Shown piece by piece: positions 1 to 43,148 of a stretch of 43,148 nucleotides of DNA. The notes under the pieces were generated by a model. It was not told the origin of the DNA, did no database searches, and was given only the letters and a program-made list of their open reading frames with translations. This stretch comes from a virus. The stretch spans positions 1 through 43,148 of the IMG/VR virus record IMGVR_UViG_3300034198_021447; one strand, 5' to 3'. Both the position numbers and the translations under genes were made by a program. Each line of letters begins with the position of its first letter. The stretch's first letter is position 1.

Positions 1-404
1 AAGTTTGAAAGATTTAAATCGTCATATTGAAAATCAACATAAACTAAATCAATCTTTGGACCTGGAGTTGGCTTTACAGCTACTAAATCAAGACCAATTG
101 TTTGTGCAGCAATTTTCATAGCTACTGGTAATAGGTTTTGTCCTAAATCACCTGAACCTATGTTTGATGAACCATAGTTTGCACCAATTGTTGTACCTGG
201 GTAAGTACCAACTTGTGGAGCTAAAACAGCACCTAAACCACCTACAGAAGCGTTAAGGTAAGCGTTTTCGTTTATTGCATGGTATTCAGCATATTCTGCC
301 ATCCATGAATATTTTTCTCTGTCCTCTTTGTTAACACCAATGTTTTCTAAAATTGGAGTCCATTTGTTAAGAGCTTTTTGTAAGTCAATTCTAACTTGTG
401 ACAT
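1..404 (-). CDS. Major capsid protein, gp23-like (3' end missing)
   Basis: This is the N-terminal 134 residues of the head-lattice subunit, running off the left edge. I translated it from ATG at 402-404. It begins MSQVRIDLQKALNKW and continues through a Gly/Ala-rich stretch into TIGLDLVAVKPTPGPKIDL, which resembles the T4 gp23 segment following the cleaved N-terminal region. An I-N-E site at residues 44-46 fits the (I/L)-x-E consensus of T4-type prohead proteases, so maturation there would leave a capsid chain starting at Asn47. The gene lies directly downstream of the protease-scaffold gene on the same strand, as gp23 follows gp21-gp22 in T4. It has its own TTTAATATATA element 25 nt upstream. 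Identification rests on partial sequence plus context. Confidence 0.88.
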   Translation of the reverse strand, partial: MSQVRIDLQKALNKWTPILENIGVNKEDREKYSWMAEYAEYHAINENAYLNASVGGLGAVLAPQVGTYPGTTIGANYGSSNIGSGDLGQNLLPVAMKIAAQTIGLDLVAVKPTPGPKIDLVYVDFQYDDLNLSN

Positions 405-428
405 ATTTTTTAATTTTTTTTATTAATC

Positions 429-439
429 TATATATTAAA
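429..439 (-). promoter_or_regulatory. Candidate late promoter element before major capsid gene
   Basis: Exact TTTAATATATA on the minus strand, 24-25 nt upstream of the capsid start codon. It belongs to the long-spacing class found before structural genes. The promoter role is inferred from recurrence. Confidence 0.6.
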
Positions 440-484
440 TGCTAAAAGTCTCTTTTTGCTATTTTTATAGATTTGTTTGTTTTT

Positions 485-2689
485 TTAAATGTTTTTGAAT
501 CTTTCTAAGATTGATTTGAAATCTGAATCAGATAGTTTATCTTCTTGTATTAAACTGTCATGAGAAATCATTTTTTTAGTTGATTCATTCTTTTTTAAGT
601 TTCTAGTTAACCAAAAATGTTCAATTTTAGCTTCTGAATCCAATTCAGGATATAGTTTAGCTTGTGAAAGAATTGATTTTTTAGAACTTTCATTTGTTAC
701 TTCCCAAATTGATTTTATATTTTCTGGCATCAATCTGATTAGTCTTTCTTCTAATGATTCATTTTTAATAGAAAGTGCTTCTTGTATTAATTTTATAACT
801 TCTGAACTTGTGAAATAACTCTTTTCGTTTATGTAAAGTTTTACTTGTTCTTGCTCTTCGTTTGTTAAGCTATAATAGCTATCAACTTGAGACTTGTTTA
901 AAAATTTTAAGAAATGTAGATCGTTTGTTTCAGAAACTTTACGTTTTCTAGCTTCTTCGATTAATAAATCTATTTTTTTACTTAAATCTGAATCTGTATT
1001 TTTATTTTCTAAGTAGTCTTCGTCTGCTTTAGATACATCTGGTAAACCTTCTAATTTTACTTCTTTACCTAATAATTCATCTTTGAAATCTGCTTCATTT
1101 GGAACCGCAGTATCAACTTTTTGTTCTTCTGGTAATTCAACTTCTGTTAATTCAGTATAATCTAAAGAAACTGGAGTTGCTTCATCAGCTTCACCCGCTT
1201 TTTCAACACCATCTTCACCATGAAGTTCATCCTCACCACCTTCTAAATAGTTATCTGATTTATTATCAACATCATTTTCACCAAAACCATATTCTTCTAA
1301 AGTAGGAATAAGATTTGATTCATTACTTTCAAATAATTTAGTACCATTAACTTTTTCAGAAATTAAACCTGTATAAGATACAGCTTTATCTAAGTTTTCA
1401 GCAATGTATTGAGAATAAGAAATGTTATCATCAAGGTGTTCTGCTATATATTCAGAATATTTAATATTACCTTCTAAGTTTTCAGCGATATACTCAGAAT
1501 AAGCAATATTACCATCTAAGTTTTCAGCTAAATATTCAGCATAAGAAATATTTCTATCTAAGTTTTCAGCTAAGTATTCTGCATAAGAAATATTCTTATC
1601 AACATTCTCAGCAATATATTCAGAATAAGAAATGTTTTTGTCTAAGTTTTCAGCGATATATTCAGAGTAAGAAATGTTTCTATCTAAATTTTCAGCGATG
1701 TATTCAGAATAAGAAATGTTCTTATCTAAGTTTTCAGCAATATATTCTGCATAAGCGATATTTTTGTCTAAGTTTTCAGCAACATATTCAGAATATTTAA
1801 TTGATTTGTTTAAGTTTTCAACTAAATAATCGTTATGTTCGATTAATCTATCAGTTGTATCTTTAAGAGATTTGTTCTCAGAAACAACAACTTGAATTTT
1901 TTCTGCTAAATAATCTAAGTATTTAACAACTTGAGAATTAGTTTTATTTAATTCTTCATAGTAGTTTAAAAGTTTTTCTAATTTAACTGGTTCTAAATTA
2001 CCAGATTTAAGAGCACTTTTAACTTCTTTTTTAGTTGCAGCAATTTCATTAACTATATATTTCGAATAGTCTGACAATTGATCTTTCGTTACGAATTCAT
2101 TTTTGTTCATGTTAAATAATTCATTTATTTTTGATTCATTTGATACTTCATATATTCTGAAGTTAGCATCATTTGAATAATTTAAAGACTCATTTATAGA
2201 AGACATTCTCGCAGAAGCAAATCCCGGATCTGCAACTATATCATAAGTAAATAATTTTTTTAGTGATACTGTACCATCAGCTTCTGTAATACCAGCAGCT
2301 CTTGAAGATACAAATATAGGGCAACCATCATCAACTAAAGCCTTAGCTTCTTTTCCCCAATAGGTATTTAATAATTTAATTTGTCCTTCAACTACATTTT
2401 TTTCTTTAACATAATATGCGGTTTTGATTAAATGGGATGCACGGGATAGTGAAGTGTCAAAGACGTCGGGGTGGTCAAACTCACCATAAACTACTCCCAT
2501 AGTAGAAATCCTGCTATTAAGTTCTTCTAAACAAGGCAAGAATCTTTCAGGAGTATATACTCTTTCATTCCTATTTTTAACCATAAACTCAGTAAAAGTA
2601 CCTCCTAAAAGATAATCTTTTCTAGCATCTACACCTTCGTTCATTTTTAAAGGATTTGTATTATTTTCAATGATTAATACTGGCTTCAT
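485..2689 (-). CDS. Prohead protease fused to repeat-built scaffold (gp21-gp22-like)
   Basis: This 734-residue protein joins two functions that T4 encodes separately. Residues 1-160 are a prohead serine protease. Gly-Glu-Phe-Asp-His-Pro carries the likely catalytic His73, and the FVSSRAAG segment carries Ser128/Ser129. Their spacing and the TYDIVADPG strand after them fit the T4 gp21 (S77) family. The rest is a highly charged, helical scaffold. Residues 285-448 are about ten perfect 14-residue units of the type YSEYIAENLDKNIS plus degenerate flanks, which is four heptad-like turns expected to form a long coiled coil. Nearly every unit holds I/L-A-E, the family's cleavage consensus, and SINES at 164-168 could separate the two domains. 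The C-terminus is acidic and then Lys-rich. It sits just upstream of the capsid gene, as expected for a shell-assembly operon. Confidence 0.9.
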   Translation of the reverse strand: MKPVLIIENNTNPLKMNEGVDARKDYLLGGTFTEFMVKNRNERVYTPERFLPCLEELNSRISTMGVVYGEFDHPDVFDTSLSRASHLIKTAYYVKEKNVVEGQIKLLNTYWGKEAKALVDDGCPIFVSSRAAGITEADGTVSLKKLFTYDIVADPGFASARMSSINESLNYSNDANFRIYEVSNESKINELFNMNKNEFVTKDQLSDYSKYIVNEIAATKKEVKSALKSGNLEPVKLEKLLNYYEELNKTNSQVVKYLDYLAEKIQVVVSENKSLKDTTDRLIEHNDYLVENLNKSIKYSEYVAENLDKNIAYAEYIAENLDKNISYSEYIAENLDRNISYSEYIAENLDKNISYSEYIAENVDKNISYAEYLAENLDRNISYAEYLAENLDGNIAYSEYIAENLEGNIKYSEYIAEHLDDNISYSQYIAENLDKAVSYTGLISEKVNGTKLFESNESNLIPTLEEYGFGENDVDNKSDNYLEGGEDELHGEDGVEKAGEADEATPVSLDYTELTEVELPEEQKVDTAVPNEADFKDELLGKEVKLEGLPDVSKADEDYLENKNTDSDLSKKIDLLIEEARKRKVSETNDLHFLKFLNKSQVDSYYSLTNEEQEQVKLYINEKSYFTSSEVIKLIQEALSIKNESLEERLIRLMPENIKSIWEVTNESSKKSILSQAKLYPELDSEAKIEHFWLTRNLKKNESTKKMISHDSLIQEDKLSDSDFKSILERFKNI
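1346..1837 (-). repeat. 42-bp in-frame tandem repeat encoding scaffold coiled coil
   Basis: About ten clear and two degenerate copies of a 42-base unit lie inside the scaffold part of the protease-scaffold gene. Each copy encodes 14 residues (Y-S/A-E-Y-I/L-A-E-N-L-D-K/R-N-I-S/A). Copies differ mostly at third positions and at Ser/Ala or Ile/Leu, so the protein period is under selection and recent slippage alone is unlikely. Confidence 0.95.
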
Positions 2690-2714
2690 TAATTTTTAAG
2701 TTATTTTGTAGTAT

Positions 2715-2725
2715 TATATATAAAA
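2715..2725 (-). promoter_or_regulatory. Candidate late promoter variant before protease-scaffold gene
   Basis: TTTTATATATA on the minus strand, a one-base variant of the recurrent TTTAATATATA element. It lies 25 nt from the start codon, the same spacing as before the capsid and sheath genes. Confidence 0.5.
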
Positions 2726-2808
2726 AAATAATACCTCCTTTTTTCTAAAAAAATCAATTATTTTTATGACCTGGATTTTTTATAGAAAAACTTAAAACTT
2801 AAAATTTT

Positions 2809-2819
2809 TTTAATATATA
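2809..2819 (+). promoter_or_regulatory. Candidate promoter element, short spacing
   Basis: Exact TTTAATATATA, only 6 nt before the ATG at 2826. If it acts like a T4 late -10 box, the transcript would start at or next to the start codon. Confidence 0.55.
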
Positions 2820-2825
2820 TTATCT

Positions 2826-3230
2826 ATGTATAAAATTAATTTTGGTGATGAGAAAGTTTTTTTAAATTATTTAAAAGGTTTTGAAAATAAGTACCATAAA
2901 AGACAAAAAGTATTAAATGAGATTTTAGAAATTAATGATAAAGATGATGAAGCATTAAGCTACTGGGATTTTACTGATAATAGTATAATATATGGTCAAT
3001 TTTTTGATAAAAGATATGATAAAGATACATCTTTAAGTAATGTTTCACATTATGTTAAAAACATAGAAAAAATAAATGGGGAATATTTCGCAGAAATAAA
3101 AATATTAACTACTTATTGGGGTATAGCATTATTAGATTTAATTAATGCTGGAATAAAATTTCATTTAGAATGTGTCTATCATACTTATGAAAATAAAAAA
3201 ATAATTAGACTAGATATAAATGATTATTAG
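2826..3230 (+). CDS. Degenerate paralogue of the prohead protease (probable pseudoenzyme)
   Basis: This 134-residue protein aligns with residues 45-150 of the neighbouring prohead protease. It shares YGQF for YGEF, DTSLS, SHYVK for SHLIK, and TTYWG for NTYWG, and then a similar L-x-L-I-N/D-x-G stretch. The catalytic positions are not kept: the Asp-His-Pro histidine aligns with Lys62 and the Ser-Ser pair aligns with Glu115-Cys116. It also lacks the scaffold half. The coding frame is intact with its own promoter-like element, so it is probably expressed and is not simply a decaying gene. It is divergently oriented and immediately upstream of the active protease. Possible roles are a regulatory or structural partner of the protease, or a retired duplicate. 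The homology is seen in the sequence; the role is inferred. Confidence 0.75.
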   Translation: MYKINFGDEKVFLNYLKGFENKYHKRQKVLNEILEINDKDDEALSYWDFTDNSIIYGQFFDKRYDKDTSLSNVSHYVKNIEKINGEYFAEIKILTTYWGIALLDLINAGIKFHLECVYHTYENKKIIRLDINDY

Positions 3231-3558
3231 CAGAGAAATAGAAATAAAAGTAAATAACACAAATATAGGTTATTTACATAATTTAGGTTATGAGGTTAAT
3301 AGAGGAGAATTATTATCAATTCCAATTGAATTACTTAGTCCTGGTAGTCATTACAAAATAAGTTGTAAATGTGATAAGTGTGGAATTATTAAAGATATTT
3401 TATTTAAAAATTATATTAAATATGGAAATAAATGGGGAGAATATTTTTGTAGAAAATGTAGTGAAGATAAAAGAAAAAAATCTTTACAATTAAGTCATGG
3501 AGTAGATTACCCTATTCAAAATAAAGAAATACGAAATAAAATAAAGTTTAAAAACTAA
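3220..3558 (+). CDS. N-terminal fragment of a zinc-finger homing endonuclease
   Basis: This 112-residue ORF starts inside the end of the preceding gene (11-base overlap). It shows a Cys-x-Cys-x-x-Cys knuckle (SCKCDKCG) and a later CRKC pair, followed by the HGVDYPIQNKEIRNKIK motif. That motif is typical of the N-terminal DNA-recognition part of phage-encoded Hef or Vsr-like homing endonucleases, which carry the same Y/HGV-x-x-P-x-Q-x-x-E-I sequence. No nuclease domain follows. The frame stops exactly where the convergent exonuclease gene ends (about 11 bases of overlap). It is therefore best read as a truncated endonuclease left by a past insertion or recombination. It may still bind DNA, but that is not shown. 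Confidence 0.65.
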   Translation: MIISREIEIKVNNTNIGYLHNLGYEVNRGELLSIPIELLSPGSHYKISCKCDKCGIIKDILFKNYIKYGNKWGEYFCRKCSEDKRKKSLQLSHGVDYPIQNKEIRNKIKFKN

Positions 3559-4336
3559 CTTGTATTCTTTCAAGTTGATATTTTCTTATATCTATATTTT
3601 TATTAGATTTTAAAAAATCAACAATTTTTTCTAATAAAGTAATTGTGATTCTACAATCACTTAAAGCATCATGATAATTAGACATATTTATATTTAAAGC
3701 AGGACCAATTTTAGATAAACTTGAAGATATAAGTCCATTATCTCTAATAGAAGTACCAATTTTATTTATTAATTCTAAATATTCTAAATTCTCTTCTGAT
3801 AATTTTTGAATACAAGGTATATAATATAATTGTATTAAATCTTTAGTATCTAAAACATCATTATTAAATGTTTTTATTCCACTTCTAATATTTAACATCC
3901 TCATATCAAATTTTGCATTTTGTATTACAAAAATTGAATTTTTATATTGATTAGACCAATTCAAAAAATCATTTAATACTAAATTTTCATCTTCATATTT
4001 ATTTTTATTTTGTCCATAATGGTTAAATCTTAATACTTGTTTAATCCTAGAGTTTGAATTATTTTTGATTATATCTTTAGTTTTATCTGTTAATTTAATT
4101 TTTTTATTAAATGAATCATTTTCCTTGAATTTATTCAAATTAAAATCATATGTGCATGAAACAGCACTGATTTGTGTAAGTTGTATATCATAAGGATCAG
4201 ATTGAAATAACCCTGTAGTTTCAGTATCTAAAAATAAAAAATTATTATTTGATATTTTTTCTAACCAATTTAGAAAGTCTTCTATACTTTTATAGAATAA
4301 TTTATTTTCATTTAATTCAAAAAACCTATTTACCAT
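3548..4336 (-). CDS. DnaQ/RNase T-type 3'-5' exonuclease (DEDDh)
   Basis: This 262-residue protein has the three exonuclease motifs of the DEDDh superfamily. Motif I is FLDTETTG with Asp37 and Glu39, motif II is NAKFDMR with Asp144, and motif III is YHDALSDCR with His222 and Asp227. It would remove nucleotides from 3' ends of single-stranded DNA or RNA. T4 encodes DexA in the same superfamily, which makes host-DNA degradation or nucleotide recycling likely jobs. A long loop between motifs I and II (about residues 60-120) is larger than in minimal RNase T proteins. The gene is preceded by a short-spaced TTTAATATATA element and separated from the portal gene upstream by a terminator hairpin, so it is a single-gene unit. 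Confidence 0.87.
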   Translation of the reverse strand: MVNRFFELNENKLFYKSIEDFLNWLEKISNNNFLFLDTETTGLFQSDPYDIQLTQISAVSCTYDFNLNKFKENDSFNKKIKLTDKTKDIIKNNSNSRIKQVLRFNHYGQNKNKYEDENLVLNDFLNWSNQYKNSIFVIQNAKFDMRMLNIRSGIKTFNNDVLDTKDLIQLYYIPCIQKLSEENLEYLELINKIGTSIRDNGLISSSLSKIGPALNINMSNYHDALSDCRITITLLEKIVDFLKSNKNIDIRKYQLERIQVSF

Positions 4337-4340
4337 ACAT

Positions 4341-4351
4341 TATATATTAAA
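4341..4351 (-). promoter_or_regulatory. Candidate promoter element, short spacing, before exonuclease
   Basis: Exact TTTAATATATA on the minus strand with only 4 nt to the exonuclease start codon. It lies directly after the portal terminator. Confidence 0.55.
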
Positions 4352-4353
4352 AT

Positions 4354-4383
4354 AAAAAAATCCTCTTAAAGAGGATTTTTTAG
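4354..4383 (-). terminator. Terminator after portal gene
   Basis: A TCCTC / GAGGA stem, extended by A-T pairs, is flanked by an A-run on one side and a T-run on the other. It follows the portal stop codon on the minus strand and fits a factor-independent terminator. Confidence 0.8.
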
Positions 4384-4388
4384 TTATA

Positions 4389-6122
4389 TTAAAATTCAAA
4401 CTCACCACCGCCAGCTTCACCACCAGCTTCAGGTGCAGGAGGATTTTCACCACCAGCTTCAGGTTCCGAAGCAGCTTCACCACCTTCAGGAGGAGTTTCA
4501 CCACCCGCTTCAGGAACAGGAGCTTCAGGAGAAGGTCCTGCTTCTCCACCACCGCCTCCACCTTCTGGCATTCCACCTCCAGCAGCAGTTGATGATCCAA
4601 CCCCTTTTGATTTAATCCAATAAGCCTTATTTTCTTCAATTTCTTCGGGAGTTAATTTCATAATTTTATCAACAAGGAAATCAACATGGAAATAAGGTTG
4701 TTCACCATTCATAATTCCTAATAAAGTAGTCATTATGGTAGCTCTAGATTCCATATTTGCTAATTTTTTCCATTCTTCAAAAATCTGATTTGTATTGAAA
4801 ATAACATCAACTTGGTTAAGAAATACTTCATCATGTCTTAATTCAGGAAATTCCATACACATTTGAAGTTTAATTGGTTTAACAATTAGTTCTTTAATAA
4901 TTGAACGTAAACGGCTAATAAAATTACCAAAGGTTATTTCATCTCTTGTCATTTCATTTGCAGCAGTCACTAACTGACCCCCACCATTTTCTTTTTCAAA
5001 TCTTTGGAAAGGTATCTTACTTGCTCTTTTCAAACAATTCATAAACCAATTTAACATATTATCTTCATTAAGATTATGTCCTTGTGGAGAAATCAATTCC
5101 ATATTTGGTGTACCTTGATCACCTTCTGGAAACCATATTTGTTTATTATATGGTAAGTGTTTACTACCACTAATAGTTAATGTACCTAATGAATCATCAA
5201 ATTCTACATCTTCAGAATAATCAGCTATTAATTGTGCAATTTGTTCCTCAGCTCTTTGTTTTGGTAAACCTTTAATAGGTATTGTAAACTTTTGATAAAC
5301 CATCGCATTAACTACGTTAAACATAATTCTTGTTTGTTCCATAATCTTTAATTGATTATATGGTTTAATAAGTCCTTCTACATAAGAAGTTTCGGAATAA
5401 TCATGTTGAGTAGAATATGATATAAATACTATTTGCGAATCTAAGAAAATTCTTCTTAAAGCAGGATCTTCTGGATATTGTATCCAAATATTTCCTATAC
5501 TTGGTTCATAAGCTGGAACAAGAGTTTCAGGTCTCATTCTATTAAAACTAATAATATTCTTTTTTGTATCATCCCATATAATTTCAACTGCGGCATAACC
5601 ATCAATTAAAAAATCTTTAGTCATATTCCAAGCAGTAATACCATCAGAAAAACCAAAACGACTGTATATTTTTTCAAAAAATTCTTGATATTTATCTCGT
5701 ATATCTTGTGAATAACTATTATTTAAAGGACTTGGAGAACAGAAATCTTTATCTTCATCATACACAATAATTTCATCGGCTAACACAGATACAAATTCAC
5801 GTATTTCATCCTTAATAGAATATTCTCTTAATATTCTTCTTTTATCTGAATACGCTTTATCTAAATAAGGAATTGATTTTTTGTTTAAAACTTGAGCGAC
5901 TGCTCTTTGAGAAAAGAAAGCATACATAGAATCCGCTCTTTGAGCAAGAGGGTCTTCATTCATACCGACACCGATAGAATTTCTAAGTATCATATCTTCA
6001 TATTTTAGACCTAACCCTGAAAGGGATCTAAGAAGACGATTAAATATACCTTTATTTTCAACAGCAGAAGGTATAATATTTGGGTTTGTATTGCTATTTA
6101 TTGGATTATATGATCCTGGCAT
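4389..6122 (-). CDS. Portal protein, gp20-like
   Basis: This 577-residue protein forms the dodecameric head vertex through which DNA enters and to which the neck attaches. The N-terminal half has the T4-family pattern: KRRILREYSIKDEIREF, then LADEIIVYDEDKDF, then GYAAVEIIWDD and PETLVPAYEPS. The central region, with PFQRFEKENGGGQ and an NEMTRDEITFGNFI helix, matches the family's crown and stem region. Residues from about 515 to the end are an unusual Gly/Pro/Glu-rich low-complexity tail, encoded by DNA visibly richer in G+C than its surroundings. T4 gp20 (524 residues) lacks such a tail. The long open frames over this tail on both strands are shadows. The gene has a long-spaced promoter-like element and its own terminator. 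Confidence 0.9.
   Translation of the reverse strand: MPGSYNPINSNTNPNIIPSAVENKGIFNRLLRSLSGLGLKYEDMILRNSIGVGMNEDPLAQRADSMYAFFSQRAVAQVLNKKSIPYLDKAYSDKRRILREYSIKDEIREFVSVLADEIIVYDEDKDFCSPSPLNNSYSQDIRDKYQEFFEKIYSRFGFSDGITAWNMTKDFLIDGYAAVEIIWDDTKKNIISFNRMRPETLVPAYEPSIGNIWIQYPEDPALRRIFLDSQIVFISYSTQHDYSETSYVEGLIKPYNQLKIMEQTRIMFNVVNAMVYQKFTIPIKGLPKQRAEEQIAQLIADYSEDVEFDDSLGTLTISGSKHLPYNKQIWFPEGDQGTPNMELISPQGHNLNEDNMLNWFMNCLKRASKIPFQRFEKENGGGQLVTAANEMTRDEITFGNFISRLRSIIKELIVKPIKLQMCMEFPELRHDEVFLNQVDVIFNTNQIFEEWKKLANMESRATIMTTLLGIMNGEQPYFHVDFLVDKIMKLTPEEIEENKAYWIKSKGVGSSTAAGGGMPEGGGGGGEAGPSPEAPVPEAGGETPPEGGEAASEPEAGGENPPAPEAGGEAGGGEFEF
4395..4562 (-). repeat. Imperfect Gly/Pro/Glu repeats encoding portal C-terminal tail
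   Basis: In-frame imperfect repeats of the type P-E-A-G-G-E make up the last 55 or so residues of the portal. The G+C content is locally higher than in flanking DNA, which suggests expansion by slippage. Confidence 0.75.
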
Positions 6123-6145
6123 AAATATATATTTTTTTTATTGAA

Positions 6146-6156
6146 TATATATTAAA
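6146..6156 (-). promoter_or_regulatory. Candidate late promoter element before portal gene
   Basis: Exact TTTAATATATA on the minus strand, 23 nt from the portal start codon (long-spacing class). Confidence 0.6.
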
Positions 6157-6158
6157 TA

Positions 6159-6710
6159 TTATGCCTTTTCTAGTATTTCAGAAAAGTAGGGCTGTGTGAA
6201 GTTTAATAATTTATTTTTATTACCGTCATAAGATGATATTAAAAAATCAAATAACTCTTGACTTTTTATTAAATATTTATTACTTAATTTATTTAATTCT
6301 TTTTTTCTTAATAAATTATCTATGCGGTCACAAATTTTAATTTCTATAATATCATTTTTTGTTTTAGTATCTATATCTTTAAATCTTTCTTTTAGAATAT
6401 CTAAAGATTTATTTTTTGATAAATTTACATCATTATCATAATATGTCAAAAACTCAACTAATTTAATCGAATATGAACTAATCATATTTTTTAGTACATA
6501 AATAGATCCACCTCTTTCTAAAAAGTCATGATATAAGGCCGCATTATGTACATCTTGAGAAACAGTTAATAACTTAATTAAGTTAGCAACTCTTTTTGAG
6601 TGTTTAACTTTTTGTAAAGGCATACTCTTTTTAAGAGTTTTTATGTCTGTTTTAGTTGCTTCAAAAATAAATTCTTTGAATTTCATTGTATAAATATTTT
6701 TATTTTCCAT
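6159..6710 (-). CDS. HD-domain phosphohydrolase with capsid-targeting-like N-terminus
   Basis: This 183-residue protein has the metal ligands of the HD superfamily in order: His37 (KHSKRVA), His61-Asp62 (ALYHDFLE) and Asp128 (KICDRIDN). The spacing and the final K-I-C-D-R-I-D-N-L motif resemble the (p)ppGpp hydrolase branch (SpoT and MESH1: HD-x-x-ED, then K-L-A-D-R-L-x-N). Alarmone hydrolysis is therefore the best guess, but an Arg stands where the second acidic residue of HDxxED usually is. Residues 9-18 (MKFKEFIFEA) resemble the T4 internal-protein targeting peptide, with I-F-E/A as a protease site. A start at the second ATG (codon at 6684-6686) would put this at the extreme N-terminus; the longer frame overlaps the upstream gene by 11 bases. 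Packaging into the virion is inferred. Confidence 0.72.
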   Translation of the reverse strand: MENKNIYTMKFKEFIFEATKTDIKTLKKSMPLQKVKHSKRVANLIKLLTVSQDVHNAALYHDFLERGGSIYVLKNMISSYSIKLVEFLTYYDNDVNLSKNKSLDILKERFKDIDTKTKNDIIEIKICDRIDNLLRKKELNKLSNKYLIKSQELFDFLISSYDGNKNKLLNFTQPYFSEILEKA

Positions 6711-7392
6711 ACTTGCTATAACTTTTTTGTATTCTATTAATATGGTCTTTTAACTCTGTAAAATTTTTATCAATATCTGATGATATATCAAACATATCTT
6801 TAACTAATAATTTAGATAATTCAGCATGTCTTTTATCTCGTGTTTCTAATTTAATTTTCCAAATTTCATATAATTTTTTTGGATCATATTTATTTATTGG
6901 ATGTCCTGAATATAAAAATCTAGGAATTAAATTCATATTAATTTCATGAACTAAAACTATTTGAGCCATATTATATTCTACAATAGCCCATTCATATCCA
7001 TATTTTGATAATTCATTATAACATCCTTCATAATCAACGTTCAATCCTATATTATTATCAAAGTTTTTATCTATAAAAAATTTATCAAAAATAGATACTC
7101 TTATTCCAATTGGAATAAAATTAAAATTAACCCCATATATAATAATCAAGTTATCAAACTTTTTAAAATCAATAATAAATACAGGAGAATATTTAATCCA
7201 ATTAGAATCATCTTTATAATGAAGATGATAAAAATATCCTAACTTCATGTTACCAGGACTTATATTTAAAACATTTTTATCTGAATTTTTGTATTTTTCA
7301 TAAAAAAATAAAGAATTTTGTTTAAAAACATCGGGTATATCTTTTCCATATACTAAATTAGATAATTTAACTCTTTCCAACAACTCTGACAT
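6700..7392 (-). CDS. Possible gp2-like DNA end protector
   Basis: This is a 230-residue protein without a signal peptide or membrane segment. The core runs PGNMKLGYFYHLHYKDD, then YSPVFIIDF, then GVNFNFIPIGIR, and later IPRFLYSGHP and YEIWK. It resembles the T4-type family usually annotated as DNA end protector, in which a G-x-M/L-Y-x-F-x-Y-D-x-K segment is followed by Y-x-x-P-L-V-F and G-x-N-L-H-Y-L-P-x-x-x-R. In T4, gene 2 lies near gene 4, and here a gp4 homologue starts 31 bases away, divergently, which supports the call. The similarity is weak and recalled from memory, so this is a hypothesis. The gene shares a palindromic promoter-like element with the gp4-like gene. Confidence 0.42.
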   Translation of the reverse strand: MSELLERVKLSNLVYGKDIPDVFKQNSLFFYEKYKNSDKNVLNISPGNMKLGYFYHLHYKDDSNWIKYSPVFIIDFKKFDNLIIIYGVNFNFIPIGIRVSIFDKFFIDKNFDNNIGLNVDYEGCYNELSKYGYEWAIVEYNMAQIVLVHEINMNLIPRFLYSGHPINKYDPKKLYEIWKIKLETRDKRHAELSKLLVKDMFDISSDIDKNFTELKDHINRIQKSYSKYGK

Positions 7393-7407
7393 TTAATATA
7401 TATTAAA
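7392..7407. promoter_or_regulatory. Palindromic bidirectional promoter-like element
   Basis: TTTAATATATATTAAA is a perfect 16-base palindrome that supplies the TTTAATATATA element to both strands. It lies 4 nt from the minus-strand gene ending at 7392 and about 21 nt from the plus-strand gp4-like gene at 7424. Confidence 0.6.
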
Positions 7408-7423
7408 AAAATAATATTTTAAT

Positions 7424-7930
7424 ATGCTTAATTCAAAACCAAATAATAGTAATTATCATCAAGGTTTATATATTCCAAAAAACAAAGATAAAGTTTTAAA
7501 ATTAAATAATCAAGGTGGATTATATTATCGTTCAGGGTTAGAAAAAAAAGCTATGATATTTTTTGATTATAGTGAAAGAGTTATTAGATGGTCTGCTGAA
7601 AATTTTAAAGTAGAATATGTTAAAACTGATTGGGATAATGGTACACAAGGTTTAATTAGTTCTAAACATAGTTACTACCCAGATTTTTATTATGAAATGA
7701 AAAAACCTGATGGTAGTATTGCAAAAATTATAGCAGAAGTTAAACCACATAGTGAAACTGTAGCACCAATCTTAAAAGAAAATGCTACAGTTAAACAACT
7801 TAAAAATTTTGAATATTCCCTAAAAATGTGGAATAAAAATTTAAGTAAGTGGAAATACATGATTGAGTTTTGTGAGAAAAAAGGTTTTGAATTTATTATA
7901 ATAACTGATAAATTCTTATCTAAACTATAA
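7424..7930 (+). CDS. Head completion nuclease, gp4-like
   Basis: This 168-residue protein matches the T4 gp4 (head completion) family. QGLYIPKNKDKV is followed by the YRSGLEKKAM helix with Glu40, then VIRWSAENFKVEY, then YYPDFYYEM with Asp87 and KIIAEVKPHSE with Glu105 and Lys107. These form a PD-(D/E)xK nuclease core (E-x(n)-D-x(n)-E-x-K). In T4 this protein acts after DNA packaging, at the head-tail junction. The C-terminal helices with a KWKYMIEFCEKKGFEF segment also fit the family. It is transcribed alone on the plus strand from the shared palindromic element and overlaps the convergent unknown gene by 11 bases. Confidence 0.85.
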   Translation: MLNSKPNNSNYHQGLYIPKNKDKVLKLNNQGGLYYRSGLEKKAMIFFDYSERVIRWSAENFKVEYVKTDWDNGTQGLISSKHSYYPDFYYEMKKPDGSIAKIIAEVKPHSETVAPILKENATVKQLKNFEYSLKMWNKNLSKWKYMIEFCEKKGFEFIIITDKFLSKL

Positions 7931-8213
7931 TTATATCTTCTAATTTAAGAAGATTATTATAATTATAACTTCGTATTTTAAGATTCAAATTCTTTTTTAC
8001 TAACTTAAAAAGTTTCTCAGTTATTTCAACTAATATAGGTTCTCCGACAATACGAGAATATTTACTTGGAACTTTTTTTCCTACCCGTTTTTTATAAAAT
8101 TGATTTATATAATTTTTACAATCATTGATTGTAAGATGTAATGATACTCCGTCATTTTTAACTTCTTGATTAATTTCTGATAATTCCCAAAATTGTAGAT
8201 ATACTTTATTCAT
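7920..8213 (-). CDS. Unknown small protein
   Basis: A 97-residue basic protein that I do not recognise. It has alternating charged helices and short strands, no Cys clusters and no membrane segment. Its 3' end overlaps that of the convergent gp4-like gene by 11 bases. The T/A-rich leader upstream lacks an exact copy of the recurrent promoter-like element. Codon use resembles the neighbours, so it is probably a real phage gene. Confidence 0.6.
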   Translation of the reverse strand: MNKVYLQFWELSEINQEVKNDGVSLHLTINDCKNYINQFYKKRVGKKVPSKYSRIVGEPILVEITEKLFKLVKKNLNLKIRSYNYNNLLKLEDIIIV

Positions 8214-8251
8214 AATAAATATTTTTTATATTATAAAGATATGAAAATTTT

Positions 8252-9940
8252 TTATAATAAAAAAATCCACTTTTTATTGCCACCATTATATACTCTATAA
8301 TATCCTAATTCTAGCATAATTTCTTCTTCAGTTTTATTTATATCATAACCCATTTTGACTAACTTAGATTTTCTCCAATTAAATCTATGTTCTCTTTTTT
8401 TATCAATTACATACCAATATCCAGGTTTAGATGTATGTAAATAAGTAAAACCTAATTTTTCATACATATTTCCATTAGAAATTAAATTATCTGAATAAGT
8501 TTCTATTCTAATTGGAATCCATTTATCAATAAAATATTTTAATAATTTGGAAGCTCCACCAATTATATTAGTGTTTATTATATTACAATACCGTGTTAAC
8601 TCATAAACATGTTCTTGATTTTTTCCACCTAAAGGAAGTCTTAATTTAGAAAATGTCATTAAATTAACTAATTCATTATTATAATATAACCCAATTCTTA
8701 TTGATGATTTACAATCACCTTGAAAATGATTCCTATCTAAAAAATTTTTAGAAGTTGTATAATCAACTTCTTTAATTACACATTTACGTGCTCCTATTTT
8801 ATATGTTAAGTTTAATTTATTTAGAATATATGATTTACAGATTTCTTTTTTAATAACCCAATCATCTTCCCATATAGTAAATAAATTAATATTATTTTTT
8901 TCTGCTAATTGTTTTTTTATTAAATGATATTCTTCTTTTTTAAATTTCTCACTATGCCAATATAGCCCATTAAATTCAAACCCTAATTTTAATTCTGGTA
9001 AATAAATGTCAATTTCATACGGATTAATATAATCTTTAGTATTTACTATAATTTCTCCATTATAATTTTCTTTAATAAAATTATAAATATCAATTTGTTT
9101 AATACTTGAACTTTCTGATATAGGAAAGCAATTAGTACATATACTAGTATTATTAGTGACTCTATAATAAAATTGATAAGTTAATATCTCAAAATTAGTA
9201 TTACATTTTTTACAAAAAAATTTTAAATATGTAGTTATATTTTTATTAAAACCATTAAATTCATAATCATTTTGATTAATTTTATCCATTATTCTTTTTT
9301 TATAATCAGAATAAAAAACATCAATTGATTTATCATGTATTTCTTTTATCATCCAATGATGTTCAACTCCATATTTTTCAATGGATGTTTTTTTAAAATT
9401 TTCTTTAAAATCACTTATTTTAAAACTTTCTATTCTTTTTTTATTTAATTCTTCTGATTTATTGGGGTTATCTACACCCCAATTTTTTAATAAAGTTTGT
9501 TTAGATTTTTCTTGAGTTTTTTCTAAACACATAGCAGAATTAACCCCATATTTTTCTAAATTTGTTTTTATAATTTTTTGTTTTATTTCTAATGATTCAG
9601 CAGGGGTTTTAGTTCCATATTTAACAATAGATTTTTCTTGTTTAGATTTTTTTATATTTTCATCTGAACTTATACATTTATTAGAGCAATAAGTTAAATA
9701 TCCTATTGTTGAGTTTTTATACTTTACTTTATTACTACAATTATTATTTTTACATTTAGGAACTTCTTTTAAATTATTGACAGAGATAAAAACTTTTTCT
9801 TTAAAAGGTAAATCTCCTAATTCATTATTTATACAATAATCAATAATATATTCATATTCCTTTGGATATGTTTTTAACAAAGATTTTTCTTTACACATAC
9901 TTCCAGAAGGATCACTTTTTTTAAAAATTTCTAAATCCAT
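8252..9940 (-). CDS. Free-standing homing endonuclease (Hef/Vsr-like)
   Basis: This 562-residue mobile endonuclease has a layered architecture. The N-terminal third has Cys-rich knuckles (KCKNNNCSNK, YCSNKC) and repeated helical motifs of the form K-Y-G-V/T-x-x-P/A-x-x-S that read DNA. The middle has a second Cys pair set (CKKCNTNF, CTNC). Around residues 308-330, IDIYLPELKLGFEFNGLYW is the Vsr/PD-(D/E)xK-type catalytic core, with Asp in DIY and Glu in FEFNG. The C-terminal part (VDYTTSKNFLDRNHFQG to YEKLGFTY) resembles an acetyltransferase-like fold often attached to these phage enzymes. It sits alone between the head and tail genes, behind the sheath terminator and with its own promoter-like element, as expected for a selfish gene placed outside essential coding sequence. 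Confidence 0.82.
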   Translation of the reverse strand: MDLEIFKKSDPSGSMCKEKSLLKTYPKEYEYIIDYCINNELGDLPFKEKVFISVNNLKEVPKCKNNNCSNKVKYKNSTIGYLTYCSNKCISSDENIKKSKQEKSIVKYGTKTPAESLEIKQKIIKTNLEKYGVNSAMCLEKTQEKSKQTLLKNWGVDNPNKSEELNKKRIESFKISDFKENFKKTSIEKYGVEHHWMIKEIHDKSIDVFYSDYKKRIMDKINQNDYEFNGFNKNITTYLKFFCKKCNTNFEILTYQFYYRVTNNTSICTNCFPISESSSIKQIDIYNFIKENYNGEIIVNTKDYINPYEIDIYLPELKLGFEFNGLYWHSEKFKKEEYHLIKKQLAEKNNINLFTIWEDDWVIKKEICKSYILNKLNLTYKIGARKCVIKEVDYTTSKNFLDRNHFQGDCKSSIRIGLYYNNELVNLMTFSKLRLPLGGKNQEHVYELTRYCNIINTNIIGGASKLLKYFIDKWIPIRIETYSDNLISNGNMYEKLGFTYLHTSKPGYWYVIDKKREHRFNWRKSKLVKMGYDINKTEEEIMLELGYYRVYNGGNKKWIFLL

Positions 9941-9957
9941 AACATTTTGTTTTTACA

Positions 9958-9968
9958 TATATATTAAA
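9958..9968 (-). promoter_or_regulatory. Candidate promoter element before homing endonuclease
   Basis: Exact TTTAATATATA on the minus strand, 17 nt from the endonuclease start codon. Confidence 0.55.
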
Positions 9969-9988
9969 AACTCCTAATTATGTTTAAT

Positions 9989-10019
9989 AAAAAATCCGTT
10001 CCAAAAGAACGGATTTTTT
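9989..10019 (-). terminator. Terminator after tail sheath gene
   Basis: AAAATCCGTTC pairs with GAACGGATTTT around a short loop and is followed on the minus strand by a T-run. It lies just past the sheath stop codon. Confidence 0.85.
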
Positions 10020-10036
10020 ATTATTTTTATTAATTA

Positions 10037-13000
10037 TTATTGGAAACCACCTGAAGCAATTGCTCCTGTCTTAAGGATTGTTATATTATTAACAATTACT
10101 CCCATACCCTTAATAATTTCTACATAAGTATCTAATACACCGATTTGATTATCTATGATAATTTGAGTATTATTTTCTTGGTCACACTTGTTAAAGTAGT
10201 TATATAAACCATTTTTACTTACATATGTGCTACAAATAGAATCAGCTCTTTGCTTGATTTCTGCTCTTGTTTGTGTTGTGTTATATTTCCATTGGAAATC
10301 TAACAACATTGCACTTAAATCTCTTTCTAATTCAACCAACACTTCTCTACAGTGAATGTATGATAATGATGATTTGTATTCAGTTTGAGCTGTATTTTCA
10401 GTCTCAATAACATAACCTCTATTCTTTTTGTATACAATAGGATTAATTTGAGCCGTATTAAGATTAGAAATATCTTGTGGGGTAAAGTCAATTTCAGTTT
10501 TACCAAAACCACTTATTTTACCATTTGTTATACCTGCTGCTATAGTCCAAGGAGTTATAGAAGATGAATTTGCATTTATTTTCTTCATATAAGTTGTGGC
10601 TACAAACATTGCTGGTGGAACATTGAATGGTCTACCATTGTCACTAACTGTTACATAAGGAGTGAAATAACCTACACAAGTTGTACCTCTACCTATACCA
10701 AAAGAGTATAAGAATGCTGGGTTTTTGTCTAAATTACCACCTGCTGCAATATAGCTTGTTTGTAATACTCCATTTGCATCTATAAATGTAGGTGATGCTG
10801 ATTGTTTAAATTGTTTCATTGAAGGCATGTTTAAAAAACCAAAGCAGTCTAATCTTTCTCCACAAAGGTCAACTAATTGTTGTTTTGAGTATTCTGTTAA
10901 ACCTAAACCAAATGAATCAACTAAATATCTGAAATCAATTGCATCTTTATTTGATAAAGCAGTAAATAAAGGAGTTCCTTTTCCAACTAAATCAAGTATT
11001 AATGATTGTCTTGCTTCTGTTCCATCAGGCATTGAGGCATTTCTCATTCTAAATCCTTTAAGAACAATACCTTTATATGTTGTCGCATAGTTATCAATTG
11101 AAGAATATCTTGTTGTTTGTTTAATCCCATTATAAATCTTATAGTCAATTTTAGAATCACAAGATAGTAATACTTGAGTATTATCAGAAGGATTAACTTT
11201 TTTTGTTAAGATTCTTGTTATTTTCTTAGGTACTTCACCAACTTCTAACATAGTTTCATCATAATAAGCAGATAAGAAATCTCCTGCTAAAATATTAGAA
11301 TATCTTGAACCATCTACAGCAACTGTATTTGCATTAATAACACTTTTAATTTCTACACTTTCTTTATATTCTCCATCATAAGATGTTACATCTAATAGTG
11401 TTGGTAAATCAAGTATAATAGATTTTGGTGTTTCCTTATCTGTATCAGTAAAAGTTACATTTAATAAATTACCAGAAAATTCCATTTGTAAATAATGTGT
11501 GTTATCAGGGTCTGTTTTATAAACTCTGTTTGTTGATGTAATAATTTCGTCAGTTACATTATATAAACCTGTGTCTATAACGTACCCGTAAGTAGCACTT
11601 ATAGGATCACCTGTTTTTGTAAACTCAAATTTATTAGATGTTGAATCTGGAACTAATAAGGTATCCCCTGTAGTTAAATCTAAATTAGGATTAGAAAACT
11701 TAACATAATTAGTACCATTAACAAAGCTAAATACTACTGATGTTGTTGTGCCTGAGATTAAATTGTCATAAAAATAATCGCCTGTATTTATTACACCATT
11801 ATAGTAATCCTTATAGAAAGTTGATTGGTATCTTACTGAACCATATCCTGTTGCAGAAATAGGATCAGTTTCGCTTGTTTTAAATCCTTGACGACCAATT
11901 ATAAATTCATCATCTTTTATATAGAATACAATTTGATTAAGACTTGTACCTGTTAAATTTGTATTAATAGCAATATATCTATCAGTTAAGTTATTATTAG
12001 TGTAAGATGCTAAACTCATATTGCTTGTTGATTTAACAACTGCATTTGGACCAGTTGTATATAAAAATGCTCCGTGAGTAAAATTTGAACTACTAACTAT
12101 TGATAATAAGTAATTGAATGCTTTAATTTTTCTGTAAGTAGCATAATCATTAACATTAGGTGTACCTGCTGTTTTTGAAAATGTTATACCTAAAACTCCA
12201 TTAGAAAGGCTATATAAAAAGTCTGTACCATTTTGTAATTCTACAAAACCATTTGTATCTACTGTTACATTACTAAATGTTAGAGATGATAATCCTTCAG
12301 AATTTTTTATAGTATAGTTCATATAACCTAACACTATATCTGTTGGTTGTACTGGGGGATTTATTTTTCCAGGAACTGTTGATCTTATAGCATTAATTCC
12401 AGAATTATTTAATACAATAGCTGTTTGATATAATCCATCTGAAGTATAAGACATTGGATCTATACTAAAAGAATAATTACCTTCTGAAAAAGTAATAAAA
12501 ATACCATTAGATACAGCAGAAGCCATTGAACCTATAACATAAGTAACGGGAGTATATAATGTTGGATATTTTAATGATAATATTAAAGGATTAGCTAATG
12601 CATTATATGCAGAACCACCTGAAAAAGTACCACTTGTAAATATTGATGCTGTAACACCTTTTGATATTTTAATAGAAAAAGTGTATCCATTAGCAGCAGT
12701 ACCTCCATTGGTGTAGCCTAAAGAAATTGTAGCTCCAATAGTACTCATTGTATAACCTGATGATGTACCATATGACAAATTCCAATTCTTAACTATATCA
12801 GCAGCAATAGCTGTTGAAGCTGTTGAAGCTGTTGTTGATGAAAGTGTAAATCCAATAGTTAGTCCAGGGGCAGCACTTGTTAAATTAAAATAACTATAAC
12901 TCAATCCTGAATAAGTTAATCCGCTTATATTTATATAAGCTAAAGCACTTGCTGTTGCGGTAGCAGTTGCTCCAAATGATGTAGATGGTATAGAAACTGT

Positions 13001-14374
13001 AGTACCATCAATTCCAATTGAACTAGTACCTACATAATTTGTATTTATTACCACACTAGTTCCATAATTAATTACATTAATTGAAGCTGTTAGACCAGCA
13101 GTAAGACCTATAGAATATGTAAATCCTGATGATGTAATATCAGGGAAATAACCGGTAGTTGGTGAAGATATAGTAGTAAGTCCGTTAAATTTTATATAAG
13201 AAGATGGTGTAGAACCTAATGTTATATTTCTTACTATACCTTCTGAGTAATCAAAATCTCTATCATTTACAGTATCTGTTCCTCTTTGTCCGCCTGATAT
13301 ATCAATACCAAAAACATTTCCTGCTCTATTTAATACAGTATTTTCAAATTCAACATTTTCAACAATTGTGTCTTTATAAGATAAAAAATCAATAGAATTT
13401 GTTGAATCAATTGAATTACCTACTAAATCAACTAAGCCATTAGCAAATGCAGTTTCATATAAATCCATATTAAATGCACAGTATAATCCTGTTTTTGCAA
13501 AATCATTATTTAATACAGTTTCAATAAATAAATTATTACCACTTAAATCAGTGAAATAAGGAATAAAAGAAAGATTAGAATAAAATGATAATACACTTAT
13601 ATTTCTATCAGCAGCAAAGTTTGATAATTGACCTTTTTTAAGACCTGTTCCATCAAAGTATTTATTCCATCTAGGATCAACTGATAAAGATGCATAGTTA
13701 GACCAATCACCTGATACTGCTAATACATCAACCATATAATCAGAAGCCCAATCTGTAGCTTTTAAGTATGGAGGAATATTTTCTACAGAACCATAATAAT
13801 TAATTAAACTATTATTGTAAGAAGTTGTTTGTGTTTTGTATATAAATAATGTTACATAATTACCACTCATATTAGTAACATTAAATAATCTATTATGATT
13901 ATTTCCATCAGTACTACCATTTGGCTCAACATTAGCTAAATAGTTAAATGATTCAGTATCTTTTTTCCAGAAACCTGTCGTATTAAAGAACTTGCTATAA
14001 GGAGCACCATTAGAATTAATATAGTTAGGATAATTACAAGCGGCTGAAAGTGAAGCGTATTGTAATAGATCTAAAGTATCATCAGTTTCTAATAAGTTTA
14101 GAGCATAAACTGGACCTGATAATAACATTTGTTGAATTGTTCTATGAAAGAAAGAACCATTTCTTTCTAGGGTTCTATCAATATTACCGAATATATTTGT
14201 TAAATCACTTTGACTTTGTAATAAAACTGGAGTATTAATAGGTCCTATCTTAGAGAAACCTATTACTAACGTATAATTCCCAGCTGGTGCTACAATGTTT
14301 GGTAAAATTGAATTGTCATACTCATTAATATATATACCTGGTCTTGTATATTGTCCTATTTGAATTGTTGGCAT
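10037..14374 (-). CDS. Tail sheath protein, gp18-like, with large insertion
   Basis: This is the contractile sheath subunit. The N-terminus (PTIQIGQYTRPGIYINEYDNS, then VIGFSKIGPINTPVLLQSQ) and the C-terminal region are the two conserved ends of the gp18 fold. The C-terminus has NRGYVIETENTAQ, the SYIHCREVLVELERDL helix, FQWKYNTTQTRAEIKQRAD and a final VEIIKGMGVIVNN strand. At 1445 residues it is about twice T4 gp18 (659). The excess is a central region, roughly residues 340-1000, rich in Ser, Thr, Gly, Ala and Tyr and predicted to be beta. Part of it reads as short repeated T-A-S-x-x-x-I strands, like Ig-like or fibre domains displayed on the sheath surface. A TATATATAAAA-type promoter variant lies 24 nt upstream and a strong terminator follows. 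Confidence 0.9.
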   Translation of the reverse strand: MPTIQIGQYTRPGIYINEYDNSILPNIVAPAGNYTLVIGFSKIGPINTPVLLQSQSDLTNIFGNIDRTLERNGSFFHRTIQQMLLSGPVYALNLLETDDTLDLLQYASLSAACNYPNYINSNGAPYSKFFNTTGFWKKDTESFNYLANVEPNGSTDGNNHNRLFNVTNMSGNYVTLFIYKTQTTSYNNSLINYYGSVENIPPYLKATDWASDYMVDVLAVSGDWSNYASLSVDPRWNKYFDGTGLKKGQLSNFAADRNISVLSFYSNLSFIPYFTDLSGNNLFIETVLNNDFAKTGLYCAFNMDLYETAFANGLVDLVGNSIDSTNSIDFLSYKDTIVENVEFENTVLNRAGNVFGIDISGGQRGTDTVNDRDFDYSEGIVRNITLGSTPSSYIKFNGLTTISSPTTGYFPDITSSGFTYSIGLTAGLTASINVINYGTSVVINTNYVGTSSIGIDGTTVSIPSTSFGATATATASALAYINISGLTYSGLSYSYFNLTSAAPGLTIGFTLSSTTASTASTAIAADIVKNWNLSYGTSSGYTMSTIGATISLGYTNGGTAANGYTFSIKISKGVTASIFTSGTFSGGSAYNALANPLILSLKYPTLYTPVTYVIGSMASAVSNGIFITFSEGNYSFSIDPMSYTSDGLYQTAIVLNNSGINAIRSTVPGKINPPVQPTDIVLGYMNYTIKNSEGLSSLTFSNVTVDTNGFVELQNGTDFLYSLSNGVLGITFSKTAGTPNVNDYATYRKIKAFNYLLSIVSSSNFTHGAFLYTTGPNAVVKSTSNMSLASYTNNNLTDRYIAINTNLTGTSLNQIVFYIKDDEFIIGRQGFKTSETDPISATGYGSVRYQSTFYKDYYNGVINTGDYFYDNLISGTTTSVVFSFVNGTNYVKFSNPNLDLTTGDTLLVPDSTSNKFEFTKTGDPISATYGYVIDTGLYNVTDEIITSTNRVYKTDPDNTHYLQMEFSGNLLNVTFTDTDKETPKSIILDLPTLLDVTSYDGEYKESVEIKSVINANTVAVDGSRYSNILAGDFLSAYYDETMLEVGEVPKKITRILTKKVNPSDNTQVLLSCDSKIDYKIYNGIKQTTRYSSIDNYATTYKGIVLKGFRMRNASMPDGTEARQSLILDLVGKGTPLFTALSNKDAIDFRYLVDSFGLGLTEYSKQQLVDLCGERLDCFGFLNMPSMKQFKQSASPTFIDANGVLQTSYIAAGGNLDKNPAFLYSFGIGRGTTCVGYFTPYVTVSDNGRPFNVPPAMFVATTYMKKINANSSSITPWTIAAGITNGKISGFGKTEIDFTPQDISNLNTAQINPIVYKKNRGYVIETENTAQTEYKSSLSYIHCREVLVELERDLSAMLLDFQWKYNTTQTRAEIKQRADSICSTYVSKNGLYNYFNKCDQENNTQIIIDNQIGVLDTYVEIIKGMGVIVNNITILKTGAIASGGFQ

Positions 14375-14398
14375 ATTATGTTATTTTTTTTATTATCT

Positions 14399-14409
14399 TA
14401 TATATAAAA
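14399..14409 (-). promoter_or_regulatory. Candidate late promoter variant before tail sheath
   Basis: TTTTATATATA on the minus strand (TATATATAAAA on plus), 24 nt from the sheath start codon. It has the same sequence and spacing as the element before the protease-scaffold gene. Confidence 0.5.
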
Positions 14410-14428
14410 ATAAAATTATCTATTTTTT

Positions 14429-14956
14429 CTATTTTGTAGATTTCATATTACTAATTTTTTTGTTTAGTAAAGTTAATTTATTTTTTATTTCCGTATCTAT
14501 TTTAGTAATTTCCGTTTTTAGTAGGTTAATTTCATTTAATTTATCTGAGATTTTTTTATTTAATTCTGTTATTTCTTCATTTGTACTTTCTTGTAAGTTA
14601 GGATTTTTTTTAATTAAATCTTGTTTTTGGATTATATTATTTTTATAACCTTCTATAGTATCATTTATATTTTGTATTTCTTTTTTCTTACCTGCAATTT
14701 TTGCCCATATTTCTAGTAGTTCATTGGTAAAAGCCATTTTATTATCTTTACCTCTAATAACTAATTTAGCATTAAATAATTTATTTTCTAAATCTTTTTC
14801 ATTAATATTAGTTTGGTAAATTTTATCTAAAATAGTTTTTTTGGATTTATATTCCATTACTTGTTTTTCTAAATTTTCCAAACTTTCTAAATTCTCTAAG
14901 TTTTGTACTTCTACTTCTTCTTTAATAAAAGAAGAAAATTTTTTATATATTTTCAT
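14429..14956 (-). CDS. Coiled-coil protein with capsid-targeting-like N-terminus
   Basis: This 175-residue protein is almost entirely Lys/Glu/Asn-rich helix with heptad spacing of Ile and Leu, so it is expected to be a long coiled coil. The N-terminus, MKIYKKFSSFIKEE, closely resembles the T4 internal-protein targeting peptide (MKTYQEFIAEA), with I-K-E as a possible prohead-protease site. A run of Leu-Glu-x repeats follows at residues 18-33. It is the last gene of a three-gene minus-strand operon whose other two members also start with a similar motif; its start is one base from the stop of the preceding gene. An internal head protein or scaffold accessory is plausible. No enzyme motif is seen. 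Confidence 0.6.
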   Translation of the reverse strand: MKIYKKFSSFIKEEVEVQNLENLESLENLEKQVMEYKSKKTILDKIYQTNINEKDLENKLFNAKLVIRGKDNKMAFTNELLEIWAKIAGKKKEIQNINDTIEGYKNNIIQKQDLIKKNPNLQESTNEEITELNKKISDKLNEINLLKTEITKIDTEIKNKLTLLNKKISNMKSTK

Positions 14957-14957
14957 A

Positions 14958-16694
14958 TTAAATTATTGTGCCTTTTTTATAAGATAAAACAGCGTCTGTT
15001 AATTTACTTTTAACTTTATCTGTTAATAACTTATGATATTTATTATAAGTATTATCATCACAAGAAAATTGAGAACCAGCAGCACCTTCTGTTAAAAAAG
15101 AATAATTTTTTATTTCTGTATCACCAAAAGAAATTTTTGTATCAATATTATCTTTAATTGTAGGATAACCACCACTTTTATCTTTTGTTACATCTATATA
15201 ATCAAAAGTTGTATTATTACCACCTTTAACATCCATTAAATACCATTCACAATTATCAATTTTAATAGGACTATTAGATGTATTTAGTGAATCTAAAAGT
15301 CCTATTCCTTCATGATCATTTTCTATATTAGGATATTTAGCATCTCTTAATTTAAATCCTTTATGATTTAAATTTATCCAATCTCTAATTATTTTATCAT
15401 TATTTTTCCAATAATAAAAATATATTCCTTTAAACTCTTCCTTTTTATTATTAGCTTTAAATTCAAAAAAACATTTTTCCAAAGCTATACATATAAAAGC
15501 TAATTGATTACTTGTAGCAGCCGCAAAAAACTTTTTATTTATTTTATCATAATCTGGTCTACCTGAAACTTGCCAATAAAAAGTTTTTGGTTCTATATCT
15601 CTTTTATTTTTCTTAATAAGTGTCCCATTATAAGTTACTTTATCAACTGAATCCCCTTTAATTCCAAAATAATCAAACATTAGTTTATTTTTATTACTAT
15701 CAAAATCTGATAATTTATTTTTATCAAGCATATTCCTCATAAAAGTAAATATTATTTGACCTTGTTTATCATTACCACTTGGTGTAGCAGTTGCTTCTTC
15801 AGCTTCATTAATAAATTTAATACTTTCTAATTTAGTTTGTTTATTTGGTTCTTCTACAACTGTAGTATTTTTTACTTTAAATTTAGAATTAGCAAATATT
15901 TTTCTCATTTCTTTATCTTGAAATATTTTCTCAATACCATCTCTCCATTTATTAAATATAGAATTTGCTATAAAAGGTCCATTTGGTGCTCTTTCTTCAG
16001 TCCACTGACCTCCACCTGGTTCTTTTCCTACATAAGTATATTCTAAATAAGTTTTTTGAGATACTTTACCTAAAGGTCTTCCTGTTGGAATTTGAGGAGT
16101 AAAATATAATTGATGTGCTTGTTGAAATAAATCAACTATTTTAATAATAGGATCTTTATCTGTATCATCTGGAGTATAAGACCATGATTCTACATCTTGT
16201 GAACCTATATATTCCATTTTTTTATAATCTTCATCCGTCATTTCCCATTTTTGTCTTTCTTCTTGTTTAAAGATTGTTCCAAACAAACCATCTATAGTTA
16301 GAGGAGTTGATGCACTAGCGCCTTGAGTAGGCGCTGTTACTGATGCACTTCCTCCTTGAGTTTGAGATGTATTTGATGCACTTCCTCCTTGAGTTTGAGA
16401 GGTATTTGATGCACTACCACTTTGTGGTTGATTTTGTATAGAAGAATTATTATTTGAAGCACTTGCTCCTTTATTATCATTGTTATTTAAACCTTTATAT
16501 ATAGTATCTAATTTATTAATCCAATAATTAGAGTCTTGTTTTTTTGTGTTATCAGCAGAAACAAACTCATCTAATAGTGATTTTAATTCTGTATTATTTT
16601 TATCAGATTTTGAAGCTTTTGCTAATTTATCATAAATAAAATCAGAATTAAGTTCTTCTTTTAATAAAGTTGGATGTTTTTTTATATATCTCAT
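14958..16694 (-). CDS. Unknown structural-type protein with Ser/Ala/Gly repeats and targeting-like N-terminus
   Basis: This 578-residue protein is not recognised. It begins MRYIKKHPTLLKEEL, a candidate capsid-targeting peptide with L-K-E as a cleavage site. A helical segment is followed by a low-complexity linker at about residues 85-130 with 11-residue repeats (S-Q-T-Q-G-G-S-A-S-N-T). The remaining 440 residues look globular, with aromatic motifs such as EWYLMDVKGGNNTTFDYID and ISFGDTEIKNYSFLTEGAAGSQF. No catalytic motif was found. The linker suggests a tether between a processed N-terminal tag and a folded C-terminal domain. It is the middle gene of the operon that starts at 17551. A virion internal protein is the working guess. 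Confidence 0.6.
   Translation of the reverse strand: MRYIKKHPTLLKEELNSDFIYDKLAKASKSDKNNTELKSLLDEFVSADNTKKQDSNYWINKLDTIYKGLNNNDNKGASASNNNSSIQNQPQSGSASNTSQTQGGSASNTSQTQGGSASVTAPTQGASASTPLTIDGLFGTIFKQEERQKWEMTDEDYKKMEYIGSQDVESWSYTPDDTDKDPIIKIVDLFQQAHQLYFTPQIPTGRPLGKVSQKTYLEYTYVGKEPGGGQWTEERAPNGPFIANSIFNKWRDGIEKIFQDKEMRKIFANSKFKVKNTTVVEEPNKQTKLESIKFINEAEEATATPSGNDKQGQIIFTFMRNMLDKNKLSDFDSNKNKLMFDYFGIKGDSVDKVTYNGTLIKKNKRDIEPKTFYWQVSGRPDYDKINKKFFAAATSNQLAFICIALEKCFFEFKANNKKEEFKGIYFYYWKNNDKIIRDWINLNHKGFKLRDAKYPNIENDHEGIGLLDSLNTSNSPIKIDNCEWYLMDVKGGNNTTFDYIDVTKDKSGGYPTIKDNIDTKISFGDTEIKNYSFLTEGAAGSQFSCDDNTYNKYHKLLTDKVKSKLTDAVLSYKKGTII
16309..16440 (-). repeat. 33-bp tandem repeat encoding Gly/Ser/Ala linker
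   Basis: Four adjacent 33-base units lie within the 578-residue gene. The two central ones differ at a single base; the outer ones are diverged. They encode the 11-residue S-Q-T-Q-G-G-S-A-S-N-T unit. Confidence 0.85.
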
Positions 16695-16729
16695 AATTTT
16701 TTATTTTTTAATTTATTTAAATAAAAAAC

Positions 16730-17551
16730 TTAAATACTAAGTTTTTTATTTAACTCTGCAATTTCTTCTTCTTTTTTCTTAATATCATCTTCTATTTTTG
16801 ATTTAAGTACAGGATTATTTGCATTATTCAATGCTTCTTTCTGATTATTAATACTATCTTTGATAGTATTAATTTGTTCTTCAACTTTTTTCTTCTCATC
16901 ACTAATATCAACTTGATTATTAACCTGACTTGCACTAGGACCATTATAAGTAAGTAGCCCTTGTGGTTTAATTGGTTGAGGAGCTTCTTCTTCTTCAGGT
17001 TTAGATTCTTCTTTTGGATTTTTTAAAGTTTTCAACTTTTGTGCAAAATCTCTTAATTGTTTCAAAATAAAATCACGATTATCAATTTTATACTGATAGT
17101 CACCTGCTTTATCTTTTAGATTTAATTCAGTTAATGCTTCAATGGCAGCTTGTATTAAACCACCATTACCATTTTTACCTATAAGTTGAATCTTTTTTTC
17201 TTCAAACTCAATATCCTCATTTTTAACCATCTCATCAACATTAGACATAGCAAGACGATATAAATAATAACCATACTCATTCTTTAATTCACCACTCATA
17301 TTCTCATCTAACATTAAGTATAATTGATCTCTAACTTTTGTTACTAAGGGAGTTACTTGAGTTCCTTTATATGCATTTGTTGCTCTTCTAATTGTAGAGT
17401 TTATCAAACGGCCAAACCATGAACCACCAAATCTAATATCATTACCTACTATTTCAGTAATTAAATTAGAATCTTGATTAAGTAATTCAGGATTAATTAA
17501 AGATTGTTTTACGTTAGATATAAATAATTTTCTTTCTTTGATATATTTCAT
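16730..17551 (-). CDS. Unknown helical protein with capsid-targeting-like N-terminus
   Basis: This 273-residue protein is not recognised. It starts MKYIKERKLFISNVKQSL, similar to the starts of several other proteins in the window, and a possible (I/L)-x-E site occurs at residues 28-32 (LITEI). Residues 45-75 are an Arg/Gly-containing segment (FGGSWFGRLINSTIRRAT). A helical middle follows, then a Pro/Glu-rich linker near 180-195. The C-terminal 60 residues form a Lys/Glu coiled coil (KKKVEEQINTIKDSINNQKE). It is the first gene of a minus-strand operon with the 578- and 175-residue genes, driven by an exact TTTAATATATA element. A packaged internal protein is inferred from the N-terminus only. 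Confidence 0.6.
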   Translation of the reverse strand: MKYIKERKLFISNVKQSLINPELLNQDSNLITEIVGNDIRFGGSWFGRLINSTIRRATNAYKGTQVTPLVTKVRDQLYLMLDENMSGELKNEYGYYLYRLAMSNVDEMVKNEDIEFEEKKIQLIGKNGNGGLIQAAIEALTELNLKDKAGDYQYKIDNRDFILKQLRDFAQKLKTLKNPKEESKPEEEEAPQPIKPQGLLTYNGPSASQVNNQVDISDEKKKVEEQINTIKDSINNQKEALNNANNPVLKSKIEDDIKKKEEEIAELNKKLSI

Positions 17552-17573
17552 TTATCTATTATATTTTATTTAT

Positions 17574-17584
17574 TATATATTAAA
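17574..17584 (-). promoter_or_regulatory. Candidate late promoter element for three-gene operon
   Basis: Exact TTTAATATATA on the minus strand, 22 nt from the ATG of the first operon gene. The remaining roughly 220 bases up to the divergent plus-strand gene show no gene. They hold a short direct repeat (AGTAAATATA twice near 17650) and little else that I can interpret. Confidence 0.6.
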
Positions 17585-17804
17585 ATATAATTGTTGTATT
17601 TTACATTAGATAATTTAAATAAACATGATTTTTAATGTTGAGAAAAAGTAGTAAATATAAGTAAATATAGTATATTATATATATCATGATCTTGCATGAA
17701 TTCAAATTTATTTCATTCTGATTAAAATCTGCGTAAATTAAAAAATTGTGTTTTTTCCAAAAAAACACATATCGGTTATTTTGGAGTTTAAGATTAAAAT
17801 ATAT

Positions 17805-18098
17805 ATGTGTATGAGATTTTTAAAATTAAAAATTAATGATAAAATCATTACCGACCCAATTGAAATAAACAAAATATTATCTAAACAAAAATTTTATTGG
17901 TTAATAGATTCAGAAATTGAAATGGCTGATATTGAAATCATACATGATACTATTGTATGGAATAGTGGTAATTTTTATACTGGAAATTGGTATTATGGAA
18001 TTTGGAAAGGGGGTAATTTTTACGGGATTTGGGAGAATGGGATATTTGAAGCAGGTAAATTTGAAGGAAAGTTTTTATCAGGAATAAAAAATATTTAA
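17805..18098 (+). CDS. Small protein with Trp/Gly/Asn beta repeats
   Basis: The open frame extends back to 17748, but I place the start at the ATG at 17805 (or 17811). The upstream codons are low-quality and an AAAATATATATG context resembles other starts here. After a basic N-terminus (MRFLKLKINDKI), the C-terminal 55 residues are repeats of the form W-x-x-G-x-F/W-x-x-G (WNSGNF, GNWYYGIWKGGNF, GIWENGIFEAG, FEGKF). These are MORN-like or pentapeptide-like strand repeats expected to stack as a small beta sheet. The function is unknown. It is followed after 3 bases by the next gene, so the two are probably cotranscribed. Confidence 0.6.
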   Translation: MCMRFLKLKINDKIITDPIEINKILSKQKFYWLIDSEIEMADIEIIHDTIVWNSGNFYTGNWYYGIWKGGNFYGIWENGIFEAGKFEGKFLSGIKNI

Positions 18099-18101
18099 CT
18101 T

Positions 18102-18542
18102 ATGAGAAAAAAAAGACTTAATGAAGCAGATAACATTATTTTTAAAAATAATAACATCAGCATCATAAAAGATTTAGAAAACCAATATGTTTATGAAATA
18201 GGAAATGAAATTACATATGATGTTGGTGAAGCAGTTGCTCTAATGATCGGTGATAATTCTAAAAATTTATGGGATTTAGATATAAAAGTTAAATTAACAG
18301 ATATTTCTCCTGAAAAAACTTTATACTGGATGAGTGGTGGTAATAAAGAATGGAAAACTTTAGAACATTATAATAAAACATGGACGGATTGTTATTTAGA
18401 TTTTTTAGAAGAATATGGATATATTATCATAAATATTCTTCGTAAGTCTAAAAAGTTAGTAGATATTAAAAGAGGATTTCAAAAACATATTAATTTACCG
18501 ACAATGTATGACTTTGCAATAAGTAAAGGTTTTGTCAAATAA
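18102..18542 (+). CDS. Unknown protein, possible processing site at N-terminus
   Basis: This 146-residue protein is not recognised. It opens MRKKRLNEADNII, in which L-N-E/A fits the prohead-protease consensus, so it could be a further internal protein, though it lacks the aromatic targeting pattern. The body has acidic and aromatic stretches (GGNKEWKTLEHYNKTWTDCYLDFLEEYGY) and a basic C-terminus. No enzyme motif is seen. It follows the Trp/Gly-repeat gene by 3 bases and precedes a separate promoter-like element. Confidence 0.55.
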   Translation: MRKKRLNEADNIIFKNNNISIIKDLENQYVYEIGNEITYDVGEAVALMIGDNSKNLWDLDIKVKLTDISPEKTLYWMSGGNKEWKTLEHYNKTWTDCYLDFLEEYGYIIINILRKSKKLVDIKRGFQKHINLPTMYDFAISKGFVK

Positions 18543-18544
18543 AA

Positions 18545-18555
18545 TTTAATATATA
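18545..18555 (+). promoter_or_regulatory. Candidate promoter element, short spacing
   Basis: Exact TTTAATATATA with 5 nt to the ATG at 18561. Confidence 0.55.
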
Positions 18556-18560
18556 ACTTA

Positions 18561-19418
18561 ATGGAAAAATTTAAATGTAATGTTTTTGATATAGATACTA
18601 TTTTAGTAATAGATAGTAAAGTATGGATAGTTGATAAAACTAAACCAAATATCCCTATATTAAAAATAAGCGAATATGAATTTAATTTAATTAAAGACGG
18701 TATATATAAAAGTCAAGATAATAAAATATATTTTAATGGTAAAGTATATTGGCTTCCTACAACATTATATAATAATATAAAAATTCATGCTAAAAACTAT
18801 AAAGCAGATCTTAATAATTTAGGAATATCTATTCAAGAATTTCTAAACAAAGATATTATTGATAATACTAACTATGAATTAAGAATAGATTTACTAAATA
18901 AATTATTAAAGAATAAAACAGATGATAATTATATAATTTGTTCTAAATTAACTAAAAGAAATTATGAATCTATAATTGAAAAAGTTGAAAAAAAGTTAAA
19001 TGAAGAAGGTATTATAATTAAAAAATTTATTTTCATAAATGAAACTTTTTATGATAAAGATGCTGATTTTGTACATTACAAAAAAATAGAATTTTTATTA
19101 AGACTATTGACCGGATATAAAATTCAAGATAAAAAGTTTATAGATAAACAAAATAAACAATATAGTGTTGTTAATTTTTATGATATTGATTTAGGAACTC
19201 TTAGTATATATAATGATATAAATAATTACTTAAAAAGTATTTTAAGTAAAACTGATAATGGTCTAAAAGAAGTTATTAAAGAAAACATAGATTTAATAAA
19301 ACCACTTTTAGAAATAAATCAATTAACTACAAATAAGCATAATCAAATTATTTCCAAAAGTGTTTATTTAGATTATTCTAATCTTTTCAAGACTTTTGAA
19401 TCTTTTAATAAAAGATAA
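18561..19418 (+). CDS. Divergent HAD-like protein
   Basis: This 285-residue protein opens with a near-HAD motif I (NVFDIDTILVIDSKVWIVDK). The Asp-x-Asp pair is kept, but the usual Asp-x-Asp-x-Thr register is shifted by a residue. A possible motif II region (YIICSKLTKR), a Lys-rich helix where motif III would lie (HYKKIEFLLRLL), and a VVNFYDIDLGTL strand resembling motif IV follow in the expected order. The layout matches HAD phosphatases common in large Bacteroidetes phages, but the changes at motif I make activity doubtful. The C-terminal 90 residues are helical and unknown. It is convergent with the small terminase gene, with abutting ends. Confidence 0.48.
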   Translation: MEKFKCNVFDIDTILVIDSKVWIVDKTKPNIPILKISEYEFNLIKDGIYKSQDNKIYFNGKVYWLPTTLYNNIKIHAKNYKADLNNLGISIQEFLNKDIIDNTNYELRIDLLNKLLKNKTDDNYIICSKLTKRNYESIIEKVEKKLNEEGIIIKKFIFINETFYDKDADFVHYKKIEFLLRLLTGYKIQDKKFIDKQNKQYSVVNFYDIDLGTLSIYNDINNYLKSILSKTDNGLKEVIKENIDLIKPLLEINQLTTNKHNQIISKSVYLDYSNLFKTFESFNKR

Positions 19419-20063
19419 TTAATCCTTATTTTTAAGGATTTTATCAATCATATCATTTAAACTTCTTGCATCAACAACTTGTTTATCATCTTCAACAACC
19501 TTGTTAATTTCTTCCTCTTGGATTAATTCTTCTTTAACTTCTGGTTCAATTGAAGTAGTTACATTTGTTAAACCTAAATCTTTACGAATTTCTTTATAGA
19601 ATTTTTCTAATTCAGTTCTTTGAGTAGAAATAAATTTAATATTTTCTCTCATCTGACCTACTGTTTGATTCACAACTTCATGCATTCTAGCACTATTATC
19701 ACCATTATCAATTTGTCTTAACTGTGTTAAATAGTTCTTTCTTGTCATTTTACCCAAGAACATAGTTTCTGCATATATTGAAGCATCCTGCCTCATTTTT
19801 TGTTTAATATATCCATGTTCCATTACTACTTTAGAATCTCCTAAATATAAATCAACTAATGATTCTAACATATCTGATGCTTCAGTATTTGCTGTAGTAA
19901 GATCTAAATCATAATTATATATTTCTATTTCACCTAAATCGGGTAAATCATCTTCTGTTGCAAAGTATTTTGTTAAATCTAGCCCTTTGCTAGTTTCTTG
20001 AATTCTTTCAAACTCCTCTTTTATAGACTCCATTTTGACGTCTTTTTCTGATTTTTTTGCCAT
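19419..20063 (-). CDS. Terminase small subunit, gp16-like
   Basis: This 214-residue protein corresponds to T4 gp16, the DNA-recognition and regulatory ring of the packaging motor. GLDLTKYFATEDDLPDLGEI matches [20 protein letters not shown] of gp16. The helical core continues with YIKQKMRQDASIYAETMFLG, where gp16 has its central coiled coil, then VVNQTVGQMRENIKFI where gp16 has LMGQMTTTNREILKL, and KFYKEIRKDL. N- and C-terminal extensions make it longer than gp16 (164). The acidic tail after residue 165 is typical of the portal-binding end. It is divergent from the large subunit, unlike the tandem T4 arrangement, and has a long-spaced TTTAATATATA element. Confidence 0.82.
   Translation of the reverse strand: MAKKSEKDVKMESIKEEFERIQETSKGLDLTKYFATEDDLPDLGEIEIYNYDLDLTTANTEASDMLESLVDLYLGDSKVVMEHGYIKQKMRQDASIYAETMFLGKMTRKNYLTQLRQIDNGDNSARMHEVVNQTVGQMRENIKFISTQRTELEKFYKEIRKDLGLTNVTTSIEPEVKEELIQEEEINKVVEDDKQVVDARSLNDMIDKILKNKD
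19420..19442 (+). terminator. Weak terminator hairpin at convergent gene ends
   Basis: AATCCTTA / TAAGGATT around TTTT, just after the stop of the HAD-like gene and inside the last codons of the small terminase. The following T-run is short, so the terminator role is tentative. Confidence 0.35.
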
Positions 20064-20089
20064 ATTTTTATGTATATGATATTTATTTA

Positions 20090-20100
20090 TATATATTAAA
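20090..20100 (-). promoter_or_regulatory. Candidate late promoter in terminase divergent region
   Basis: Exact TTTAATATATA on the minus strand, 26 nt from the small terminase ATG. The surrounding A/T-rich tract also lies about 20 nt before the large terminase ATG at 20117 and may serve both genes. Confidence 0.55.
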
Positions 20101-20116
20101 AAATAATTTTTCTTTT

Positions 20117-22267
20117 ATGGCTAAAAGCACAAAGATAGATGAAGAAGAATTAAGGAAATTTGTCTTTAACTCAGAACTAGTTGAAGAATTAACGCAGAAA
20201 ATAAATGACGGTATTGTATTAAAACGTTATCAAAATCCTTGGTTCAAAAATGAAATAGGAAATAGGAGAGCAGGTATAACCTTCGCAATGACTCCTGAAG
20301 AAATCGCAGAATATATTAAATGTAAAACAGATATAAAATACTTCGCACAAAAATATTGTAAAATTAAAGTTGAAGATGGTAGTATTAAAAATCTAACACT
20401 CAGAGATTATCAAATAGATATATTAGAATTATATCAAAATAGAAAATCTATTCTATGTGGTAGTCGTCAGATAGGTAAAACTATTAATGCCGCAATTACC
20501 ATGTTACACTTTGTAACATTTAATAATGATAAAAATATCATGATTGTGGCTAATATAGCCAGTACAACAATTGAAATTGTAGATAAAATTAAATCTATAT
20601 ATGTTCACCTTCCATTCTTCCTTAAAGTAGGTATTAAAAACTGGAACCAAAGAACAATGATATTTGAAAATGGTTGTCGTATTAAAACAGCTGCAAGAAG
20701 TAGAACTCCCGCTATCGGTTTTACGATAGACTTTTTATACTTAGATGAATTTGCACACATTCCTTCTAATATTATCGAACCTTATTATCAAGCAGTTTAT
20801 CCCGTAGTATCTGCGGTAGAAAACTCAAAAATAATTATTACATCAACCCCTAATGGAATGAATCTATTTTATAGATTATTAACCGATGCGGAACGCCCTG
20901 AAGGCGATCCTCAAAAAAATCAGTTTAAGGCATTAAGAATATATTGGTATCAAGTACCAGGAAGATTCGTAACATTTTATAGATTAAACCCTGTTAAATT
21001 ATTTAAATTTGGTTTAACAGAAGAATCTTTATATGAACAAGTTATAGCTAACTTTTCACACTTAACTAAAGTAGAAAAAAAGTTCGATGCTGAAATAGAA
21101 AAAGAAACTATAGCAATTCATAATAATGAACTATGTCCTGAAGAATTAACAAAATCTTTTCAATTTTATGACAACAATAATGTATTAACACCTATTCAAT
21201 TAGCATGTGACGTTTCTACATGGAAAGAAGATTCTATAAAAAATATAGGTGGAGAAGATGCATTTAACCAAGAATATGGTTTACGTTTTATTAACGCAAC
21301 TCGTTCTATATTAAGTGAAAGTGTGATAGATACGCTAATAAAAGGAAAAAAGCATTTTGAGTATAGAGATATACCTATGTTTGATGATAAATTAAGATTT
21401 AGTTATAGAGACTTAGCATGGGTTGATAATGATACATTTAATCATGCAAATCGTAAAGATATTAAAGGTATAATGTCGATTGATATATCTGAGGGTTTAG
21501 GTCAAGATTATACTATTATAAATATATTTAGAATAGCGTTAAAACCTATAGAATTAATTGAAGCTCAAAAATCTAATTTATATGATTTTAGTGATTTCTT
21601 TTGGTTAGAACAAATTGGATTATATAGATCTAATTTAATTTCTGTTAAACAATTATCAGATTTATTTTATATGTTAGCTTTTGAATATTTTGATTATGAA
21701 AAGTTTAGAGTAGTATTAGAAACGAATACTTATGGTAGTGAGTTTTTAGCACATTTACCACATGTATTTGATGGTAATAATAATTATGGTTCTGGTATAT
21801 TTTTTAGATATAAACACAGGATGGATTCTAGTGAAGAAAAAGTAGGATTAAAATTAGGAGATAATAAAAATCTTTTAGTTAAAGATTATCAAGAAAACAT
21901 GAATAAAAGAAATTTTCACATAACTAATGAAGATAATATTAAAGAAATAACCACGTTTGTTAGACACATAACATCAGCAGGTAATGTTAGATATGCTGCG
22001 GATATAGGTAAAGATGACTTAGCCATGTCATTAGTAAATGCTTCATCTATATTTAGTCGTTATGATTATAAAGAGATGATACAAGATTTTAGTAAAGAGT
22101 TGCCAAGTGATGTATTAAATTATATTAATAATATAATAAATAATTCAAGTGAAGCTAAAGAAGTTTCGGATTATTCTGCATTAATAAATGTTAATCGTAG
22201 AAGAAAAAATGCTACTTCATATACTTATGAAAAAAGTATAGATTGGCATGGTAAAAAATATTATTAA
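20117..22267 (+). CDS. Terminase large subunit, gp17-like
   Basis: This is the ATP-driven DNA packaging motor with a headful nuclease. I start at ATG 20117 (MAKSTKIDEEEL, 716 residues). The frame extends 20 codons upstream, but that stretch overlaps the small terminase start and promoter. Walker A is GSRQIGKT at about 115-122, Walker B is LYLDE at 207-211, and the coupling motif ITSTPNG lies near 241. The nuclease domain shows MSIDISEGLGQDYT, VVLETNTYGSEF and a late KDDLAMSLVNA acidic motif, as in the RNase H-like fold of T4 gp17. It is slightly longer than gp17 (610), mostly through the middle segment. It starts divergently from the small subunit and shares its promoter region. Confidence 0.93.
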   Translation: MAKSTKIDEEELRKFVFNSELVEELTQKINDGIVLKRYQNPWFKNEIGNRRAGITFAMTPEEIAEYIKCKTDIKYFAQKYCKIKVEDGSIKNLTLRDYQIDILELYQNRKSILCGSRQIGKTINAAITMLHFVTFNNDKNIMIVANIASTTIEIVDKIKSIYVHLPFFLKVGIKNWNQRTMIFENGCRIKTAARSRTPAIGFTIDFLYLDEFAHIPSNIIEPYYQAVYPVVSAVENSKIIITSTPNGMNLFYRLLTDAERPEGDPQKNQFKALRIYWYQVPGRFVTFYRLNPVKLFKFGLTEESLYEQVIANFSHLTKVEKKFDAEIEKETIAIHNNELCPEELTKSFQFYDNNNVLTPIQLACDVSTWKEDSIKNIGGEDAFNQEYGLRFINATRSILSESVIDTLIKGKKHFEYRDIPMFDDKLRFSYRDLAWVDNDTFNHANRKDIKGIMSIDISEGLGQDYTIINIFRIALKPIELIEAQKSNLYDFSDFFWLEQIGLYRSNLISVKQLSDLFYMLAFEYFDYEKFRVVLETNTYGSEFLAHLPHVFDGNNNYGSGIFFRYKHRMDSSEEKVGLKLGDNKNLLVKDYQENMNKRNFHITNEDNIKEITTFVRHITSAGNVRYAADIGKDDLAMSLVNASSIFSRYDYKEMIQDFSKELPSDVLNYINNIINNSSEAKEVSDYSALINVNRRRKNATSYTYEKSIDWHGKKYY

Positions 22268-22270
22268 AAA

Positions 22271-22280
22271 TTAATATATA
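22271..22280 (+). promoter_or_regulatory. Candidate promoter element, short spacing, before J-domain gene
   Basis: TTAATATATA (one mismatch to the 11-base consensus at its first position) with 5 nt to the ATG at 22286. Confidence 0.45.
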
Positions 22281-22285
22281 CAGAT

Positions 22286-23548
22286 ATGGAAAATTATGTT
22301 AAAGTTTTTGAACTCTTTGATAAGAGAACTAATGTATTTAAAAATGCTAGTGTAGATAAAATAGAAGGTCAGAGTAAACAACCTTATACTCAAACAATTA
22401 ATTACTTTTTTACATTTGAGGAAGCTAAGAAAAAAATAAGTTCTATATGGAACTTTTCTACTCCTGAATTAAATAAAAGAATTGATAAAGAAGTAAGTCC
22501 TTCATTGATAAAAAAATTTGGGGATAAAGTTAAAGATAAGTTAGGTATTTCTAAAGAAAAAGAAATTAAAATAAAAAGCTTAACAAGTTTAGGTATTTCT
22601 GAAAAAAAAGAAAGTAATCAATTATTTTACTATACATATCAAGGTTTAAGAATTGCTAAAATAGAATTTGATAGAACTAAAGTTCATGATAGAAGTTGGA
22701 AAATGACTTTTTATTATTATGATGGAGTTAATGGAGATTCTAGTAAAAAAGTTCCAGGAGAAATACCTTCTAATAGTAAAAAGAAAGAAGATAATATACC
22801 TGGTAATATAGAAAGTAATAATCAAGGAGAAGAAAATAATAAACCTAAAGAATTAGGATATAAAAAAGATATTGTTGTTCCATTTATAGATAGTTCAAAA
22901 AAAGCATTAGATTTTATTAAAAAGCATTTAGATTATATTTACAAACCAAGTGATACAGAAATAGAAATTGGGGATATGAAAGTTTTAAAAGATTCTAATA
23001 AAAAATTTACTATTAAAATAGATAATAGAAGTATTGAAGTAGTAAATAGTGATATAGTAAAAGGATTAAATCAGGTATTTAATTATGAAGGATCTTCTGA
23101 TGCTAAACAAATAGGAAATGGAGAAACTCCAAATGAAGATCCTATAAAAACTGATAAAGAATCTAATAAAGATACAGAAGAAAAAGTTGATACATTTGAG
23201 GAACATAAAAAGAAAGATACGCCTGAAAATAAACTTTTAAGTGAACTTACTAAAATCAAAAATGATATTAATAATGAAGATTATAAAAAAATAAGAAGTT
23301 CTTATAGAATGTTGGTTCATCCGGACAAATTAGGTAAAGTTATAGAAGTGAAAGATGATGAAGGTAGAAATACAACTGAAAGAGAACATTCTAAGTTAGA
23401 TAATAAAATTATTGCAATATATACAGAAACAGAAGAAATTTTAGGTAATAAACAATTATCAGAATCTGATAAAAAAAATCGTATAAAAGGAGATTTAGAT
23501 AAAATAATAAATTTATTAGAAAAAGAAATAAAAAAAGAGGCTAAGTAA
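22286..23548 (+). CDS. J-domain protein with possible capsid-targeting N-terminus
   Basis: This 420-residue protein carries a C-terminal J-domain-like segment. DYKKIRSSYRMLVHPDKLGK contains the diagnostic His-Pro-Asp at about 345-347, preceded by the expected basic amphipathic helix. The following region is longer than in DnaJ, with an inserted charged loop. J domains stimulate the ATPase of Hsp70 (DnaK), so this could steer the host chaperone. The N-terminus, MENYVKVFELFDKR, loosely matches the targeting motif shared by other proteins here. Residues 60-150 look folded, with SWKMTFYYYDG, and a Ser/Lys/Asn/Glu linker separates further domains. The gene ends in a terminator that it shares with the convergent ClpS gene. 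Confidence 0.72.
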   Translation: MENYVKVFELFDKRTNVFKNASVDKIEGQSKQPYTQTINYFFTFEEAKKKISSIWNFSTPELNKRIDKEVSPSLIKKFGDKVKDKLGISKEKEIKIKSLTSLGISEKKESNQLFYYTYQGLRIAKIEFDRTKVHDRSWKMTFYYYDGVNGDSSKKVPGEIPSNSKKKEDNIPGNIESNNQGEENNKPKELGYKKDIVVPFIDSSKKALDFIKKHLDYIYKPSDTEIEIGDMKVLKDSNKKFTIKIDNRSIEVVNSDIVKGLNQVFNYEGSSDAKQIGNGETPNEDPIKTDKESNKDTEEKVDTFEEHKKKDTPENKLLSELTKIKNDINNEDYKKIRSSYRMLVHPDKLGKVIEVKDDEGRNTTEREHSKLDNKIIAIYTETEEILGNKQLSESDKKNRIKGDLDKIINLLEKEIKKEAK

Positions 23549-23563
23549 TTAGCCTCTTTTTTT
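23532..23563. terminator. Bidirectional terminator between J-domain and ClpS genes
   Basis: AAAAAAGAGGCTAA pairs with TTAGCCTCTTTTTT across a short loop. It overlaps the J-domain stop codon and ends just before the ClpS stop on the other strand, so it can serve both. Confidence 0.85.
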
Positions 23564-23564
23564 A

Positions 23565-23849
23565 TTAGATATTTTCTTCCATTGTCACACTAAGACCTTT
23601 TGACTTTAATTGTTCATACATCTTAGTTACTATTTCTTTAGTACCTCTTTTTACATCACATTTACCTCTAAAATGTACTATATGAGCACACTGAGATGCT
23701 TGTTCGTAAGAATGCTTACAAACTTTCATTAAACACTCTATTACGTGTTCAAAACTATTATAGTCGTCATTGTGAAGTAAAAGGGTAAAAGGTTGACTTA
23801 AGATCTCATCTACTTTTGTTTCACTTTTTGTTTCTGTAATTGTTGCCAT
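23565..23849 (-). CDS. clpS: ClpS-like N-degron adaptor
   Basis: This 94-residue protein covers the whole ClpS core. LLLHNDDYNSFEHVIECLMK contains the substrate-binding Asn27-Asp28-Asp29. The helix KHSYEQASQCAHIVHFRGK contains His59, equivalent to the His of E. coli ClpS that contacts the substrate N-terminus. The C-terminal strand is GLSVTMEE. ClpS delivers proteins with destabilising N-terminal residues to ClpAP or a ClpC-type protease. A phage copy could redirect host proteolysis, or compete with the host adaptor. It has no capsid-targeting motif, so it would act after synthesis in the infected cell. It lies 4 bases downstream of the HAD phosphatase gene and is probably cotranscribed with it. 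Confidence 0.9.
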   Translation of the reverse strand: MATITETKSETKVDEILSQPFTLLLHNDDYNSFEHVIECLMKVCKHSYEQASQCAHIVHFRGKCDVKRGTKEIVTKMYEQLKSKGLSVTMEENI

Positions 23850-23853
23850 ATTA

Positions 23854-24354
23854 TTATATTAATTTTTTCTTGTTTATAACATCTATTATTTCAATAGGAA
23901 CTTTTTGTTTAGGAGCCCATTCATTTACAAACTTAATTAAATGTTCATGTCTATCATCGAATAAAATGAATTTCTTTGGTTTATATCTATCAATTAGATT
24001 TGTAAATAATCTTGCTTTAAATAAATATGTATCCATGCCAGGGTTACAATACAAATCTATATCAATATCATGAAGTTTTAAAACTTTTATTACTGATCCT
24101 CTTAACTTCTCAACTCTACCTGTTGCTAAAAAGCAATGACTGTTAGTATCTTCTGAATATTGTTTATAAAATTTATATACCCATTCATTACGAGGTATAT
24201 AAAATATATTTGTATTTAAGGATTCTTTATTTCCCCACCAACCTCTTCCTTGCCAAGAAGAACCTGTTTCTTTTTCCCAAAGATCTTTACCACTTTCTGG
24301 TGTTGGAGTGTGGAACATTGTTGAATCAAAATCAAAACTCACTAGGTTTTCCAT
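23854..24354 (-). CDS. HAD phosphatase (RNA-repair-type HAD)
   Basis: This 166-residue HAD hydrolase has clear motifs: SFDFDSTMF with Asp8 and Asp10 (motif I, DxDxT), FLATGR with Thr78 (motif II), LFKARLF with Lys113 (motif III) and FILFDDRHEH with Asp133-Asp134 (motif IV). The Trp-rich insert GSSWQGRGWWGN after motif I is typical of the Swiss-Army-Knife RNA-repair-like HAD branch. A 3'-phosphatase role in nucleic-acid end healing is therefore possible, but the substrate is not evident from sequence. It is the first gene of a two-gene unit with ClpS. Confidence 0.8.
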   Translation of the reverse strand: MENLVSFDFDSTMFHTPTPESGKDLWEKETGSSWQGRGWWGNKESLNTNIFYIPRNEWVYKFYKQYSEDTNSHCFLATGRVEKLRGSVIKVLKLHDIDIDLYCNPGMDTYLFKARLFTNLIDRYKPKKFILFDDRHEHLIKFVNEWAPKQKVPIEIIDVINKKKLI

Positions 24355-24416
24355 TTTTAATTATTTTTATTTATATAACAAATATAAGAAAAATATTTAT
24401 TAAAACAAAGTATTTT

Positions 24417-24427
24417 TTTTATATATA
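24417..24427 (+). promoter_or_regulatory. Candidate promoter variant before anchored protein
   Basis: TTTTATATATA with 17 nt to the ATG at 24445. It is a one-base variant of the recurrent element, within a region divergent to the HAD-ClpS unit. Confidence 0.4.
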
Positions 24428-24444
24428 AAAATAAAAAAGTTTCT

Positions 24445-25062
24445 ATGAATAAATTATTTATTCCAATTATCGGAACCCTACTTATCATTTTATTTTTAAT
24501 GAGATTTAATAGTTGTGGTTGCCATTCTCCAATCCCTCAAATAAAATCAGACACATTAGTAATACATGATACTATTAAAATTTATGATACTACTCCTGGA
24601 AAGATTGAGTTTGTAAAATCTAAGCCAATTCAACATTGGGATACTATACCAAAATATATTCCTGATACAAATTATCCTGGTTTATTAAAACAATATAATA
24701 ATTTAGGAAATGAGTATTTTACTCAAAATATATATAAAGCTATATATAGAATAGATTCATTAGGAACATTAACTGCAATAGATACCATATCACAAAATAA
24801 ATTAACAGGTACTTCTTTAATTACTAATTTAAAAATACCATATAAAAGAATAGTTGTAACTAATACTATAATACCTGCTGCTAAAAATCAATTATATATA
24901 GGTGGTGGTCTTAATGGAAATAGAAGTTCATTAATAAATTCAGCAGAAGTTGGGCTTATTTTAAAGACGAATAAAGATCAAATTTTCCAAGTAAAAGTAA
25001 GTGAAGACTTAGATGGTAAAATTAATTATGGAGTTGGAACTTATTGGAAAATAAAATTATAG
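24445..25062 (+). CDS. Membrane-anchored protein with C-terminal beta region
   Basis: This 205-residue protein has an N-terminal hydrophobic segment (residues 3-20, FIPIIGTLLIILFLM) followed by Cys-x-Cys. A single signal-anchor with the rest outside the cytoplasm is expected; a lipoprotein is possible but the lipobox is not convincing. The middle is rich in D-T-I/D-T-T and Ile-Asp strands. The last 65 residues look like amphipathic beta strands with Gly turns (NQLYIGGGLNGNRSS, EVGLILKTNKDQIFQVKV, YGVGTYWKIKL), like an outer-membrane or envelope-spanning domain. Proteins of this build in Bacteroidetes phages are candidates for spanin-type lysis factors or superinfection exclusion. I cannot choose between these. 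Confidence 0.5.
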   Translation: MNKLFIPIIGTLLIILFLMRFNSCGCHSPIPQIKSDTLVIHDTIKIYDTTPGKIEFVKSKPIQHWDTIPKYIPDTNYPGLLKQYNNLGNEYFTQNIYKAIYRIDSLGTLTAIDTISQNKLTGTSLITNLKIPYKRIVVTNTIIPAAKNQLYIGGGLNGNRSSLINSAEVGLILKTNKDQIFQVKVSEDLDGKINYGVGTYWKIKL

Positions 25063-25121
25063 AAAATTAATAAAAAATGACTTTTGATTAATAATATATA
25101 ATTAAAATTAAAATTAAAATT

Positions 25122-25628
25122 ATGAAATACATAAAACAATATGAAAATCATGTAAAATTAAAAAAGGCACAAGAAGTTCCTGTTAAAGAAGTAAAAACTT
25201 TACAAGTGATTAATGAAAGTGTTGAAATAATTGATGATATATATGAAGTTAGAACAACTACTGAGATCCCTCAATCTCTTATTAATGGTTTTATTAAAAA
25301 AGCAGAAACTAATTTAGACATTAAAGTTCGTAAAACTTACAGTGATAAAGACCTTGCTGAGATGTTAGTTAATAAAGTTATTAAAATGAATTTAGATATT
25401 GAGAAGTTAAACCCAAGTGATTTCTTTGGAGGAGGACAATCTTCTTCACAAGAAGGACAATCTCAAGAAACTCCAACAGAAGCTCCAACTGAGACACCTC
25501 AAGAAGATTCAGCAGAAGCTCCTCAATCTCAACCACAAGCACAAGCACAATCAGCTCCTACAGAAGGATATGAAAGTACAGAAGAAAATTTACCAGAAGA
25601 ACAAACTCAAACTCAAGAACAAGTTTAA
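25122..25628 (+). CDS. Small protein with targeting-like N-terminus and Gln/Glu/Pro-rich tail
   Basis: This 168-residue protein starts MKYIKQYENHVKLKK, one of the window's shared N-terminal motifs. It has V-I-N-E/S near residue 30, matching the prohead-protease consensus and very similar to the T4 targeting peptides' I-N/A-E. A short folded region with a helix follows (SDKDLAEMLVNKVIKMNLDIEKL), and then a low-complexity Ser/Gln/Glu/Pro/Ala tail from residue 105 on. No enzyme motif is seen. An internal head protein or small core component is likely. It ends in a strong terminator. The A/T-rich leader (repeated AATTAAA) carries only a distant version of the recurrent promoter element. Confidence 0.6.
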   Translation: MKYIKQYENHVKLKKAQEVPVKEVKTLQVINESVEIIDDIYEVRTTTEIPQSLINGFIKKAETNLDIKVRKTYSDKDLAEMLVNKVIKMNLDIEKLNPSDFFGGGQSSSQEGQSQETPTEAPTETPQEDSAEAPQSQPQAQAQSAPTEGYESTEENLPEEQTQTQEQV

Positions 25629-25644
25629 AAATAAAAGCCAAAAC

Positions 25645-25673
25645 AAAAAAACCACCGATTAGGTGGTTTTTTA
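25645..25673 (+). terminator. Terminator
   Basis: AAAAAACCACC / GGTGGTTTTTT with a 5-base loop, directly after the Gln/Glu-rich gene. Confidence 0.85.
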
Positions 25674-25684
25674 TTTAATATATA
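25674..25684 (+). promoter_or_regulatory. Candidate promoter element, short spacing
   Basis: Exact TTTAATATATA with 4 nt to the ATG at 25689. It begins at the end of the preceding terminator's T-run, so the two units are clearly separate. Confidence 0.58.
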
Positions 25685-25688
25685 CTTT

Positions 25689-26297
25689 ATGAAATATTTA
25701 AAAATATTTGAAGAATTTGAGGATAAAGTATTAGTTATTGTAGATGTTCAAAAATCTTTTAAGAAATACTTTAATGATATTTATTTAGAAGAATTAAAAA
25801 AATATTGTGCGGAATTTACAGAAGTTTATCAAATATACGATAATCATATTTTTGATAAACCAGGAACAGATTTTATGTTTTCTGATAATCCTATAAAACC
25901 TATTTTTGATGAATTATATAATTTTAATGAAGTTGATATAATAGAAAAACGTTATCATAATGAACACCATTTAGTTTATTACAAATCTTATTTAACTAAT
26001 GAAGTTTATAGAACTATTGTTGAAAGACAAAAAAATAATTTGTTAAAAGTTGGTGATATGTTTGATACTAAACACGGAACTAAAATAATTTTTGTAAACC
26101 ATAAACATATGTGGTTTCATTTAACTAAAAAAATGATAAATTTCTTTAATAAATTAAAAGGAAGAAAAATTATTTTAGTAGGTGGTGCTATAGACCATTG
26201 TTTAAAAGATATAGAAGTTTCTATGGAAACATTTGTATTAGATATAACTATACAACACAAATTTATTTATAGTGGTACTTACTGTTATTTTAGTTAA
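25689..26297 (+). CDS. Isochorismatase-like cysteine hydrolase with targeting-like N-terminus
   Basis: This 202-residue protein matches the isochorismatase/nicotinamidase superfamily. VLVIVDVQKSF carries the catalytic Asp19, EKRYHNEH carries a Lys87 candidate, and the late strand-helix GRKIILVGGAIDHCLKDIEVSMETF carries the nucleophile Cys171. A triad of Asp, Lys and Cys hydrolyses amides such as nicotinamide or related metabolites; the exact substrate cannot be read from the sequence. The N-terminus MKYLKIFEEFED is one of the capsid-targeting-like peptides and directly precedes the first core strand, so the tag seems to have been added to an otherwise complete enzyme. It has its own short-spaced promoter-like element. 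Confidence 0.72.
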   Translation: MKYLKIFEEFEDKVLVIVDVQKSFKKYFNDIYLEELKKYCAEFTEVYQIYDNHIFDKPGTDFMFSDNPIKPIFDELYNFNEVDIIEKRYHNEHHLVYYKSYLTNEVYRTIVERQKNNLLKVGDMFDTKHGTKIIFVNHKHMWFHLTKKMINFFNKLKGRKIILVGGAIDHCLKDIEVSMETFVLDITIQHKFIYSGTYCYFS

Positions 26298-26682
26298 GAA
26301 CTTGATTATAAACACCTAACTTAGCATATACATCATACTTTCCTATTTTAAAATTAACATAAAGTATATCTTGATAGTTAAAAGGATCTTGTGTAAATAT
26401 ACATTTTACTTCATAATTTATACCTGCTATTTCAGGAATAAATTGAATGATCTGATCATTTATTGATTTTTGAACATATTCAGCACTTACTGTAGTATTA
26501 AAAATTAAAGATTCTAAATTAGCACCTAATTTTGGTTCGCCATAAACTTCTCCTTGATTAGTAAAAAGAATTATTTCATATTTCTGAATAATCATTTGCA
26601 TTATATCATCTTCTTCTATTACAGAAGAATTAAATCTAGGATGTCCATCGTATAGTATATAAAAATCTTTAAAGTCAAACAT
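26290..26682 (-). CDS. Baseplate wedge protein, gp25-like
   Basis: This 130-residue protein belongs to the gp25/GPW family that forms the inner wedge next to the sheath-initiating ring. Residues 39-62 (LFTNQGEVYGEPKLGANLESLIF) carry the family's diagnostic G-E-P-x-x-G-x-x-L-x-x-L-I/L-F segment. The middle, with SINDQIIQFIPEIAGINY, corresponds to the family's I-x-x-A-I-x-x-W-E-P-R-I helix-strand. The C-terminal strands fit as well. Its length is normal (T4 gp25 has 132). It sits outside any tail cluster, between an isochorismatase-like gene (8-base overlap of ends) and the clamp loader, with a promoter-like element 4 nt upstream. Confidence 0.85.
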   Translation of the reverse strand: MFDFKDFYILYDGHPRFNSSVIEEDDIMQMIIQKYEIILFTNQGEVYGEPKLGANLESLIFNTTVSAEYVQKSINDQIIQFIPEIAGINYEVKCIFTQDPFNYQDILYVNFKIGKYDVYAKLGVYNQVLN

Positions 26683-26686
26683 AAAA

Positions 26687-26697
26687 TATATATTAAA
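26687..26697 (-). promoter_or_regulatory. Candidate promoter element, short spacing, before gp25-like gene
   Basis: Exact TTTAATATATA on the minus strand with 4 nt to the gp25-like start codon. Confidence 0.55.
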
Positions 26698-26709
26698 ATA
26701 TATATTCTT

Positions 26710-27687
26710 TTATTTAAACAAATCTTTTAATTTACCAATTAAAGTCATTCCAACAACTACAGGATCTGTATTAGTATCTAATAATTTATGATATTCTGAA
26801 ATAATATAATTAACTTCAAATAATTTATCCATGTTTTCTCTTTTTTCATTAAATACCCAATTGATAAAATCACGACTAAATAATTGGAACATTTCGTCAA
26901 TATTATCTTGACCAAAATTATCCATCATAAAGTGATATATCTTTTCATAATCCATATCACTAAATACAACATTATATAAATCTGTTTTTAATTTAGCATT
27001 AATGGAATTATTACTTGTTACTTCACCTGTTAATTTAAACTGTTGTAAAGCATTTATTATAGATCTAAAATCAGGAAAATTTCTGTTAATTAACTTTACT
27101 AAATTTTCTTTATTAATTTCTATTTCTTCTTTAACACATATTTCATTCATTATTCTTTTATACAAAGAATTTTTTAAGAACTTTTCTTCTTCACCATTTA
27201 TTGTATTAAAGTTAATACAAGTCATTCTTGACTTAATACCATCTGATACTTTATTTATATTATTTGTATTAAAAATAAATCTAACATTCTTATTAGAAAA
27301 ATCTTCAATATAAACTTTTAATGCATCTTGATATTGAATTGAAGATCTTTCAAACTCATCTAAAAATACATATTTTATATCATCTTTTGTTATTTCGGAA
27401 TCTAAGTCTATCCCTGTATATACTTTAGAACAGAAATCATCAACTTTAGTTCTTAAATCATCAATTGAAGAATAGTAAGAATTATTTAATTCTAAATAAG
27501 GTTTATCTTTTGAATATTTACCAATTAAAATTCTTGCTAATGAAGTTTTACCTGTTCCAGGTGTTCCATAAAATACATAATTAGCGGTTATTTCTCCATT
27601 CGGAAAAAACTTTTGGATTCTTGGTATAATAACCAAATCTTCTAATTTTTTAGGTCTCCATCTCTCGTTTAGTAGTAATTGTTTCAT
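26710..27687 (-). CDS. Sliding-clamp loader ATPase, gp44-like
   Basis: This 325-residue AAA+ ATPase is of the clamp-loader small-subunit type. It has an RFC-box-like start (NERWRPKKLEDLV), Walker A GTPGTGKT at 41-48, Walker B VFLDEFER near 108-114 and SRM (arginine finger, SRC position) at 153-155. A helical C-terminal collar domain follows. T4 gp44 (319 residues) loads the gp45 clamp for replication, and in T4 the same clamp also activates late transcription with gp55. No gp62 partner or clamp gene is visible in this window. The ATPase is transcribed on the minus strand, 12 bases upstream of a promoter-like element for the gp25 gene. Confidence 0.9.
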   Translation of the reverse strand: MKQLLLNERWRPKKLEDLVIIPRIQKFFPNGEITANYVFYGTPGTGKTSLARILIGKYSKDKPYLELNNSYYSSIDDLRTKVDDFCSKVYTGIDLDSEITKDDIKYVFLDEFERSSIQYQDALKVYIEDFSNKNVRFIFNTNNINKVSDGIKSRMTCINFNTINGEEEKFLKNSLYKRIMNEICVKEEIEINKENLVKLINRNFPDFRSIINALQQFKLTGEVTSNNSINAKLKTDLYNVVFSDMDYEKIYHFMMDNFGQDNIDEMFQLFSRDFINWVFNEKRENMDKLFEVNYIISEYHKLLDTNTDPVVVGMTLIGKLKDLFK

Positions 27688-27717
27688 ATAAAATTATATT
27701 ATTTTTTAAGGAAAAAG

Positions 27718-28683
27718 TTAAAAAATAATATAGTCGTATATTCTAGATAATTCATGATATACATAAATATCATTATTAAATTCATCATTATTATAGTCAT
27801 TACCTATAGTTAGGTAATGACTTTCAGAATAAGGTTTATTGTCTCTTATAAATTTATCTATAATTTCATTAGAATTTAATAAAAATTTATTCCCAATTTT
27901 TTCGAAATTTATTTTTATTTCTTTATAAAAATTTTTTAATTCATTAAATGTTTTTATAACATATTTTTTCTTTAATATATTTTCTATAAATAAATTTGTA
28001 AATTCTAATAATTCATTAAATTCAACTTTTGTTAGAATATTATTTGAATCAAAATTAATAAGCATCATTGCTGATTTATATAAATAATTTTTTTTGAATT
28101 CATCTTGAATCATAGATTTATCAAATGTTCTTAGATAATATAATTTATCATACAACATTCTAATTCTTGCATCTACCTCATGATCTAATGCTAAGTAATT
28201 TAATTGCATAAAATCATGTATCCAATAATTTTTTTTATAAAAGTTTATTAATCCATTTGTATATAAAACTTTATCAAAAGATTCAAGATTATTATTATGA
28301 TATAAGTCATATATATGTTTTAATTCATGAACAATTATAGAAAATAATTGATAATAATCTATTTTAATGTCAATTATTTCTATTTTAATGTCAAAATTTT
28401 TAAAATTATTTTTTTTAATTATGTCTTCCTGTACATAAGCATAATATTTTTTCTTATTATTATCTTTATAATCTATAATTATATCAAATATAACACCAAA
28501 TGGATCAAATTCTTTAAAGTCATTTTTGTTTCTAAAATCAAAATCAAAATGGTATTTATTTATTCCTAAATTAATATTATTTTCTATTTTTTGTCTAATA
28601 ATATTCATATGCTTTTTTAAAGCAAACTCATATATTTTTTCTTCACTTTTACTAAATTCTTGATATTTTTTTAAATTATCCAT
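27718..28683 (-). CDS. Zinc metalloprotease-like protein with targeting-like N-terminus
   Basis: This 321-residue protein contains His119-Glu120-x-x-His123 (IVHELKHIYDLYHN) and, about 45 residues later, DHEVDAR with Glu169. This is the gluzincin arrangement of two His plus a downstream Glu as zinc ligands. The rest of the chain is helical, with a basic N-terminal half. The N-terminus MDNLKKYQEFSKSEE contains KKYQEF, nearly the KTYQEF of the T4 internal-protein targeting peptide; I-Y-E at 17-19 is a possible processing site. Packaging with the virion and cleavage of a host protein would make sense but are inferred. The start codon is followed, on the other side, by a divergent region with two palindromic operator-like sites. 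Confidence 0.6.
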   Translation of the reverse strand: MDNLKKYQEFSKSEEKIYEFALKKHMNIIRQKIENNINLGINKYHFDFDFRNKNDFKEFDPFGVIFDIIIDYKDNNKKKYYAYVQEDIIKKNNFKNFDIKIEIIDIKIDYYQLFSIIVHELKHIYDLYHNNNLESFDKVLYTNGLINFYKKNYWIHDFMQLNYLALDHEVDARIRMLYDKLYYLRTFDKSMIQDEFKKNYLYKSAMMLINFDSNNILTKVEFNELLEFTNLFIENILKKKYVIKTFNELKNFYKEIKINFEKIGNKFLLNSNEIIDKFIRDNKPYSESHYLTIGNDYNNDEFNNDIYVYHELSRIYDYIIF

Positions 28684-28730
28684 ATATTATATATTTTTTA
28701 AGAAAAGTATCTTTATTTTAAATAATATAT

Positions 28731-28744
28731 TTTTACATGTAAAA
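28731..28744. promoter_or_regulatory. Palindromic operator-like site 1
   Basis: TTTTACATGTAAAA is a perfect 14-base palindrome in the divergent intergenic region between the metalloprotease and the endonuclease relic. It is repeated 30 bases later. Confidence 0.5.
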
Positions 28745-28760
28745 GTTTAAAAAATACATT

Positions 28761-28775
28761 TTTCACATGTAAAAA
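28761..28775. promoter_or_regulatory. Palindromic operator-like site 2
   Basis: TTTCACATGTAAAA, the same ACATGT core with a near-perfect palindrome. It lies exactly 30 bases (about three helical turns) from site 1. A paired repressor or activator site is inferred. Confidence 0.5.
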
Positions 28776-28795
28776 ATACAAGAGGAAAACACCAT

Positions 28796-28806
28796 TTTAA
28801 TATATA
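28796..28806 (+). promoter_or_regulatory. Candidate promoter element, short spacing, before relic and gp15 gene
   Basis: Exact TTTAATATATA with 6 nt to the ATG at 28813. It probably drives both the relic and the overlapping gp15-like gene. Confidence 0.55.
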
Positions 28807-28812
28807 ATTAAA

Positions 28813-29121
28813 ATGTCAAAAAAATTAACACAAGAAGAATATATAGAAAAAGTTAGGTTTATTCATAATAATAGTTATGAATATTCAAAAACTATCTATA
28901 CTGGTAATAAGAATAAATTAATTATTACTTGTATAGAATATGATGGAAAGCAACATTTCGAATCAATTGAATATTTTGGTAGTGAAGAATCATTAAAAAA
29001 GAAAAAAATAAAAGATTTTATTAAAGATAATTTTTGTTTAAAAAATAAAATTAATCTAATAAGAATACCTTATTATGATTTTGATAAAATTGAAAAAATT
29101 ATAGAAGAAATATGCCAATAG
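28813..29121 (+). CDS. Internally deleted homing endonuclease relic
   Basis: This 102-residue ORF joins the extreme ends of a longer phage endonuclease. Residues 1-40 (EEYIEKVRFIHNNSYEYSKT, then GNKNKLIITC) are the first half of a repeat found at the start of such proteins, cut just where a C-P-x-H-G zinc-type motif normally follows. Residues 41-102 (IEYDGKQHFESIEYFG to IRIPYYDF) are the C-terminal nuclease core, with the Glu of IEYDGKQHF kept. The aspartate-containing FDFYLP strand that should precede it is missing. The protein is therefore probably inactive or minimal. Its stop overlaps the start of the gp15-like gene (ATG at 29112), so it may now serve mainly as a translated leader. Confidence 0.65.
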   Translation: MSKKLTQEEYIEKVRFIHNNSYEYSKTIYTGNKNKLIITCIEYDGKQHFESIEYFGSEESLKKKKIKDFIKDNFCLKNKINLIRIPYYDFDKIEKIIEEICQ

Positions 29122-29900
29122 GTCAAAAACACAATGCCGACGACAGTTTTTTCCGGGACCTAATTTTATGTGTTTTAGATACTTTAGAATCTGAGTTAAT
29201 GTGGGTTAATAGATTTTCAAGTGGTAATATAGAAGTATCTGTGCCTATTTATTATTCTCTAACTGGTGATGAAAGATTTTTATTAGATTCATTTGTTGAT
29301 GATGTTGTATCTGATAATAGATATGTTGAATTAAATACTGATAAAATACCAAGAGGTCATTTAACGATGACTGGATTTGATATTTTGTCTGATAGATTTA
29401 ATAATCCAAATGTTTGGTTAAAAACTGTAATTGATGATAATGAGGAAATAAAAAAAGTTTTGACAAAAATTAAAGCTATTCCTTTGAGTGTAAAATTTGA
29501 TTTAGTAATTTTATTAGCAAATGAAATAGATTATTTTAAATGTAGTCAAGCTATTTTAGATTCTTTTTCATTTTATAGATATATTCAATTTGAGTATAAT
29601 TATATGAATATAGATGCTATGATTATATTACCTGATACAAAAACACTTGAGTTTTCAAGAGAAAAGAACATGACATCAGACAACTCACTTAAATTAACAA
29701 TGCAATTTGAGGTATCTACTTATTACCCTGCTTATAGAAGACCAAAAAGTAATTTAGAACTTAATGATAAAAATATGACGTGGTCAAATGCTTTTAATTA
29801 TGATGGATTTAAATCAAATAATAAAGATTTGATAGTAAATCCAAAGAAAAGTAAGTGGTGGAGTAATTTACTAAGAGTACAAAAAAGAAATAATGAGTAA
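29112..29900 (+). CDS. Tail sheath terminator, gp15-like
   Basis: This 262-residue protein has the layout of T4 gp15 (272 residues), the hexameric ring that caps the contracted-ready tail and joins it to the neck. The segments follow in the same order. FFRDLILCVLDTLESEL is the N-terminal helix, IEVSVPIYYSLTGDERFLLDS resembles the gp15 IRVPITYASKEHFM region, and PRGHLTMTGFDILSDRFNN resembles PRINLHLVDFSYNAPFKTN. The strand around IPLSVKFDLVILLANEIDYF corresponds to SPIKMIYELSIFTRYEDDMF, and LKLTMQFEVSTYYPAYRR is the C-terminal strand pair. The start overlaps the endonuclease relic, so translation is probably coupled. Confidence 0.78.
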   Translation: MPIGQKHNADDSFFRDLILCVLDTLESELMWVNRFSSGNIEVSVPIYYSLTGDERFLLDSFVDDVVSDNRYVELNTDKIPRGHLTMTGFDILSDRFNNPNVWLKTVIDDNEEIKKVLTKIKAIPLSVKFDLVILLANEIDYFKCSQAILDSFSFYRYIQFEYNYMNIDAMIILPDTKTLEFSREKNMTSDNSLKLTMQFEVSTYYPAYRRPKSNLELNDKNMTWSNAFNYDGFKSNNKDLIVNPKKSKWWSNLLRVQKRNNE

Positions 29901-29972
29901 TTGTTTTTCTAAAATAGAAATAAATGACTTTTTATATAAAATATATACTAATAACAAAAATAATAAATATTC

Positions 29973-31256
29973 ATGAAAAATATTAAATTGGAAATTTTTA
30001 ACTTTCGTAAAAGTTTATCTATTGAGCAAGAAGAAGTATCTAACATATTAGAAGCTTATCTAGGTTCTCTTAATGATATATCAGAAAAACAAACTGTTCT
30101 TTCGCTTAATGAAAGATTAAAAACATATACTTATGATAAAGGAGTAAAATCTTTTTTAGAAGCATTAAATAATGATATGAAAGAATATCAATTAGTATAT
30201 GAATTAAAACATTTATATAGTGTATTAAATACTAAAAATCAAGGTGAACTTTATAGACAACCTATTAATGTTATCTTACAAACTATCAATTTAGATTCTG
30301 ATTCTGACAGAATGTCAAAAGTATTAAACGAATTAGCAATTTATGATTGGGTTCCTGAGATTAAATTATTCGTACATAACTTAACAAAATCTCCTGAACA
30401 AAGAGCTAACTTATTATCAGGGGGTAAGGGAGAACCTATTTATACATTAGTAGAACAAGTAGAAAATGGATATATCTGTTTAATTAGAGATTCATGGTTT
30501 TTCTTAAGTGATGATAACATCGAAAAAACTTTAGTAGAAACTCATGTTAAAGATGAAAGTAAAATCCTTTTATTAAGAACTTTATCAACTGCAATGCAGT
30601 ATTCAAATATCACGGCTGAAAGAGTTAATTTTAGAATTTCAGAAAATTTAACAATCGGCTTATCAGTATCAAAGAAAGGGCAAATTTATATCAATGAAGA
30701 TTTATTAAATAAAGAAACAACATTAGAAAGTTTATTCAATTCTCCAATCGTGCCATTAATAAATAAAAATTTCTATCCATTAATTGTTGAAACTGCAAAT
30801 AATTTAGACAAATTCGTGGAATTAGATATAGTTAAAAAAGTATCAAATATAGTTAATCCTTATTTAGAAGCTTATGTATTCAATTATAAAGACGCATCTT
30901 ATATTTATCGTTGCGATGAAAGATTTGGGCATTCATTATTCAAATATGATTCAGTTTTAGAAATAGTAAATGAAATTAAAAATGACTTAAATTACGATTT
31001 AACATATTTCTTTGAAAATAAATTAGATAAAGAATTAATTAGCAAAAGAAAATTAGAAGATAAAGAAAGAGAAATAGTTCTTAAATTAGAAGATATTAAA
31101 TTCAATATTAGTAAAATTAAAACATCTTTACAATATATCGGTGAATCAGAAACTTTATCAACTGCATTAGTTAATTTAGAAAAAAGAGAAAACACATTAT
31201 CTACAGAATTACAAGCTGTAAAAGAATTACAATATAACGAAAGAATTAAAATCTAA
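29973..31256 (+). CDS. Unknown structural-type protein with C-terminal coiled coil
   Basis: This 427-residue protein is not recognised. The N-terminal 150 residues are helical. The middle (residues 165-290) has mixed strands with GGKGEPIYTLVEQVENGYICLIRDSWFFL. The last 75 residues form a Lys/Glu/Leu coiled coil. No enzyme motif, membrane segment or targeting peptide is seen. Its base composition and codon use look slightly less AT-extreme than the small accessory genes, similar to the capsid and scaffold genes, which suggests high expression. It stands alone between the gp15-like gene and a strong terminator. A head, neck or tail component is plausible from context only. Confidence 0.55.
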   Translation: MKNIKLEIFNFRKSLSIEQEEVSNILEAYLGSLNDISEKQTVLSLNERLKTYTYDKGVKSFLEALNNDMKEYQLVYELKHLYSVLNTKNQGELYRQPINVILQTINLDSDSDRMSKVLNELAIYDWVPEIKLFVHNLTKSPEQRANLLSGGKGEPIYTLVEQVENGYICLIRDSWFFLSDDNIEKTLVETHVKDESKILLLRTLSTAMQYSNITAERVNFRISENLTIGLSVSKKGQIYINEDLLNKETTLESLFNSPIVPLINKNFYPLIVETANNLDKFVELDIVKKVSNIVNPYLEAYVFNYKDASYIYRCDERFGHSLFKYDSVLEIVNEIKNDLNYDLTYFFENKLDKELISKRKLEDKEREIVLKLEDIKFNISKIKTSLQYIGESETLSTALVNLEKRENTLSTELQAVKELQYNERIKI

Positions 31257-31274
31257 TCAAATAAAATAACGGCA

Positions 31275-31309
31275 AAGACCTATGTATTTTTATACATAGG
31301 TCTTTTTTT
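31275..31309 (+). terminator. Strong terminator
   Basis: AAAGACCTATGTAT / ATACATAGGTCTTT with a TTTT loop and a T-run. It is the longest perfect hairpin among the terminators here and lies 18 bases after the stop at 31256. Confidence 0.88.
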
Positions 31310-31358
31310 GTTAAACTTTTTATCAAAAAAGTCTATAGTATAAAAATAATATCTACAA

Positions 31359-31724
31359 ATGTATTTACAAAACAAAGAACTTTTCATTGAAATTGTTATT
31401 TCAAAAGCTCAAGGAAAATTAACTAATCCCGCTAAAAAAATGTTAGAAATGTTAGCTAAAAAAACAATTAAAAAATTTAGATATTACAACAACGAAGATA
31501 AAATGGATTGCTACCAATCTGCTTTATTAGATATGTTTTCTAATTGGTATAATTTTAATGATGAAAAAAGTGATAATGCTTTTGCTTATTTTACTGAGAT
31601 ATTTAAAAGAGGTAGTGCGAAAGGACTTAATCAAATCTATGTAAAAAAAGGAGATTCATTAAATCAAATAAAAGTAATTAGTATAGAATCATCAAATGAT
31701 GGTCAAGGACTTCACTCAATTTAA
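31359..31724 (+). CDS. Late transcription sigma factor, gp55-like, compact
   Basis: This 121-residue protein matches the sigma region-2-like core of T4 gp55. FRYYNNEDKMDCYQSALLDM aligns with [23 protein letters not shown]. The NWYNFNDEKSDNAFAYFTEI segment aligns with the gp55 LHNFDETKYKNPHAYITQA, and FKRGSAKGLNQIYVKKGD aligns with the basic helix after it. In T4, gp55 replaces the host sigma and recognises only a TATA-like -10 box, needing no -35 box. Here the protein is about two thirds of T4 length (185). Its end, GQGLHSI, does not show the T4-type C-terminal hydrophobic clamp-binding tail. It would direct RNA polymerase to the TTTAATATATA elements seen throughout the window, which is inferred. 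Confidence 0.78.
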   Translation: MYLQNKELFIEIVISKAQGKLTNPAKKMLEMLAKKTIKKFRYYNNEDKMDCYQSALLDMFSNWYNFNDEKSDNAFAYFTEIFKRGSAKGLNQIYVKKGDSLNQIKVISIESSNDGQGLHSI

Positions 31725-31726
31725 TT

Positions 31727-31756
31727 AAAAAAAAGTAGGCAATGCCTACTTTTTTG
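31727..31756. terminator. Bidirectional terminator between late sigma and a small gene
   Basis: AAAAAAGTAGGC / GCCTACTTTTTT with a 3-base loop. It follows the sigma stop codon and lies at the end of the convergent small gene on the minus strand. Confidence 0.85.
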
Positions 31757-32027
31757 CTTTATGTAATAACATTTCTAAATTATCTTTAGTAAAATCTTTA
31801 AAATCTTCTTTACCACCATCTTTTAAATAAGCATTATATAACTCTTGATATTCATATAATGTATAATATTTTCCTGTAGTTTCGGAAAATAAAACTCCTG
31901 TATCTTTAGCATCTATTCCTATATCTAATACTTGATTACCATATGCCGGTCCTATACTTCCTGCACCAACAGGTATTTCTGCTCCACTAATGGATTCTAC
32001 AAACTTGTTAAATTTTTTAATTATCAT
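31746..32027 (-). CDS. Small protein with capsid-targeting-like N-terminus
   Basis: This 93-residue protein begins MIIKKFNKFVESISGAEI. Its K-K-F-x-x-F-V/I-x-S/E pattern is the clearest of the shared targeting motifs after the HD and coiled-coil proteins. The cleavage position is less obvious (V-E/S at 10-12, or after GAE). A Gly-rich turn region (PVGAGSIGPAYGNQVLD) precedes a globular C-terminus with YYTLYEYQELYNAYLK. The function is unknown. Its start overlaps the end of the upstream unknown gene by 11 bases, so the two are an operon. Confidence 0.6.
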   Translation of the reverse strand: MIIKKFNKFVESISGAEIPVGAGSIGPAYGNQVLDIGIDAKDTGVLFSETTGKYYTLYEYQELYNAYLKDGGKEDFKDFTKDNLEMLLHKAKK

Positions 32028-32433
32028 CAGTTTCTATTTTTTCATAAAATTCATCACTTTCGGTTAATAAAAAGTGATCATTTTTGCATACATAATTTAT
32101 GTGATAAAGATAATTATCTTTTACTTCACAACGTTTTTGATTTTCTAATAAAAGAAAATCTCTATCTTTTTTATTTATAACTTCTAAAACTTTGTCATTG
32201 TATGCTTGAAGATTACATATCATATCTTTTTTATCTAACAAATATTTAACTTGTGAAATAAAATCGTATTTTGATAAATATAAATAATCTTTTATATAAT
32301 CTAAATTATAGTTATCTAAAAATTTCTTTTCACATGTAGATATAATTTCATTTTTAGATATTTTATCCAAAATTTGATTTAATGCATACACTTTATCAGT
32401 GTCTCTCTTAAAAAAATATTTTAACCTCTTCAT
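32017..32433 (-). CDS. Unknown protein
   Basis: This 138-residue protein is not recognised. It is basic at the N-terminus (MKRLKYFFKRDTDK), helical through the middle (LDKISKNEIISTCEKKFLDNY) and acidic at the end (TESDEFYEKIETDDN). Three scattered Cys residues do not form a knuckle. It is cotranscribed with the 93-residue gene (11-base overlap) and divergent from the tape-measure-like gene, which begins about 50 bases away. The intergenic DNA holds TATA-like tracts on both strands. Confidence 0.55.
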   Translation of the reverse strand: MKRLKYFFKRDTDKVYALNQILDKISKNEIISTCEKKFLDNYNLDYIKDYLYLSKYDFISQVKYLLDKKDMICNLQAYNDKVLEVINKKDRDFLLLENQKRCEVKDNYLYHINYVCKNDHFLLTESDEFYEKIETDDN

Positions 32434-32450
32434 ATATGTATATATTATTA

Positions 32451-32461
32451 TTTTATATATA
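32451..32461 (+). promoter_or_regulatory. Candidate late promoter variant before tape-measure-like gene
   Basis: TTTTATATATA with 22 nt to the ATG at 32484. It is the same variant and spacing class as before the sheath and protease-scaffold genes. Confidence 0.5.
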
Positions 32462-32483
32462 AGATTAATAACTAACCTAAAAA

Positions 32484-35400
32484 ATGGATAAAAAACTATT
32501 AGATGCTTTTAATAATTTGAGTAAAGCCTTAGATTTACTTGCTAATACATTAGATAAAAATAAAAAAAGCAAAGAATCTGGGTCGGCTACTGGAGATGCT
32601 TTAAAAAATAAAGAAATTAAGGATATTGCTACGCAGATAAAAGATATTAGTGATGGTGTCAAATCATTAAAAAGTGATAATAAAAAGATTTTAGCCAATC
32701 AAAAAACTTTATTAGACTTAGCAAGAAAACCACAAAAAGGAGTTGAAAGTAAAACAGGCGCAGTTGAAGATGCAGGAGATCCTAATAAGAATAAACGTAT
32801 TAAAGATGGTGCTTTAATGATAGTTGGGATAGCAGTTGCTGTATTAGCAATTGGTCTGGCATTTAAACTAATAGGTAAAATTGATGTAGGTAGTGTATTA
32901 GCTCTTTCTTTAGCAATACCGTTAATAGCATATGCTTTTGAAAGAGTTTCTAAATTAAAATTAAATTATAGAGATATATTAAGTACTTCTTTAGCATTAA
33001 TAGCAATTGCTGGTGTTCTTACGATAGCATCATTCATTATGCAATATATTCGTCCTATTTCATTTGCACAAGGGTTTACAGCTATTTTTATAGCTACAAC
33101 ATTTGTTGCTATATCTTTTGGTATAAGACGAATTGTAGATGGTTTCAAAAGTATTAATCCAATTCAACTTATAAAACTACCTGTTATATTGATAACTTTA
33201 TCATTGGCTATAACAGGTGCATCAATGATTATGCAAGGTATTATACCAATTACTTTTACACAAGGTTTAACTGCTATATTTATAGCAGCTACTTTTGCTG
33301 TAGTTTCTTTTGGTATTAGTAAACTAGTTTCAGGATTAAAAGATATTACTAGTGAACAAATAATAGAATTACCAATAGTGTTAATAACATTAGCTCTTGC
33401 TATAACTGTGGCATCTATTATTATGCAAGCAATTACTCCAATTACTATTGCTCAAGGTTTAACTGCTATATTAATAGCGGCTACTTTTGCTGTAGTTTCT
33501 TTCGGTATTGGTAAATTATTATCTGGATTAAAAGATGTTACAGTAGGTGAAATTATTGAGTTACCTCTTGTTTTAGTTACATTATCTATAGCTATTGTTG
33601 CTTCATCTTATATATTACAATTAACTATGCCAATAAAATTTGGTACATTATTATCTGTAATTGAAATTGCTTTAACAATGGCAATTGCTTCTACTATAAT
33701 TGGGTTATCTATTTTTGTATTAAAAAAATTAGGACTAAAACCAAAAGATATTTTAGAAGGTGGAGAATCAATAGTTTTAATTGCAGCTACTATAACCGCA
33801 TCCTCATGGATATTAGCATTAGGAACTTATACAAATCCTCCTGATTTTATGTGGGCTTTACAAGCTGGATTAAGTATTTTAGTATTTGGATTAGCAGTTG
33901 TTGGTATGGCATTAGTTATGACAAAATTAGGTATTGGAGTAGAAGCACTTGTAGAAGGGGGTATAGCTGTATTAGGTATAGCTGTAGTTATTGCTGCATC
34001 TTCTCAGATATTAGGTTTAGGTAGTTATGGTAATGCTCCAACTTTTGAATGGGCGGAAGGCGTTGGTATGAGTCTTTTAGTATTTGGGTTAGCAACTCTT
34101 GCATTAGGAGCAGCAATTGAATTTTCAGGAGGATTAGCAGCCGGTGCATTACTATTAGGTGCCCCCGCTGTATTAGGCATTGCAGCATTAATAGTAGGTA
34201 GTGCAGCAATATTAAGTACAGGTAATTATGGTAAATACCCTACATTAGATTGGGCAGAAGGTGTTGGTTTAAGTTTATTAGCTTTTGGTTTAGGAGCTTT
34301 AGTAATAGGGGGTGCAATTCTTGCTACTGTTGGTTTAGGAAAATTAGCTCTAAGTATGGGGCAAGATGCTATATTATCTATAGCAAGTACAATAGTAGAA
34401 ACTTCAAAAATATTTGCAAATGGTACATGGAATGGTGGTCCAACATTTGAGTGGGCTTTAGGAGTTTCCATGGCTATAGGAGCATTTTACCCACTTATAG
34501 ATAAATTAAATACAGGTGGATTATTTAGTTTATTTACAGGAGGTCTAAAATCAGAAGATATTATTAATACTATAACTGGTGTAGCAACTGGGTTAGTAAT
34601 AGCAAGAGATGTTTTACAAGAAGGAACTTGGACAGGAGGTCCAACCCCTGAGTGGGCACAAGCAGTGTCGACAGGTTTATCAGCATTCATGCCTTTAATA
34701 AATCAATTAGATAAAGGTGGTATATTTAGTATATTTACAGGAGGTCTTAAACCAGAAGACATAGTTAATTCTATAACAGGTGTTGCTTTAGGGTTGGCAG
34801 TAGCTCGTGATGTTCTTAAAGATGGTGATTGGACAGGAGGTCCAACTCCTGAATGGGCAGATGCTATATCAAAAGCATTAGGTGCTTTTGCTCCAGTATT
34901 CGGTTATTTACATGATAATAGTGGTTGGTTCTCTGGTGGAACTGATGAAATATCAAATGGTATAACAGCAGTTGCTTGTGGTATAAGAGATGCTACTGAT
35001 ATATTTTCTCAAATAAAAATAACTAATTTACCAGAAGGAGATTTTATGGATACTATATCTAATTCAATTAAAAAATATATTGATTTATCAGAGTATTTAG
35101 CAACTAAAGGTATGGGTATTTCTTCATTAGGAATGATAAGTGTAGTATTTGGAATGTCTTCTATGGCAAGTGCTTATTATGAATTAGCAGAAAGTGTATC
35201 TAAATTAACAAGTTCTATGAGAGATTTAGATTTAGATAAATTAAATGCTCTTAAATCTTTAAGTGGGAATATAGTTCTTATGTCATTAATTGATTCAGAA
35301 CAATTTGGACAAATGATGGATACTTTAGAAGATAAAAGTAGTATAATTAGTAATGCATTTGATGGTATATTTGGAAAAGGAGAAGGTAAAGAAAGTGCAA

Positions 35401-35585
35401 CTGTTTCTTCTGGAGGATCTAAAGGTAAAAATAACGATGACCTTTATAATATGCTAAGTTCTATGAATGGTAGTTTAGCTCAAATAGTGTCAAATACTGG
35501 AGCATCAAATAATAATTTATCACAAATTTTAAATGAAGCTAGAGAAAGTAATAAAAAGCCAAGAATAGGGGGAAAACTTAAATAA
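32484..35585 (+). CDS. Modular hydrophobic tape-measure-like protein
   Basis: This 1033-residue protein has a short helical N-terminus (residues 1-105) followed by an array of hydrophobic modules. Three or so 64-residue repeats are built around Q-G-L/F-T-A-I-F/L-I-A-A-T-F-A-V-V-S-F-G-I and I-M-Q-x-I-x-P-I-T (about residues 190-385). Six repeats of about 66-67 residues then carry the motif G-x-Y/W-x-x-x-P-x-x-x-W-A (about residues 445-790). The C-terminal 200 residues are helical and charged. The long helical hydrophobic build and central position fit a tail tape-measure protein, which sets tail length and can form a membrane channel. T4 gp29 (590) is not membrane-like, so the identification is by architecture. 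No lytic domain is seen. Confidence 0.65.
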   Translation: MDKKLLDAFNNLSKALDLLANTLDKNKKSKESGSATGDALKNKEIKDIATQIKDISDGVKSLKSDNKKILANQKTLLDLARKPQKGVESKTGAVEDAGDPNKNKRIKDGALMIVGIAVAVLAIGLAFKLIGKIDVGSVLALSLAIPLIAYAFERVSKLKLNYRDILSTSLALIAIAGVLTIASFIMQYIRPISFAQGFTAIFIATTFVAISFGIRRIVDGFKSINPIQLIKLPVILITLSLAITGASMIMQGIIPITFTQGLTAIFIAATFAVVSFGISKLVSGLKDITSEQIIELPIVLITLALAITVASIIMQAITPITIAQGLTAILIAATFAVVSFGIGKLLSGLKDVTVGEIIELPLVLVTLSIAIVASSYILQLTMPIKFGTLLSVIEIALTMAIASTIIGLSIFVLKKLGLKPKDILEGGESIVLIAATITASSWILALGTYTNPPDFMWALQAGLSILVFGLAVVGMALVMTKLGIGVEALVEGGIAVLGIAVVIAASSQILGLGSYGNAPTFEWAEGVGMSLLVFGLATLALGAAIEFSGGLAAGALLLGAPAVLGIAALIVGSAAILSTGNYGKYPTLDWAEGVGLSLLAFGLGALVIGGAILATVGLGKLALSMGQDAILSIASTIVETSKIFANGTWNGGPTFEWALGVSMAIGAFYPLIDKLNTGGLFSLFTGGLKSEDIINTITGVATGLVIARDVLQEGTWTGGPTPEWAQAVSTGLSAFMPLINQLDKGGIFSIFTGGLKPEDIVNSITGVALGLAVARDVLKDGDWTGGPTPEWADAISKALGAFAPVFGYLHDNSGWFSGGTDEISNGITAVACGIRDATDIFSQIKITNLPEGDFMDTISNSIKKYIDLSEYLATKGMGISSLGMISVVFGMSSMASAYYELAESVSKLTSSMRDLDLDKLNALKSLSGNIVLMSLIDSEQFGQMMDTLEDKSSIISNAFDGIFGKGEGKESATVSSGGSKGKNNDDLYNMLSSMNGSLAQIVSNTGASNNNLSQILNEARESNKKPRIGGKLK
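33069..33500 (+). repeat. 192-bp coding tandem repeat (type A) in tape-measure-like gene
   Basis: Three in-frame copies start near 33069, 33261 and 33453. The last two are nearly identical at the DNA level over CAAGGTTTAACTGCTATATT. Each encodes a 64-residue hydrophobic module. Confidence 0.8.
33820..34860 (+). repeat. About 200-bp coding repeat (type B) in tape-measure-like gene
   Basis: Six modules start near 33823, 34020, 34220, 34421, 34623 and 34823, and each encodes G-x-Y/W-x-x-x-P-x-x-x-W-A. The last two share a GGACAGGAGGTCCAAC core 200 bases apart. Confidence 0.8.
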
Positions 35586-35627
35586 TAAACTTTTTAAACA
35601 AAAAATAAATTTTCATATATATAGTAT

Positions 35628-36056
35628 ATGAAACCAAATTTATTTAACCGACTTAAACTATTTTTTCTTTATAAATCTACTATAAATAAAAATTTATTAA
35701 CTCTAAACTCATCTTTCAATCTCAGAAAAGATTTATCTAACAGATTATATACTGTTATAAATGTACCCGTTGAAAATTTTGATGAGCCTTATAATATAAG
35801 ATCATCAGATATAAATGCTATTGCTGAAAATTATATCAGAGATTTTTGTATTAGAATTGGACAAGCTTTAGATTTTATGGGACTTAAAGAGTTATATAAA
35901 ATATATTCTATATCAAAAGTTGATAAGTATAGTTACTTAGTAATTATAGGATTTAGTTTATTTGAGACAGATAAAGTTTATAGAAATTTAATAAATTTCG
36001 GATTATTTTTAGTAGGTTGTTTTATTTTATATAAACTTTTTCATTATTTTATTTAA
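35628..36056 (+). CDS. Small protein with C-terminal membrane segment
   Basis: This 142-residue protein is not recognised. A basic N-terminus is followed by a soluble region (residues 30-100). At about residues 122-140 (LINFGLFLVGCFILYKLF) there is one clear hydrophobic helix, followed by HYFI. A tail-anchored membrane protein is expected. It follows the tape-measure-like gene by 42 bases with only a weak TATA-like tract upstream (CATATATATAG). Possible roles include an accessory to host-envelope interaction, but nothing specific is visible. Confidence 0.55.
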   Translation: MKPNLFNRLKLFFLYKSTINKNLLTLNSSFNLRKDLSNRLYTVINVPVENFDEPYNIRSSDINAIAENYIRDFCIRIGQALDFMGLKELYKIYSISKVDKYSYLVIIGFSLFETDKVYRNLINFGLFLVGCFILYKLFHYFI

Positions 36057-36082
36057 AATATAAACAACAAAAAATTAAAAAT

Positions 36083-36520
36083 ATGAGTAAATTTTACGAA
36101 TTAAGTGATCATACAGTATCACTATTTAACGATGTTTTCAGAAAAAAAGCATTTTCAATTGAATTAGATTTTGCATTTCAAGGAAATGAAGGTCAAAAAA
36201 CTTTAGTAAAAATAAATAAAATTCCTGAGCAGTATGCTGTTCTTTTAGAAAAATCTATTTTAGTTACTATTAATGAAGAAGTGATGGGTCTAATGGATGA
36301 TGAATCAATAACAATTTTATTTGAGCAAGAATTAGATAAGATTTCTGTAAATATTGATAGTGGGAAAATTAAATTAGTAAAACCAGATCTTACAACTTTT
36401 TCATCATTAGTTATAAAATATGGTATAGAAAAAGTAAGTAAAGCAAATAGTTTAGAAACATTAGCATCTGATCAAAAAGATGATATGGATATAGATGAAT
36501 TTGATATTTTAACAAAATAA
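36083..36520 (+). CDS. Unknown conserved-type protein
   Basis: This 145-residue acidic protein is not recognised. It has predicted beta strands in the first half (SIELDFAFQGNEGQKTLVKI), a helical middle and a strongly acidic C-terminus (DQKDDMDIDEFDILTK). It has no membrane segment or Cys cluster. It precedes the 235-residue gene by 23 bases and is probably cotranscribed with it. In this position after the tape measure it could be a tail-assembly factor, but I have no motif to support that. Confidence 0.55.
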   Translation: MSKFYELSDHTVSLFNDVFRKKAFSIELDFAFQGNEGQKTLVKINKIPEQYAVLLEKSILVTINEEVMGLMDDESITILFEQELDKISVNIDSGKIKLVKPDLTTFSSLVIKYGIEKVSKANSLETLASDQKDDMDIDEFDILTK

Positions 36521-36543
36521 AAAATTAAAAAACAAAAATAAAT

Positions 36544-37251
36544 ATGGAACAAGAAGTAAAAAAACCAATGTTAGAAAATAGTGTAATTAAACCAAAATTA
36601 ACTATGTCATTTAACGAAACAGAATACAGATTAATTTCATCAGAAAATGAAGTAAACTTAGACACTACAATTGAAGGTATTGAAGCATTCATTACATCAA
36701 ACGATGGTAAAGGTAAATCTGAAACAGAAAAAGATGATTTATATACAAGTGCAAAAGAATTATGGGGTTCTTTAGCCTCTTTGTTAAAAGAAACAAATTA
36801 TACTTTCTATTTAAATAGAAAGCAATATCATTTCTTAAAAGATCTTTTAGAAGAAAAGTTAGAATATGATGTTAACACAGTATTCGTAGCTATTGAATTA
36901 TATAATATGTTAGGTCAGTGGAAAGAATCAGGTGCTAAACAAACAAATGATAAAGATATTAAGGGTTACTCTGCTGATGCAACTGAAATCACTTACATTT
37001 ATCACTTAATTTCTAAGCATAAAGTTAAAGGATTAGGAGCATCTACATTCTTATTCACTGAAATTTTAAGAAAGATTGGTGATCTAAGTAAGATTATATC
37101 TTACTATGATAATAAAGCAAAATCTTTATCTAAAGAAATCCAAGATTGGGTGGTAACCTTTGATGAAGGAGTAATTGCTGAATCAGTTGAAGCTCTTAAA
37201 GAAAAAGCTAAGGCTAAAAAAGTAAAAAAAGAAGCTGAAGTTTCTGAATAA
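36544..37251 (+). CDS. Unknown helical protein
   Basis: This 235-residue protein is not recognised. It is mostly helical, with conserved-looking segments NYTFYLNRKQYHFLKDLLEE and SADATEITYIYHLISKHKVKG, and ends in a Lys/Ala/Glu-rich tail (LKEKAKAKKVKKEAEV). Codon use is of the cleaner, high-expression type. It shares a leader with the 145-residue gene and ends at a strong bidirectional terminator. Structural or assembly roles are possible from context only. Confidence 0.55.
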   Translation: MEQEVKKPMLENSVIKPKLTMSFNETEYRLISSENEVNLDTTIEGIEAFITSNDGKGKSETEKDDLYTSAKELWGSLASLLKETNYTFYLNRKQYHFLKDLLEEKLEYDVNTVFVAIELYNMLGQWKESGAKQTNDKDIKGYSADATEITYIYHLISKHKVKGLGASTFLFTEILRKIGDLSKIISYYDNKAKSLSKEIQDWVVTFDEGVIAESVEALKEKAKAKKVKKEAEVSE

Positions 37252-37289
37252 TTAAAAAAAATCCCCTCTTAGTGAGGGGATTTTTTTTA
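37252..37289. terminator. Bidirectional terminator
   Basis: AAAAAATCCCCTC / GAGGGGATTTTTT with a 5-base loop and T-runs on both strands. It is shared by the plus-strand 235-residue gene and the giant minus-strand gene. Confidence 0.88.
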
Positions 37290-37290
37290 A

Positions 37291-40200
37291 TTATGGGTAA
37301 ATAGTAAATGTATCACTACCTACTTTACCAGTAGTAGTATCTGTTACTGTTAAAGTAACATACGGGATATGGACTGGACTACCAGGGTACCAAAAAGCAG
37401 TCTTTTTATCATCTGGGATTATCTTAGCACCATAATTTGAAGTCCATTTATAAGAATAATTACCACTACCATTAAAAACATTTGCAGTTAAATTATAATG
37501 TCCACCTAAATTTGTATTTGTTATATAAACAAATAGTGAATTACTCGAATTTCTTTTAATAACTAATAAATCTTTTTCAGAATAATTACCAATACTATCC
37601 GTCACATAAAATGTAAAATAATAATTACCATTTGATATTAGTCCATTAAATGTAGGTACTAGTGAGTTAGTGCCAACAATAATTGGATTACTTGGAGGGA
37701 AATAAATATCTGTAATCGTCCAAATTATTGAATAAGGAGGAACACCACCTGTTATTAAAGCAGATGTATTTGTATACGAATTATTAGTAATACTTGCCGT
37801 ATTACCTGCATAAATATAAAAAATAGGATTATATATGTAGCTACTTATATTTGAATAACCCCCTGTATTACCATTTAAAAATGTCAAATTAGATTTAACA
37901 TACCAACTTTGTGTTGATGATATACTTAAACTATATGTTGTATTTATAGTACTAAATGATGCCGAACTATTTAAATTATTACTACTTGTTCCATAGTAAA
38001 AAGTTATGTAATTAAAATTAGTTGAATTATAATTTAAATTAACTAATATATTAGAACCTGTCCCTATAATATTATTAATAACAGGAATATTATCAATAAT
38101 ATTAAGTCCTATATTATATGATGTTGCTGCTTCATATCTTGAATCTCCTAATTGATTAGCAGTTATATTTGTAATACCAGCTCCAATTATAGTTAATGTA
38201 TTATTATTTATAGTTGCTATTGATGTGCTACCTGATGTATAAGTTATAGGTAAATTTGGTATAAATAAATTGGTATTTAAATCTATACTTGAATTTGTCA
38301 ATGATATAGGGGTATTATCATAAATATATTTATTTAAATTATTACTACCAGTTATACCTTGCATTCCTTTATATATTGTTAAACTTTGAGTTATTGAATA
38401 TGCTGGATAATAACTAGTGTCACCATCTTGAGTAGCAGTTATAATAACAGTTCCTGCTGAATAAATATTTAATCGAGAAAGATTTGTGACATCTATATTT
38501 GCTATAGATATACTAGAACTAGTAAATGATACAGTTAAATTAGGAATTGCGCTGGATGAAGCAGAAAGTCCTAGTGTTAAAGGCATAACATTATTAGTTA
38601 CATAAGTAATTGGATTTAATGAATCAAATGTTAAATATTGATTTTTTTTCTTAGTATCATTTGTTAACTCTACTTTAATATTACTAGATCCTGTTGCATT
38701 CACAGTAAATACATAATTTCCTAAATTTTTATTAGATACATTTGTTGGTCCATTATTTCCTGTAACACTCATAATATAAAAAGCATCACAATTGTCTAAA
38801 AATAATTTTACAGTATAAATACCAGTAGGTAAACTTATTGTTCCTGAATTACCATAACTTATTGAAGGATTTATTGTGTAAGAAGGTATTCCAGGAATAC
38901 CTTCTATTTTTGTAAAGGCAAAACTACCACTTCTTTCAGGTAATATAGATATATTTAATAAATTACTCCCTGTAGGAGCAGTTGGTAAAACAGGTTGTAC
39001 ATATACATATGGAAAAGATGGTTGAGGTTCCGAAGCTATATATGTAATATTTGATTTTTTTGTAGGTAATCCTAATATAGAACGTATTTCATAATTTTTC
39101 TTACTTGTATAAATTAATCCATAATTATTATCAGAAGTTAACTCACATACTATATAAGGGTCTATATTAGAATCAACTGTTATACTAAAAGGATATAATT
39201 GAGTTCCTAATCTAAACTCACTCAAACTTTGAACAGGTTGCAAATCAACAACTTCCCATTTAGTTATATCTAGCCATATTGGGGAAGGATTAATAATATT
39301 ATTTAATGGGGTTGAATATGAATAATTTAAAGAAGATTGTGTTCCTATAAATTCATAAATTCTACCTTTATATTTAGCTAACTCTGTCACGGTATAGTCA
39401 TAAGTAATACTCCATGTTGCAGTATTTACATATTTTCTTGGATCATTTAAAATATTATCATTCTTATTAGAAATATAATTTAACTCATAATAAGAAATCA
39501 TATCACCTAAATTGTAAGTATTAAACGGATACCATTCAGGAAAAGTCTGATAAGTTTTTACTTTTAAAGTAAAATAATCAGGTATAGTTGAATAAGTATA
39601 AAAATCAAAATGTACATTATATACAGAACTACCAGAATTAATAGGCATTAAATATGCTTCATTGATTTTAAAATCAATTGGTGACATTGTCTGTGCTGTA
39701 TTTAATATAGTTGTTTTATATGATTTATGTTTTATATAAGTAGGATCTAAAAAATCTGCTCTACCAGTTATATCTAAAATTTTATGAGTAACAGGTATAA
39801 CGTTAATATCTAACCATCTTTTTAATCCTTGTAATTTTACAATTACTTCCTCTAAAGAATATTTTAATATATTATTACCTTTTTTATCTGTAATTAAATA
39901 AGTTAAATTAAATTCATTAGTAATATCATAACTTGAATTAGGATATGTATTAATCAAATAATCTGATTCATTCCAACCTATAACACTACTATCAAATATA
40001 TCTGGTATTTCAATTTTCTTTAATTGTCCATATTCATAAGAATTAATATCTACATTTCTATAATATTCATAAAGTTGTAAATCATTATATCCAAAATATC
40101 TTATAGCATTTATAATTGCTTTATAGGAACCTACATAAGGAAATATTTCATTTTTATACATGAACATTTCCTTTCTTTTCTTATTTAAATAAACCCAATC

Positions 40201-43148
40201 ATACCCTTGTTCTTTTATATTATATTCATTGAATATAAACACATCATCTGCATTAATATTATTTCCTAAATTATCTAATATTGTTTTATAACGAATATCT
40301 TCTATTTCAGTTTGTCCATAAATATCAAATCTACCAATAACTTTATCTATAGTTTTTATTTGTAAATATAAATAAGTTACACTTCCTAATCTTGGAAAAT
40401 TATTAATCATAGTAGTTTCATTTGTAAATATAATACCGTCATTATAACTAACTAAAATTTCTTTATCGTATATTTCAAGTATATTTAATGAAAGACCGTT
40501 ATTATTAGAAATATATCTAGAATTTGTATTTGTAGTATCATTTACAAAAATATTAATATCTTGTCCTACTTTAAGACATGTAGAGCCTCCATTATTATCA
40601 AATAAAAAGCTTAAAGTAGAGTTATAATTAATTGAAATTTTACCCGTATTATTCCCATAATTATCTAATATGTTTTGAAAGGTAATTATGTTATTCAAAT
40701 TAGTTTTTAAAGTAAAATTTACATTTTCTTTATAAATTAATTGTAATTTAGATTTAGAATATCCTTCATTTTGAGAATTATAACCTAAAAATACAGGTAA
40801 AGCAACTGGTATATTAGACAAATCTTCTGCATCATGGTATTCTAAAGTATATGAAATTGAACCAAATATTGTTTGTTGAGCTGATGAATCATATATTTTA
40901 GTTATATCTAAATTTGGTGATTTATTTAAATGTATATTTGTTAAAGGCTTAGGACCTTGATAACTTAATTTGCCATTATTACCCAATTGTTCTCCCGAAA
41001 AATCATACATAAAAATATCAGGATTATTATCACTTTCCCAACTCCAAATATATTGAGTACTTGGTTGTCCTATATATCTATCTCTTGGATATCTTAAAAA
41101 TTTTCTAGTCTTACACCATATTCCTTGAATTGGATTATATAAAGGATCTAAAATTCCATATTGATTTGGAAATCCACTTTGATATCCTGTTGTTGTAGAT
41201 GATGTAAAAGATTGTGTTATATAACTACCTGATGTTAGTCCAACAAATGAATCAGTATTAAATGAAATTAATTCATATGGAGAAGTGTTTAGTGGGGGTG
41301 TAGAATAATCACCCCCACTAAATGGACCTATATAACTAAGTACTATATTAGTGCTAGTAACTTGTAATATATTATACTCCATATTATCTAATACTTGATT
41401 ACTACCATTAACACCGACAACCATCCCAGAGGATAAATTAGCTTGATTAAAATCATCATTTTGATTTACTAAACCAACTGCGTTTGATGTAATTATAGAA
41501 CCAGTATTTTCAACATCTATTGGAATTTTATGATAAAAATATTCACCTGGTAAAGAAGATTTACCACAATCTATTTTTATAACTATATTTGTAGTTACAT
41601 GTGTTTTACTAAAATATAAATTATTTGAATATATACCTGTACCATAGTTAACAATTATTCCATAATTATATAAGGTACTAGCAAATGCGTTTACCCATTT
41701 TTGTATAGTAGGAGCGACATATGTAGTACTTGACGTAGATGATTGGGTTCCATAAGTAGTATTATTTATAGTTATATTTAAATGATTATAAATATTATAA
41801 AATTCAACATAGAAATCATCTATTATTTGGTAGTTATTTTTATCTGTAGATACTGATAAAACTAAAGGAGTATTTGGAAATATTGTATTAAAAACTAAAT
41901 TATCTATATAAGATGCTGATCCAAATATAGAATGAGTATATGATAATAAAATACCTAAGTTATATAAGTCATTTGAATAATCTGAACTAAATTTTAATAT
42001 AGTATTTTGAATGGTGTTCGGTGTATCTAATAAACCATTTTTATAAGTTAACTCAGCAGCTGTATGGTATTTTTGAGAATTAATATTAAATGAGAATCCA
42101 TATTTATCTAAATTTTCAAACCTAATGCTTTTATTAGTTAACTTAGATATATTAGTATTTTCTTCATTTATTAATGTTTCCTGAACACTAAAAACAAATT
42201 CATTCTTTGGTATATTATTACTAATTATATTACTTGCTGTTATTGAACCAAAATAAGCTTTAATATCACAATAATTATCAGGAAATTTACTTGTTAAAGT
42301 TAAAGTACTTGATAAATCATCATTAGTTATTATTGAAGGGATAATATAATCTGTTAATAAATAACTTTTATATGTTTCATAAAAAGAGTTTAATGTAATA
42401 TTACTTGCAGAATTTCCACTTGTTGAATAGATAAATTTATTATTTAATAAACGAATACTACCTGTATATATATTACTTTGACTTAATAATTTCTCACTTA
42501 TCTTAATATAAGAAATTTTATTACTCCAATAAGTAGAATTATCTGGATAAATACTTGATGTAGCTGATTGTGTATAAGATGTAATACATTCATAAATTAC
42601 TCCATTATATGAATATTGTACTCCTTTATTATAAAATAATAAATCTCTAATACCAAAATTACTAAATGTAGCAATTGTTAAATTACTTATAGTAAATTCA
42701 TTTGATATATCATGGGATTCTATTTCTATTTTATATCCTGATCTAAAACCAACATTTCCACTATTGTTAAAAACAGGTAATATTGAAGAATTAAGTTGAA
42801 TTATATGATTAGAACAACTTAATCCAGAATTCTTATAAATATAGGGGGATTGTGTTAGTAAATCATATTCTAAAATAAAGTTATTTCCTGATGGAATATC
42901 ATTTGAATTAATAACCCAATTATTATAAACATTATCAATATATATATGATTAGCCGTATAAACTCCATCATTTTTTTTAGTATTAACTACATTAACAATT
43001 CTTTCTCCATGTGTTTTAATACTGTTATATAATTTATTATAAAAATCAGGCTGTGACCAACTACTAATACTTGAGGAATTGCCAATTAAATAATCTTTTA
43101 CTCCAATTGCATTAATACAACCAATAGCAGTTATACTAGATGTTGTTG
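37291..43148 (-). CDS. Giant baseplate/adhesion protein with Ig-like domains (5' end missing)
   Basis: An ATG at 41424 gives 1377 residues, but I checked the frame from there to 43148 and found no stop. The protein is therefore at least 1950 residues and starts beyond the right edge. A middle segment (KNEIFPYVGSYKAIINAIRYFGYNDLQLYEYY, then VIVKLQGLKRWLDINVIP) resembles the helical core of phage baseplate/tail-protein-I or gp7-type wedge proteins. Near its C-terminus are repeated Big/MBG-type Ig-like domains, with motifs such as SIATINNNTLTIIGAG and ITANQLGDSRYEAAT, and a second copy with VIITATQDGDTSYYPA. A PKD-like last domain follows. A large wedge plate carrying exposed binding domains is likely. 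The gene ends at a strong terminator. Confidence 0.72.
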   Translation of the reverse strand, partial: TTSSITAIGCINAIGVKDYLIGNSSSISSWSQPDFYNKLYNSIKTHGERIVNVVNTKKNDGVYTANHIYIDNVYNNWVINSNDIPSGNNFILEYDLLTQSPYIYKNSGLSCSNHIIQLNSSILPVFNNSGNVGFRSGYKIEIESHDISNEFTISNLTIATFSNFGIRDLLFYNKGVQYSYNGVIYECITSYTQSATSSIYPDNSTYWSNKISYIKISEKLLSQSNIYTGSIRLLNNKFIYSTSGNSASNITLNSFYETYKSYLLTDYIIPSIITNDDLSSTLTLTSKFPDNYCDIKAYFGSITASNIISNNIPKNEFVFSVQETLINEENTNISKLTNKSIRFENLDKYGFSFNINSQKYHTAAELTYKNGLLDTPNTIQNTILKFSSDYSNDLYNLGILLSYTHSIFGSASYIDNLVFNTIFPNTPLVLSVSTDKNNYQIIDDFYVEFYNIYNHLNITINNTTYGTQSSTSSTTYVAPTIQKWVNAFASTLYNYGIIVNYGTGIYSNNLYFSKTHVTTNIVIKIDCGKSSLPGEYFYHKIPIDVENTGSIITSNAVGLVNQNDDFNQANLSSGMVVGVNGSNQVLDNMEYNILQVTSTNIVLSYIGPFSGGDYSTPPLNTSPYELISFNTDSFVGLTSGSYITQSFTSSTTTGYQSGFPNQYGILDPLYNPIQGIWCKTRKFLRYPRDRYIGQPSTQYIWSWESDNNPDIFMYDFSGEQLGNNGKLSYQGPKPLTNIHLNKSPNLDITKIYDSSAQQTIFGSISYTLEYHDAEDLSNIPVALPVFLGYNSQNEGYSKSKLQLIYKENVNFTLKTNLNNIITFQNILDNYGNNTGKISINYNSTLSFLFDNNGGSTCLKVGQDINIFVNDTTNTNSRYISNNNGLSLNILEIYDKEILVSYNDGIIFTNETTMINNFPRLGSVTYLYLQIKTIDKVIGRFDIYGQTEIEDIRYKTILDNLGNNINADDVFIFNEYNIKEQGYDWVYLNKKRKEMFMYKNEIFPYVGSYKAIINAIRYFGYNDLQLYEYYRNVDINSYEYGQLKKIEIPDIFDSSVIGWNESDYLINTYPNSSYDITNEFNLTYLITDKKGNNILKYSLEEVIVKLQGLKRWLDINVIPVTHKILDITGRADFLDPTYIKHKSYKTTILNTAQTMSPIDFKINEAYLMPINSGSSVYNVHFDFYTYSTIPDYFTLKVKTYQTFPEWYPFNTYNLGDMISYYELNYISNKNDNILNDPRKYVNTATWSITYDYTVTELAKYKGRIYEFIGTQSSLNYSYSTPLNNIINPSPIWLDITKWEVVDLQPVQSLSEFRLGTQLYPFSITVDSNIDPYIVCELTSDNNYGLIYTSKKNYEIRSILGLPTKKSNITYIASEPQPSFPYVYVQPVLPTAPTGSNLLNISILPERSGSFAFTKIEGIPGIPSYTINPSISYGNSGTISLPTGIYTVKLFLDNCDAFYIMSVTGNNGPTNVSNKNLGNYVFTVNATGSSNIKVELTNDTKKKNQYLTFDSLNPITYVTNNVMPLTLGLSASSSAIPNLTVSFTSSSISIANIDVTNLSRLNIYSAGTVIITATQDGDTSYYPAYSITQSLTIYKGMQGITGSNNLNKYIYDNTPISLTNSSIDLNTNLFIPNLPITYTSGSTSIATINNNTLTIIGAGITNITANQLGDSRYEAATSYNIGLNIIDNIPVINNIIGTGSNILVNLNYNSTNFNYITFYYGTSSNNLNSSASFSTINTTYSLSISSTQSWYVKSNLTFLNGNTGGYSNISSYIYNPIFYIYAGNTASITNNSYTNTSALITGGVPPYSIIWTITDIYFPPSNPIIVGTNSLVPTFNGLISNGNYYFTFYVTDSIGNYSEKDLLVIKRNSSNSLFVYITNTNLGGHYNLTANVFNGSGNYSYKWTSNYGAKIIPDDKKTAFWYPGSPVHIPYVTLTVTDTTTGKVGSDTFTIYP
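41288..41322. repeat. 13-bp perfect inverted repeat within giant gene
   Basis: TTTAGTGGGGGTG and CACCCCCACTAAA are separated by 9 bases. The stem is G/C-rich in an AT-rich coding region. No T-run follows, so it is not a terminator. Confidence 0.7.

Follow-up and report, generated by a model that had tools for sequence, protein, structure and literature searches.

A candidate capsid-targeted protein with a predicted alarmone-hydrolase-like HD fold and an Asp-to-Arg change at its active site in a probable huge-phage fragment

We found that a small gene in the head cluster of an uncultured phage encodes a protein, here called HD-ER, that combines a T4-like N-terminal capsid-targeting motif with a predicted HD fold closest to that of the alarmone hydrolases, and in which Arg replaces the second acid of the HDxxED signature. 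The explanation to which we give the most weight, nearly an even prospect, is that HD-ER would be packaged and injected, and that its alarmone-hydrolase fold would be reprogrammed to act on a nucleotide of stress or defence. If this is true, a hydrolase tagged for injection and altered at a catalytic position throughout its lineage would represent a distinct anti-signal strategy operating before phage gene expression. The window, i.e., the whole stretch of 43,148 nucleotides that was analysed (IMG/VR record IMGVR_UViG_3300034198_021447), is low in GC (0.20–0.31 along the stretch), was found to hold no tRNA genes, and encodes a head maturation protease, portal, head closure protein, tail sheath, terminase large subunit, and clamp loader. 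The portal shares 73% identity with its counterpart in LR756502.1 (642 kb) and 72% with that in LR745206.1 (635 kb), followed by uncultured phages of 636 kb (53.6%) and 735 kb (48.5%). A survey of huge phages describes complete genomes of 634, 636, 642, and 735 kb; its largest genomes fall in the Mahaphage clade, and for those above 634 kb the predicted hosts are Bacteroidetes (PMC7162821). Because of the portal identities to 635–642-kb phages and this survey, the window most likely represents part of a huge, Mahaphage-like phage genome, and a Bacteroidota host may be presumed.

The true start of HD-ER is probably the second ATG (6686-6684), because the residues preceding it are unconserved in a 42% relative and, in an 81% relative (L006), are one fewer with one changed; the residue numbers used here follow the ORF minus its first Met. 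Seven IMG/VR loci contain near copies (98–100%): five of these are complete, and those of L007 and L008 are truncated where the contig ends; one of the complete copies, L001, is 100% identical and probably the same phage as the window, and L009 is a 3' fragment. The 42% relative lies on another phage contig (L021:725-1264), and a protein of an uncultured marine phage, A0A8D9CCC1, retrieved by Foldseek among predicted viral structures (38% identity over 172 columns, E = 4.9e-8), is likely one more member of the family. Further scans of viral contigs gave no additional member among the matches listed. In tblastn searches of 50,697 phage records, HD-ER gave one weak, more ordinary HD_4-like match (E = 0.2), and the 42% relative gave one weak match (E = 0.4) to a different HD protein, which we take to be YfbR-like; NCBIfam and PADLOC gave no match for HD-ER. 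As to a cellular origin, a profile search of 296 Bacteroidota genomes returned no match at E = 0.001, a weak result because the search had no positive control. The pattern YHD[FY]xERGG occurred in six stretches of genome contigs, of which four encode the peptide and two do not, and none of the four peptides is in an HD context by eye. Against L006, the dN/dS is about 0.2 by NG86 (0.104/0.482), with 0.099/0.771 by YN00, and the ORF is under purifying selection. A reading-frame artefact was rejected on the dN/dS and the conservation.

Table 1. Positions in the window of the HD-ER gene, its motifs, and the neighbouring head genes.
Feature	Position	Strand	Remarks
Head maturation protease fused to tandem 14-residue repeats	485..2689	-	phrog_207, E = 4.8e-29
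42-bp tandem array coding the repeats YSEYIAENLDKNIS	1385..1795	-	Motif as in the putative HD-ER cargo tag
Portal protein	4389..6122	-	phrog_213; 73% identical to the LR756502.1 portal
HD-ER protein ORF	6159..6710	-	183 aa from the first ATG
Probable true HD-ER CDS	6159-6686	-	175 aa, starts MKFKEFIFEA
KICDRIDN	6315..6338	-	K124, D127, N131; HD motif 6
HDFLERGG	6507..6530	-	H60-D61, E64, R65 in place of Asp
KKSMPLQKVKH	6600..6632	-	Replaces the RKxxGxPYxxH loop (HD motif 1); contains H36
MKFKEFIFE/A, capsid-targeting-like peptide with gp21-type cleavage site IFE|A	6657..6686	-	T4 IpII/IpIII match; N-terminal enrichment
230-aa head-cluster protein, upstream flank of the variable slot	6700..7392	-	Flanks the HD-ER gene
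Head closure protein	7424..7930	+	phrog_218

The initial annotation had pointed to an N-terminal targeting-peptide match (I-F-E/A), and this observation has gained in strength. IFE/A corresponds to residues 14–17 of HD-ER. In the T4 record, IpII and IpIII both start with MKTYQEFIAEA (cut as MKTYQEFIAE/A) and IpI starts with MKTFKEF; aligned to T4, the HD-ER tag is one residue shorter and carries F, F, I, and E in the same order. According to PMC9026906, ten N-terminal residues suffice for the packaging of IPIII, with residues 4 and 7 mattering for targeting and residues 8 and 10 for processing. We counted the motif [FY]x[EQDNKS][FY][ILVM]xE, a pattern written after these N-termini had been seen, in 358 mechanically called ORFs of at least 60 aa from an 82.8-kb contig with the window's genes and a 21.6-kb contig (both whole), 150 of the 642 kb of LR756502, and 50 of the 636 kb of LR756504. 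With four protease/scaffold proteins (11–13 motif copies each) set aside, the remaining 354 ORFs gave 12 motif starts in positions 1–13, against a mean of 0.51 and a maximum of 3 in 500 shuffles, none in the next 52 positions (four 13-position bins), and eight in all beyond position 13. Two of the 12 N-terminal hits are the HD proteins of the window phage and L021, and one is a 95-aa protein with scaffold-like repeats of its own; the 50 kb sampled from LR756504 have no motif at any N-terminus. The motif is absent from all 40 ordinary phage alarmone hydrolases tested. The 42% relative reads INE|Y, with Tyr and not a small residue following the tag Glu. The mature part of HD-ER is basic, with a pI of 9.45 and 25 Lys. 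HD-ER possesses a T4-type N-terminal targeting peptide with an (I/L)xE site; the T4 likeness of this putative tag is statistically strong, and HD-ER is probably packaged in the virion.

Motifs of the same kind recur in the head maturation protease of the window, on which the T4 gp21 family PF03420 scores 17.8 bits (cut-off 27). This protein carries the tag motif 11 times, the last ten copies being exactly 14 residues apart (YSEYIAENLDKNIS), and nine of these ten evenly spaced copies carry [IL]xE. The protease/scaffold proteins of the L021 contig, LR756502, LR756504, and the 735-kb LR756501 contain 13, 11, 11, and 14 copies, respectively, i.e., each of the four near relatives examined shares with the window phage scaffold repeats that carry the tag motif. 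The more distant LR756500 (462 kb) has two copies, and around the protease of Lak-A2, no ORF of at least 120 aa in the stretch examined contains the motif. In the case of T4, gp22 has 16 [IL]xE sites and no tag motif, in contrast to the likely scaffold of the window phage with its tandem repeats. We suggest that the repeats would form a scaffold helix that is shredded by the protease at [IL]xE, and that the cargo tags would be mimics of a single repeat. The match between repeat and tag suggests, in a form open to test, how a capsid targeting sequence of ten residues might be recognised: it would be a single copy of the scaffold repeat. If true, this would also allow the injected proteins of some of the largest phages known to be predicted from sequence by a simple rule. 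Among the top-ranked titles and abstracts of the open-access literature, we found no report of scaffold repeats matching a capsid targeting sequence. On the 82.8-kb contig, outside the window, a 95-aa protein (L138:4647-4934) contains the same type of 14-residue repeat and is a possible small scaffold protein.

The HD-ER gene is situated inside the head cluster, between the genes of the 230-aa protein and the portal. In LR756502.1, the counterparts of these two flanking genes (52% and 73% identity, respectively) enclose two other genes (L145:31232-32480). The first encodes 256 aa, starts with MKYLSKYNMFIEQ, and contains EHEFAH, which by eye may be a zinc-protease motif; the second encodes 157 aa and starts with MKHLRKFEE. 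The N-termini of both proteins are loosely tag-like and fall outside the counted pattern, and Pfam gave no match over the cut-off for them or for the other tagged proteins. The slot is empty in LR756504 and in the L021 phage, whose HD gene sits elsewhere. A homing endonuclease gene adjoins the head cluster (window 8252-9940(-), phrog_3339, E = 1e-115). The gene position inside the head cluster, together with the tag statistics and the T4 match, bears against the reading of HD-ER as an ordinary, unpackaged phage HD hydrolase that works inside the cell late in infection and whose N-terminal motif is incidental. That reading draws on the abundance of untagged phage alarmone-type hydrolases (49 loci), on the lack of the tag motif anywhere in the 40 ordinary ones tested (0/40), and on the proposal of jumbo-phage enzymes as counter-defence (PMC7824862), and we regard it as decidedly unlikely.

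A SpoT/MESH1-like branch had been claimed for the protein, with structure prediction named as the check that could overturn the claim, and both the profiles and two models place HD-ER closest to this branch. On the single protein, Pfam HD scores 18.5 bits (cut-off 22) and HD_4 scores 14.4 bits (cut-off 27.2), both below the cut-off, and a search of the PDB sequences gave no match. With the core profile, the best match among the PDB sequences was Thermus Rel, at a non-significant E of 0.26. Comparison by hhalign of the core profile with a profile of 40 phage alarmone hydrolases (built from 40 of the 49 hydrolase loci after near-duplicates and short pieces were dropped) gave 97.5% and E = 2.7e-11, the E-value referring to one pairwise comparison with no hhalign control. 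The core profile scored a median of 8.7 bits on the 49 viral hydrolase loci (37 of them at 5 bits or more), 5.5 bits on 45 Bacteroidota HD_4 loci (25 at 5 or more), and 0.7 bits on 30 Bacteroidota general HD loci (2 at 5 or more); the HD_4 loci score above the general HD loci (p = 2e-7). By eye, these general HD controls look like HD-GYP, RNase Y, and PgpH proteins, so that they may contain no YfbR- or YpgQ-type members.

The first model was built from four rows (the others 98, 98, and 81% identical to the first) with no hydrolase rows and reached a pLDDT of 60. Foldseek placed small alarmone hydrolases at ranks 1–3 (E = 0.13–1.3), with PaSAH and TdAct on top, and VIA placed RelH first (Z = 6.9, 5.0 Å, 146 aligned), with unrelated helical chains close behind (Z up to 6.1). 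The second model, with a pLDDT of 79, was built from 36 rows that include hydrolase homologues and is not independent of those rows. Here, VIA gave RelH (Z = 14.4, 2.8 Å, 153 aligned), MESH1 (13.7), and SpoT (12.1), and the top 21 entries, counting lmo0812, all belong to the SAH/Rel branch (Z = 14.4 to 10.1), followed by YpgQ (9.8), DatZ (8.8), and YfbR (7.9); the other HD folds share their score range with some Rel/RelA entries (Z = 10.2 to 7.7), and helical models can reach a Z near 14 from arrangement alone. The Foldseek E-values against the PDB were above 0.001 for both models. In a tree of 41 rows, the core forms one clade (100/100) on a branch of 3.6, and its placement is not settled. 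That long branch and unsettled placement, the Pfam HD score exceeding that of HD_4, an HD1 loop and an ED position unlike those of alarmone hydrolases, and the possible lack of YfbR- or YpgQ-type proteins in the controls all speak for another HD branch, i.e., a nucleotidase or cyclic-oligonucleotide phosphodiesterase that converged on KxCDxxxN. The profile and fold comparisons nevertheless favour the SAH/Rel branch, and we consider such convergence very improbable. HD-ER very probably adopts an SAH-branch fold, and structure prediction places it nearest to the SAH/Rel branch and not to another HD branch; the SpoT/MESH1/small-alarmone-hydrolase branch is the closest by sequence profiles and models.

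The motif order H, HD, K-I-C-D-R-I-D-N given in the initial annotation is found at H36, H60-D61, and K124–N131, within the full arrangement H36, H60-D61, E64, R65, K124-I-C-D127-R-I-D-N131 (H...HDxxE...KxCDxxxN). Presumably, H36 is the first metal ligand, H60, D61, and D127 are further metal ligands, and E64 is of the catalytic type. The metal ligands H, HD, and D occur in order in the five core rows and in a 36-row alignment, and the H, HD, E, D, and N of HD-ER are retained within the core down to 42% identity (five rows), which argues for a working metal site. The 36-row alignment comprises the five core rows and 31 phage alarmone-hydrolase homologues, with near-duplicates and short pieces left out. 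Its only invariant columns are H36, H60, D61, E64, K124, D127, and N131, and at H60, D61, and E64 the invariance partly reflects how the homologues were chosen, since a pattern containing HDxxED had retrieved most of them. HD6, KxxDxxxN, is present, with K124, D127, and N131 invariant. The HD1 loop RxxxGxPYxxH is absent, with KKxxPxxK instead. HDFLERGG is kept in all five distinct full-length core sequences, down to 42% identity; as had been claimed, the second acid of HDxxED is absent, with Arg in all five and E64 kept, and the R65 codon is AGA in all four core sequences whose codons were read. Across these sequences, the Asp-to-Arg switch is lineage-fixed. The ED pair was observed in all 45 Bacteroidota HD_4 loci examined (from 76 matches in 61 genomes). 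Its presence in 40 of 40 tested phage hydrolases is not evidence, because the patterns used to retrieve the 49 viral loci, HD[VS][YV]EDT or DMI, included it.

We take Asp66 of human MESH1 to be the second acid of its HDxxED pair and, by alignment logic, equate it with R65 of HD-ER. The MESH1 D66K protein is reported to be catalytically inactive and was crystallised with NADPH (PMC9894426), and PDB entry 9chy is, by its title, a MESH1 D66K–PAPS complex. The inactive hydrolase domain of RelA is reported to be without HDxxED (PMC8801413, PMC8012599). Because D66K at the equated position is reported inactive, ordinary ppGpp hydrolysis by HD-ER is doubtful, and HD-ER could be a dead enzyme. The (p)ppGpp hydrolysis suggested in the initial annotation is unsupported as stated in view of this variant and the rewritten HD1 loop, and the doubt about the substrate that it had attached to the Arg was well placed. 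A plain ppGpp hydrolase identity was rejected, since the ED pair and the HD1 loop are both lacking. HD-ER is not classed as an alarmone hydrolase because the ED Asp and the HD1 loop are lost and MESH1 D66K is inactive; it is predicted to work like, or to derive from, an alarmone hydrolase. A packaged pseudo-enzyme that binds an alarmone-type nucleotide tightly without cutting it, acting as an injected sponge, would accord with the loss of this acid in 5/5 distinct core sequences, with the binding of NADPH by the inactive D66K in the crystal, and with the PAPS complex. We consider this unlikely, given that HD-ER retains E64, K124, and N131 together with the four presumed metal ligands, which is more than binding should need, and that the copy number in the capsid may be too low.

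For the preferred reading, a packaged and reprogrammed enzyme, we infer the packaging, cleavage, injection, substrate, and purpose as follows. HD-ER would be virion cargo whose MKFKEFIFE/A copies one repeat unit of the phage's protease/scaffold protein, and by virtue of this copy it would co-assemble into the prohead core. The head protease would cut HD-ER after IFE, and the cut protein, now a basic enzyme of 166 residues, would remain inside the filled capsid and pass into the host cell together with the DNA. Its body would be an alarmone-hydrolase-type HD fold with the metal ligands and the catalytic Glu kept and the nucleotide-binding loop rewritten, and its target, attacked by altered chemistry, would most likely be a purine nucleotide or RNA end that carries a 3'-(pyro)phosphate and is produced by stress or defence enzymes of the host; an alarmone, ppApp, and pyrophosphorylated tRNA are candidates. 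That HD-ER acts on an alarmone-like 3'-phosphorylated target is possible, somewhat short of an even chance. ToxSAS systems that pyrophosphorylate tRNA have been implicated in anti-phage immunity (PMC11559606). More broadly, we tentatively propose, with a good deal of doubt, that Mahaphage-like giant phages possess a tag-by-mimicry cargo system, in which proteins whose N-terminus copies one 14-residue repeat of the self-cleaving protease/scaffold protein would be packed and injected; HD-ER would be one such cargo, an alarmone-hydrolase fold with an Asp-to-Arg change that attacks or traps a defence nucleotide beyond the reach of standard hydrolases.

Comparisons with known systems reveal both likenesses and differences. 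HD-ER shares with the alarmone hydrolases (SAH/HD_4) the predicted fold, the H...HDxxE...KxxDxxxN metal site, and a length of about 175 aa, but it has ER for ED, KKxxPxxK for RxxxGxPY, and a Pfam HD_4 score below the cut-off. Like T4 IpI–IpIII, it is a small basic protein of a phage with a head maturation protease, and it carries the MK..(F/Y)..FIxE/A tag of IpII and IpIII; unlike the T4 internal proteins, its body is an HD enzyme fold, its packaging is only predicted, and its gene lies within the head cluster, whereas the ip genes of T4 lie away from it. Phage-encoded enzymes of the same branch include the HD alarmone phosphodiesterases of jumbo phages, proposed earlier to act on alarmones as counter-defence (PMC7824862), and the SAH annotated in Pakpunavirus Adele, likewise proposed to act on alarmones (PMC12846349); in the available extracts of these two sources, neither a capsid tag nor an ER substitution is mentioned for them. 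We found no report of an injected or capsid-tagged alarmone hydrolase among the top-ranked titles and abstracts of the open-access literature.

Other N-termini resembling the tag were also observed. In the window, the protein at 14429-14956(-), starting with MKIYKKFSSFIKEE, fits the tag motif and is a possible further cargo, and looser look-alikes are MKYLKIFEE at 25689-26297(+), MKYIKQYEN at 25122-25628(+), MIIKKFNKF at 31746-32027(-), and MRYIKKHPT at 14958-16694(-). In the phage with the 42% relative, an ART-PolyVal ADP-ribosyltransferase (L142:4067-4645, Pfam 1.1e-9) starts with MKYLKTFEE and recalls the injected Alt protein of T4. A small protein of the window at 23565-23849(-) matches phrog_27368, annotated as an ATP-dependent protease (E = 4.8e-8).
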